A DNA stretch of 64,000 nucleotides, taken from NCBI GenBank assembly GCA_018241405.1, contig JAFEDY010000001.1, positions 1-64,000 on the forward strand. Direction: 5' to 3'. Source of the DNA: Pseudomonadota bacterium (GTDB lineage Bacteria > Pseudomonadota > Gammaproteobacteria > Burkholderiales > Burkholderiaceae_C). How positions within the stretch are numbered: the first letter of the stretch is position 1; each line of letters opens with the position of its first letter. Below, piece by piece: positions 1 through 64,000 of the stretch. The notes under the pieces were generated by a model that was not told where the DNA came from, ran no database searches, and saw only the letters and a list, made by a program, of their open reading frames with translations. A program made the position numbers and the translations under genes.

Positions 1-75
1 CAGGACGGGTCATGGGGCTGGGGCTGCATTTCCGAAATCGACTTACATCCGCCCTTACATCTGACGGAAAAGAAA

Positions 76-106
76 AAACCACGCTACTATTTAGATAGCA
101 GGGTTT
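76..106. terminator. Imperfect hairpin, possible bidirectional terminator
   Basis: AAACC (76-80) pairs with GGTTT (102-106) and GCTA (83-86) with TAGC (96-99), separated by a 2-nt mismatch. T-rich sequence follows on the plus strand and A-rich sequence precedes it, so it could end transcripts from either side. It lies just left of the leftmost copy of the tRNA-His repeat, so its gene would be outside the window. Confidence 0.4.
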
Positions 107-118
107 CCTTTGTTTACT

Positions 119-138
119 TGGGGTGGCTGATGGGACTC
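119..138 (+). repeat. Left attachment-core repeat (att)
   Basis: These 20 bases are identical to 2349-2368, which encode the CCA and the 3' acceptor and T-arm end of tRNA-His. Similarity stops at 139, as expected when integration at a tRNA 3' end duplicates only the crossover core. Confidence 0.75.
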
Positions 139-412
139 ACATCCCACAGCCGCAACCGGTTGATTTTCAAAGACTTTTTCGGCGGTGCGGTGGATTTCGA
201 CGGAAAAACGTGACACCTAGTCATGACACCAGAACCAGCTGCTGACCTGACTTCTTCCACCATAGAGTATGACGCAGCACCTGGAAGCGACGCACTTGTC
301 CTCGTAAAGCCGCACGTTGCGGCGCGGGTGCTCCTTGCGCTGGGAGGTACGAGTCATCCCCCAGGCTCTGGCCCCTTGCTCAAGACGCCCTATCGCTATA
401 GACGTCTTGTGC
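139..412. other. Non-coding left arm of the element
   Basis: No convincing gene is visible here. A 111-codon frame starting at 223 overlaps the next gene and has no recognisable product. The stretch holds the left arm repeat at 209-230 and leads into the promoter of the gene pair. Confidence 0.5.
209..230 (+). repeat. Left arm-type repeat of the integrated element
   Basis: This 22-bp sequence matches 2276-2297 at 20 of 22 positions. Each copy contains TGACACC twice, spaced 6 nt apart. The copies lie 70 and 51 bp inside the two cores in the same orientation, which suits integrase arm-binding sites. Binding itself is inferred. Confidence 0.55.
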
Positions 413-462
413 TTGCAAAAACCACGCCGATCGGCGATATTCGCAATTCACGAATAGCGAAT
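413..462 (+). promoter_or_regulatory. Promoter and candidate autoregulatory operator of the gene pair
   Basis: TTGCAA (413-418) and GATATT (436-441) are 17 bp apart. Over the -10 lies an inverted repeat, ATTCG (439-443) with CGAAT (451-455), followed by a further GCGAAT (457-462). It ends 10 nt before the ATG at 473. A palindrome on the -10 directly before a winged-helix gene suggests autorepression, as is known for AbiE-type systems; this is inference. Confidence 0.5.
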
Positions 463-472
463 TTCTCCGCAA

Positions 473-1021
473 ATGGACCTCAAACCGCAAGACCTGCTTG
501 TATTGCTGAAGGTGGCAGCCCACCCGCCCCAGCGATGGACGTACGTCGCGCTGGGTGATGCTCTGAGTATGAGCGCCTCCGAGGCTCATGCCAGCGTGAA
601 GCGGGCCGTGGCATCAGGACTTGCCGTGGCGGCGTCCCGGGCCGAATGGTCGCCGATTCGGCCAAACCTGCTGGAGTTCATGTTGCACGGCGTGCGCTAC
701 ATCTGGCCGGCCGCCGCCGGACCAGTAAAACGCGGCGTTCCAACTGCGTTCGGTGCCGAACCGCTGGCCAGCCAGTTGACAGCCGCACCAGGCGAGGCGC
801 CTGTATGGGCGCATCCCGAGGGCAAGGCAAAAGGGCCGACGCTTCCACCGCTCTATCGCACGGCTCCGCAAGCTGCTCTGGCCGACCCTTCGCTGCATCG
901 CCTGCTGGCCTTGCTCGACGCCTTGCGCACCGGTCGCGCACGCGAGCGCGGGCTGGCTGCCAAGTTGATGGAAGCCGAATTGATGCACTCTCACGATGAG
1001 GCGCCCGATGCGAGTAGATGA
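473..1021 (+). CDS. Winged-helix protein, putative antitoxin/regulator of a nucleotidyltransferase pair
   Basis: 182 residues. Residues 1-60 read as a winged-helix DNA-binding domain: predicted helices around LLVLLKVA, a wing after the tryptophan, and a recognition-helix-like SASEAHASVKRAVASGL. The rest is proline- and alanine-rich and matches no family I know. It overlaps the downstream nucleotidyltransferase gene by up to 26 nt and follows a palindromic promoter. This is the layout of AbiEi/AbiEii-like toxin-antitoxin operons, where the DNA-binding partner is the antitoxin. A plain MarR-like regulator is the alternative. The gene sits in a tRNA-integrated element, so it is probably acquired. 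Confidence 0.6.
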   Translation: MDLKPQDLLVLLKVAAHPPQRWTYVALGDALSMSASEAHASVKRAVASGLAVAASRAEWSPIRPNLLEFMLHGVRYIWPAAAGPVKRGVPTAFGAEPLASQLTAAPGEAPVWAHPEGKAKGPTLPPLYRTAPQAALADPSLHRLLALLDALRTGRARERGLAAKLMEAELMHSHDEAPDASR

Positions 1022-1694
1022 TCCGAATCTGCCGCAACTGCGGCAGATCGCTGAGGCACTGGGCGACCTACGTGAACAGGTGGTGTTCGTCGGCGGGGCC
1101 GTCGCCGGCCTGCTGGTGACCGACCCACTGGCCGATCCGGTGCGTGCCACCCGCGACGTTGATGCAGTGGTGAATGCCAGCCGAACCATGTTCTACCGGA
1201 TCGAGGAAGCGGTGGCGCAGCGCGGCTTTGCCCGCGACGTGACCAGCGAAGTGATCTGCCGCTGGGTGCATAAGGACTCTGGCATGTTGTTCGACCTGAT
1301 GCCAGTGGAGCCAGAGGTGCTGGGGTTCTCAAACCGCTGGTACCCATATGCGGTCGAAACCGCAGAGCCTACGGATTTGGGAGCTGGCATCACCATTCGG
1401 CTGGTCAGCGCAGTGGGTTTCGTTGCCACAAAGCTGGAAGCCTTCGCCGGCCGTGGCGGTGGCGACTACTTGAGCAGCCACGATATCGAAGATGTGCTCA
1501 ACATCGTCGACGGGCGCGAGGAGTTGGCAAACGAGTTGTCTACGGCCCCCGCCGAAATCCAGCACGCCGTAGGCGATGCTTTCAGCGGACTCCTGTCGGA
1601 CCCGAACTTTGCGAACGTTCTGCCAGGCATGCTTGCTGAGCCAGAACGGGCTGAACTGGTTACGCAGCGCATCAAGGCTATGTGTCAGCGATGA
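996..1694 (+). CDS. Nucleotidyltransferase, AbiEii-like putative toxin
   Basis: 232 residues from the ATG at 996; an in-frame ATG at 1008 would give 228. Residues 32-55 carry a glycine-rich GGAVAGLL and then TRDVDAVV, the GG...D-x-D signature of DNA polymerase-beta-like minimal nucleotidyltransferases. FDLMP and a later DIEDVLNIVDG helix are also typical of the AbiEii/DUF1814-like group. Known relatives attach nucleotides to RNA or tRNA, or inactivate protein targets. It overlaps the winged-helix gene, suggesting translational coupling. Its 3' end overlaps the truncated end of the integrase remnant on the other strand, implying a recombination joint near 1678-1694. Confidence 0.65.
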   Translation: MRRPMRVDDPNLPQLRQIAEALGDLREQVVFVGGAVAGLLVTDPLADPVRATRDVDAVVNASRTMFYRIEEAVAQRGFARDVTSEVICRWVHKDSGMLFDLMPVEPEVLGFSNRWYPYAVETAEPTDLGAGITIRLVSAVGFVATKLEAFAGRGGGDYLSSHDIEDVLNIVDGREELANELSTAPAEIQHAVGDAFSGLLSDPNFANVLPGMLAEPERAELVTQRIKAMCQR

Positions 1695-2274
1695 GGTCCG
1701 AGAACTCCTTGAACAGCACGCGCTTCTCAGCGACGGTTTCGGGGTTCTTCAGGCGCTTGGCCTCCTCTTCCAGATGCAGGTCGAGAGCCGCGCGGAGTTT
1801 GAGTCCCACATCATTGGGCTTCGGAAGGCTTGGCATGGCCCTGCCGACCAGCTGGGAAGTCAGAGCGAGGAGGTCTGCCGTCGCATCGGATGGCACCGGG
1901 CTGGCGGAAGCTTGGACCGGCAGGACTCGCGGCTGCAGCTTCGACTGCAAGGCCAGGACATCCTGCATGGCCTTCATCGCCTCGAGCATGCGGGCGTGAT
2001 CCTCGGGCCCATCAGACTAGGCCTTCCCAGCGGCCAGATCGAACTCGTATCGCTCGAGCTTCTTGCGGAAATCAGACAAAACGTCTCCCGAGATCAAGTT
2101 CAAACAGAACTTCAGCGCGAGGACCTTTGCCAGCTGGGGATTTTTGGTGCCCAGACTCAGCTGGGTCACTTTCCGCCTCCCAGTCGCGTCGAGCGATGAA
2201 GAGCGGACATAGTAGACGCCGAAACGATTGATCCCGAGGCGCAGGACCTTGATGTTCAGACCTTTGGATCGCAT
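1678..2274 (-). pseudogene. Truncated tyrosine-recombinase (integrase) remnant with in-frame amber
   Basis: From the ATG at 2274 (GTG at 2283 is an alternative) the frame runs 85 codons to a TAG at 2017-2019. It then continues in the same frame for about 112 codons to a stop at 1678. The N-terminal part is basic and begins like an integrase arm-binding domain. The part near LEEEAKRLKNPETVAEKR resembles the helical core-binding domain. The catalytic domain with the R-H-R-Y residues is absent; the frame ends where the nucleotidyltransferase gene ends on the other strand. Its position beside the tRNA-His core supports an integrase origin. Family assignment is from reading alone. Confidence 0.6.
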
Positions 2275-2275
2275 G

Positions 2276-2297
2276 CGTGACACCTAGTGGTGACACC
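2276..2297 (+). repeat. Right arm-type repeat of the integrated element
   Basis: Partner of 209-230, with the same twice-repeated TGACACC. It overlaps the GTG alternative start of the integrase remnant, so integrase binding here could also have regulated its own gene. Confidence 0.55.
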
Positions 2298-2348
2298 GCG
2301 ACCGCCTCAAGTCTGAAAATTTATTTCAAATCAACGTCTTAGGAACTG

Positions 2349-2425
2349 TGGGGTGGCTGATGGGACTCGAACCCACGACGACAGGAATCACAATCCTGGA
2401 CTCTACCAACTGAGCTACAGCCACC
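2349..2425 (-). tRNA. tRNA-His (GTG anticodon), CCA encoded
   Basis: The minus strand folds as a full cloverleaf closely matching other proteobacterial tRNA-His. It has the extra 5' G opposite the discriminator C, a TTGTGAT anticodon loop giving GTG, a GGTTCGAGTCC T-arm and an encoded CCA (2349-2351). The 3' end (2349-2368) is the integration core of the element to its left, and the gene is intact after integration. Confidence 0.95.
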
Positions 2426-2503
2426 GCAGCATTGCATTATAGCGCGATATTTTTGGGCTTCTGCCCTCGCGCAGGTGGTTGCGGCAATCTATATGCGGGT
2501 CCG

Positions 2504-3838
2504 TCATGCCGCGCGTGCCGCGTCCGCCAGCCGCTGGGCGCAGTGGCGCGCCTGATCTGCGTCGCGCGCCTCTACCATGACGCGCAGCAGAGGTTCCGTG
2601 CCGCTGGCGCGCACAAGCACGCGGCCGTCGTTGCCCAGGTCCGCCTGCACCTCGCGGGTGGTGCGCGTCAGAACCTCATTGGCCTTCCAGTCCTGACCCG
2701 GGTTGAGCCGGACGTTGAGCAGCACCTGCGGGAACAGCGGTACATCGGCCAGCAACTGCGCCAGCGTCTTTTGGCTGCGTACGCAGGTCTGCAGCACCTG
2801 CAGCGCGCTGACCAGGCCATCACCCGTGGTATGGCGGTCCAGCGCCAGCAGGTGGCCAGAGCCTTCGCCGCCCAGCAGCCAGCGCTGGCGCTGCAGCTCC
2901 TCCAGCACATAGCGGTCGCCCACCTTGGCACGTACAAACTTCACGCCGCGGCGCAGCAATGCCTGCTCTACTGCCATATTGGTCATCAGCGTTCCTACCA
3001 CGCCGGGCACATGCTCGTCGCGCGCCAGCCGGTCGGCCGCCATGAGGTAGAGCAGCTCGTCGCCGTTGTACAGGCGCCCAGCGGCATCCACCACCTGCAG
3101 GCGATCGGCGTCGCCGTCCAGGCCGATGCCGAAGTCGGCCTGGTTGGCGCGCACGGCGCGCACCAACGCTTCCGGATGGGTGGCACCCACCTCGTGGTTG
3201 ATGTTCAGGCCATCGGGAGCACAGCCGATGGCAATGACATCGGCGCCCAGCTCATGGAACACCTTGGGCGCGATGTGGTAGGCCGCGCCGTGCGCGGCAT
3301 CGACCACGATCTTCAGGCCGCGCAGTGTGAGATCGTGCGCGAAGGTGCTCTTGCAAAACTCGATGTAGCGACCTGCCGCATCGTCAAGCCGGCGCGTCTT
3401 GCCCAGCGTCGCCGAGTCGGCCCATACGGGCGGCCGCTCCAGCTCGGCCTCGACCTCTTGCTCCCAGGCGTCGGGCAGTTTGGTGCCCTGGGCGCTGAAG
3501 AACTTGATGCCGTTGTCGGGGTACGGGTTGTGGCTGGCGCTGATGACCACGCCCAGGCTGGCGCGCTGCGCACGCGTGAGATAGGCCACGCCGGGCGTGG
3601 GCAGGGGCCCAAGCAGGATCACGTCCACCCCGGCCGAGTTGAAGCCCGACTCCAACGCGGCCTCGAGCATGTACCCCGAGATGCGTGTGTCCTTGCCGAT
3701 CAGCACCGTGGGGCGCTCCTCGGAGCGGCGCAGCACGCGCCCGACGGCATGCGCCAGGCGCAGCACGAAGTCCGGAGTGATGGGCGGCTGGCCTACCGTG
3801 CCGCGTATGCCATCGGTGCCAAAGTATTGACGGGTCAT
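2504..3838 (-). CDS. glmM: Phosphoglucosamine mutase
   Basis: 444 residues, the usual length. It converts glucosamine-6-phosphate to glucosamine-1-phosphate for UDP-GlcNAc and peptidoglycan synthesis. The phosphoserine loop [11 protein letters not shown] has its acceptor at Ser102. The metal loop DGDADR spans 241-246, GEGSGH is the sugar-binding loop, and [10 protein letters not shown] is the C-terminal phosphate-binding loop. The ATG at 3838 is preferred because [13 protein letters not shown] is the family N-terminus and a GAGAGGAAG ribosome-binding site precedes it. Last gene of the rlmE-ftsH-folP-glmM run, 16 nt after folP. Confidence 0.97.
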
Positions 3839-3854
3839 GGATGCTTCCTCTCTC

Positions 3855-4688
3855 TCAATGGATATGTTTTTGCATGGCCTGCCAGACGGCCAGGGCCGCC
3901 ACGGTTTCACGCACATCATGCACGCGCACGATGCGCGCGCCCCGCTCCACGGCCAGCAGTGCCGCCGCCACGCTGGGCGCCAGACGTTCGTGCACGCCCA
4001 GGCCGGTCACACTGCCCAGCGAGGATTTGCGCGACCAGCCGGCCAGCAGCGGATAGCCCAGGGCCAGCAGTTCGGCCTGACGCGCAAGCAGGGCAAAGTT
4101 CTGCTCCACGGTCTTGCCAAAGCCTATGCCATAGTCCAGCACGATGCGTGATTTCTTGACGCCAAAGCCTTGCAGGTTCGCCGCCTGCCGCTCCAAAAAA
4201 AAGAGCACCCGCGGCACCGGGTCACCCGTCATGGGCGTGGCTTGCATGGTCTGTGGGTCGCCATGCATATGCATCAGGCACAGGCCACAGCGCGGGTGGT
4301 CGGCAACGGCCCGCGCCGCCCCGGGTTGGCGCAGGGCCCAGACGTCGTTGATGATGTCGGCCCCCAAGTCCAGCACAGCCCGCATGACCTCGGGCTTATA
4401 GGTATCCACCGATACCGGAGCGCCCAGGCTTACGGCCTCGCGCACCAGGGGGACGACACGCGCCAGCTCCTCGTCTAGCGGCACGGCCGGGCTGCCGGGG
4501 CGGGTGGACTCGCCGCCTATGTCCAGAATGTCGGCGCCGTCCTTGAGCAGCCGTTCGCAGTGGTGTAGCGCGGCCTGCATGCCGGCATGCTGGCCGCCGT
4601 CGGAGAAGGAGTCGGGCGTGACGTTGACGATGCCCATGACCTGCGGGCGCGTCAGGTCCAGGTCAAAGCGCGAGGTTTGCCAAAGCAT
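3855..4688 (-). CDS. folP: Dihydropteroate synthase
   Basis: 277 residues. It condenses p-aminobenzoate with dihydropterin pyrophosphate in folate synthesis and is the target of sulfonamides. Visible motifs are [14 protein letters not shown] near the N-terminus, GGESTRPGS, and the late AGWSRKSS and VRVHDV segments, all in family order. The start at 4688 ([10 protein letters not shown]) gives normal length; the longer open frame upstream only shadows ftsH. It lies 59 nt after ftsH and 16 nt before glmM, the conserved order in proteobacteria. Confidence 0.96.
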
Positions 4689-4747
4689 GGTGGGCCAGTT
4701 GGACGACAAACGGGGCACAAGGCCCCGTCGGAAACATCCCGTGGCAA

Positions 4748-6670
<1,923 letters not shown>

Positions 6671-6810
6671 GCGGAGCTCCAGATTCAGAAAGAGGTGGAC
6701 GGCCGCGACGGTGTCATGCAGGCGTCCAGGTGCATTTGGGGCTCATTTTAGGCGTTTCAACCCCTGCCGGGCGCCCATAAACCCCGGAGTGATCCATGGT
6801 CAACGCACCC

Positions 6811-7473
6811 TCACGCGGGGCGTTTGAGGCCGATCCCCACCAAAAAGGTTTCCGACGACTTGTCGCGCGAGGCCTTGGGCTTGACCGGCTTGACTACGCG
6901 AAAGCTGTCCTTGAACAACTGCAGCAGCTGCGTATAGCCGCTGCCGTGAAACAGCTTGACCACCAGGGCGCCGTCGGGCTTCAGATGGTGCGACGCAAAA
7001 TCGACGGCCAGCTCGATCAGGTGGGCGATGCGCACGGCGTCGACCGACTCCACACCCGACAGGTTGGGCGCCATGTCCGACACCACCAGGTCCACCGGAC
7101 GGCCCTGCACCGCCTGCTGCAGGCGCGCCAGCACCTCCTCATCGCGAAAGTCCCCCTGCAGGAAGGTCACACCCTCGATGGGCTCCATGGGCAGGATGTC
7201 GAGCCCGATGATGGTGCCATTGAGCTGGCCCACGGCCGCGCCGCCGGGCGACAGGCGCCGGCGCAGGTATTGGCTCCATGCGCCGGGGGCGCACCCGAGG
7301 TCTACCACCGTATGACCGGGCCTGATGAGCCCGAAATGCTCATCGATTTCCTTGAGTTTGTAGGCCGCGCGCGCGCGGTAGCCGTCCTTCTGGGCGGCCT
7401 TGACATAGGGATCGTTGACGTGCTCGTTGAGCCACGCCTTGTTCACCTTCTTGCTTTTTGTCTGGACTTTCAT
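6811..7473 (-). CDS. rlmE: 23S rRNA 2'-O-ribose U2552 methyltransferase
   Basis: 220 residues. Methylates U2552 in the A-loop of 23S rRNA during late 50S assembly. The SAM-binding motif [15 protein letters not shown] lies near residue 57, VVSDMAPN is motif IV with the catalytic aspartate, and VVKLFHGSG holds the catalytic lysine. It is first in the minus-strand rlmE-ftsH-folP-glmM run and diverges from yhbY, another 50S assembly gene, with only 20 nt between the two start codons. Confidence 0.96.
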
Positions 7474-7487
7474 GCGGTTGAGATAAT
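7458..7487 (+). promoter_or_regulatory. Candidate yhbY promoter placing the start at the ATG
   Basis: TTGTCT (7458-7463) and GATAAT (7482-7487) are 18 bp apart. Transcription would begin about 7 nt after the -10, at or next to the ATG at 7494, giving a leaderless or nearly leaderless mRNA. The motif overlaps the first codons of rlmE on the other strand. Inferred from motif match only. Confidence 0.35.
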
Positions 7488-7493
7488 ACGGCC

Positions 7494-7964
7494 ATGCCTC
7501 ACATTCAATTGACTCCCGCCCAGCGCCGGGAACACCGCGCTAACGCCCACCACCTGGACCCCGTAGTCCTGATCGGGGGGGACGGCCTCACACCCGCCGT
7601 GCAAAAGGAGGTCGATGCCGCGCTCGCCGCCCATGGTCTGATCAAGGTGCGCGTGTTCAACGACGACCGCGCGGCGCGCGAGGCGATGTATCAGCAACTG
7701 GCCCATGACCTGGGCGCGGCGCCCATCCAGCACATCGGCAAGCTGCTGGTGCTGTGGCGCCCGATGGCTGCCAGGCAGAAGGCCGCCGATGAGAACCGCA
7801 AGCCCGGCCCGCGCGACGTGAAGGTGCTGAAGTTCGGGCGCCCCGGCCAGCGCCCCGAGGTCAAGCAGCTGCGTGTGCTGGGCAACCAGCGCCTGACCAC
7901 AGGCGGCCAGATCAAGCGCGCCAAGCCCAAGCAGAAGTCGGTCAAGAAAGGCCAGGCAGACTGA
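7494..7964 (+). CDS. yhbY: YhbY-family (CRS1-YhbY/CRM) RNA-binding protein
   Basis: 156 residues. Residues 4-95 form the CRM domain: [28 protein letters not shown], then LIKVRV and [11 protein letters not shown]. Family members bind rRNA in 50S precursors. The lysine-rich tail after residue 100 is longer than in E. coli YhbY (about 97 residues), a common betaproteobacterial form. It diverges from rlmE and its stop overlaps the next gene by one base (TGATG), so the two are probably co-translated. Confidence 0.92.
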
Positions 7965-8707
7965 TGGCCGCATCCCCCGCGCCGCAGCGCCATGTGATCT
8001 GCATGAAGTGGGGCACGAAGTACGGCCCCGAATACGTCAATCGGCTGTATGCCATGGTGCGCCGCCACCTGAGCGGCGACTTCAACTTCGTCTGCCTGAC
8101 CGACGACATCATGGGCATCCGAAACGAGGTGCAGTGCCTGCCGATCCCGCCTCTGAAGCTGCCCGCGGGCATCCCCGAGCGCGGCTGGAACAAGCTGGCC
8201 ACCTTTGCCGCCGATCTGTACGGCCTCAAGGGCACGGCGCTGTTCCTGGACGTGGACGTGGTGGTCGTGGGCTCGCTCGACGATTTCTTCACCCAGAGCG
8301 GCGAATTCCTCATCATCCACGACTACAAGCGGCCCTGGCGCATCACCGGCAATTCCTCGGTCTACCGCTTTGAACTGGGGGCGCACCCGGACGTGCTGGA
8401 GTATTTCCGCGGCCACTTCGAGGACATCCGCCGGCGCTTTCGCAACGAGCAAGCCTACCTGTCCGACGTGCTGCACAAACAAGGCAAGCTCGCCTACTGG
8501 CCGCAGGACTGGTGCCCCAGCTTCAAATACCACTGCATCCCGCGCTGGCCCACGAACTACTGGCAGGCGCCCTTCGTGCCGCAGGACGCGCGCGTCGTCA
8601 TCTTCCACGGCGAATGCAACCCGCCCGACGCCCTGGCCGGCCGGCGCAACCGGCGCTTTCGCCATATTGAGCCCGCCACCTGGGTGGCCGAGCACTGGCG
8701 CGAATAG
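7964..8707 (+). CDS. Putative glycosyltransferase with DxD motif
   Basis: 247 residues, no signal peptide or membrane segment. ALFLDVDVVVVG carries a D96-x-D98 metal-binding motif at the end of a beta strand, as in family 8-like and related GT-A glycosyltransferases. NFVCLTDD near residue 41 and WCPSFKYHC near 185 fit the fold. It starts inside the yhbY stop codon, so co-expression is likely although no functional link is known. Donor and acceptor cannot be read from sequence. It converges on the DUF4149 gene with a 9-nt gap. Confidence 0.7.
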   Translation: MAASPAPQRHVICMKWGTKYGPEYVNRLYAMVRRHLSGDFNFVCLTDDIMGIRNEVQCLPIPPLKLPAGIPERGWNKLATFAADLYGLKGTALFLDVDVVVVGSLDDFFTQSGEFLIIHDYKRPWRITGNSSVYRFELGAHPDVLEYFRGHFEDIRRRFRNEQAYLSDVLHKQGKLAYWPQDWCPSFKYHCIPRWPTNYWQAPFVPQDARVVIFHGECNPPDALAGRRNRRFRHIEPATWVAEHWRE

Positions 8708-8716
8708 CTTGCGCGC

Positions 8717-9124
8717 CTACCGGCGTGCCGTGCACCACAGCACGCGCAGCGCGCAGAGCCACTGCAGCACGTACATGGCGCTGCCCGCGCCATGCCACAG
8801 GCGCAGGTTCTGGCGCGCGATGATGCGCGGCGCGACGCCGTACTGCACCAGCAAGGCCAGCAGCAGGCCTGCGATCACAAAAACCATAGCTGCTTGCGCC
8901 CATGCCTCCTGCTTTTCAGCATGTCTTTTCTTGGAAACGACCAGCAATAAAGCGCAGCACGCTATCGAAATATAGGTCTGCGCCTCGAACAGGTGCGCCG
9001 CCATATTCCCGGCCTGCACCTGCGTAGGCAGGTGGGCGAACAGCAGCGGCACGGCCACGAAACCGATCACCGACAGGCTGCCCCACCACAGCGCGGCAGC
9101 AAGCACTGGCAGACGCACGCCCAT
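8717..9124 (-). CDS. DUF4149 family membrane protein
   Basis: 135 residues with four predicted membrane segments (about 4-28, 48-66, 75-95, 108-128). LWWGSLSVIGFVAVPLLFA and LFEAQTYISI are the DUF4149 signature as I know it; function unknown. It follows greA by 11 nt, so it is probably last in the carAB-greA stretch. An AT-rich copy of the dispersed repeat (8876-8976) makes up about a quarter of the coding sequence. It encodes the loop and third membrane helix with a lysine-rich KKRHAEKQ patch unlike the rest. Confidence 0.85.
   Translation of the reverse strand: MGVRLPVLAAALWWGSLSVIGFVAVPLLFAHLPTQVQAGNMAAHLFEAQTYISIACCALLLVVSKKRHAEKQEAWAQAAMVFVIAGLLLALLVQYGVAPRIIARQNLRLWHGAGSAMYVLQWLCALRVLWCTARR
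8876..8976 (-). repeat. Dispersed GCAGCTAT-core repeat inside the DUF4149 gene
   Basis: On the minus strand 8876-8899 reads GCGC, AAGCAGCTATGG, then TTTTTGTG. The far end (8951-8976) holds a second GCGCAGCACGCTAT-like end in opposite orientation, so the copy has terminal inverted repeats. It is clearly AT-richer than its surroundings and keeps the host frame open. Confidence 0.6.
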
Positions 9125-9135
9125 GGCCCAGGCCC

Positions 9136-9612
9136 TCAGACGTAGCTGACCGACATCACTTCATAGCGGCGCAGGCCGCCCGGGGCCTGCACCTCGGCCG
9201 TGTCGCCCTCTTCCTTGCCGATCAGCGCGCGGGCGATGGGGCTGGACACGTTGATGCGGCCGTGCTTGAGGTCCGCCTCGTCCTCACCCACGATCTGGTA
9301 TTTGACGGTGTCGCCGCTGTCTTCGTCTTCCAGCTCCACTGTGGCGCCGAACACCACGCGGCCGCCGGCGTCCAGCACGGACGGGTCGATGATCTGCGCC
9401 GCCGACAGCTTGCCCTCGACTTCGAGGATACGGCCCTCGATAAAGCCCTGGCGGTCCTTGGCGGCCTCGTACTCGGCGTTTTCGCTCAGGTCGCCCTGGG
9501 CGCGCGCCTCGGCAATGGCGTTGATCACGGCGGGGCGTTCGACAGTCTTGAGGCGGTGCAGCTCGGCCTTCAGTTGCTCGGCGCCGCGCTTGGTGATGGG
9601 AATGGTGGCCAT
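9136..9612 (-). CDS. greA: Transcription elongation factor GreA
   Basis: 158 residues, standard length. It enters the RNA polymerase secondary channel and stimulates cleavage of backtracked RNA. The N-terminal coiled coil carries the acidic tip [18 protein letters not shown] (about residues 36-53). The C-terminal FKBP-like domain ends in the [14 protein letters not shown] segment. It sits 105 nt after carB on the same strand behind a terminator-like hairpin, so its level may be uncoupled from carAB. Confidence 0.97.
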
Positions 9613-9629
9613 GGGTCAGTCTCCGGATT

Positions 9630-9672
9630 CCAAAAGCAAAAAGCAAACCGCCGCACGTTGCCGGGCGGCGGT
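9630..9672 (-). terminator. Intrinsic terminator between carB and greA
   Basis: On the minus strand ACCGCCGC (9672-9665) pairs with GCGGCGGT (9654-9647), followed by T-rich TTTGCTTTTTGCTTTT. It ends 17 nt before the greA start codon, so it would reduce read-through from carB into greA. Confidence 0.7.
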
Positions 9673-9681
9673 CTAGTCAAC

Positions 9682-9717
9682 GATGGATTATGCCGCGTTT
9701 GCCGCGGCAGTCATCCA

Positions 9718-9719
<2 letters not shown>
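9682..9719 (-). other. Large stem-loop at the carB stop codon
   Basis: GATGGAT (9682-9688) pairs with ATCCATC (9713-9719) and GCCGCG (9692-9697) with CGCGGC (9703-9708). The stem overlaps the carB stop and has no T-run on either side. Likely an mRNA-stabilising 3' hairpin just ahead of the terminator. Confidence 0.4.
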
Positions 9720-14159
<4,440 letters not shown>

Positions 14160-14192
14160 TGGGTTCTCCGAAATGAGTCGGGTCGCCCGGAA

Positions 14193-14215
14193 TCCGCAAG
14201 AACGTATCTTGCGGA
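14193..14215 (-). promoter_or_regulatory. Hairpin in the carA leader
   Basis: TCCGCAAG (14193-14200) and CTTGCGGA (14208-14215) form a perfect 8-bp inverted repeat with a 7-nt loop, about 34 nt before the carA start. There is no following T-run, so it is not an intrinsic terminator. It could be an operator or an RNA element. Confidence 0.4.
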
Positions 14216-14279
14216 CTGCTGTTTGTGAGGGGATTTGCTTTGGGTGCGGCCGGGCGACGTTTTTGCGGGAAAGCCTCTC

Positions 14280-14285
14280 ATTATA
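14280..14285 (-). promoter_or_regulatory. carAB -10 element
   Basis: A perfect TATAAT on the minus strand, about 120 nt upstream of carA. No good -35 lies 16-18 bp upstream, suggesting dependence on an activator or a weak basal promoter. Confidence 0.45.
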
Positions 14286-14359
14286 AGTCGAGACTCAGCC
14301 CACTTCGCTCAGTGGTTTTTGCAAGAAACAGCGGATCACCTTCCGCAAGCGTGGCCAAA

Positions 14360-14399
14360 AACCAAAAGGGCCATCGCGCATGCGATGGCCCTTTTGGTT
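14360..14399. terminator. Strong bidirectional terminator
   Basis: A perfect 18-bp stem (14360-14377 with 14382-14399) with a GCAT loop. The outer stem is AACCAAAAGGG/CCCTTTTGGTT, giving A- and T-rich flanks in both directions. It lies just downstream of tRNA-Pro and ends the thrS-to-tRNA-Pro stretch, shielding carAB from read-through. Confidence 0.85.
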
Positions 14400-14406
14400 G
14401 AATAAA

Positions 14407-14483
14407 TGGTCGGCGTGGCGGGATTCGAACTCGCGACCCCTTGCACCCCATGCAAGTGCGCTACCAGGCTGCGCTACACGCCG
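14407..14483 (-). tRNA. tRNA-Pro (GGG anticodon), CCA encoded
   Basis: The minus strand folds as a cloverleaf beginning CGGCGTGTAGCGCAG. The anticodon stem is CTTGC/GCAAG with loop ATGGGGT, giving GGG. There is a GTTCGAATCC T-arm, and CCA is encoded at 14407-14409. Its place after the merR-like gene at the end of the pheT-ihfA block is conserved in this lineage. Confidence 0.95.
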
Positions 14484-14516
14484 ACAAGACTTGTATTCTA
14501 TAGCGAAAATATGGCA

Positions 14517-14939
14517 CTAGAAAAGAAGTGCACGAATTTCTTCCAATTCTTTTCTCAGCTGCACCGTACCAAGAGGCAAGGCTTGAGGCTCGTCGGCATC
14601 CATAGGTCCGGTTGCGGTCTGCTCCTCCAATGCCTGGTCGTCCAGCGCAGGCAACGCATCAGCGCGCCCACCCTTGTCCACATGTGCCAGCTCCTGCAGC
14701 CGGTTGCGTGCGCCACTGATGGTGAAGCCTTGGTCGTACAGCAGGTCACGGATGCGGCGGATCATCAGCACCTCATGGTGCTGGTAATAGCGGCGATTTC
14801 CGCGCCGCTTCACGGGCCGCAATTGCGTGAACTCCTGCTCCCAGTAGCGCAGAACATGGGGCTTGACGCCGCACAGCTCCGCCACCTCACCAATCGTGAA
14901 GTAGCGCTTGGCCGGGATGGATGGCAGCGAGTTGCTCAT
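14517..14939 (-). CDS. MerR-family transcriptional regulator
   Basis: 140 residues from MSNSLPSIP at 14939; the upstream extension lacks conserved sequence. Residues 12-80 are the MerR winged helix: YFTIGEVAELCGVKPHVLRYWEQEF, then RRGNRRYYQHHEVLMIRRIRDLLYDQGFTISGAR. There are no effector-binding cysteines and the C-terminus is short and acidic, as in the conserved MerR-like gene found next to ihfA in many proteobacteria. Target genes are not known. Confidence 0.9.
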   Translation of the reverse strand: MSNSLPSIPAKRYFTIGEVAELCGVKPHVLRYWEQEFTQLRPVKRRGNRRYYQHHEVLMIRRIRDLLYDQGFTISGARNRLQELAHVDKGGRADALPALDDQALEEQTATGPMDADEPQALPLGTVQLRKELEEIRALLF

Positions 14940-15038
14940 GAAGGTTTCGTTCAGGCGGCGAAACCGGCAAGCGTACTGCAGGCCCCGCTGCCCCACCAGG
15001 GGTCTGGGGCGTGCAAACGCAAGACAGTGTCAACCAGC

Positions 15039-15389
15039 TCAGGCCTGGGACGGGTCCTGAATCTGCTCCTTGAGCTTGCTGCTGGCATGGAAGGTCACCA
15101 CGCGCCGCGCCTCGATGGGGATGGCCTCGCCGGTGCGTGGGTTGCGCCCGGGCCGCGGGGCCTTGGTGCGGATCTGGAAGTTGCCAAACCCTGATAGCTT
15201 CACGTCCTGGCCATCAACCAGACTCTTCACGATCAGGTCGAAAAACGCGTCCACCATGTCCTTGGACTCGCGTTTGTTCAAGCCTATCTGCTCGAACAGC
15301 AGGTCCGCCAGCTGCGCCTTGGTCAGAGCCGGAGACTCCAGGCTGTCCACCGCGAACTCGAAAACGCTTGTATCGGTACCCAATGTCAT
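15039..15389 (-). CDS. ihfA: Integration host factor, alpha subunit
   Basis: 116 residues. DNA-bending protein that pairs with IhfB. Residues about 20-112 carry the HU/IHF fold: [33 protein letters not shown], then the [28 protein letters not shown]-binding arm with its conserved proline. A roughly 20-residue N-terminal extension compared with E. coli IhfA is visible. The ATG overlaps the pheT stop (ATGA), the conserved pheST-ihfA order. Confidence 0.95.
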
Positions 15390-17830
15390 CGCAACCTCGC
15401 TCCCGTCTTTTGCGCCAACGCCTGCAACACGGCCTGTACGGCGGCGTCGATGTCCGCATCCGTCAGTGCGGCGTTGTCGCTGCCCAGCGTCAGGCGTAGG
15501 GCCAGGCTCTTTTCGCCCTGCGCCAGCGCGCCCGCCGCCATGCCTTCGCCCGCACGCTGCGGCTGGGGCCGGAATACGTCGAACAGCACGGCCGAGCGCA
15601 GCAGATCGCCCGGCAGCGCGGCGGCAACTGCCTGCATCACCTCGTCGTGCGTGACGCGCTCGGCCACAACCACTGCGATGTCGCGCTCCACCAGTTGGCG
15701 CTTGGCCACGGCGCGGAACGCTGGCACCTGGCGCTGCAGCACGGCATCGAGCTCCAGCTCGAACAGTGCCGGCGCGCCGGGCAGGTCCCAGGTCTGGCGC
15801 CACTGTGGGTGCAGCTCGCCGACAAAGCCTATGGCGCGGCCATCGAGCAGCACGCGGGCGCAGCGGCCCGGATGCAGCGCCGGGTGCGTGGCAGGTTCGA
15901 ACGTGGGGCGCAGCGGAGCCAGCAGCGCCTCCACATCGCCCTTGGCATCGTAGAAGTCCACTGCCTTGTCCTTGCGGCCCCATTGCAGGGCATCGGCCGT
16001 GCCATGGGCCAGGGCGGCCACGCGCATGGGCTGGGCATAGCCCTCGACGGCGCTGTCGCTGCCCTGCACGCTGGCGTCGCGCAGGAACACGCGGCCGAGC
16101 TCGAACACGCGCACACGGTCGGCCTTGCGATCCAGGTTGAACTTCAAAACCTGTAGCAGCGAGCCCAGCAAGGACGAGCGCATCACGCTTAGATGGCTGG
16201 CAATGGGGTTGAGCAGCTTGATCGGCGCGGCGTTGCCGGCCAGCTCTTTTTCCCAGCGCTCCTCGACAAAGCTGAAGTTGATGGTCTCCTGGTAGCCCAG
16301 GGCCGCCAGCTCGCGGCGCACAGCAAAGCTGCTGCGACGGGACTCAAGGCGCAGCTTTGGCGTGATGGGGGCCAAGGGCGGTGTCGTCGGCAGGTTGTTG
16401 TAGCCGACCACGCGCGCCACTTCCTCGATCAGGTCTTCCTCCAGTCGCAGATCGAAGCGGAAGGACGGCGGCAGCACGGTGACAGCGCCCTCGCCCTCCT
16501 CCACCGGCAGGGCCAGTCGCTTGAGCGCATCGACGCATTGCGCCTGCGTGAGCGGCATGCCGATGACCTTGGCTGCGCGCGCCACGCGCATGCGCACGGG
16601 CGCCTGGGCGGGCATGTTGACGCGCTGGTCGTCGATGGGTGCGCAAGCGGTTTCGGGCGTGCCGCAGATTTCGAGGATGAGCTGCGTGATGCGCTCTATA
16701 TGCTCCACGGTCAGCTCGGGGTCGACGCCGCGCTCGAAGCGGTGGCCGGCGTCGGTCGAGAAGTTGAAGCGGCGCGAGCGGCCGGCCACGGCCTCGGGCC
16801 ACCAGAAGGCGGCCTCGACATAGATACTCTGCGTGTCGTCGGACACGGCCGTGGCGTCGCCGCCCATGATGCCGGCCAGCGACTCCACCTCGCGCGCGTC
16901 GGCGATCACGCCCACCTTTTCATCGACGCTGACGGTATTGCCGTTGAGCAGCTTGAGCTGTTCACCGGCCCTGCCCCAGCGCACTTCCAGGCCACCGTGG
17001 ATCTTGTCCAGATCGAAGATGTGGGACGGGCGGCCGAACTCGAACATCACGTAGTTGGAGATGTCCACCAGTGGCGACACGCTGCGCTGGCCGCAGCGCG
17101 CCAGGCGATCGACCATCCACTGCGGCGTGGCGGCGCGCGTGTTGACGTTGCGGATCACGCGGCCCGAGAAGCGCCCGCACAGGTCGGTGGCGCTGATGGC
17201 CACCGGCAGGCGGTCGCTGATGGTCGTTGCGGCCTTGGGGAACTGCGGCGCCTTGAGCGGCGCGCCGGTCAGCGCGGAGACCTCGCGCGCGATGCCGTAG
17301 ACGCTCAGGCAATGCGCGAGGTTGGGCGTCAATTTCAGCGTGAACAGCGTGTCGTCGAGCTTCAGGTAGTCACGGATGTTCTGGCCCAGCGGCGCATCGG
17401 CGGGCAGCTCCAACAGGCCGCCGTGGTCTTCCGACAGCTTCAGCTCGCGCGCCGAGCACAGCATGCCGAAGCTCTCCACGCCGCGCAGCTTGCCCACCTT
17501 GATGAGGAAGGGCTTGCCGTCATCGCCGGGCGGCAGCTCGGCGCCCACCATGGCACAGGGCACCTTGATGCCCACACGGGCGTTGGGTGCTCCGCAGACG
17601 ATGGAGAGCGGCTCGCCCTGGCCTACGTCTACCTGGCACACGCGCAGGCGGTCGGCGTCGGGGTGTTGCCGGGCGTCCTTGATCTCGCCAACGACGATTT
17701 TTGTAAACGGCGGGGCCACGGGCGCGAGCTCTTCGACCTCCAGCCCGGCCATGGTCAGCGTGTCGGCCAGTTCTTGGGTGGTGAGCGGCGGGTTGCAGAA
17801 TTCGCGCAACCAGGATTCAGGGAATTGCAT
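15386..17830 (-). CDS. pheT: Phenylalanyl-tRNA synthetase, beta subunit
   Basis: 814 residues (E. coli 795). Partner of PheS in charging tRNA-Phe; carries the editing site. Visible regions are the N-terminal tRNA-binding EMAP-like domain ([27 protein letters not shown]), the B3/B4 editing region near 210-390, B5, the catalytic-like core, and the C-terminal anticodon-binding ferredoxin-like domain (about 720-814, [13 protein letters not shown]). No good Shine-Dalgarno precedes the ATG at 17830; a heptamer repeat occupies that position. Confidence 0.97.
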
Positions 17831-17833
17831 TGT

Positions 17834-17868
17834 GAGCGTTCAGCGTTGAGCGTTGTGGAATGAGCGTT
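17834..17868. repeat. Heptamer repeats upstream of pheT
   Basis: GAGCGTT, CAGCGTT and GAGCGTT are tandem at 17834-17854, with another GAGCGTT at 17862-17868. The array starts 4 nt from the pheT start codon, where a ribosome-binding site would be expected. Confidence 0.6.
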
Positions 17869-17927
17869 CGGCCTGGGGCGATAAGCGCATGGTGCATGCC
17901 AGGCACTGCGCTCGTCGCCCCGGCTCT

Positions 17928-18980
17928 TCAACGGAATTGCGACAGGAAGCGGATGTCGCCGTCGAAGAACAGGCGCAGATCGTTCACGCCATAGCGCAGC
18001 ATGGTCAGACGATCCGGCCCCATGCCGAAGGCAAAGCCGATGAAGCGCTCGGGGTCCAGCCCCATGTTGCGCACCACGTTGGGATGCACCTGGCCGCTGC
18101 CCGCCACCTCCAGCCAGCGGCCGGCCAGCGGGCCGCTCTGGAACTGGATGTCGATCTCGGCGCTAGGCTCGGTGAAGGGGAAGAAGCTCGGGCGAAAGCG
18201 CAGCACCAGGTCGTCGCTCTCGAAGAAGGTCTTGCAGAAGGCCGTGAATACGACCTTCAGGTCCTTGAAGCTGACGTTCTCGCCTATCCACAGGCCCTCG
18301 CACTGGTGGAACATGGGCGAATGCGTGGCGTCGCTGTCCACACGGTAGGTGCGGCCCGGCGCGATGACGCGGATCTCGGGCATGGCCTGGCCGGCGTCGA
18401 TCAGGTGGCGGTGCTTCTTCACATGCTGCACGGCGTAGCGCACCTGCATCGGGCTGGTGTGCGTGCGCAGCAGGTGGGGCGCCTCGGGTGTGCCGCCTTC
18501 GACGTAGAAGGTGTCGTGCATGGAGCGCGCGGGGTGATCCTCGGGCGTGTTCAGCGCCGTGAAGTTGAACCAGTCGGTCTCGATCTCAGGGCCGTCGGCG
18601 ACGTCAAAACCCATGGAGCCGAAGATGCCCTCGATGCGCTCGAGCGTGAGCGACACCGGGTGCAGGCCACCGCGCCCGCGTTGGCGGCCGGGCAGCGTCA
18701 CGTCCAGCGCCTCGGCCTTGAGTTGGCGTTCCAGCTCGGCATCTGCCAGGGCCTGGCGGCGCGCATTCAACCCCGCCTCGACCGCCTGCTTGGCCACGTT
18801 GATGGCCGCGCCACGCGTCTTCTTGTCCTCGGGCGACAGTTGCGCCATGCCCTTCATGAGCTCGGTCAGGCGGCCCGACTTGCCCAGAAACTGTGCCTTG
18901 GCATTTTCCAGATCGGCCGGGGTTGTGGCCTGCGCGAAGGCTTCGCGCGCGCTCGACACCAGGGAATCCAACTCGTTCAT
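17928..18980 (-). CDS. pheS: Phenylalanyl-tRNA synthetase, alpha subunit
   Basis: 350 residues. Catalytic subunit of the alpha2-beta2 enzyme. An N-terminal coiled-coil arm (residues 1-85) binds tRNA. Class II motif 2 is around [11 protein letters not shown] and EGLWIGE; motif 3 is the [13 protein letters not shown] segment near the C-terminus. [14 protein letters not shown] is the phenylalanine-pocket region. It lies 101 nt after rplT with a repeat-rich spacer, and 97 nt before pheT. Confidence 0.97.
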
Positions 18981-18990
18981 ATCGATTCTT

Positions 18991-19076
18991 GAAATAAAAC
19001 AAGGGCTAGCGCCTTTTCAAGCCCTAGCCCTTGCTGTTAGTGCGCTAGCAGCTATATAAACAATAGCTGCCTATCG
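18991..19076. repeat. Dispersed repeat copy between rplT and pheS
   Basis: Contains a 10-bp inverted repeat (19000-19009 with 19024-19033) and the family core TGCGCTAGCAGCTAT followed by an AT-rich edge (19041-19060). It fills almost the whole rplT-pheS spacer. The hairpin lacks a T-run on the minus strand. Confidence 0.6.
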
Positions 19077-19081
19077 TGTAC

Positions 19082-19441
19082 TCAAGCAGCCAGCTTGGCC
19101 TTGACCTGCTCCACGATGCTGCCAAAGGCAGCCTTGTCATGCACCGCCAGATCGGCCAGCATCTTGCGGTCGATCTCGATGGCTGCCTTCTTCAGGCCGT
19201 TGGCGAACTGGCTGTAGGTCAGACCCAGTTCACGGGCAGCGGCATTGATACGGGCGATCCACAGCTGGCGGAACACGCGCTTCTTGGTACGGCGGTCACG
19301 GTAGGCATATTGCCCGGCCTTCATCACCGCCTGCTTGGCGATGCGGAAGACGTTACCGCGGCGACCGCGGAAGCCCTTGGCCAGGGCGAGAACCTTCTTG
19401 TGACGGGCGCGGGCCGTTACACCACGTTTGACGCGAGGCAT
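19082..19441 (-). CDS. rplT: 50S ribosomal protein L20 (bL20)
   Basis: 119 residues, standard length. Binds 23S rRNA early in assembly and in many bacteria represses translation of its own operon. The basic N-terminus [28 protein letters not shown] and the [31 protein letters not shown] core are diagnostic. It follows rpmI by 26 nt in the infC-rpmI-rplT operon. Confidence 0.98.
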
Positions 19442-19467
19442 GTGTTTTCTCCTTGTTCGTCAGTTGA

Positions 19468-19671
19468 TTACAGGCCAGCCATGGGCAGCATCTGTGCGAT
19501 CGAGCCCATGTTGGTCTCGTGCACGGCGACTGCACCACGCAGATGGCGCTTGTTCTTGGTGGTCTTCTTGGTCAGGATGTGACGCTTGAAGGCTTGACCG
19601 CGCTTGACGGTGCCACCCGGACGAACGCGAAAACGCTTCTTCGCGCTGCTCTTGGTCTTCATTTTGGGCAT
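19468..19671 (-). CDS. rpmI: 50S ribosomal protein L35 (bL35)
   Basis: 67 residues beginning [16 protein letters not shown], the family signature. The start at 19671 is chosen because upstream codons are not conserved. It lies 175 nt after infC; that spacer holds a hairpin that may be a translational operator for L20. Confidence 0.97.
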
Positions 19672-19705
19672 GTGAATGCTCCTGTTAGTTGTGCTCGTGA
19701 GGCGT

Positions 19706-19723
19706 TTGCACACCACTGTGCAA
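19706..19723 (-). promoter_or_regulatory. Hairpin upstream of rpmI, candidate L20 operator
   Basis: TTGCACA (19706-19712) and TGTGCAA (19717-19723) form a perfect 7-bp stem with a 4-nt loop, 35 nt before the rpmI start. In E. coli L20 binds structured RNA upstream of rpmI. The similarity here is positional only. Confidence 0.3.
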
Positions 19724-19846
19724 GCTTGTTGGCCCCGAGCCACTTTTCACAAACGGCAGGCTTTGCAAGCCACCGTGCGGCCATGCTTTCGCATGACCTA
19801 TCGGCCGGCGCCCGCCTTGCGGCAGGCACTGGCCAAATCCTTTTGC

Positions 19847-20452
19847 CTACGCGGCGTTGCTGCCCGCAGGTGCCGTGGCCTCGGCCACGGGCTTGGCGGC
19901 ACCGGCCTTCTTGCGCGCCGGGGCGATCATCATGATCATCTGGCGGCCTTCGAGCTTGGGGAACTGCTCCACCAAGATACTGTCGGCCAAGTCGTCGCGC
20001 AGCCGGTTGAGCAGGGCCAGGCCCAGTTCCTGGTGCGTGATCTCGCGGCCACGAAAACGCAGCGTGATCTTGCACTTGTCGCCATCGGCCAAAAAGCGGC
20101 GGATGTTGCGCAGCTTGATGTTGTAGTCGCCATCGTCCGTACCCGGACGGAACTTGACTTCCTTGATGTCGATGACCGTCTGTTTGGCCTTGGCCTCGGC
20201 GGCCTTCTTCTGTTCCTGGTACTTGAACTTGCCGTAGTCCATCAGTCGGCACACGGGCGGCGTGGCCGTGGCGGCAATTTCCACCAGATCCACATCCAGC
20301 TCACCCGCCATACGCAGGGCTTCCTGCAGGCTGACGATGCCAATAGGCTCGTTCTCGGGGCCCGACAGGCGCACTTCGGGCGCCATGATTTCCCGGTTCA
20401 GGCGGTGCTTGCGCTCCTCGCGCTGGCGACGGTCACGAAATTCAGTAGCGAT
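19847..20452 (-). CDS. infC: Translation initiation factor IF-3, AUC start
   Basis: 201 residues starting at an ATC codon (20452-20450). An AAGGTGAG ribosome-binding site ends 5-6 nt upstream of it. A TTG five codons earlier opens a longer frame, but it would put the Shine-Dalgarno inside the gene and has none of its own. N-terminal [14 protein letters not shown], the central lysine-rich linker and [23 protein letters not shown] are the IF-3 hallmarks. Rare start codons (AUU, AUC) are known for infC because IF-3 discriminates against them and so represses itself. The C-terminus has an alanine-rich extension. Confidence 0.93.
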
Positions 20453-20462
20453 GGCTCTCACC

Positions 20463-20506
20463 TTCAATCAAAAATGCTACGAAAAGCGTAGCTGCTAACG
20501 CACAAC
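20463..20506 (-). repeat. Dispersed repeat copy between thrS and infC
   Basis: The minus strand reads GTGCGTTAGCAGCTACG, the family core, and ends in a GCTACG/CGTAGC hairpin (20476-20481 with 20487-20492) followed by ATTTTTGATT. That tail makes it terminator-like just ahead of the infC ribosome-binding site, so the repeat may attenuate thrS-to-infC read-through. Confidence 0.55.
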
Positions 20507-20540
20507 CCGTGCGCTCTTTTGCCAGTTTTGACTTCAAAAA

Positions 20541-22460
20541 TCAGGCTTTGGAGGCGATGTCCCGTGCGATCAGTTCGACAAAGGCGTCGAGGGACATCAC
20601 ACCCAGGTCTTTATTGCCCCGGGCGCGCACTGCGACGGCTCCGGCAGCCTTTTCCTTGTCGCCCGCGACCAGGATGTAGGGCAGCTTTTGCAGCGCATGC
20701 TCGCGTATTTTATACGTAATCTTTTCGTTACGCAGATCCTGCACCACCCTAAGGTCTTGATGCGGCAGCGCTTTTTGCAGCTTTGCGGCAATTTCGCGAC
20801 AGTAGTCGGCTTGCGCGTCGGTGATGTTGAGCACTGCCACCTGCAGCGGCGCCAGCCACAGGGGCAGCGCGCCTGCATGCTGCTCGATCAGGATGCCGAT
20901 GAAACGCTCCAGCGAACCGACGATGGCGCGGTGCAGCATGACCGGGCGGTGGCGGCCACCGTCCTCGCCCACATACTCGGCATCCAGCCGCTCGGGCATG
21001 GAGAAGTCCACCTGGATGGTGCCGCACTGCCAGTGCCGGCCGATCGCATCCTTCAAGGTGTACTCAATCTTCGGGCCGTAGAACGCACCCTCGCCGGGCG
21101 AGATTTCAAAGGCGCAGCCCGACGCCTGGAGGCTTTCGATCAACGCCGCCTCGGCCTTGTCCCAGCTCTCGTCGGAGCCGATGCGCGCGTCGGGCCGCGT
21201 GGCGACCTTGTAGACGATGTCGGTGAAGCCAAAGTCGGCATAGACCTTTTGCAGGAGACGCGTAAAGGCCAGCACCTCGGACTGGATCTGGTCCTCGGTG
21301 CAGAAGATATGGCCATCGTCCTGCGTGAAGCCGCGCACGCGCATGATGCCGTGCAGCCCGCCGGTGGGTTCGTTGCGGTGGCATTGGCCGAACTCGCCAT
21401 AGCGCAGCGGCAGGTCGCGGTAGCTCTTGATACCCTGCTTGAAGATCAGGATGTGGCCCGGGCAGTTCATGGGCTTCAAGGCGTAGTCACGCTTTTCCGA
21501 CTCCGTCGTGAACATGTTCTCGCGGTACTTGTCCCAGTGGCCGGTCTTCTCCCACAGGCCCTTGTCCAGGATCTGCGGGCCCTTGACTTCCTGGTAGCCG
21601 TTGTCCCGGTACACGCGGCGCATGTACTGCTCCACCTGCTGCCACAGCGCCCAGCCCTTGGGGTGCCAGAACACGGTGCCGGGCGAATGCTCGTCGATGT
21701 GGAACAGATCGAGCTCGCGCCCGAGCTTGCGGTGGTCGCGCTTCTCGGCCTCTTCGAGCATGTGCAGATAGTTCTGCAGCTCGTCCTTGGTGGCCCAGGC
21801 CGTGCCGTAGACGCGCTGCAGCATCTCGTTGCGGTGGTCGCCGCGCCAGTAGGCGCCGGCCACCTTCATCAGCTTGAAGAACTTGAGCTTGCCGGTGCTG
21901 GGCACGTGCGGGCCGCGGCACAGGTCTTCAAAAGCGCCCTCGCGGTACAGGCTCACGTCCTCGTTGCTGGGGATGCTGGCGATGATTTCGGCCTTGTAAT
22001 GCTCGCCCAGGCCCTTGAAATACGCCACGGCTTCATCGCGCGGCAGCACGCGGCGCACCACGGGCTCGTCCTTGGCGGCCAGCTCTGCCATGCGCTTCTC
22101 GATCGCCACGAGGTCCTCGGGCGTGAACGGGCGCTTGTAGGCGAAGTCGTAATAAAAGCCGTTTTCAATCACCGGACCGATGGTCACTTGCGCATCAGGA
22201 AACAACTCTTTGACCGCGTAGGCCAGCAGGTGGGCAGTGGAGTGGCGAATCACCTCCAGGCCGTCGGCGTCTTTCGCAGTGACGATGGCCAGCGGACTGT
22301 CCTCGGTGATCTGGTAGCTGGTATCGACGACCTTGTCGCCAATCTTGCCCGCCAGCGCCGCCTTGGCCAGGCCAGCGCCGATGGAGGCGGCCACCTCGGC
22401 CACTGTCACCGGCCCAGGGAATGCGCGTTGCGAGCCGTCGGGGAGCGTGATGTGAAGCAT
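20541..22460 (-). CDS. thrS: Threonyl-tRNA synthetase
   Basis: 639 residues, standard length. It has an N-terminal TGS domain (1-65), an editing domain with [12 protein letters not shown] near residue 72, and a class II core with the zinc cysteine in NCPGH. The [15 protein letters not shown] and [12 protein letters not shown] segments belong to motifs 2 and 3. An anticodon-binding domain runs from about 545. The ATG at 22460 gives [11 protein letters not shown]; the upstream open frame belongs to the leader. First gene of the thrS-infC-rpmI-rplT-pheST run. Confidence 0.98.
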
Positions 22461-22512
22461 GGGTACAAATCCTTGGGGGTCCTGGGGTGGGGTCTGCCGC
22501 GCTTGAGGCGCC

Positions 22513-22546
22513 CTAAAACAAAAAGCGCGGAACACGGTCCGCGCTT
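22513..22546 (-). terminator. Intrinsic terminator or attenuator in the thrS leader
   Basis: AAGCGCGGA (minus, 22546-22538) pairs with TCCGCGCTT (22531-22523), followed by TTTTTGTTTT. It lies about 55 nt upstream of thrS and after the separate aceA terminator, so it would act on a transcript starting between them. This suggests attenuation of the translation operon. Confidence 0.65.
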
Positions 22547-22691
22547 GAGGTGGGGGAGAAAAGTCTCGTACAGGCGCGAACGGCCAGCCTTAACGGCCGG
22601 TGGAAGTCTCCGTCGTAGTTCGCGGTGTCATAACCAGCATTGCCTTTCTCGCCCTTGTTGAGTGAATACACGCGCATTTTAACGCGCCCGA
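22547..22691 (-). other. thrS leader region
   Basis: No protein family is recognisable. A short frame (ATG near 22677, stop near 22514, about 54 codons) runs into the attenuator hairpin but is not threonine-rich. A CGGCC/GGCCG inverted repeat lies within (about 22584-22604). It may be a structured RNA leader. Nothing else is supported here. Confidence 0.35.
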
Positions 22692-22724
22692 GAAAAAGGC
22701 CCGACGCCAAAAGCTGCGGGCCTT
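22692..22724 (-). terminator. aceA terminator
   Basis: AAGGCCCG (minus, 22724-22717) pairs with CGGGCCTT (22703-22696), followed by a T-run. It sits 41 nt after the aceA stop codon. Confidence 0.75.
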
Positions 22725-22764
22725 CTTTCGATCTTCTGACCAGGGGCAAGGCCCTGGCCCAGGA

Positions 22765-24096
<1,332 letters not shown>

Positions 24097-24156
24097 GCTT
24101 GCTTCTCCAAAAGTTGAGGGAATCGACTGGCGCCACAGGCGGCGTCCATGGGTGTA

Positions 24157-24206
24157 ACTTTAAGTCTTCTATAAGACTACCGCAATCTCTTGTGTCTTAT
24201 ATAAGA
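24157..24206 (-). promoter_or_regulatory. aceA promoter with two palindromic operators
   Basis: On the minus strand TTGCGG (24185-24180) and TAAAGT (24162-24157) are 17 bp apart. The spacer is filled by the palindrome AGTCTT-CTAT-AAGACT (24163-24178). A second palindrome, TCTTATATAAGA (24195-24206), has its centre exactly 30 bp upstream, on the same DNA face. A repressor dimer pair is likely. The regulator is not in the window; GntR-type regulators of TCA-cycle genes are a guess. Confidence 0.6.
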
Positions 24207-24327
24207 TAAGAATTTAATCATTTAAAATCAAATGCTTGCAATCTAAATATCTCAATGTGAAATTCAATTTCTCATATCAAGAAAAATTTTTGCGTTGCAA
24301 CAATCCGGGCGATTCATCATAAGAAAA

Positions 24328-24346
24328 TTCACTTTCACAAAGTGAA
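24328..24346. promoter_or_regulatory. Perfect inverted repeat upstream of the EamA gene
   Basis: TTCACTTT (24328-24335) and AAAGTGAA (24339-24346) flank CAC. A related GAAATT/AATTTC palindrome lies near 24259-24271. Both sit in the AT-rich divergent region between aceA and the transporter gene. The binding protein is unknown. Confidence 0.4.
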
Positions 24347-24413
24347 ATTTGGCGCACATCCGATCGGCCGCGCCTTCGGGCATGATGTGCGCCCCTTGCC
24401 ATACCTGCAGCGC

Positions 24414-25370
24414 GTGAACATACCCAGCCGCCCCATTGCCTATCTTTGCCTGGCACTCAGCATGACGCTGGTGGGCAGCTATGTCGCCCTGTCCAAGCCA
24501 CTGGCGGCCACCTTCCCGGTGTTTCTGCTGGTCTGGTTGCGCTTTGGCATTGGCGGCCTGGCCATGCTGGGCTGGCTGCGCCGGCCCGAGCAGGAGCCGC
24601 CCATGACGGCACAGACCCGTGGCCTGCTGTTTCTGCAGTCACTGCTCGGCAACTTTCTGTTCACGGTCTGCATGGTCTACGGCGTGAGCCTGACCAGCGC
24701 CACCTCGGCCGGCGTGATCATGGCCTCCATCCCGGCCTGCGTGGCGGTAATGAGCTGGCTGTTCCTGCGCGAGCGGGTGGCGCCGCGTACCTGGCTGGCA
24801 GTGGCCTGCGCGGTGGGCGGCATTACCCTGTTTGCACTATCCAAACAAGAGCATGCTGCGCCGTCTGGTATTGGACTTATGCACGATACCTCTGCATACA
24901 CACAATGGCTGGGCCACGCCCTGCTGCTGGGCGCCTCGGTGTGCGAGGGCGCCTATTCCGTGATTGGCAAGAAGCTCACCGGCACGCTCGGCCCCAAGCG
25001 CATCACCGCGCTCATCAACCTGTGGGGCTTCGTGCTGGCCACGCCGCTGGGGCTGTACTTTGCCTGGGGCTTTGGCTTTCTCGCCGTACCCTGGGACGTG
25101 TGGCTGCTGCTGCTGTTCTACGCGCTGGCGGCCTGCATGTGGACCGTGTGGCTGTGGATGACAGGCCTCAAGGCCGTGCCCGCCGCGCAGGGCGGGGTGT
25201 TCACCGTGCTGCTGCCGGTGAGTGCGGCGCTGGTCGGCGTGCTGGCACTGGGTGAGCGCTTCACACCGTTTCAACTCGTGGCCTTCGGCATGGCGCTGGC
25301 CAGCGTGGTGCTGGCCACCCTGCCCTCGCGCCTGGCTTGGCGCGTGGGCCGGCAGGGTGCCGCGCGTTAA
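24414..25370 (+). CDS. EamA/DMT-superfamily transporter
   Basis: 318 residues from a GTG at 24414 (VNIPSRPIAYLCLALSMTLVGSYVALSKPLA). A longer frame from a GTG at 24342 exists, but its first 24 residues look non-conserved. About ten membrane helices form two EamA repeats; a GVIMASIPACVAVMSWLFLRERV segment and the later VFTVLLPVSAALVGVLALGE segment are equivalent. Substrate unknown. Residues around KQEHAAPSGIGLMHDTSAYTQ are coded by an AT-rich patch (24836-24905) unlike the flanks, possibly a degenerate copy of the dispersed repeat. The first residues may vary with the start chosen. Confidence 0.85.
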   Translation: MNIPSRPIAYLCLALSMTLVGSYVALSKPLAATFPVFLLVWLRFGIGGLAMLGWLRRPEQEPPMTAQTRGLLFLQSLLGNFLFTVCMVYGVSLTSATSAGVIMASIPACVAVMSWLFLRERVAPRTWLAVACAVGGITLFALSKQEHAAPSGIGLMHDTSAYTQWLGHALLLGASVCEGAYSVIGKKLTGTLGPKRITALINLWGFVLATPLGLYFAWGFGFLAVPWDVWLLLLFYALAACMWTVWLWMTGLKAVPAAQGGVFTVLLPVSAALVGVLALGERFTPFQLVAFGMALASVVLATLPSRLAWRVGRQGAAR

Positions 25371-25513
25371 AAACCGTCCAGGGCGCTACAAATCGAGGCA
25401 AAAAAGCAAAAACCCGCCTTGGAATCACGTTTTTTTCACAGTAGCATCACAGCATCCAGTGGAGCTGGTTTTCGCTGGTGATACTTTTTCACTTCCAACA
25501 AGGACCGTCCGAC

Positions 25514-25804
25514 ATGGCAACTGCAAAAACCGCGACCGCAGCTCCGGCAAAGAAGCGCACTCCGAATGCCGCCTTCATGAAGCCGCTGACCCCCAGCCCC
25601 GCCCTGGCAGCCGTGGTCGGCGCCACCCCGCTGCCGCGCACGGAAATCATCAGCAAGCTCTGGGTCTACATCAAGGCCCACAAGCTGCAGGATGCCGCCA
25701 ACAAGCGCATGATCAACGCCGACGCCAAGCTCAAGGAAGTGTTCGGCAAGCCCCAAGTCTCCATGTTCGAGATGGCCGGCCTGATCGGCAAGCATGTGAA
25801 ATAG
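25514..25804 (+). CDS. SWIB/MDM2-domain protein
   Basis: 96 residues starting MATAKTATAAPAKKRT, a short basic histone-H1-like tail. The SWIB domain then spans about 21-95: MKPLTPSPALAAVVGATPLPRTEIISKLWVYIKAHKLQDAANKRMINADAKLKEVFG. SWIB domains are mainly eukaryotic chromatin-remodelling modules but occur in chlamydiae and betaproteobacteria; their bacterial role is not established. Monocistronic, with a clear terminator 57 nt after the stop. Confidence 0.9.
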   Translation: MATAKTATAAPAKKRTPNAAFMKPLTPSPALAAVVGATPLPRTEIISKLWVYIKAHKLQDAANKRMINADAKLKEVFGKPQVSMFEMAGLIGKHVK

Positions 25805-25860
25805 GCCTCTGCCTGGGCGTGCTGGCGGCCCCATGCTGGCGGCCACCACTCCACAAGAAG

Positions 25861-25883
25861 CCGGCCCTCGTGCCGGTTTTTTT
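25861..25883 (+). terminator. Terminator after the SWIB gene
   Basis: CCGGC (25861-25865) pairs with GCCGG (25872-25876) around a CCTCGT loop, followed by seven T. Short but classic. Confidence 0.75.
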
Positions 25884-25941
25884 GCGCCCATGCGGCCTGC
25901 CCCGCGGGAGTCTCTGACATGACGCAAGGGATATAGACTGC

Positions 25942-25962
25942 AAATGCGATGAATTCGCATTT
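25942..25962. promoter_or_regulatory. Fur-box-like palindrome upstream of bfd
   Basis: AAATGCGA (25942-25949) and TCGCATTT (25955-25962) flank TGAAT, a 21-bp palindrome resembling betaproteobacterial Fur sites. It has the same length and outer AAAT/ATTT ends as the site before hemP. It lies 46 nt upstream of the bfd start. Confidence 0.6.
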
Positions 25963-26007
25963 ATACTTCGCCTATCGTTTTCATAGCCAGTCTCGACTGC
26001 CCGCACC

Positions 26008-26280
26008 ATGATCGTCTGTGTTTGCCGCCGCGTATCGGACCGCGAGATTGCACGCCATGCGCGCGCAGGTATGAGCTTTGATGAAATCCAGTTCGAGCTG
26101 GGCGTCGCCACCCAATGCGGCTGCTGCGAAGACAGCGCGCGCAATGTCGTGGCACAGTGCTGCGCATCGCAGCCGTTGGCCGCCCTCTACAAGGAAGTCG
26201 GAACCAAGGGCGCCCCGGCCACCACTTGCTGCCAGGAAGGCGTGACATGCAGCTGCTCTCAAGTCTTGCAGCAAGCCTGA
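26008..26280 (+). CDS. bfd: Bacterioferritin-associated ferredoxin
   Basis: 90 residues. Small [2Fe-2S] protein that reduces bacterioferritin to release stored iron. MIVCVCRRVSDREI and later TQCGCCEDSA supply the four conserved cysteines (Cys4, Cys6, Cys38 and Cys41, approximately). The C-terminus has an unusual extra cysteine cluster, TTCCQEGVTCSCSQ, beyond the usual domain of about 65 residues. Expected to be induced by iron starvation, in line with the palindrome before it. Confidence 0.88.
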   Translation: MIVCVCRRVSDREIARHARAGMSFDEIQFELGVATQCGCCEDSARNVVAQCCASQPLAALYKEVGTKGAPATTCCQEGVTCSCSQVLQQA

Positions 26281-26344
26281 TCATCGTCGTAGGCTCTGCT
26301 TGGTGGGTTCTGCATAAATAGGCAGAAAATCCCGCATGAAATGG

Positions 26345-26386
26345 CATCCAGCCCTTGCTGGACAAGCGCTGGCAGCTATTAGTTTA
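26345..26386 (+). repeat. Dispersed repeat copy at the tonB start
   Basis: CCAGCCCTTGCTGG, ACAAGCGCTGG and then CAGCTATTAGTTTA: the full family pattern with an internal inverted repeat. It ends on the tonB start codon, so it occupies the place of the ribosome-binding site. Confidence 0.65.
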
Positions 26387-27105
26387 TGTCTCAATCTGAT
26401 CGATATGGCGGCTCCCGGGGCCTTAGCCGCAATGCCGTGATCGCGGCGTCCGTAGTGCTGCTGCACGCCGGCGGCCTGTGGGCCCTGCAATCGGGGCTGG
26501 TGCGCCAGGCTGCTGAGGTCATCATTCCCGCCGAGGTGCTGAGCGAGTTCCTGACGCCGACACCGCCTGCCCCGCCCGCCGCCCCTCAGCCCGCGCCGCC
26601 CGTGCCGGCACCACCCAAACCGGCACCAGCGCCCCCCAAACCCACGCCGCCCAAACCGCGCCCGGCGCCGGCCCCCATGCCCGCGGCCATTGCCGACCCC
26701 ACGCCGGCCCCCACGGCGCCCGTGGGCGTGCTGCAGCCGGCGGCCGCGCCGGTCGAGGTCGCACCAGCACCCGCGCCGGCACCAGCGCCGGCTCCTGCGG
26801 CCGGTCCCGCCGGCCCGGCCATCGTCCAGCCCAGCAGCGACGCCAGCCACCTGAACAACCCCAAGCCGGTCTACCCCGCCGTCAGCAAACGCCTGGGCGA
26901 GCAGGGCAAGATCGTGCTGCGCGTGCTCATCGGCACCGACGGCCTGCCGCAAAAGGTCGAGGTCAAGCAATCCAGCGGCTTTGAGCGCCTGGACCGCCAG
27001 GCCGTGGACACCGTTACCCGCTGGCGCTTCCTGCCCGGCACGCGCAACGGCGTGCCCGAGGCCATGTGGTACCTGCAACCCATCAACTTCGTGCTCCAAC
27101 AATAG
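26386..27105 (+). CDS. tonB: Energy transducer TonB
   Basis: 239 residues. It carries proton-motive energy from ExbBD to outer-membrane receptors for siderophores or heme. A single membrane anchor lies at about 17-36, then a proline/alanine/lysine-rich periplasmic linker (about 57-150). The C-terminal TonB domain follows (PKPVYPAVSKRLGEQGKIVLRVLIGTDGLPQKVEVKQSSGFERLD ... RWRFLPG). No Shine-Dalgarno is visible before the ATG because a dispersed repeat abuts it. It is followed after 9 nt by exbB. Confidence 0.93.
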   Translation: MSQSDRYGGSRGLSRNAVIAASVVLLHAGGLWALQSGLVRQAAEVIIPAEVLSEFLTPTPPAPPAAPQPAPPVPAPPKPAPAPPKPTPPKPRPAPAPMPAAIADPTPAPTAPVGVLQPAAAPVEVAPAPAPAPAPAPAAGPAGPAIVQPSSDASHLNNPKPVYPAVSKRLGEQGKIVLRVLIGTDGLPQKVEVKQSSGFERLDRQAVDTVTRWRFLPGTRNGVPEAMWYLQPINFVLQQ

Positions 27106-27114
27106 GAAATTTTC

Positions 27115-27834
27115 ATGGACTCGCAATTCGGCATCGCCAACGTCTGGATACAGGGCGACTTCGTCACGCGTGCCGTCGCGCTGCTGCTGCTGGCCATGTC
27201 GCTGGCGTCGTGGATCGTCATCCTCATCAAGGCGCTGGACATCATCAAGTACAAGAAGCACGCGCGCCAGGCACGAGACTTCTGGCACAGCGAGGACTTT
27301 GCCGCCGGTCTGACCAAGCTGGGCGCCGACCCGGCCAACCCCTTCCGCCACCTCGCGCTGGAAGGGCGCGAGGCCACTGCCCACCATCGCAACACCCAGG
27401 TGCACCTGCACGACAGCCTGGACGTGAGCGACTGGGTCACGCGCTGCCTGCGCAACTGCATCGACGAATTCACCGCCCGCATGCAGTCGGGCCTGGCCAT
27501 CCTCGCATCCGTGGGCTCCACGGCGCCGTTCATCGGCCTGTTCGGCACCGTCTGGGGCATCTACCACGCGCTGGTGGCCATTGGCGCCTCGGGCCAGTCC
27601 ACCATCGACAAGGTCGCCGGCCCCATCGGCGAGGCGCTGATCATGACGGCACTGGGCCTGGCCGTGGCCATCCCCGCCGTGCTGGGCTACAACGCCCTGG
27701 TGCGTGGCAACAAGTCCATCTTGGGCAGCCTCAACAGCTTTGCCCATGACCTGCACGCCTACTTCGTGACCGGCGCCCGCGTGACGGTGCAGGGCGACGG
27801 CGCGGCCCGCGTGCTGCCCATCAAGAAAGGCTGA
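27115..27834 (+). CDS. exbB: ExbB-type proton channel subunit
   Basis: 239 residues of the MotA/TolQ/ExbB family. Three membrane helices are visible: about 21-40, and two near 125-150 and 175-195. Signature segments are GLAILASVGSTAPFIGLFGTVWGIYHAL and GPIGEALIMTALGLAVAIPAVLGYN. Together with ExbD it energises TonB. TolQ is the closest alternative, but the tonB-exbB-exbD order settles the call. Confidence 0.93.
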   Translation: MDSQFGIANVWIQGDFVTRAVALLLLAMSLASWIVILIKALDIIKYKKHARQARDFWHSEDFAAGLTKLGADPANPFRHLALEGREATAHHRNTQVHLHDSLDVSDWVTRCLRNCIDEFTARMQSGLAILASVGSTAPFIGLFGTVWGIYHALVAIGASGQSTIDKVAGPIGEALIMTALGLAVAIPAVLGYNALVRGNKSILGSLNSFAHDLHAYFVTGARVTVQGDGAARVLPIKKG

Positions 27835-27840
27835 TGCGCC

Positions 27841-28251
27841 ATGGCCTTCGGAACCCAGGACGACGCCGACGAGGTGATGAACGAGATCAACATGACGCCG
27901 CTGGTGGACGTCATGCTGGTACTGCTCATCATCTTCATCATCACCGTGCCCGTGATGAAGCATGCCGTGCCCGTGGATCTGCCGCGCGCCTCCAACGAGC
28001 GCGAGGTGGTCAAGCCCGAAACCATACGTCTGTCGGTGACGGCCGACGGCAAGTACCACTGGAACGAGACCACCATCAGCGACGAGGAGCTGGAGCCGCG
28101 CCTGCAGGCCGAGGCGCGCAAGGACCCGCAGCCCGACCTTCACATCCGTGGCGACAAGGACGTGCGCTACGAGCGCGTGGCCCAGGCCATGTCGGCCGCC
28201 CAGCGCGCCGGCGTGCGCAAGATCGGCTTTGTGACCGACCCGACACAGTAG
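27841..28251 (+). CDS. exbD: ExbD-type biopolymer transport protein
   Basis: 136 residues. The N-terminus EINMTPLVDVMLVLLIIFIITVPVMKHAVPVDLP holds the single membrane helix with the proton-conducting aspartate (about residue 23). The periplasmic domain includes HIRGDKDVRYERVAQAMSAAQRAG. It begins 7 nt after exbB. Last gene before the Fur-controlled hemP promoter. Confidence 0.94.
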   Translation: MAFGTQDDADEVMNEINMTPLVDVMLVLLIIFIITVPVMKHAVPVDLPRASNEREVVKPETIRLSVTADGKYHWNETTISDEELEPRLQAEARKDPQPDLHIRGDKDVRYERVAQAMSAAQRAGVRKIGFVTDPTQ

Positions 28252-28287
28252 GCGACCTGCCCACCGCAAAATAATTGAAGAAATCGC

Positions 28288-28317
28288 TTGAATTTCAAAT
28301 GATAACGATTATCATTT
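28288..28317 (+). promoter_or_regulatory. hemP promoter overlapped by a Fur box
   Basis: TTGAAT (28288-28293) and TATCAT (28310-28315) are 16 bp apart. A perfect 21-bp palindrome, AAATGATAA-CGA-TTATCATTT (28297-28317), closely matches the Fur consensus and covers the -10. Iron-bound Fur should block this promoter. Confidence 0.85.
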
Positions 28318-28345
28318 AAAGCAATACAACGCGTTCTTCACCGCC

Positions 28346-28558
28346 ATGCACACCCAGCTGACCACCCCGCCCGCTTCGCGCATGTTCAACACTTTCAACA
28401 CAGTTGCCGGCCAGGCTGCCGGCCCGGCACAGACCAGCGGCCTGGCACTTGACAGCAGTACCCTGCTGCGCGGCCACAAGGCCGTGACCATCGTGCACAA
28501 CGGCGCCAGCTACCGCCTGCAGGCGACCAGGCTGGGCAAGCTGATCCTGACCAAATAG
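28346..28558 (+). CDS. hemP: Hemin uptake protein HemP
   Basis: 70 residues. The C-terminal half LDSSTLLRGHKAVTIVHNGASYRLQATRLGKLILTK is the HemP/HmuP family core. It acts in iron/heme responses, in some bacteria as a regulator needed for heme-receptor expression. An ATG at 28382 is an alternative start. Its own Fur-box promoter sits 30-60 nt upstream. No heme receptor gene follows; after the terminator comes a gene-poor stretch. Confidence 0.9.
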   Translation: MHTQLTTPPASRMFNTFNTVAGQAAGPAQTSGLALDSSTLLRGHKAVTIVHNGASYRLQATRLGKLILTK

Positions 28559-28714
28559 GGTTTCATCGTGGGGCGACTCCCGGACCTCGGTCCCAAGGGT
28601 CGTATTTGCCAGCCAACGGGCATGCCCGCGTAGCCAGGCTTTTTTTCTCCTCCTGCCGATCAACGCAGGGGCAGCGTGCCAAGGCCCCCGCCCCGTCATC
28701 ACGCAAACCGACCC

Positions 28715-28751
28715 AAGCCGATGCACCCTTCCCTGGGGCATCGGCTTTTGT
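28715..28751 (+). terminator. Terminator downstream of hemP
   Basis: AAGCCGATGC (28715-28724) pairs with GCATCGGCTT (28738-28747), followed by TTTG. It lies about 160 nt after the hemP stop. Confidence 0.65.
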
Positions 28752-29113
28752 CCGTCCAACCCACGGCGTCACACGCATGATGTGCAAAACGTTGTCCATC
28801 CATGCACGCCTAGGAGCCACCCAGGGCCATTTCTGCCGCTGACGTAATTCCACTTTCGCCAGTTCGGGGCATCTGTGCCTGCTTGCGTAGCGAGCCGCGC
28901 CGGCAGCTGATTGCCCCGCTGCGCCAAGGCGAGGGCATACGAGGAACGACGCACCGCACATGCGCCCTTCGCAGGCACACATCTGCCTCCAGTGTGCGTC
29001 GGGCCCACTGGCGCCCATTTGGCAAAGTTTCACGCAAGGCCTTGGCATTTCGTCGCAAATGGCGTGCCCACCCCATCGTGCACTCCTACTCTTGCCGACA
29101 TGAATCGCCACAC
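28752..29113. other. Gene-poor stretch, nothing recognised
   Basis: No frame here has a recognisable product on either strand. It precedes the decayed ATPase gene and may contain eroded sequence. Confidence 0.4.
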
Positions 29114-29125
29114 AAAGGAGTTCAC

Positions 29126-29257
29126 ATGACGATGACCAGGACAAGGACCCGTACCAAGAGCGGGTTCCAGGTCGCTGCCCCGGCACTACAGCTGAGCACA
29201 GCCCATTCACCGCGGGCCGCACGGGCCCATACCTGGATCAAGGAGTTGGCGCCATGA
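29126..29257 (+). CDS. Small ORF, possible N-terminal remnant of an ABC ATPase
   Basis: 43 codons beginning MTMTRTRTRTKSGFQVAAPALQLS, with a perfect AAAGGAG ribosome-binding site 5 nt upstream. Its stop overlaps the next start (ATGA). PALQLS resembles the first strand of ABC ATPases and the following genes are an ABC export operon. It could therefore be the 5' end of the deleted ATPase, or an independent small protein. No homologue is recognised. Confidence 0.35.
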   Translation: MTMTRTRTRTKSGFQVAAPALQLSTAHSPRAARAHTWIKELAP

Positions 29258-29451
29258 CCACCCCTGGTGATGCCCCTCCCAGCTTGGTCTCGCACACCAC
29301 GGACCGGGTGCAGGGCCTGACGCGCGAGAGCGCCCACGCGCACGGCGCGGCCTTCATCATCGCTACGCACGACGCGCGCCTCACGGGCCGCTGCGACCGC
29401 GTGCTGAACCTACCCGACGGGAGATTGCAATGCGCACCCCCACCAATGTAG
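29254..29451 (+). pseudogene. C-terminal remnant of an ABC transporter ATPase
   Basis: 65 codons. The second half, HGAAFIIATHDARLTGRCDRVLNLPDGRLQ, is the H-loop and end of a LolD/MacB-type ATPase. Walker A, Q-loop, signature and Walker B are all absent. The first 22 residues do not fit the family. An AGGAG precedes the ATG. It overlaps the permease start by 22 nt, as an intact ATPase gene would. Internal deletion of about 180 codons is the simplest explanation. Confidence 0.75.
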
Positions 29452-30677
29452 GCCTGGCCGCCTGGGCCCATTGGCTGCGGTTTGCGTGCCAAAACGCGCT
29501 GCGCAACCGGCGCCGGTCGCTGGCCACCGCGGCCGTTGCGGCCCTGGGCACCTCGGCCATCCTGATGGCCTCGGGCTTTGCCCTGTCCTCCTACCAGGGG
29601 CTGGCGCAGGCAGCCGCACGCGACACCGGGCACCTGGTGATCGCCAAGGCCGCGCAGTTCGAGGGCGATGAGGACGCGCCCTTGCAGCACGGCCTGGACG
29701 ACGCCGCCGCGCTGCGCCAGCGTCTTCTGGCCGACCCGCAGGTGCGCCAGGTGCTGCCGCGGGTGGGCTTTGGCGGCCTGGTCAGCAACGGCGACAAGTC
29801 CGTCGTCATGCTGGGCGTGGGCGTGGAGCCGGACAGCGAATTTGCCGTCAAGGGGCCGTTCCTGACCCTGAAGGCCGGGCAGGTGCTGGCCTCGGGCAGC
29901 GGCCAGGCGCAGGTGATGCTGGGCGAGGCGCTGGCCCGCAGCCTCAAGGCGCAACCCGGCACGGGCCTGACCCTTTTGGCCTCCACGGTGGACGGCGCGA
30001 TGAACGCCATCGACGCAGAGGTGCGCGGCGTGTTCTCCACCGGCGTGCCCGATCTGGACCAGCGCCTGGTCTACACCGACGTGGCGCTCGCCCAGCGCCT
30101 GCTGGGCAGCGAGCGCGTCTCCAGCCTGGGCGTGTTCCTGGACCGCATGGAATCAACTGTCGGTGCGCGCCAGCGCCTGGCGGCGCAGCTGCCAACACTG
30201 GAAGTGCGCACCTGGGACCAGCAGGCGCCGTTCTACCGCGCGGTGCGCAGCCTCTACAACCGCATCTTCGGTGCGCTGGGGCTCATCATCGGCGCCATCG
30301 TGATGTTCGTCGTCGTCAACGCCATGGCCATGGCCATCGTCGAGCGCACGCGCGAGATCGGCACCCTGCGCGCACTGGGCACCCTGCCCGGCCAGCTGGT
30401 GCGCGCGCTGGCACTCGAAGGCATGGTGCTGGGCGGCGCAGGCGCGCTGGCCGGCGCGCTGCTGGCGCTGGCGGTCTCGCTGCTGCTCCTGGTGGTGCCG
30501 GTGCAAATGCCGCCGCCACCGGGGCGCTCGCAGGGCTACCCGCTGCTGCTGGTGGTCGAGCCGCTGATCTACCTGGGCACCGTGGCCGCCGTGGTGCTGC
30601 TGGCCATGCTGGCCTCGGCCTGGGTGGCGCGCCGCGCCGTGCGCATGCCGGTGGTGGATGCGCTCAGCCACACCTGA
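29430..30677 (+). CDS. ABC transporter permease, FtsX/MacB type
   Basis: 415 residues with four membrane helices: one near residues 28-50, then a periplasmic MacB-PCD-like domain of about 220 residues, then three near 280-305, 330-355 and 380-400. VERTREIGTLRALGT is the FtsX coupling motif. Such permeases work with a cytoplasmic ATPase, which here is reduced to a remnant. The downstream LolA-like and beta-barrel genes suggest lipid or lipoprotein handling in the envelope. Confidence 0.88.
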   Translation: MRTPTNVGLAAWAHWLRFACQNALRNRRRSLATAAVAALGTSAILMASGFALSSYQGLAQAAARDTGHLVIAKAAQFEGDEDAPLQHGLDDAAALRQRLLADPQVRQVLPRVGFGGLVSNGDKSVVMLGVGVEPDSEFAVKGPFLTLKAGQVLASGSGQAQVMLGEALARSLKAQPGTGLTLLASTVDGAMNAIDAEVRGVFSTGVPDLDQRLVYTDVALAQRLLGSERVSSLGVFLDRMESTVGARQRLAAQLPTLEVRTWDQQAPFYRAVRSLYNRIFGALGLIIGAIVMFVVVNAMAMAIVERTREIGTLRALGTLPGQLVRALALEGMVLGGAGALAGALLALAVSLLLLVVPVQMPPPPGRSQGYPLLLVVEPLIYLGTVAAVVLLAMLASAWVARRAVRMPVVDALSHT

Positions 30678-30693
30678 TGAAGGAGTCTTAGCC

Positions 30694-31479
30694 ATGCAAT
30701 CGATCACTTCTATTTTCATAGCTGTTGGCGCACTACTGGCAAGCGCTGGTGCCATGAATGTCGCAAACGCCCACGATGTGCAGGCCTTGCTGAAGGCGGC
30801 GGACCAGTTCCGCATGTCCAGCGACAACCTGCAGGTCGAAACCCAGGTGAACAGCCGCAAGGCCGACGGCAGCGCCGACAAGGAACGGCGCTACACCGTG
30901 TTCGCGCAGGCCGGCCGCAAGTCGCTGGTGCTGATGCAAAGCCCCGCCGACAAAGGGCAAAAGGTGCTGATGCTGGGCGACGACTTCTGGCTGCTGATGC
31001 CGGCCAGCCAGCGTCCCATGCGCATCACGCCCATGCAAAAGCTGCTGGGCGATGCCTCCACCGGTGACATCGCCACCCTGAGCTGGGCGGGTGACTACAG
31101 CGGCACGCTGGTCGGCACCGAGCCCTGCGCCACGGACGGCATGCCCGTCGCCGCCGGCGGCCCGCAGACCTGCCAGCACTTGAGCCTGGAAGCCGCACGC
31201 AAGGGTGTGACCTACCAGCGCATCGAGCTGTGGCTGGGCCAGGATCGCCACGAGCCGGTGCGCGCCGACCTGTACGTGCAGTCCGACAAGCTGGCCAAAC
31301 AGGCGCGCTTCGTCATGGACGCCGCCGCCGCGCCCACACAGGTGCAGGAGATGGTGCTGATCGACCGCCTTGGCAACGGCAAGCAGACCGTCATCCGCTA
31401 CCTTGGACGCAAGCCGCGCACCGTGCCGGCCGAGTGGCTCAACCCCATGTTCCTGTCGCAAAACCCTGCCCTGGATTGA
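30694..31479 (+). CDS. LolA-like outer-membrane lipoprotein-sorting family protein
   Basis: 261 residues with a signal peptide (MQSITSIFIAVGALLASAGAMNVANAHD). The mature part resembles the LolA-like family often paired with FtsX-type permeases: DQFRMSSDNLQVETQVNS, GDDFWLLMPASQRPMRITPMQKLLGDAS and LELWLG-like strands. The start at 30694 follows GAAGGAG. A dispersed-repeat copy (30708-30756) encodes most of the signal peptide. It probably binds a lipid or lipoprotein in the periplasm. Confidence 0.8.
   Translation: MQSITSIFIAVGALLASAGAMNVANAHDVQALLKAADQFRMSSDNLQVETQVNSRKADGSADKERRYTVFAQAGRKSLVLMQSPADKGQKVLMLGDDFWLLMPASQRPMRITPMQKLLGDASTGDIATLSWAGDYSGTLVGTEPCATDGMPVAAGGPQTCQHLSLEAARKGVTYQRIELWLGQDRHEPVRADLYVQSDKLAKQARFVMDAAAAPTQVQEMVLIDRLGNGKQTVIRYLGRKPRTVPAEWLNPMFLSQNPALD
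30708..30756 (-). repeat. Dispersed repeat copy encoding a signal peptide
   Basis: On the minus strand it reads TGCGCCAACAGCTATGAAA, the family core, with CAAGCGCTGG on the plus strand nearby. It lies within codons 5-21 of the LolA-like gene. Confidence 0.55.
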
Positions 31480-31482
31480 GCC

Positions 31483-40277: not shown

Positions 40278-41644
40278 ATTCCAGACTCCCCCAGCCAGAG
40301 CGCCGCGCCCTCACCCGCCGCGCGGCCCGTGGCATGGCAGGCGGTGAGCAGGTAGCCGCCCGTGGGCGCCTCCCAGTCCAGCATCTCGCCAGCGCAGAAC
40401 ACGCCGGGCAGATCCCGCAGCATGAGGTGCGCGTCCAGCGCCTCGAAGGCCACGCCGCCGGCGCTGCTGATGGCCTCCTCCACCGGTCGCGCCGCCACCA
40501 CGGTGATGGGTAGCCGCTTGATGGCCTGGGCCAGGGCCTGCGGGTCATTCATGCCCTCCTTGCCCAGCTGCTCGTAGAGGATGGCGGCCTTGATGCCGTC
40601 CAGCCCCAGGCGGCCCTTGAGGTGGCTGGTGAGGCTGCGCGCGCCGCGCGGGTGGCGCACCTCGGCCAGCACGCGCTCGGGGCTGTGGTCGGGCAGCAGA
40701 TCCAGGTGGAAGCTGGCATGGCCATGCGCCGCGATCTCGTCGCGCAACAGGCTGGAGACGGCATAGACCAGGCTGCCCTCGACGCCCGTGGCCGTGGCCA
40801 CGAATTCGCCGCGCCGGCTGAAGCTGCGGCCCTGGCTGTCGGTGAACGATAGCGCCACCGACTTGAAAGGCTGGCCGGCAAAGCGCTCGGCAAAAAATGG
40901 CGTCCAGCCCACGGCCGGCGCGGGGCCGCGCCCCAGCAGCTCCAAAAAGAAGGCGCGGCGCGTCTCGCCCACCGGCGCCGCCACGCGCGGCACGTCAAAG
41001 CCGCAGTTGGCCGGCGCCAGCGGGGCAATGGCCACGCCGCGCTGCGCCAGCAGCGGCACCCAGGCCCCGTCCGAGCCCAGGCGCGGCCAGCTGGCGCCCC
41101 CTAGGGCCAGTACCAGGGCGCGCGCCGCCACCTGCCGCTCGCCCGCGGGCGTGGCCAGGATCAGCCGCTGCGTGCCATCAGTTGAATCCTCGCCCCAACC
41201 CAGCCAGCGGTGGCGCATATGAAACTGCACGCCCCGCCCGCGCAGGCGCTGCAGCCAGGCGCGCAGCAGCGGCGCGGCCTTCATGTCCTTGGGGAACACG
41301 CGGCCCGAGCTGCCGACAAAGGTCTGCGCCCCCAGCGCGTCGGCCCAGGCGCGCAGCTGCGCCGGGCCAAAGGCGTGCAGCCAGGGCGCAAGCGCCGCCT
41401 GGCGTGCGCCGTAGCGCGCCAGGAAGTCCTCCAGCGGCTCGGAATGCGTGAGGTTCAGCCCGCCCTTGCCCGCCAGCAGGAACTTGCGCCCCACGGAGGG
41501 CATGGCGTCGAACACATGCACCTGCAGGCCCGCGCCGGCCGCGGCCTCGGCGGCCATCAGGCCGGCCGGGCCGCCGCCGATGACGGCCAGGTCGCAGTGC
41601 AGCGGGTGGTGTGGATCAGAAGGGTGGGCAAGAACGGAAGACAT
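40274..41644 (-). CDS. TIGR03862-type NAD(P)/FAD-dependent oxidoreductase
   Basis: 456 residues from MSSVLAHP at 41644. The N-terminal dinucleotide fold CDLAVIGGGPAGLMAAEAAAGAGLQVHVFDA is followed by GRKFLLAGKGGLNLTH, the HI0933-like (BaiN) family signature. The C-terminus has TAGGVAFEALDAHLML-like FAD contacts and GVFCAGEMLDWEAPTGGYLLTACHATGRAAG. Reaction unknown. Monocistronic as far as visible. Confidence 0.9.
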   Translation of the reverse strand: MSSVLAHPSDPHHPLHCDLAVIGGGPAGLMAAEAAAGAGLQVHVFDAMPSVGRKFLLAGKGGLNLTHSEPLEDFLARYGARQAALAPWLHAFGPAQLRAWADALGAQTFVGSSGRVFPKDMKAAPLLRAWLQRLRGRGVQFHMRHRWLGWGEDSTDGTQRLILATPAGERQVAARALVLALGGASWPRLGSDGAWVPLLAQRGVAIAPLAPANCGFDVPRVAAPVGETRRAFFLELLGRGPAPAVGWTPFFAERFAGQPFKSVALSFTDSQGRSFSRRGEFVATATGVEGSLVYAVSSLLRDEIAAHGHASFHLDLLPDHSPERVLAEVRHPRGARSLTSHLKGRLGLDGIKAAILYEQLGKEGMNDPQALAQAIKRLPITVVAARPVEEAISSAGGVAFEALDAHLMLRDLPGVFCAGEMLDWEAPTGGYLLTACHATGRAAGEGAALWLGESGI

Positions 41645-41687
41645 GGGCCGATCATCCCACCAAGCCGGCGCGGGCAAACCAATGCCG

Positions 41688-42626
41688 TCACCGCCCCCCG
41701 GCCTGCTCCATGCAGCGGCGCTCGCGCACCAGGGTGTCGAAGCCCTCTGCCAGCGCCTCCAGCAGCTGGCGCACCGCCGGCCGCATGCCCTGGCGGCTGG
41801 CGAAGGCCGCCTGCACCAGGCCGGGCGGCGGTGCCCAGCCGGGCAGCAGCTCCAGCAGCTCGCCGCGTGCCAGCAGGTCGTGCACCATCATGCGCGGCAG
41901 GGCGGCGCAGCCCACGCCGGCCAGGGTGGCGCACAGCAGGGCGCTCATGTCGTCGGCCACCAGGCGCGGGCTCAGCGCCACTTCGGCACGCGCGCCGGCC
42001 GGGCCGGTCAGGCGCCACAGGCTCTCGTCCGGCGAATTGCCCAGGCCCAGCGTGGGCAGGCCGGACAGGTCGGCGGGCGTGGCCGGTGGCGCGGCGGAGG
42101 TGAAGAGCCGCGGCGCGGCCACCAGCACATGCGGGCTGCGCCCCAGCGGCTTGACGATCTCGTCCTGCGGCAGCTCGGTGTCGGGCGCGCGCACGCGCAC
42201 GGCCAGGTCCACGCCGTCATGCCACACATCCACATTGCGGTTGGTGGCCTGCACCTGCACTCGTACCTGCGGCCAGGCATTGAGAAAGCGCGCCAGCATG
42301 TCTCCCACGACGTACTGCAGCAGCGCCGGCGGGCAGGACAGGCGCACCGTGCCGCGCGGCGCGCTGAACTGCTCGTGCACCAGGGCCTGCACGGCCTCGG
42401 ATTCCGCCAGCATGGCGCGCGCATGCTGCAGGGTGCGCTGGCCGATGTCGGTCAGGGCAAAGCGGCGCGTGCTGCGCTGCACAAGGCGCAGGCCCAGGCG
42501 CTCCTCCAGCTCGGCCAGGCGCCGGCTGAGCTTGGATTTGGGAATGCCGGTGGCGCGCTCGGCGGCGGCAAAGCCGCCATGCTCGGCCACCTGGGCGAAG
42601 TAGGCGAGGTCGTTCAGGTCTTCCAC
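41688..42626 (-). CDS. LysR-family transcriptional regulator
   Basis: 312 residues. The N-terminal winged helix is DLAYFAQVAEHGGFAAAERATGIPKSKLSRRLAELEERLGLRLVQRSTRRFALTDIG (residues 5-60); a periplasmic-binding-protein-like effector domain follows. It diverges from two pirin genes with a 208-nt gap, the same layout as E. coli yhaJ (LysR) and yhaK (pirin). It probably controls the pirins; the inducer is unknown. Confidence 0.92.
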   Translation of the reverse strand: MEDLNDLAYFAQVAEHGGFAAAERATGIPKSKLSRRLAELEERLGLRLVQRSTRRFALTDIGQRTLQHARAMLAESEAVQALVHEQFSAPRGTVRLSCPPALLQYVVGDMLARFLNAWPQVRVQVQATNRNVDVWHDGVDLAVRVRAPDTELPQDEIVKPLGRSPHVLVAAPRLFTSAAPPATPADLSGLPTLGLGNSPDESLWRLTGPAGARAEVALSPRLVADDMSALLCATLAGVGCAALPRMMVHDLLARGELLELLPGWAPPPGLVQAAFASRQGMRPAVRQLLEALAEGFDTLVRERRCMEQAGGR

Positions 42627-42647
42627 CGCAAGACTCCTTTTGCTTTC

Positions 42648-42670
42648 GATTGGATAGCTGCCCGCGCTTC
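42648..42670 (-). repeat. Dispersed repeat copy upstream of the LysR gene
   Basis: Minus strand: GAAGCGCGGGCAGCTATCC then AATCG, the family core, about 20-45 nt upstream of the LysR start codon. Confidence 0.5.
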
Positions 42671-42712
42671 ACCCACCTGGACTGTCAGCGTCCTCATACC
42701 AAAAGTCTGACG

Positions 42713-42734
42713 ATTATCCCAATAGCAGGATGAT
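42713..42734. promoter_or_regulatory. Candidate LysR operator in the LysR-pirin spacer
   Basis: ATTATCC (42713-42719) and GGATGAT (42728-42734) form an inverted repeat (6 of 7 pairs) in the AT-rich divergent region. The spacing suits a LysR-type site. Inferred from position. Confidence 0.35.
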
Positions 42735-42834
42735 TTGATGAAATTTCGGCTATTTATTTCCAATTACCACATATATACCATTCAATCATGCGCTGGCACA
42801 GGGCCGGCGCACCCCATCTGCCAGGAGGCACGCC

Positions 42835-43728
42835 ATGGCCAACGCAAGCACCCTCACCCGCAAGCAAGTCCTGTCCACCCACCAGGCGCCCGACCGGCAC
42901 TGGGTGGGCGACGGCTTCCCCGTGCACGGCATGTTCGGCTGCAGCGGCGCGGGCGTGGCCGAGCGCAGCCCCTTCCTGCTGCTGGACTACGCGGCGCCCA
43001 CGCGCTTTGGCCCCCACAGCGGCTACCGGCGCGGCGTGGGCCCGCACCCGCACCGCGGCTTCGAGACCGTGACCATCGTCTATGACGGCGAGGTCGAGCA
43101 CCGCGACTCCACCGGCGCCGGCGGCGTCATCGGCAAGGGCGACGTGCAGTGGATGACCGCGGGCGGCGGCATCCTGCACGAGGAATTCCACTCCCAGGCC
43201 TACAGCCAGAGCGGTGGCCCGTTCGAGGTGGTGCAGCTGTGGGTCAACCTGCCCGCCAGGCACAAGATGACGCCGGCGCATTACCAAGGCATCACCGATG
43301 CGCAGACTCCGTCCGTGGCCCTGCCCGAAAGTGCGGGCCGCGTGCGCGTGATTGCCGGCAGCTTCGACGGCACGCGGGGCCCGGCCGCGACCTACTCGCC
43401 GCTCAACGTATGGGATGTGCGCCTGGCCGCGGACAAGTCCGCCGACCTGCACCAGCCCGAGGGTTGGAGTACGCTGGTTGTGGTGCTGGACGGCCAGGTG
43501 ACGGTCAACGGCGCCACCGCGCTGCAAGCGGCCGAGATGGCCACCCTGTCGGGCGCCGGCACGGGCCTGACCATAGCGGCCCAGGGCGATGCCAAGCTGC
43601 TGGTGCTGGCCGGCGAGCCCATCGCCGAGCCGGTGGTCGGCTACGGCCCGTTCGTCATGAACAGCCAGCAGCAGATCGTCGAGGCGATCAACGACTTCAA
43701 CTCCGGGCGCTTTGGCCGCATGGGTTGA
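42835..43728 (+). CDS. Pirin family protein
   Basis: 297 residues of the bicupin pirin fold. Metal ligands fit the family: His71 and His73 in GPHPHRGFET, and His115 and Glu117 in GGGILHEE. Pirins bind iron; some act as quercetin 2,3-dioxygenases and others as redox-sensitive regulators. The start at 42835 follows an AGGAGGCACGCC ribosome-binding site. It is first in a two-pirin operon divergent from a LysR gene. Confidence 0.92.
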   Translation: MANASTLTRKQVLSTHQAPDRHWVGDGFPVHGMFGCSGAGVAERSPFLLLDYAAPTRFGPHSGYRRGVGPHPHRGFETVTIVYDGEVEHRDSTGAGGVIGKGDVQWMTAGGGILHEEFHSQAYSQSGGPFEVVQLWVNLPARHKMTPAHYQGITDAQTPSVALPESAGRVRVIAGSFDGTRGPAATYSPLNVWDVRLAADKSADLHQPEGWSTLVVVLDGQVTVNGATALQAAEMATLSGAGTGLTIAAQGDAKLLVLAGEPIAEPVVGYGPFVMNSQQQIVEAINDFNSGRFGRMG

Positions 43729-43756
43729 GAAGGGGCAACATGGAATGGAGACAGGC

Positions 43757-44638
43757 ATGAACAACGACTACACCCGCATTCCCGCCCGCACCGCCGACAT
43801 CGGCGGCGGCGTGGCGGTGGCGCGCACCCTGCCGTCACGGCACAGGCGCACCATTGGCGCCTGGTGCTTCCTGGATCACGCCGGGCCGGCCCGGTTTGCA
43901 GCCGGCCAGGGCATGCGCGTGGGCCCGCACCCGCACACCGGGCTGCAGACCTTTACCTGGATGCTGGAGGGCGAGGTGCTGCACCGCGACAGCCTGGGCA
44001 ACGAGCAGCTCATACGCCCCGGCCAGGTCAACCTGATGACCGCCGGCCGCGGCATCGCCCACACCGAGGAATCGACGGCCGGCGAAACGCGGCTGCACGC
44101 GGCGCAGCTGTGGATCGCGCTGCCCGCACGCATGGCCGACATGGCGCCGCGCTTCGACCATTACCCCGAGCTGCCACGCTGGAGGGATGGCGGCGCCGAT
44201 GCCGTGCTGCTGGCCGGCAGCTTCATGGGCCGTACTTCGCCCGTGCGGGTGCATACGCCGCTGGTGGGCGTGGACTGGCATGCGCCGCGCGATGCATCCC
44301 TCACGCTGCCGTTGGATCCGGCGTTTGAATACGGTGTGATGCCCCTCACCGGCCCCGCCACTGCCCAGGGCCAGGCGCTGGCGGCCGACGAGCTGCTGTA
44401 CCTGCCGCCCGGCGCCGATGCGCTGCGCCTAGAGCTGCCGGCCGGCACGCGCGCGCTGCTCATAGGCGGCGCGCCGTTTGGCGAGGACATCACCATCTGG
44501 TGGAATTTCGTCGGCCACGGCAAGCCCTATATCGCCCAGGCGCAGCGCGACTGGCAGGCCGGCAGCGCGCGCTTTGGCGCGGTGCGCGGCGCAGGCGGCC
44601 CGCGCCTGGAGGCACCGGCCCTGCCCTGGGCGCCATGA
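43757..44638 (+). CDS. Second pirin family protein
   Basis: 293 residues from MNNDYTR at 43757 (GGAG 5 nt upstream; an in-frame ATG at 43745 is possible). Ligands His58 and His60 in GPHPHTGLQT, and His102 and Glu104 in GRGIAHTEE, are retained. It is clearly divergent from the first pirin, with shared cupin motifs but low identity elsewhere, so an old duplication or separate subfamilies. It follows by 28 nt and converges on addA with a 10-nt gap. Confidence 0.92.
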   Translation: MNNDYTRIPARTADIGGGVAVARTLPSRHRRTIGAWCFLDHAGPARFAAGQGMRVGPHPHTGLQTFTWMLEGEVLHRDSLGNEQLIRPGQVNLMTAGRGIAHTEESTAGETRLHAAQLWIALPARMADMAPRFDHYPELPRWRDGGADAVLLAGSFMGRTSPVRVHTPLVGVDWHAPRDASLTLPLDPAFEYGVMPLTGPATAQGQALAADELLYLPPGADALRLELPAGTRALLIGGAPFGEDITIWWNFVGHGKPYIAQAQRDWQAGSARFGAVRGAGGPRLEAPALPWAP

Positions 44639-44648
44639 GCCCCGGCCT

Positions 44649-47600
44649 TCAGCCTTCTTCCAGCACCACCAGGCGCCCATCGCCACTCAGGAACGCTGCC
44701 CTCACGGCCTCGCCCGGCAGCTGCCCCCGCACGGCCTCGCGGTAGCGCTGCAGCTGGGCCACGAGATCGCCCTGGCGCTCGGGCTGAGCGGCGCTCTTGT
44801 AGTCCAGCACCCACCAGCGTGCGCCGCGCCGCGGCTGGCGCAGGCGCACCAGGCGATCCAGGCGCAGGCCCTGGCCCTGGTGCACCAGGGGGGCCTCGTT
44901 GATGGCCTGCTCCAGCTGGGCCGCATCCCAGGCCCAGGCGCCCTCGCCGTTCAGGATGGTCTGCGCCATCGCGGCGGCCTGCGCGGCGGCGTCTGGCGTG
45001 ATGTCGAAGTCGCGCGCCAGCTGTGCCAGGCGCCGGGCGGGCCAGCCGTCCACGGGCCAATCGCCGGCCACGCCGGCCTGCTCCAGCAGCTGGTGCATGG
45101 CCTCGCCCTGGCGCGACAGCGGCGTGGTCACGGGCGCGCCCGCGGCCGGGGCACCCGTGTCCGCGCCGCGGCTGGTGTAGGGCGGCAGCTCCAGCAGGGT
45201 CAGGGCCGGGGCCTGGCCGGCGGCGCCGGCGGCCTGCGCGGCGGTGGGCGCGGGCTCGTCCTGCATGCTGGCGGCCAGGCGGTTCCACCAGCTGCCGGGT
45301 GCGGACGAGTTCGACAGCACGGCCGACAGCGCCAGGCACTGCTTGGCGCGCGTCATGGCCACGTAGAGGGTGTTGAGCTCCTCACGCTGGCGCTCTGCGC
45401 GCTCGGTGGCCAGCAGGTCCACGGCGCTGGGCGGCGGGTTGGATTCGCTGGCCAGGAAGGCAAAACGGCGCGGCGCAGCCTGCTCGCCCGGCCAGTCCAC
45501 CAGCGCGCCCATGGTCTCGGCGTTCTTGGGGCGGGCGTCGGTGTCCAGCAGCAGCACGCTGTGCGCCTCCAGCCCCTTGGCGCCGTGCACCGTGAGCAGG
45601 CGCACGGCCTGCGCGTTCACACGGGTCGGCGCGCGCAGGCCCGGCCGCTTCATGGCGCGCACAAAGGCGTAGGCCGTGAGATAGCGCCCCCCACCCTGCT
45701 CCAGCGCCGCGGCCAGCAGCGCGCGCAGGTTGGCCAGCACGCCGGCGCGCTGCGTGGCGGGGGCGGCCGCGGCAAAGCGCGCGAGCACGTCGCCATGCTG
45801 GTAGATGGCCTGCAGCGCGTCGTGCGGCGGCAGCTGCTCCAGCCAGTGCTTGTATTGAGCCAAATCGGGCTGCAGCACTTGCAGGTTGGGCGTGAGCAGC
45901 TCTGTTTTTTGCAGTAGATCGAACCAGCTGCATGGTTGGTGCGCTGGCTGCTGCGCCAGTAGCGCGAGCTGCACCAGCGCGTCATCGTCCACGCCAAACA
46001 GCGGCGACTTGAGGGCGCGCGCCAGCGACAGGTCATGGCCCGTGGAGACCAGCGCATCGAGCAGTGCCACCAGGTCCTGCACCTCGGGCGCCTCGCCCAG
46101 CTCGGCCTTCTCGGGCTGCACGCAGGGGATGTGCAGCGCGCGCAGCGCCTCCTGCATGGCGGCCAGGCGGTCGCGCTTGCGCGCCAGCACCATGATCTCC
46201 CTGGGCTCCACGCCGGCGGCGATCTGTGCCGCCACCCATTGCGCGGCCTGGGCAGATTCGCGCATGCGCAGCGTCTCCTCGGCCTCGTGGCGCGGCTCGG
46301 TCAGGCTGTCGCGCCAAGTGGTGGCGTCCGCCGCGGACGCGCCCGCGTCATCCCGGGGCAGGATCGCGGGCAGGCGCAGCAGATGGCCCTGCTCCTTGGA
46401 TTCGGTGGTGTGCTCGCGAAAGCCGCTGTACTCGTCCTGCGCCTGCGCCGCCTGCATGGCCTGGTTGACGGCGGCGATCACGCCCGTGGCGTTGCGCCGC
46501 GTGTGGTCGCAGGCCAGCAGGTCACCCCCCAGGCCCTGGCGCACAAAGGCCTGGGCGGCCTTGAAGACCTGCGGCTCGGCGCGGCGAAAGCGGTAGATGC
46601 TTTGCTTAGGGTCGCCCACGATGAACACGCTGGGCGGCTGTTGCCCCCCGCCCGCGCCCGCGTAGCCGGCCAGCCAGGCGTGCAGGGCCTGCCATTGCAG
46701 CGGATTGGTGTCCTGGAATTCATCGACCAGCAGGTGGCGCACGCGCGCGTCCAGCCGCTCCTGCACCCAGCCCGAGAGCACGGGGTCGGACAGCAGCACC
46801 AGGGCCGTGCGCTCCACGTCGTTCATGTCCACCCAGCCGCGCGCGCGCTTGAGCCGGGCAAACTCGGCAATGAGCGCGCGCGCCAGCCGCGCCATGCGCT
46901 GCTGGTGCTGCCAGGCCTCGTGCTGGCGGCGCGCGGCGCACAGGCGCTGCAGTTCGGGTTCGGCCTCCTGCGCGGCGGCGAACTTCTCCAGGTTCTTGGA
47001 CAGCCGGTCCTCGGCGGCGACGAAGAAGGCCTTGCGCAGCATGTCCATGCGCTGGCCCAGGTCGTCGCCGAGCCAGGCGTCGATGATGGCGGCCGCGGCC
47101 TTCTGCGGCGTCTTGTTGCTCTCGCCCTTCAGGGCCTTGGCCCAGGCGTGCCAGCGCTGGCGCGCCGCGTCGCCGGCCAGGGCGTCGGCCGGGTCGGCCA
47201 GGCCCGCCAGATCGGCACACTGCAGGCCGAAATGCGGGATGGAGGCGTCCACCGCCCCCGCCTCGTCGGCCAGGGTGAACTCGACGCGCTTGGCCAGCGC
47301 GCCCTCCAGCGCCTTGTGCGTCTGCGAGCGGCCGTGGCGTGCCACGCTGGCCTCGTAGTCGGCGCGCAGGCCGGCGTCCTGCGCCACGGCCTGCAGGTAG
47401 GGGCGCCAGACCTCGCGCACGGCCTCGGCGTCGTCTTCGAGCAGCTCGTAGTGCGCGGGCAGGCCCTGCTGCTCCAGCACCGACAGCGGCGCGCTGGACA
47501 GCAGCGCGGCAAACCAGCTGTGGAAGGTGCGGATCTGCACGGGGCGGCCCGCGTTCAGCGTCTGCTGGTACAAGTTTTGTAGCTGCTCGCGCTTTGCGGA

Positions 47601-47939
47601 CGCGCCTTGGGGGCTGATTCCCCTTGCAATCAGCTCCTTCTCCAGATCGGGCAGCGGTTTGGCGGAAAACTCCTGCAGCCATTCCTGCAGGCGCTGGCGC
47701 ATCTCGCCCGCGGCCTTCTTGGTGAAGGTAATCGCCAGGATCTCATGCGGCGCAGAGCCGTCGAGGAGCGCGCGCAGCATGCGCGAAACCAGCATCCAGG
47801 TCTTGCCCGCGCCCGCGCAGGCCTCCACGGCCACGCTGCGCTGCGGGTCGCAGGCAATGGCGTAGAACTGCGCGCGCGTCACGGGCCGGCCGTTGTGTTC
47901 ATAGGCCGCCTGCGTGGGGGATGGTTGTACATTCTGCAT
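44649..47939 (-). CDS. addA: UvrD-like helicase/exonuclease, AddA type
   Basis: 1096 residues. Superfamily 1 helicase: Walker A SVAVEACAGAGKTW (about 38-48), TFTKKAAGEMRQRL, Walker B LLVDEFQDTNPLQW, GDPKQSIYRFRRAEP, and VRLLTVHGAKGLEAHSVLLLD. A C-terminal RecB-like nuclease has WWVLDYKSAA and LQRYREAV. With AddB it should resect double-strand breaks for RecA, as RecBCD does. It is last in the addB-macrodomain-addA run. Two AT-rich repeat copies (45888-45914, 47571-47635) lie inside the frame. Confidence 0.9.
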   Translation of the reverse strand: MQNVQPSPTQAAYEHNGRPVTRAQFYAIACDPQRSVAVEACAGAGKTWMLVSRMLRALLDGSAPHEILAITFTKKAAGEMRQRLQEWLQEFSAKPLPDLEKELIARGISPQGASAKREQLQNLYQQTLNAGRPVQIRTFHSWFAALLSSAPLSVLEQQGLPAHYELLEDDAEAVREVWRPYLQAVAQDAGLRADYEASVARHGRSQTHKALEGALAKRVEFTLADEAGAVDASIPHFGLQCADLAGLADPADALAGDAARQRWHAWAKALKGESNKTPQKAAAAIIDAWLGDDLGQRMDMLRKAFFVAAEDRLSKNLEKFAAAQEAEPELQRLCAARRQHEAWQHQQRMARLARALIAEFARLKRARGWVDMNDVERTALVLLSDPVLSGWVQERLDARVRHLLVDEFQDTNPLQWQALHAWLAGYAGAGGGQQPPSVFIVGDPKQSIYRFRRAEPQVFKAAQAFVRQGLGGDLLACDHTRRNATGVIAAVNQAMQAAQAQDEYSGFREHTTESKEQGHLLRLPAILPRDDAGASAADATTWRDSLTEPRHEAEETLRMRESAQAAQWVAAQIAAGVEPREIMVLARKRDRLAAMQEALRALHIPCVQPEKAELGEAPEVQDLVALLDALVSTGHDLSLARALKSPLFGVDDDALVQLALLAQQPAHQPCSWFDLLQKTELLTPNLQVLQPDLAQYKHWLEQLPPHDALQAIYQHGDVLARFAAAAPATQRAGVLANLRALLAAALEQGGGRYLTAYAFVRAMKRPGLRAPTRVNAQAVRLLTVHGAKGLEAHSVLLLDTDARPKNAETMGALVDWPGEQAAPRRFAFLASESNPPPSAVDLLATERAERQREELNTLYVAMTRAKQCLALSAVLSNSSAPGSWWNRLAASMQDEPAPTAAQAAGAAGQAPALTLLELPPYTSRGADTGAPAAGAPVTTPLSRQGEAMHQLLEQAGVAGDWPVDGWPARRLAQLARDFDITPDAAAQAAAMAQTILNGEGAWAWDAAQLEQAINEAPLVHQGQGLRLDRLVRLRQPRRGARWWVLDYKSAAQPERQGDLVAQLQRYREAVRGQLPGEAVRAAFLSGDGRLVVLEEG
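45888..45914 (+). repeat. Dispersed repeat copy inside addA (distal)
   Basis: GGGCGTGAGCAGCTCTG followed by TTTTTTGCAG matches the family core and T-rich edge. On the addA strand it codes for the QKTELLTP segment. Confidence 0.45.
47571..47635 (-). repeat. Dispersed repeat copy inside addA (proximal)
   Basis: Minus strand: AAAGCGCGAGCAGCTACAAA then ACTTG. An inverted repeat (GATTCCCCTTGCAATC-like) lies beside it. It codes for part of the accessory region after the Walker A domain (QNLYQQTLNAG side) without breaking the frame. Confidence 0.5.
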
Positions 47940-47950
47940 GAAAAACCCGT

Positions 47951-47995
47951 CAAAATCCCGCCAGTCAAGCGCGAGCAGCTATTCTTTTATGTGTT
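47951..47995 (+). repeat. Dispersed repeat copy between the macrodomain gene and addA
   Basis: TCAAGCGCGAGCAGCTATTC followed by TTTTATG fills the 63-nt spacer upstream of addA. Confidence 0.6.
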
Positions 47996-48002
47996 TTGGT
48001 GA

Positions 48003-48506
48003 TCAGGCGCCAAGCAATTGCTCATAGAGCGCGAGATCGGTGGCCGAGAAGCAGCAGAACAGCACGCTGCCAATGCCGCTCCCAGCCTCCAGCGCCTGCC
48101 GCACCGTGGCCACGGCAATGCGCGCCGCATCCTCCTTGGGGTAGCCATACACCCCGGTGCTGATGCCCGGAAACGCGATGGAACCCACCCCCGCCTCTGC
48201 AGCCACCTGCAGCGAACGCCGGTAGCAGGACGCCAGCAGCGCCGCCTCGCCCTGGCCGCCGCCGCGCCAGACGGGGCCCACGGTATGGATGACGAAACGC
48301 GCCGCCAGCCGGTAGCCCGGTGTCAGCCTGGCATCGCCCGTCTGGCAGCCGCCCAGCAGGCGGCAGGCCTGCAGCAACTCGGGCCCCGCGGCCCGGTGAA
48401 TGGCGCCATCGACCCCGCCGCCGCCAAGCAGCGAGGCATTGGCGGCGTTGACGATGGCGTCCACGGCCAGCTGGGTGATGTCGGCATGGAGGGCGGTGAG
48501 GTTCAT
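48003..48506 (-). CDS. Macrodomain protein, O-acetyl-ADP-ribose deacetylase type
   Basis: 167 residues from [11 protein letters not shown] at 48506. [25 protein letters not shown] is the ADP-ribose-binding macrodomain loop, [11 protein letters not shown] follows, and [23 protein letters not shown] is the second loop. This resembles the YmdB/MacroD group that removes ADP-ribose or deacetylates O-acetyl-ADP-ribose. Its ATG overlaps the addB stop (ATGA) and addA follows 63 nt later, so it is embedded in the DNA-repair operon. Confidence 0.92.
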
Positions 48507-51151
48507 GGGGTGGTATTCCTTTCGTCCGCCTGCCCCGCATCGTCCCAAAAGTCCTTGCGGCACAGTCCGCGCGCGGCGCACCAGTCGCAGACGCTGCCCT
48601 CACCCAGCGCGGGCAGGGGCGCGCCGGCGGCGATGCGCGCCATGTCGTGCGTGATGCCGTCGATCAGCAGGTCACGCAGTGGCAACAGGTCGGGCTGCTC
48701 GTATGGCCGCGTCTCGCCGCGCTCGCCGACATTGACGTAGGCGGCGCGCAGCTGTTCGTCCTGCATCAACGCGGCGTAGAAGGCCAGCTGCGTGTCCTCG
48801 GCGCCGGCCTTGATGCGCCTGTCGGTGGCGCTGGCGCTCTCGGTCTTGTAGTCGATGACCATGGCCGTGGGCGCGCCGCCGCCCGCCGGGCGCATGGCGT
48901 CCACGCGGTCCAGCGTGCCCACGAGTTCCAGATTGCCCAGGGGCCGCTGGGTGCGCAGCTCGGCCTGGCGGAAGTTGCCGCCGCCCGCCTCGTGTTTGGC
49001 AAGCCAGGCCAGGTAGCCGGCGCGCAAGGCGGGCCAGCCCGCGGCGTAGGGCAGGAAGTCGCCTTCGTGCAGGCGCAGCTCGCGCGTGGCGCGGGCGGCG
49101 GCCTGATCCATGAGGGCGCTGCGCGCGGCGCCGTCGTCGGTGGGGGCTTGTGCCAGCGCCTCGTGAAAGTGCTGCAGCAGCGCGTGCAGCCAGGTGCCGA
49201 AGTCGCGCTTGTCGAGTTCGGCGCCGAGCTCATCCTCCTCCTGCAGCCGCAGCTGGCGCAGGGCAAAGAAGCGGTAGGGGCAGTGGCGCAGGTCGGAATA
49301 GGCCGAGGACGACAGCCGCTGCACGGGCAGCCGCGCGCCCACGGGCAAGGGCCGCGCCGTGGGCGCGGGCGGCACGCTGCGCGCGACGCGTGCGTCGGTT
49401 GTGCTGAGCGCCGCGCCGGCGAGGCGCAGCGCCTGCACCAGCGGGCTGGCCAGCAGGGGCTCGCCGCCCTCATCGCCGGCGCGCCAGAGGATGTCCACGC
49501 GCAGCGTGCGCAGGGCCTGGGCCCAGGCGGCGCGCTGGGCGGCGGCCAGCTGCTCGCGCGTGGGCAGGCCGAGGCCGGCGCGCTGTGCCTGCGTCCAGGG
49601 CCCGGGCGGCTCGGGCGCGGCGGGCAGGCGTTTTTCGTCGCAGCCGGGCAGCACCAGCGCGGCGAAGGGGCGCGCCAGCAGCTGCGCCAGCGGCAGCACG
49701 ACGACGGGCGCGTCGGCCAGGTATTCGGGGCGGTAGCGGGCGGCTTCCAGCACCTCGCCCACCCAGCGCGTGAAGTCCTGCAGGCCCATGGGGCGGCCCG
49801 CGCCGTCCAGCGCCTGCAGGTCGGCCTGCAGGCCCTCGGGCAGGCGCAGCTCGGCCAGCACGCGGGCGCCGGCCGCGTCCTGCAGCAGGCCGTCCCACAG
49901 GCCGCAGCCTTGCAGCAGCGTGCGCAGCGCCGGCAGCCACTGGGCCAGCGGGCGCGCGGCGGCCAGGCCCGCGCGCCAGGCCTGTGCCTGGGCGGCCAGG
50001 GCGGCCTCCGCGGGGCGGCGCTCGGCCGCGGCCTGCAGCTCGGCGGCCGCGCCGGACCAGCGCTGCGCGCCCGTGCGGCGCAGCCAATGCTCCAGCGCAC
50101 GCAATGCGGGGCCGTTCACGTCAGGCGCTTGCTTGAGCCAGTCGAGCACGGCGTCGGCCGATGCGTCCCAGGCGCAGGCGCGCAGCAGGGCCATAAGCCG
50201 GGCCGCGGCATGGGTGGTGGAGAGCAGCCAGCCGTTCTCGTCGTGCACGGCCACGCCCGCGCCGGCCAGCAGCGCCGTGATGCGGCGTGTGAGCGCCCGG
50301 TCGTTGGCGGCCAGCGCCACGGGGGCGCGGCCCTGCGCCAGATGCGCCAGCACGCAGGCGGCGGCGCCCTGGGCCTCGTCCTCGGCGTCGGCCACCTCGT
50401 GCAGGGCGGCGGCGGGTGCGGGCGGGGCGTCGCCCATCAGCTGCGGCAGGGCCACGGTGGCTGCGGACTGGCCCCAGTGCGCGGCCAGGGCGCGCGCCAG
50501 CGGGTCGGGCTGGAAGCCCTCGACCACCACCAGCAGCGGCACGGCGGCGCGCACGCCGGGCGTGAACAGCAGGTCGCCCACATGGCGCGAGGCCAGCACC
50601 CATTCGAGGGCGATGCGCGCGCAGGCGGCCTCCAGGCGCAGCGCGCCGCCGTCGCCGGCCGCGGGCAGCAGGGCGCGCGCGGCCTCGGCCCAGTCCGGGC
50701 GCTGCGCGGGCGGTACGGCGGACACGACGCCGGCGAGCTGCGCCGCCATCTCCAGCAGCGGGCCGGCCAGCACCTCGCGCTGCTCGGCCAGGCCGGCGCG
50801 CTCCAGCAGCGCGCGCGCCGTGACGGCGTCGCGCGCCATGTCGCCAGCGAACTCGCTGCCCTCGGGCAGCGCAGCGCCCAGCCGGCGCGCCCAGTTGCGC
50901 GTGGTCTCGAAGCGCGGGGCAAAGCCCTGGGGATGGGCACGCTGCCATTGCCGGCGCGCCTCGGCCATGAGCTGGGCGTAGGGCACGAGCACCACGGTGC
51001 TGGCCAGATGCGCGCCGCGCTCGGCCGCGCAGGCCTGCGCGCGCGCGAACACGGCGGCCCAGCAGCGGGTGGCGTCATCGATATTCGCTATGACTGTCAT
51101 AGCGTCTGGCGAGCCGGGCACACCGGCGGTTGGGGGATTGGTTTCTGTCAC
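48503..51151 (-). CDS. addB: PD-(D/E)XK nuclease family protein, AddB type
   Basis: 882 residues. The helicase-like part lacks a clear Walker A. The C-terminal nuclease carries VIDYKTES. An iron-sulfur staple is suggested by LRHCPYRF and the terminal [19 protein letters not shown], together four cysteines. [25 protein letters not shown] is typical of AddB. It is first in the operon, with a macrodomain gene and addA downstream. Divergent from trxA with 51 nt between starts. Confidence 0.88.
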
Positions 51152-51202
51152 AATGGCCCGAATTTAACCTCTGTCCCATCTGCCAAATTCCAAGGAACCC
51201 TC

Positions 51203-51535
51203 ATGGCCAGCGACCTCATCAAGCAACTGTCTGACGCCAGCTTCGAAGCCGACGTGCTCAAGTCCAACACCCCCGTGCTGGTGGACTACTGGGCCGAGTG
51301 GTGCGGCCCCTGCAAGATGATCGCCCCCATCCTCGACGAGGTGGCCGGCGCCTACCAGGGCAAGCTGCAGGTGGCCAAGATGAACGTGGACGACAACCGC
51401 GAGATCCCGGCCAAGTTCGGCATCCGCGGCATTCCCACGCTGATGCTGTTCAAGGACGGCCAGCTAGCCGCCACCAAGGTCGGCGCCATGAGCAAGGCGC
51501 AGCTCACGGCCTTCATCGACCAGCAACTGGCTTGA
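51203..51535 (+). CDS. trxA: Thioredoxin
   Basis: 110 residues, standard length. General protein disulfide reductase with the [15 protein letters not shown] active site (Cys33 and Cys36, approximately) and the cis-proline in [20 protein letters not shown] lies 8 nt before the start at 51203. An upstream in-frame extension only shadows addB. Followed by rho, the common trxA-rho order. Confidence 0.97.
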
Positions 51536-51758
51536 TGTTTGTGCACGCGCGCCGGCCCTGGGCGGTGCCGGCGGCGCGTATCCTGCGGTGCGCGGGATTT
51601 TTCCTGTCATAATTCGCGCTGATCGCCAGGCCGCACCGATCACCCCGCGGCCGGTTCCAGGTCACAGGCTCGCCAGGGCACTCTACCAGTCCCGCACGGC
51701 ATGCAGCCACCTCCCCTCCAGTCACAAGACATACCTACTCCGCGCCAGGAGTCCATTC

Positions 51759-53021
51759 ATGCACCTTAACGAACTCAAGGCACTGCACGTGTCTGAAGTC
51801 CTCAAGCAGGCCGAAGAGCTTGAGATCGAAAACGGCGGCCGCATGCGCAAGCAGGAGCTGATGTTTGCCATCATCAAGAAGCGCGCCAAGGCGGGGGAAC
51901 AGGTGTTTGCCGATGGCGTGCTGGAGATCCTGCCCGACGGCTTCGGCTTCCTGCGCAGCCCCGACTCCAGCTACACCGCCAGCACCGACGACATCTACAT
52001 CAGCCCCAGCCAGGTGCGCCGCTTCAACCTGCACACCGGCGACATGATCGAGGGCGAGGTGCGCACCCCGAAGGACGGCGAGCGCTACTTTGCGTTGACC
52101 AAGCTCGACTCCGTCAACGGCGGCCCGCCCGAGCAGAACAAGCACAAGGTGATGTTCGAGAACCTCACGCCGCTGTTCCCCAAGCAGCAGATGAAGCTCG
52201 AGCGCGACATCAAGGGCGAGGAGAACATCACCGGCCGCATCATCGACATCATCGCCCCCATCGGCCGCGGCCAGCGCGCGCTGATCGTCGCGCCCCCCAA
52301 GAGCGGCAAGACCATGATGATGCAGAGCATCGCCCACGCCATCACGGCCAACCACCCCGACGTGCACCTGATGGTGCTGCTGGTGGACGAGCGCCCCGAG
52401 GAAGTGACCGAGATGCAGCGCTCGGTCAAGGGCGAGATCATCGCCTCGACCTTCGACGAGCCGGCCGCGCGCCACGTGCACGTGGCCGAGATGGTGATCG
52501 AGCGCGCCAAGCGCCTGGTCGAACTGAAAAAAGACGTGGTGATCCTGCTGGACTCGATCACGCGCCTGGCGCGCGCCTACAACAACGTCGTGCCCAGCTC
52601 GGGCAAGGTGCTGTCGGGCGGTGTCGATTCCAACGCCCTGCAGCGCCCCAAGCGCTTCTTCGGCGCCGCGCGCAACGTGGAAGAAGGCGGCAGCCTGACC
52701 ATCATCGCCACGGCCCTGGTCGATACCGGCAGCCGCATGGACGAGGTGATCTTTGAAGAATTCAAGGGCACGGGCAACAGCGAAATCCACCTGAACCGCC
52801 GCCTGTACGAAAAGCGCGTGTTCCCGGCCATCGAGCTCAACAAGAGCGGCACGCGCCGCGAGGAGCTCTTGCTGGCGCCCGAGATCCTGCAGAAGACCCG
52901 CATCCTGCGCCAGTTCATGTACAACATGGACGAGATCGAGTCCATGGAGCTCATGATCAAGAACATGAAGGCCACCAAGACCAACGTGGACTTCTTTGAC
53001 ATGATGCGCCGCGGCGGTTGA
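51759..53021 (+). CDS. rho: Transcription termination factor Rho
   Basis: 420 residues (E. coli 419). Hexameric RNA-dependent ATPase. The start [38 protein letters not shown] is the N-terminal helical domain, then the RNA-binding cold-shock-like domain ([12 protein letters not shown]). ATPase motifs are APPKSGKT and [10 protein letters not shown]; the Q-loop/R-loop regions [12 protein letters not shown] and [10 protein letters not shown] follow. The leader (51536-51758) is 223 nt, long enough for the autogenous attenuation known in E. coli. Confidence 0.98.
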
Positions 53022-53053
53022 TCCGCGGCTTGTGCGATAATCAAAGGCTTTTT

Positions 53054-53076
53054 GCGGAAAGTACGCCGCGTTTTTT
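53054..53076 (+). terminator. Weak terminator after rho
   Basis: GCGG (53054-53057) pairs with CCGC (53066-53069), followed by G and six T. The stem is short, so read-through into rpmE2 is likely. Confidence 0.4.
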
Positions 53077-53133
53077 AATGCGCAAGTGGTTGCACATGGC
53101 CGGCACGGCTCCCGCTTACATGAAAGAGAAACC

Positions 53134-53388
53134 ATGAAAGAAGGCATTCACCCCAACTACCGCGAAGTGTTGTTCGTGGACCTGTCCAACGGCTTCAAGT
53201 TCGTGACCCGCTCCTGCGTGAACACGAAGGAAAAAGAGACCTTCGAGGGCAAGGAATACCCGCTGTTCAAGCTGGACACCTCCAGCGAATCGCACCCCTT
53301 CTACACCGGCACGCAGAAGTCCGTGGACAACATGGGCGGCCGTGTGGAGCGCTTCCGCAACCGCTTCGGCAAGACCGCAGCGAAGTAA
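53134..53388 (+). CDS. rpmE2: 50S ribosomal protein L31, type B (bL31B)
   Basis: 84 residues. [27 protein letters not shown] begins the type B form. It lacks the CxxC zinc ribbon of type A; the single cysteine is at [38 protein letters not shown] is the family C-terminus. In many bacteria the cysteine-free form replaces the zinc form under zinc limitation. No Zur box is evident upstream. Confidence 0.96.
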
Positions 53389-53435
53389 GCGACGCGGCCC
53401 CCGCCCACCCGCGTGGGCCGGCACAACGCGCACCC

Positions 53436-53476
53436 AAGGCAGCCCGGCTTTTCCGCGCTGCCTTTTTTCTTTTTTC
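53436..53476 (+). terminator. Terminator after rpmE2
   Basis: AAGGCAGC (53436-53443) pairs with GCTGCCTT (53457-53464), followed by TTTTCTTTTTT. Confidence 0.85.
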
Positions 53477-53483
53477 AGCCCGC

Positions 53484-55184
53484 GTGAACCAACCCACCCC
53501 CGCCATCGTCACCCAGAGTGCCGTCCAGACGCTGCCGCGCTGGGCGCTGCTGCTGCTGTGCCTGGCCTATGCCGTGCCCGGCTTCGTCGGGCGCTCGCCA
53601 TGGCGCAACGACGACATGGCCTCGTTCGGCTACATGTGGGAGCTGGCCCGGGGCCGCACGGACTGGCTGCACCCCTTGCTCGCCGGCATGCCGGGAGACG
53701 GCGACGGGCTGCTGCACTACTGGCTGGGCGCCTGGGCCATAAAGGCCCTGGGCGGCATCCTGCCTACCGAGCTGGCGGCCCGCGTGCCCTTCATCGCGCT
53801 GCTGCTGCTGACCCTGTGCGCCACCTGGTATGGCGTGTACTACCTGGCACGCAGCCCGGGGGCCCAGCCCGTGGCCTTTGCCTTTGGCGGCGAGGCCCAG
53901 CCCACCGACTACGCGCGCGCCATGGCCGACGGCGGCCTGCTGGCGCTCATCGCCTGCCTGGGGCTGGCCCAGCTGTCGCACGAGACCACGGGCTACCTGA
54001 CGCAGCTTTGCAGCACGGCGCTGCTGTTCTACGCCGCCGCCGCCCTGCCCTGGCGCATGGCGACGCCGTTGCTGGCCGCCCTGGCCGGGCTGATGGGCCT
54101 GGTGCTCAGCGGCGCCCCCACGCTGGCCATGCTGATGGGCCTGGGTAGCGCCTGGCTGGTGGCCTGCGGCGACGCCCCCACGCCGCGCCGGCGGGCCTTT
54201 GCCGCGGTCGGCCTGGTGCTGCTGACGCTGGCCGCCGCCCTGCTAGCCCTGCAACTGGACCTGTGGCGCTGGCGCATCGTGGACATGGCCGACGCCGAGG
54301 AGTGGCACAGCCTGCTGCAGCTGCTCACCTGGTTCAGCTGGCCGGCCTGGCCGCTGGCGCTGTGGACCCTGTGGCGCTGGCGCCACCTGATCGCCAGCCG
54401 GCAATGGCACAGGCACCTGTGGCTGCCGCTGTGGTTCCTGCTGGTGACCCTGGGCGCCACCATCACCACGCGCCCGGCCGACCGCGCCCTGCTGCTGGGC
54501 CTGCCGGCCATGGCGGCACTGGCGGCGTTTGCGCTGCCCACGCTCAGGCGCAGCATCGCAGCGCTGATCGACTGGTTCACGCTGCTGTTCTTCAGCGCCT
54601 CGGCCATCGCCATCTGGGTGGTCTGGCTGTCGGTGCAGACCGGGGTGCCGGCCAAGCCCGCCGCCAACATCGCGCGGCTGGCGCCGGGCTATGCGCATTC
54701 GTTCTCCGCCCTGGCCTTCGGAGTGGCGCTGGCGGCCAGCGCGGCCTGGTGTGCGCTGGTGGCCTGGCGCACGGCGCGCAACCGCCCGGCCATCTGGAAG
54801 AGCCTGGTACTGCCCGCCGGCGGCGCCACGCTGGGCTGGTTGCTGATGATGACGCTGTGGCTGCCCATGCTGGACTACGCGCGCAGCCTGGTGCCCCAGG
54901 CGGCCGGCGTGCGCGCCGCCATCAGCGATGGGCGGGGTTGCGTGGCCGGCTATGGCCTGAGCCGCACCCAGGTGGCGGCCCTCATGTACCACGGCCGGCT
55001 GGACGTGCAGCAGATCGCGGCGCTACCGCGCTGCGACTGGGTGGTGGCCAGCATTGCCATGGGGCCAGCGGTGGCGGCGCTGCTGCCACCCGAGCAATGG
55101 CAGGAGGTGGCCAGCGTGCCGCGCCCCACGGACCGCAGCGACCGGCTGCTGGTGTTGCGCCGCATTGCCCCCCACGCGCACTGA
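53484..55184 (+). CDS. Membrane glycosyltransferase-like protein (ArnT/PMT type)
   Basis: 566 residues from a GTG at 53484, with about twelve membrane helices. The N-terminal loop GFVGRSPWRNDDMASFGYMWELARG holds an acidic pair like the catalytic aspartates of lipid-linked glycosyltransferases (family 39/83). A short soluble C-terminal part follows (RGCVAGYGLSRTQVAALMYHGRLD). Its stop overlaps the MATE start (TGATG). It could glycosylate lipid A or protein; the acceptor is not readable. Confidence 0.75.
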   Translation: MNQPTPAIVTQSAVQTLPRWALLLLCLAYAVPGFVGRSPWRNDDMASFGYMWELARGRTDWLHPLLAGMPGDGDGLLHYWLGAWAIKALGGILPTELAARVPFIALLLLTLCATWYGVYYLARSPGAQPVAFAFGGEAQPTDYARAMADGGLLALIACLGLAQLSHETTGYLTQLCSTALLFYAAAALPWRMATPLLAALAGLMGLVLSGAPTLAMLMGLGSAWLVACGDAPTPRRRAFAAVGLVLLTLAAALLALQLDLWRWRIVDMADAEEWHSLLQLLTWFSWPAWPLALWTLWRWRHLIASRQWHRHLWLPLWFLLVTLGATITTRPADRALLLGLPAMAALAAFALPTLRRSIAALIDWFTLLFFSASAIAIWVVWLSVQTGVPAKPAANIARLAPGYAHSFSALAFGVALAASAAWCALVAWRTARNRPAIWKSLVLPAGGATLGWLLMMTLWLPMLDYARSLVPQAAGVRAAISDGRGCVAGYGLSRTQVAALMYHGRLDVQQIAALPRCDWVVASIAMGPAVAALLPPEQWQEVASVPRPTDRSDRLLVLRRIAPHAH

Positions 55185-56542
55185 TGTCCGAGCTGTCCAC
55201 CATCTCGCGCCACGCGCTCACCGTGCTGGCCGGGCAGCTGGCCGTGATGGCCTTTGGCGTGACCGACACCATCGTCACAGGCCGCTACGCGCAGGAGTCG
55301 CTGGCCGCGCTGTCCATAGGCTCGGCCGTGTTCGTCAGCGTGTATGTGGCGCTGATGGGCGTGCTGCAGGCGCTGCTGCCGGTCTGGGCCGAGCAGCGCG
55401 GCGCGGGCGCGCGGGCGGCCATGGGCGCCAGCGTGCGCCAGTCGTTGTACCTGTGCGCCGTCGCCAGCGTGCTGGGCATGGCGCTGCTGCTGTCGCCCGG
55501 CCCCATCCTGCGCTGGACCGAGGTGCCGCCGCCGCTGCGCGCCGAGGTGCGCGCCTACCTGGCCATTCTGGCCTTCGGCCTGCCGCCGGCGCTGCTGTTT
55601 CGCATCTACAGCACGCTGAACCAGGCCCTGGGCCAGCCGCAGCTCGTGACCTGGCTGCAGGTGGGCTCGCTGGCGCTCAAGCTGCCGCTGTCGATCTGGT
55701 TCACCTTTGGCGACGCGGGCCTTGCGCCCCAGGGCGCGGCGGGCTGCGCCTGGGCCACGCTGGTGGTGAACTACGGCCTGCTGCTGGTCGGCTGGAAAAT
55801 GCTGCGCGCCCACCCCATGTACGCGCCGCTCGCGCTGTGGCAACCGCTGGAGCGGCCCGACCTCGCGCAGCTGGCGCGCTTCCTGCGCCTGGGGCTGCCG
55901 GCGGGGCTGGCCATCCTGGTGGAGGTCACCTCGTTCACGCTGATGGCGCTGTTCATCGCGCGCCAAGGCGCGCTGGCCGCGGCCGCACACCAGATCGCCT
56001 CCAACCTGGCCGCTGTGCTCTACATGGTGCCGCTGTCGCTGGCCATTGCCACCAGCGCCCGCGTGAGCTACTGGCGCGGCGCCGGCGACGAGCGCCGCGC
56101 GGGTGCCACGGCCTTGAAGGGTTTTTGGCTTGCAGCGATTATGGGGTGCACGCTATCAGCTACTCTTTTTGTAGCTAGACAGACGCTCGCCGGGCTGTAC
56201 TCCACAAGCACCGAGGTGGTGCTGCTGGCCGGCTCGCTGCTGGCCTGGGTGGCTGCCTACCATGTGGCCGATGCGCTGCAGACGCTGTGCATCTTCGTGC
56301 TGCGCAGCTACCGCATCACCCTGGCGCCCCTGCTGGTGTATGGCGTGCTGCTGTGGGGCATGGGCCTGCTGGGCGGCTACATGCTGGCCTACCACGGCTG
56401 GGCCGGCTGGGGGCCATGGCGCTCGCCCGCGGCGTTCTGGGCCGCCGGCGCCGCGGCCCTGGGCGTGACGGCGCTGGCTTTCTCGGCCTTGCTGCTGGGC
56501 GTGCTCAACCTGCAGCGGCGCGAGGCAGAGCGGCGCCATTGA
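55184..56542 (+). CDS. MATE-family efflux transporter
   Basis: 452 residues, twelve membrane helices in two MatE repeats. Signature segments include DTIVTGRYAQESLAALSIGSAVF near the N-terminus and AAHQIASNLAAVLYMVPLSLAIATSARVSYWRGAGD in the second half. A Na+ or H+ antiporter for cationic compounds is the usual role. A dispersed-repeat copy (56120-56180) codes for a second-half helix. The last 38 nt overlap phoR on the other strand. Confidence 0.9.
   Translation: MSELSTISRHALTVLAGQLAVMAFGVTDTIVTGRYAQESLAALSIGSAVFVSVYVALMGVLQALLPVWAEQRGAGARAAMGASVRQSLYLCAVASVLGMALLLSPGPILRWTEVPPPLRAEVRAYLAILAFGLPPALLFRIYSTLNQALGQPQLVTWLQVGSLALKLPLSIWFTFGDAGLAPQGAAGCAWATLVVNYGLLLVGWKMLRAHPMYAPLALWQPLERPDLAQLARFLRLGLPAGLAILVEVTSFTLMALFIARQGALAAAAHQIASNLAAVLYMVPLSLAIATSARVSYWRGAGDERRAGATALKGFWLAAIMGCTLSATLFVARQTLAGLYSTSTEVVLLAGSLLAWVAAYHVADALQTLCIFVLRSYRITLAPLLVYGVLLWGMGLLGGYMLAYHGWAGWGPWRSPAAFWAAGAAALGVTALAFSALLLGVLNLQRREAERRH
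56120..56180 (+). repeat. Dispersed repeat copy inside the MATE gene
   Basis: GCACGCTATCAGCTACTC then TTTTTGTAG, preceded by GGCTTGCAGCGATT. It is AT-rich and in frame, coding for an IMGCTLSATLFVA membrane segment. Confidence 0.55.
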
Positions 56543-57884
56543 CCTGCGGCGCCTCGGCGCGCACGCGCGCCGGTGGGAAGCGCACGGCAAACACCGAGCC
56601 CTGGCCCGGCACGCTGGAGATCTCCAGCGTGGCCCCATGGCGCTGCACCACATGCTTGACGATGGCCAGGCCCAGGCCCGTGCCGCCCGTGTCGCGCGAG
56701 CGGCTGCGGTCCACGCGATAGAAGCGCTCGGTGATGCGCGGCAGGTGCTCGGGCGCCAGGCCCGGCCCCGTGTCGCGCACCGCAAAGCGCGCGCCGCCGT
56801 CGGCCAGCGGCTGCCAGGTCACGCTGATGCTGCCGCCCGCCGGCGTGTAGCGCACGGCATTGCCCACCAGGTTGGCCAGCGCGCTTTGGAGCTCCGCCGC
56901 CATGCCCGCCAGCTGGCCCGCTGCCTGCGCCTGCTCGGGTGTGGGAAAGCCGATCTGGTGCGGGCGCGCCTGCCCGCGCGTGAGCATGGCCGAGAGCGCC
57001 CGTGCCTCGTCCTCGCAGTGGCGCAGCAGGGTGGCCACCGGCACCCAGTCGCCCATGCCCGGCGGCGGGCTGCCCTCCAGGCGCGATAGCGTCAACAGGT
57101 CCTGCACCAGGTGCTGCATGCGCGCCGCCTGCTGCCCCATCAGGCCCAGGTAGCGCGCGCGCTCGTTCTCCTGGAGCGGCAGGGTTTGCAGGGTTTCGAC
57201 AAAGCCGACCAGCACCGTAAGCGGCGTGCGGATCTCGTGCGAGACATTGGCCACGAAGTCGCGCCGCATGGCCTCGGCCTGCTCCAGCGCGGTGATGTCG
57301 CGCGACAGCATGAGGCGGCGCCCGTCGCCATAGGGGTGCAGCTGCACCGACAGCATCACGGGGTGCGCGGAGTGGTTCTCGCGCCCCGGCAGCTGCACGT
57401 CATGCGTGTAGTCGGCAGCGGCCAGGTAGCTGCTGAAGGCCGGATCACGCAGCAGGTTGCCTATGGACTGCATGCGATCGCGCACGCCGTCCAGGCCGAA
57501 ATGCTGGGCCGCGGTCTGGTTGCACCATTCGATATGGCCCTGGGCATCGAGCAGGATGACGCCATTGGGCGAAGCCTGCAGGGCCGCCAGAAACTCCTGC
57601 AGGCGCGCATCGCTGGCGGCCACCTGCTGATCTCGCTGGCGCAGCTGGCGGCGCATGCGGTCGCAGGCCTCGCCCCAGAGGCCGCGCAGCACCGGGGCCC
57701 GCGCCGCGTCACCCTCCTGGCGCAGCCAGCGCAGCACGCTCAAGCCCACCCAGGTCTCCCAGGCCCAGCACAGCCAGGACGCCAGCACCACGCCCGCCGC
57801 CAGACCCCAGGCGCCGGCCAGCCACCAGCCGGCGGCCATGCCCAGCAACTGGACGCCAAGATAGATCGCAAAGCGCCAAAGCAT
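56505..57884 (-). CDS. phoR: Phosphate regulon sensor histidine kinase PhoR
   Basis: 459 residues. Two membrane helices near the N-terminus, then a PAS domain (EFLAALQASPNGVILLDAQGHIEWCNQTAAQHFG). The kinase core has FVANVSHEIRTPLTVLVGFVETLQTL with the phospho-acceptor His, NLVGNAVRYTPAGG (N box), DTGPGL (G1) and GTGLGLAIVKHV (G2). Last gene of pstSCAB-phoU-phoB-phoR. It phosphorylates PhoB when the Pst system senses low phosphate. Confidence 0.96.
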   Translation of the reverse strand: MLWRFAIYLGVQLLGMAAGWWLAGAWGLAAGVVLASWLCWAWETWVGLSVLRWLRQEGDAARAPVLRGLWGEACDRMRRQLRQRDQQVAASDARLQEFLAALQASPNGVILLDAQGHIEWCNQTAAQHFGLDGVRDRMQSIGNLLRDPAFSSYLAAADYTHDVQLPGRENHSAHPVMLSVQLHPYGDGRRLMLSRDITALEQAEAMRRDFVANVSHEIRTPLTVLVGFVETLQTLPLQENERARYLGLMGQQAARMQHLVQDLLTLSRLEGSPPPGMGDWVPVATLLRHCEDEARALSAMLTRGQARPHQIGFPTPEQAQAAGQLAGMAAELQSALANLVGNAVRYTPAGGSISVTWQPLADGGARFAVRDTGPGLAPEHLPRITERFYRVDRSRSRDTGGTGLGLAIVKHVVQRHGATLEISSVPGQGSVFAVRFPPARVRAEAPQVNGAALPRAAAG

Positions 57885-57932
57885 GCCGTGCCTACCGCAA
57901 AGATATGAAAGAAATCCGACTCGACGCCAATG

Positions 57933-57968
57933 TCATGAAGCGCTGACAGCTATGGTTTTTGAGATTAT
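57933..57968 (+). repeat. Dispersed repeat copy between phoB and phoR
   Basis: GAAGCGCTGACAGCTATGG then TTTTTGAGATT, nearly identical in core and edge to the copy in the DUF4149 gene. It overlaps the phoB stop codon. Confidence 0.65.
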
Positions 57969-58654
57969 CCCTGGCCCGTGAAGCGATAGCCCGCGCCGCG
58001 CACCGTCTCCAGCATGCTGCTGGCCTCGCCCAGCGCCTCGCGCAGGCGCTTGACATGCACGTCCACCGTGCGCTCCTCGATGTAGACATGGTCGCCCCAG
58101 ATCTTGTCGAGTAGCTGGGCCCTGCTGTGCACGCGTTCGGCATGCTTCATCAGGTAGTGCAGCAGCTTGAATTCAGTTGGTCCGAGCTTCAGCGGCTGGC
58201 CCCGGAAGCTCACGCGGTGCGCGGCGGCATCCAGGCTCAGGGCGCCAATGGCGATGGGCTCTGGCACCTGCTCGGGCGCGCGCCGGCGCAGCACGGCGCG
58301 TATGCGCGCCAGCAGCTCCTGGGTCGAAAAGGGCTTGGTGATGTAGTCGTCGGCACCGGCGTCGAGGCCCGCGACCTTGTCGGGCTCGTCGCCGCGCGCC
58401 GTCAGCATCAGGATGGGCACGCCCTTGGTGCGCGCGGCGGCACGCCATTTGCGCGCCAGCTGCAGGCCGTTCATGCCGGGCAGCATCCAGTCCAGCAGGA
58501 TCACGTCGGGCAGCACGGCGTCGAGCTCGCGCTGGGCGGAGTCGCCATCCTCGGCCCAGATGGGCGTAAAGCCGTTGTGGCGCAGGTTGACGGCAATGAG
58601 TTCGGCGATCGGGGCTTCGTCCTCGACGATGAGGACCCGGGGAAAGGCTTTCAT
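57965..58654 (-). CDS. phoB: Phosphate regulon response regulator PhoB
   Basis: 229 residues. The receiver has EDEA acidic residues, Asp in VILLDWMLPGMNG (about residue 55), and lysine in YITKPFS. The C-terminal OmpR-type winged helix has LGPTEFKLLHYLMKHAERVHSRAQLLDKIWGDHVYIEERTVDVHVKRLREAL. Activates PHO-box promoters such as the one before pstS. Its ATG overlaps the phoU stop. Confidence 0.97.
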   Translation of the reverse strand: MKAFPRVLIVEDEAPIAELIAVNLRHNGFTPIWAEDGDSAQRELDAVLPDVILLDWMLPGMNGLQLARKWRAAARTKGVPILMLTARGDEPDKVAGLDAGADDYITKPFSTQELLARIRAVLRRRAPEQVPEPIAIGALSLDAAAHRVSFRGQPLKLGPTEFKLLHYLMKHAERVHSRAQLLDKIWGDHVYIEERTVDVHVKRLREALGEASSMLETVRGAGYRFTGQG

Positions 58655-59352
58655 TGCACCACCGATTCGATGTCTTCGAGGGCGGTGTGGCGCACGTCCT
58701 TGCCCGCCACCAGGTAGATGATCAGCTCGGCCACGTTCTTGGAATGGTCGCCGATGCGCTCTATGGCCTTGGCCAGGAACAGCAGGTCCAGGCTGGGCGA
58801 AATGGTGCGCGGGTCTTCCATCATGTAGGTGATGAGCTTGCGCACGAAGCCGTCGAACTCGCGGTCGATCAGGTCGTCCTCCTTGAGGATGGCCAGCGCC
58901 GCGCGGGTGTCCAGGCGCGCAAAGGCATCGAGCGCCTTGCGCAGCAGGCCCGAGGCCAGGTCGGCCGCCACGCGCAGGTCACTGCTGGGCAGCGAGCGCG
59001 CCACGCCGCTCTCGATGATGGAGCGCACCATGCGCGCCATGCGCGTGGCCTCGTCGCCCATGCGCTCCAGGTTGGCCGTGGCCTTGGAGAACGCCATCAA
59101 CAGGCGCAGGTCACGCGCCGTGGGCTGGCGCCGGGCGATGATGGTGGTCAGCTCATGGTCGATCTCGACCTCCATCTGGTTGACGCGGTTCTCTATCGTC
59201 TCGACCTGGGCCACGGCCTCCAGGCTGAACTGCGACAGGGCCGAAATGGCCTGGCGGATCTGGGCCTCGACCAGGCCGCCAAGTTCCATGACGCGGGCCG
59301 AGACCTGGTTGAGTTCGCTGTCGAATTGGGAGGAAAGGTGTTTGTCGTTCAT
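58651..59352 (-). CDS. phoU: Phosphate signalling protein PhoU
   Basis: 233 residues of two three-helix repeats. Metal-binding motifs are EVEIDHELTTIIARRQPTARDLR in the first repeat and LIDREFDGFVRKLITYMMEDPRTI with AKAIERIGDHSKNVAE in the second. It links PstB to PhoR and keeps PhoB inactive when phosphate is plentiful. It lies 12 nt after pstB and overlaps phoB. Confidence 0.97.
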   Translation of the reverse strand: MNDKHLSSQFDSELNQVSARVMELGGLVEAQIRQAISALSQFSLEAVAQVETIENRVNQMEVEIDHELTTIIARRQPTARDLRLLMAFSKATANLERMGDEATRMARMVRSIIESGVARSLPSSDLRVAADLASGLLRKALDAFARLDTRAALAILKEDDLIDREFDGFVRKLITYMMEDPRTISPSLDLLFLAKAIERIGDHSKNVAELIIYLVAGKDVRHTALEDIESVVQ

Positions 59353-59364
59353 GTGCGTGTCTCG

Positions 59365-60147
59365 TTAACCAAAGCGCCCAGTGATGTAATCCTCGGTCTC
59401 CTTGCGCTGGGGCTTGAAGAACATCTGCTCGGTGGCGCCGAACTCCATCAGCTCGCCCAGGTACATATAGGCCGTGTAGTCGCTGCAGCGCGCCGCCTGC
59501 TGCATGTTGTGCGTGACGATGACCACCGTGTAGTCGCTCTTCAACTCGGCGATCAGCTCCTCGATTTTTGCCGTGGAAATGGGGTCCAGCGCCGAGCAGG
59601 GCTCGTCGAGCAGCAGCACCTCAGGCTTGATGGCGATGCCGCGCGCAATGCACAGGCGCTGCTGCTGACCGCCCGACAGGCCCGAGCCGCTCTGGTGCAG
59701 CTTGTCCTTCACCTCGCCCCACAGCGCGGCCTTGCGCAGCGCCCATTCCACGCGCTCGTCCATGTCGGTGGCGTTCAGGCTCTCGAACAGCTTCACGCCG
59801 AAGGCGATGTTGTCATAGATGGACATGGGAAACGGCGTGGGCTTCTGGAACACCATGCCGACCTTGGCGCGGATCAGGGCCACATCCTGGTGGCTGGTGA
59901 GCAGGTCGTCGCCGTCGAGCAGGATCTGGCCCTGGGCGCGCTGCTCCGGGTAAAGCTCGTACATGCGATTGAAGGTGCGCAGGAGCGTGGACTTGCCGCA
60001 GCCCGAAGGGCCGATGAAGGCCGTGACCTGGTGCTCCGGGATGTCGAGGTTGATGCCCTTCAAGGCGTGGAACTTGCCGTAGTAGAAGTTCAGGTCGCGC
60101 ACCGTGAGCTTGGGCCGCGCGGCGGCGAAATTTTTGGTGGAGAGCAT
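59365..60147 (-). CDS. pstB: Phosphate ABC transporter ATPase PstB
   Basis: 260 residues from [14 protein letters not shown] at 60147. Walker [10 protein letters not shown] is at about 45-53, signature [14 protein letters not shown], Walker [14 protein letters not shown], and the H-loop [11 protein letters not shown]. It powers phosphate import through PstA/PstC. 23 nt after pstA. Confidence 0.98.
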
Positions 60148-60170
60148 GGACGATTTTTCCGCGGGGAAAT

Positions 60171-61055
60171 TCACTTTTGGCGCGTGAGCACGCGAGCCAG
60201 GATGTTGAGGCCGAGCACCGCCAGCGTGATGAGGAAGACGCCGGCCCAGGCGAGGCGCTGCCAATTCTCGTAGGGGCTCATGGCGAACTTGAAGATGGTC
60301 ACCGGCAGGCTGGCCATGGGTTTGGTGATGTCGGCATTCCAGAACTGGTTGTTGAGCGCGGTGAACAGCAGCGGCGCCGTCTCGCCGGCGATGCGCGCCA
60401 CGGCCAGCAGCACGCCGGTGATGACGCCGGCGCGTGCGGCGCGCAGCGTCACCAGGCTGATGACCTTCCACTTGGGCGTGCCCAGCGCATAGGCGGCCTC
60501 GCGCAGGCCCGCGGGCACCAGCATCAGCATGTTCTCGGTGGTACGGATCACCACGGGAATGACGATCAGCGCCAGCGCCACCACGCCCGCCAGGCCCGAG
60601 AAGCTGTGCATGCGCACCACCACCACGCCATAGACGAACAGGCCGATGACGATGCTGGGCGCCGACAGCAGGATGTCGTTGACGAAGCGCGTGCTCGACG
60701 CGAGCCAGCCGCGCCTGTCATATTCGGCCAGGTACACGCCCGCCATCACGCCGATGGGCGTGCCGACAAAGGTGGCCAGCAGCACCATCACCAGCGAGCC
60801 CCAGAGGGCATTGGCAAGCCCGCCTGCCTCGTTGGGCGCGGGCGTCATCTCGGTGAACAGCGACAGCGACAGGCCGGACAGACCCAGGCGCAGGGTTTCC
60901 CACAGGATCCAGATCAGCCAGAACACGCCGAAGGCCATGGCTGCGAGCGACAGCGTCAGCGCCAGCCGGTTCAGGCGCTTGCGCTGGTGGTACCTGGCTG
61001 CGCGCAGCCCGGCACTCGCCTCGGCCTGGATCAGCGATGCGGAGGTACTCCTCAT
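60171..61055 (-). CDS. pstA: Phosphate ABC transporter permease PstA
   Basis: 294 residues from [16 protein letters not shown] at 61055, overlapping the pstC stop (ATGA). Six membrane helices. The EAA-like loop is in [49 protein letters not shown], which is the PstA signature. Partner of PstC. Confidence 0.97.
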
Positions 61056-62077
61056 GAACGTGCTCCCTCGGCGCGCTGCAGGCGGTTCAGCATCAGCTTG
61101 GAGCAGGCCAGCACGATAAAGGTGATGAAGAACAGGGTCAGCCCCAGGTAGATGAGCGAGGCCTGGTGCAGGCCCTCGCCCGCCTCGGCGAACTCGTTGG
61201 CCAGCGCCGAGGTGATGCTGTTGGCGGCCTCGAAGATGGACAGCGAATTGAGCTGGTTCATGTTGCCGATCACGAAGGTGACGGCCATGGTCTCGCCCAG
61301 GGCGCGGCCCAGGCCGAGCATGATGCCGCCGAACACGCCGGTCTTGGTGAAGGGCAGCACCACCTTCCACATCACCTCCCAGGTGGTGGCGCCCAGGCCG
61401 TAGGCCGATTCCTTGAGCATGGGCGGCGTGACCTCGAACACGTCGCGCATCACCGACGAAATGAACGGAATGACCATGATGGCCAGGATCAGGCCCGCCG
61501 AGAAGATGCCTATGCCCACCGGGGGGCCCGAGAAGAACGCCCCGAGGTAGGGCACCTTGCCGAAAATGGCCTGCAGCGGCTGCTGCACGTAGGTGGCCAG
61601 CAGCGGGCCGAACACCATCAGGCCCCACATGCCGTAGACGATGGAGGGCACCGCCGCCAGCAGCTCGACCGCCGTGCCCAGCGGGCGCTTGAGCCAGGCG
61701 GGCGAGAGCTCGGTGAGGAACAACGCGATGCCGAAGCTCACCGGCACGGCGATCGCCAGCGCGATGAAGGAAGTGGCCAGCGTGCCATAGACCATGACCA
61801 GGCCGCCGTAGCGGTTCTGCACGGGATCCCATTCGCTGGAGAAAAAGAAGCCCAGGCCGTATTCACGGATGGCGGGCCAGGCGCCCACGCACAGCGATGC
61901 CATGATGGCCAGCAGCAGGCCCAGCGTCAGCAGTGCGGCCGCGCGCGCCAGCAGCGCGAAGATCCGGTCAGCCATGGTGCTGGTGAACAAGGGCTTGCGC
62001 GACGGCGGCTCGGCGCGCGCCGCCCGTGCGCCCTGGCCTGACGCGGCGGCGGATGGAATGGGCAAGGTGCTTGACAC
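61052..62077 (-). CDS. pstC: Phosphate ABC transporter permease PstC
   Basis: 341 residues from a GTG at 62077 ([11 protein letters not shown] when read as Met). ATG codons further in (MADRIFALL) would drop the first 34 residues, which are poorly conserved. Six or seven membrane helices. The EAA loop is in [50 protein letters not shown]. It is 43 nt after pstS. Confidence 0.96.
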
Positions 62078-62120
62078 TTTGTCTCGTGCTCGGTTGGTTG
62101 GAAAAAGCCGCCTGTGATGC

Positions 62121-63161
62121 CTACTTCAGAGCGACCGGCTTGCCGGCGCCATCCCTGATGTCACCCCAGGCCTTGTAGATCAGGTTCTTCACGCTGTCGG
62201 GCATGGGTACATAGTCCAGGTCGTCGGCGGTCTTGTCGCCGGTCTTGTAGGCCCACTCGAAGAACTTCAGCACCGTGGCGGCCTGCACCGGCTTGTCCTG
62301 GTTCTTGTGCATCAGGATGTAGGTAGCGGTGGTGATGGGCCAGGACGCATCGCCCGGCTTGTTGTTCAGCACCTGGTAGAACGACCTGGCCCAGTCGGCG
62401 CCCGCGGCGGCGGCCTTGAAGTTGTCGTCGCCGGGGCTGACGAACTTGCCGGCGGCGTTCTGCATCTGCACATAGGTCATCTTGTTCTGCTTGACGTAGG
62501 CGTACTCGACGTAGCCAATCGAGTTGGGCAGGCGGCCCACGAAGGCGGCCACGCCCTCGTTGCCCTTGCCGCCCGCGCCCGTGGGCCAGTTGACGGCCGT
62601 GCCCTCGCCCACCTTGGACTTCCACTCGGGACTCACCTGGCTCAGGTAGTTGGTGAAGGCGTTGGTGGTGCCGGAGCCGTCGGCACGCCGCACCGGGGCT
62701 ATTGTTGCGTCAGGCAGCTTCACGCCGGGGTTCAGCGCGGCGATGGCGGGGTCGTTCCACTTGGCGATCTTGCCCAGGAAGATGTCACCCAGCACGGGGC
62801 CGGAGAGCCTGAGCTCACCGGGCTTGACGCCGGCGATATTCACCACCGGGATCACGCCGCCCACCACGGTGGGAAACTGCACCAGGCCCTTCTTGGCCAG
62901 TTCCTCGTCGGTCAGAGGCGCGTCGGAGGCGCCGAAGTCCACGGTCTTGGCGTCGATCTGCTTGATGCCGGCGCTGGAGCCCACGGACTGGTAGTTGATC
63001 TTTGCGCCCGTGGCCTTGTGGTAGTCGGCCGCCCATTTGGCGTACAGCGGCGCGGGGAAGCTGGCGCCGGCACCGGTGGCCTCCTGCTGCGCCCAGGCGC
63101 AAGAGTAGGCCCCCATGGCCACCACACCAGACACCAGAACCCGAATCGCGGAAAGTTTCAT
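62121..63161 (-). CDS. pstS: Phosphate-binding periplasmic protein PstS
   Basis: 346 residues with a signal peptide ([25 protein letters not shown]). [42 protein letters not shown] is the PstS N-terminus with phosphate contacts. [14 protein letters not shown] and [16 protein letters not shown] are the other binding loops. First gene of the phosphate operon, about 50 nt downstream of a PHO box. Confidence 0.98.
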
Positions 63162-63213
63162 GAAAGAGACCTTATGGTTGAAGAACTCGATGCCGTCACT
63201 CTAGGAGCGGTTT

Positions 63214-63231
63214 GTGACACCCACATGACAG
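63214..63231 (-). promoter_or_regulatory. PHO box of the pst operon
   Basis: On the minus strand CTGTCAT-GTGG-GTGTCAC, two 7-bp half-sites with a 4-nt spacer. It agrees with the PhoB consensus at 13 of 14 half-site positions. It lies 53 nt upstream of the pstS start codon. Confidence 0.8.
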
Positions 63232-63266
63232 ACGCGCTGGGCGGCGGAACCGCACCCTGTGCGACC

Positions 63267-63284
63267 GCGTCACACAACAGTCAC
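63267..63284 (+). promoter_or_regulatory. Second PHO-box-like site facing ppx
   Basis: Plus strand GCGTCAC-ACAA-CAGTCAC, half-sites matching the consensus at 5 and 6 of 7 positions with an A-rich spacer. It lies 73 nt upstream of the ppx start, suggesting PhoB control of both divergent units. Confidence 0.5.
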
Positions 63285-63356
63285 GCAAGCCGCGTACCCT
63301 CCGGGTGCAGCTGCTATGCTGCGCCGCTCAAAAATCTACACATGGCGTGCATTCAA

Positions 63357-64000
63357 ATGCAAGACGGAACATTGCTCGCGGCGGTGGATCTGGGATCCAA
63401 CAGCTTTCGCCTCGAAATTGGTCGCCTGGAGCAAGGGCAGATTCACCGCGTTGAATATCTCAAGGAAACGGTGCGCCAGGGCGGTGGTCTAGATGCAGAC
63501 CGCAACCTGACGCCGGAGGCCATGCAGCGCGGCTGGGACTGTCTGGCCCGGTTCGCAGAGCGCCTTGCGGGCTTTGCGCGCCACCATGTGCGCGCCGTGG
63601 CCACGCAGACCCTGCGCGAGGCGCGCAACCGCGAGGATTTCATCACACGCGGCAGCGAGATCCTGGGCTTTCCCATCGACATCGTTTCCGGGCCCGAGGA
63701 GGCACGGCTCATCTACCAGGGTGTCTCACGCCTGTTGCCGCAGTCGGACGAACGACGCCTGGTGGTGGACATCGGCGGCCGTTCGACCGAACTGATCCTG
63801 GGGCAGCGTTTCACGCCAGCAACCGTGGCGTCGTACCGCGTGGGCAGCGTTGCCTGGTCTGCGCGCTACTTCGCCGACGGCGCGCTCACGCTGCAGGCCT
63901 TTGAGTCGGCCGAGACCGCTGCCAAGGCCGTGCTGGACGAGGCCGTCGACAGCTACCGGCGCAACGCCTGGGATGTGGCCTATGGCTCCTCGGGCACAGT
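63357..64000 (+). CDS. ppx: Exopolyphosphatase (Ppx/GppA family), truncated by window end
   Basis: At least 214 codons read to the window end without a stop. From the ATG at 63357: MQDGTLLAAVDLGSNSFRLEIGRLEQG, the first phosphate loop of the ASKHA fold. VRAVATQTLREARNREDF, GPEEARLIYQGV and VVDIGGRSTELILG, the second loop, follow. An in-frame ATG at 63342 would add five residues. It hydrolyses polyphosphate or pppGpp. Divergence from the pst operon fits a role in phosphate storage. Confidence 0.93.
   Translation, partial: MQDGTLLAAVDLGSNSFRLEIGRLEQGQIHRVEYLKETVRQGGGLDADRNLTPEAMQRGWDCLARFAERLAGFARHHVRAVATQTLREARNREDFITRGSEILGFPIDIVSGPEEARLIYQGVSRLLPQSDERRLVVDIGGRSTELILGQRFTPATVASYRVGSVAWSARYFADGALTLQAFESAETAAKAVLDEAVDSYRRNAWDVAYGSSGT

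Follow-up and report, generated by a model that had tools for sequence, protein, structure and literature searches.

Results

We found that a 2.2-kb element at the 3' end of a tRNA-His gene is quite probably a decayed integrative mobilizable element, that is, a cis-mobilizable element (CIME). It consists of two core repeats, two arms with twin sites, a broken integrase and two overlapping cargo genes. The element lies at the left edge of the window, the 64,000-nucleotide stretch of DNA that was analysed, which starts at base 1 of contig C11 in a genome of 3.72 Mb (71 contigs, 99.58% complete). Since the contig ends at window position 1, the left flank of the element is visible for 118 bp only. 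Judged by its relatives, the source is probably a betaproteobacterium. The integration target, tRNA-His (GTG), was located by ARAGORN at 2349-2424 on the reverse strand and is intact.

The proximal core repeat (2349-2368) is the 3' end of the tRNA-His gene, and the distal core (119-138) is identical to it at 20 of 20 positions, as a sequence-only reading of this DNA had stated. Exact repeats at least 1 kb apart reached no more than 16 bp in any of 500 first-order Markov resamplings of window 1-2500. The same reading had described matched 22-bp arm-like repeats, and these were found on the forward strand at 209-230 (distal) and 2276-2297 (proximal, overlapping the start of the integrase), with 91% identity. 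Each carries TGACACC twice with a period of 13 bp, starting at 211 and 224 in the distal arm and at 2278 and 2291 in the proximal one; six further occurrences of TGACACC in the 64 kb are all unpaired. When we searched for the arm pattern TGACACCTAGTNNTGACACC with at most one mismatch, it occurred at two places in the genome, which are the two arms, and in none of six congener genomes. This genome was also the sole carrier of the arm pattern in an order-wide sample of 389, the other 388 lacking it, and the pattern was not found in viral contigs (IMG/VR search). Arm repeats widespread away from att sites, named beforehand as evidence against the reading, thus did not appear in the genome itself, the congeners or the order sample.

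Other short repeats were seen near the ends. The word AAATCAA (2328-2334) lies beside the proximal core and its inverse TTGATTT (160-166) beside the distal core, and by eye similar words stand at like positions in several relatives; these are perhaps additional integrase or host-factor sites. A further twin repeat, CTTACATC, with a period of 12, occupies window 42-61, outside the distal core and the terminator. It may be the arm of a further element in tandem, lying past the contig end on the left. Twins of period 11 are present at a similar place in L006 and L075.

Six other genomes of the genus were examined, and the tRNA-His locus was located in each. Window 41-138 joined to 2369-2480 was collinear with G002, G003 and G006 over the terminator-like sequence and on across the tRNA, and these alignments showed scattered differences and small gaps without a larger break. 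G004 aligned over the same stretch with more differences, and G005 and G001 aligned only from about the tRNA end onward. Removing 139-2368 therefore leaves a sequence collinear with three congener loci, which indicates a true insertion, and the collinearity identifies 65-118 as the native, terminator-like sequence downstream of tRNA-His, displaced by the insert. The proposed comparison of tRNA-His loci in related genomes thus did yield sites without the element, and no related genome had the same content without the repeat at the left edge. That the repeats are coincidence or tRNA-like noise, with no element present, is vanishingly improbable: a 20-bp repeat was never reached in the resamplings, congener loci stand without the insert, and the core-arm layout recurs in four complete relatives and in L006. 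We ruled this explanation out on the resampling and the shared layout.

Between the cargo and the proximal core, ORF analysis and alignment revealed an integrase remnant comprising the N-terminal part only (1697-2283, reverse strand), whose frame continues to 1678 inside the cargo 3' end. The frame from 2283 to 1678 is open apart from an in-frame TAG at 2017-2019, ahead of which an 88-aa fragment is left. Similarity to full-length integrases stops at EKRVLFKEFSD. The stop codon and the missing catalytic domain bear out the earlier view that the integrase is dead. Its homology stops where the conserved cargo 3' end starts, and the last codons of the frame fall within that conserved end. With a frame open apart from one stop, the element may be young, and its decay not long-standing. 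We sought the rest of the integrase to the left of the cargo (139-420) and obtained no credible match to the integrases of relatives (best E 0.20). No transfer gene was present in the ORF list of the 2.2 kb or in a Pfam scan of its four main frames. We found no literature on DUF6538.

A phage origin, as satellite or prophage remnant, was rejected. The phage-related genes of such elements were not found in a PHROG search of the four frames (no match at E≤0.05), and neither the nucleotidyltransferase of the cargo nor the integrase N-terminus had a match in phage records. The integrase N-terminus likewise had none in plasmid records and had one partial match in viral contigs; this relative, L077, has no twin site upstream and no tRNA, and was set aside as a like element.

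Within the family, the 88-aa piece matched in 11 of 398 genomes, its own included. Among 13 relative loci (L018-L030), the fetched stretches held tRNA-His in seven, tRNA-Arg in three and no tRNA in three, so that 10 of the 13 integrase relatives lie at tRNA-His or tRNA-Arg. Ten of the 13 loci (L019 was read through L031) had a period-13 twin site where the integrase begins, with 8 or more consecutive bases repeated exactly; by eye, L025 and L026 have an imperfect twin site and L027 has none. The stretches tested were 79 to 170 bp long, and the background for such a run was 13 of 2000 random 120-bp stretches of the window. The window element belongs with the tRNA-His and tRNA-Arg elements that have a twin direct site, in most cases of period 13 bp, at the start of the integrase.

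Compared by eye, the motif itself differs from lineage to lineage. TGACACC is shared by the window and G062 and, with one change, by G340; TATGACCCC is found in G193, GTGGGAACCC in G242, G097 and one of the G034 loci, CGGGACACC in two of G034 and one of G386, and GTGGGACACC in G386 at tRNA-Arg. Across L018-L030, L032, L034, L035 and L074, the arm motif varied between integrase lineages and the spacing was constant at 13 bp (12 in L074). It is possible that the motif is an arm code that predicts which integrase fits which element. At L028, an integrase with its twin site adjoins a copy of the tRNA-His core in a stretch with no tRNA, an arrangement as expected for a tandem element.

The sequence-only reading had suggested a search for larger elements, and such elements, alike in arm layout, were found at tRNA-His in G193 (13.4 kb), G242 (13.9 kb), G097 (4.8 kb) and G001 (4.9 kb). 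Each is complete: both ends have the core and the twin arms, and the genes include one for a full-length integrase (Pfam Phage_integrase) and one for a relaxase (TrwC in G193, MobA/MobL in G242 and G097, Mob_Pre in G001). The integrase of G001 was undetected by the N-terminus of the remnant and its twin TGCTACACC has a period of 12; G001 is a more distant kind of relative. Twin arms at both ends of four complete elements indicate that such arms are the normal attP anatomy; their presence alone does not therefore point to mobilisation in trans. Judging from this common anatomy, the integrase of the ancestral element would have bound twin arm sites at both ends.

Partial relatives were also recovered. 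In G062, no second core was present within the 18.5 kb fetched, and in G340 the integrase extends to the contig end. L006, a metagenome-derived contig and the sole stretch matched in genome_contigs, has a distal end whose arm motif agrees with that of the window at 18 of 18 specified bases; the gene next to it is a different one. The distal-end pattern, which was built from ends already known, occurred in at least 6 of 398 genomes, an undercount. In G135 (L075 2224-7377), 5.2 kb separate two tRNA-His cores, and the search for an integrase gave nothing recognisable (best E 0.22); G135 was rejected as a second case of preserved arms, as there is no twin site inside its distal core. This stretch carries a 531-aa protein that is M10-type metallopeptidase-like by eye.

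The cargo is the regulator/nucleotidyltransferase pair proposed earlier and nothing else. Both proteins, encoded on the forward strand, match PADLOC models over most of their length: PDC-M21A (473-1021, 182 aa, E 2.5e-40), a helix-turn-helix (HTH)-like regulator and probable antitoxin, and PDC-M21B (996-1694, 232 aa, E 3.3e-64), a nucleotidyltransferase. PDC-M21B scored 22.4 bits against Pfam AbiEii, just under the cut-off of 22.5. A profile of 23 relatives matched the nucleotidyltransferase-like 5uvd in the PDB (E 0.00076) and then MenT1 8an4 (E 0.0032), and the predicted model (mean pLDDT 92.9) had MenT1 8an5 as its best Foldseek match (E 7.6e-07; TM 0.52 on the query, 19% identity). For PDC-M21A, the model (pLDDT 90.5) matched nothing in the PDB at E≤0.001, and the best of its weak matches were HTH regulators; the sequence had no AbiEi family match in Pfam or NCBIfam and only a weak MarR_2 match in Pfam. 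We found no literature on PDC-M21.

Upstream of the pair lies a conserved promoter/leader (409-472, forward strand), with TTGCAA (413-418) and GATATT (436-441) recognized by eye. An imperfect palindrome, ATTCGC..GCGAAT (439-462), overlaps the -10-like box and is well kept in the relatives printed; we regard it as a candidate autoregulatory operator. From sequence, the pair would be an autoregulated, toxin-antitoxin-like nucleotidyltransferase system and a candidate for phage defence.

Relatives of PDC-M21B were found in 42 of 398 family genomes, including this one, and a relative of PDC-M21A stood beside it at 28 of 29 relative loci examined. The ten closest loci printed, with L048, whose stretch begins at a contig edge, set aside, were compared at the DNA level. 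Similarity sets in at window 409-431 in nine of them and at 473 in L043, it runs out at 1651-1701, and the flanks are unrelated; 18 more distant loci gave short DNA matches or none. These limits define the module as the promoter plus two genes. No terminal repeats or target duplications were seen by eye around the operon in 10 relatives. Among the 11 closest cargo loci, none had tRNA-His in the fetched stretch and one had tRNA-Pro. The occurrence of the cargo in other contexts indicates that PDC-M21 spreads without this element. Against G292, a member of another genus with a 97% identical pair, dS was 0.17 (A) and 0.19 (B) and dN was 0.018 and 0.016, giving dN/dS of about 0.1 and 0.08. The low dN relative to dS indicates that both cargo genes are under purifying selection.

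Elsewhere, the pair has other neighbours. In L042 (1-1501, reverse strand) an HsdR gene directly follows it, and in a Mitsuaria plasmid record a DEAD/DEAH helicase gene touches the match. It is possible that the pair forms part of type I restriction loci. RptR regulates type I restriction islands (PMC12255303), and the portion of that article considered here draws no link between RptR and PDC-M21. One IMG/VR contig (L078 3613-4236) encodes a PDC-M21B relative with 42% identity.

Discussion

CIMEs have lost their integration and transfer genes and kept attL and attR (PMC5704250, in the portion considered). By this published definition, and judged by its sequence, the window element is a CIME. 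Its integration gene is lost through the TAG and the missing catalytic domain, no transfer gene is left in the ORF list or the four scanned frames, and identical 20-bp cores with twin arms at both ends mark attL and attR. An origin from an integrative conjugative element (ICE) or integrative mobilizable element (IME) is suggested by the relaxases in relatives of the same layout; no such gene is left in the window element. It does not have the integrase and mobilisation functions of its own that define an IME. We consider it a tidy, very small and well-preserved example of an already known type of decayed element, not a new system.

Like the CIMEs described in PMC5704250, it has lost genes, kept its att sites and sits at a tRNA 3' end, and the twin site outside it suggests tandem accretion; unlike them, it spans 2.2 kb only, its cargo is a single candidate defence pair, and its ends are known from sequence alone. 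The tRNA-His IMEs/ICEs of the same family (G193, G242, G097 and G001) share its target and the core and twin sites at both ends, and G193, G242 and G097 also share a related integrase, whereas all four have a full-length integrase and a relaxase, and arm motifs of their own (TATGACCCC, GTGGGAACCC and TGCTACACC). In Dehalococcoides, 15 of 31 ssrA islands have no integration module, and the authors suggest that those without an integrase are cis-mobilizable elements (PMC3146451). There too, a 20-bp repeat of the 3' end of an RNA gene frames integrase-less cargo; those islands, however, are larger, target tmRNA and belong to serine recombinases, as far as the text considered describes them. The cargo resembles PDC-M21, a PADLOC phage defence candidate, in its adjacent A and B genes and the match of both to the models, and differs in standing alone in a tRNA element, whereas in L042 HsdR adjoins it. 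It resembles MenAT and AbiE in its nucleotidyltransferase fold, with MenT1 as the best Foldseek match, and in its leading, overlapping regulator gene. It differs from them in its 19% identity to MenT1, in a score under the AbiEii cut-off and in a regulator without the AbiEi match that a type IV AbiE system has.

A probable history is as follows. An ancestor inserted at the tRNA-His 3' end, as the collinear congener loci show; its integrase, going by the anatomy of relatives, would have carried out recombination between the cores derived from the tRNA, with the twin arms of both ends as its binding sites. Acquisition of the self-contained PDC-M21 operon and a deletion would then have removed the integrase catalytic domain and any mobilisation genes. 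The junction of integrase and cargo is seen directly, and we infer the order of these events. The remnant would have been kept for its cargo, which is under purifying selection. The CIME reading is favoured by the collinear sites in G002, G003 and G006, the tRNA-His or tRNA-Arg location of 10 of 13 integrase relatives, the four complete elements, the stop of integrase homology at the conserved cargo end, the PADLOC matches, the purifying selection and a genome in which no other integrase of this type was found. Against it, the mobilizable ancestor is deduced from relatives, of which G001 is a more distant kind, and the element holds no trace of a relaxase; its nearly open integrase frame may point to a young element, and the contig breaks off at position 1.

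The sequence-only reading had proposed a minimal element mobilised in trans. The minimal element stood, with its cores, arms, dead integrase and two-gene cargo; the movement in trans gained no support, as we found no matching integrase in the genome and no second copy, and the cargo spreads without the element. The genome has five tyrosine-recombinase domains above the Pfam cut-off, none in a protein matching the N-terminal region of the remnant. Two candidates from this genome were rejected as helpers on comparison with the integrases of relatives: L082, with 25-27% similarity over 141-163 columns of the catalytic part, and L079, with 37% over 41 residues (E 0.026). Movement in trans is possible in principle, and an incoming integrase with the same arm specificity could excise the element, as its end sites look intact.

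It is unlikely that the element is a live non-autonomous one that needs nothing in cis beyond its cores and arms, is moved by the integrases of larger elements passing through with its arm motif, and has the defence pair as its pay-off. The cores are identical and all four TGACACC copies are intact despite the dead integrase, and L006 and G062 are examples of elements whose arm motif is identical or almost so. Yet no second copy and no matching integrase were found in the genome, the arm pattern is absent from the viral contigs and the other 388 genomes of the order sample, and searches of plasmid and phage records gave no match to the integrase N-terminus. It is quite doubtful that we see a minimal counterpart, for tyrosine integrases, of a MITE, needing two att cores and twin arms in cis, with passing elements of the same arm motif carrying the defence pair between hosts. 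On that reading, the 88-aa integrase fragment might also retain arm binding and influence a helper integrase.

A permanently fixed relic, its ends intact only through recent decay and its defence pair now a plain chromosomal gene pair, is likewise improbable. The dead integrase, the lack of a transfer gene, a cargo with its own conserved promoter under purifying selection and a genome in which no helper integrase was found all fit such a relic. However, cores and arms show no change at positions free to change, and sequence alone does not separate the relic from a CIME.

This CIME, probably a decayed integrative mobilizable element, is a compact natural substrate on which the cis requirements of a tRNA-specific tyrosine integrase can be worked out. 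It also shows a candidate defence pair that stands by itself at a tRNA gene now that its vehicle has decayed. In this family, an arm motif that varies by lineage, has a spacing of mostly 13 bp and is of the same type at both ends provides a simple rule for locating element ends. The same rule would predict which integrase could move which remnant.
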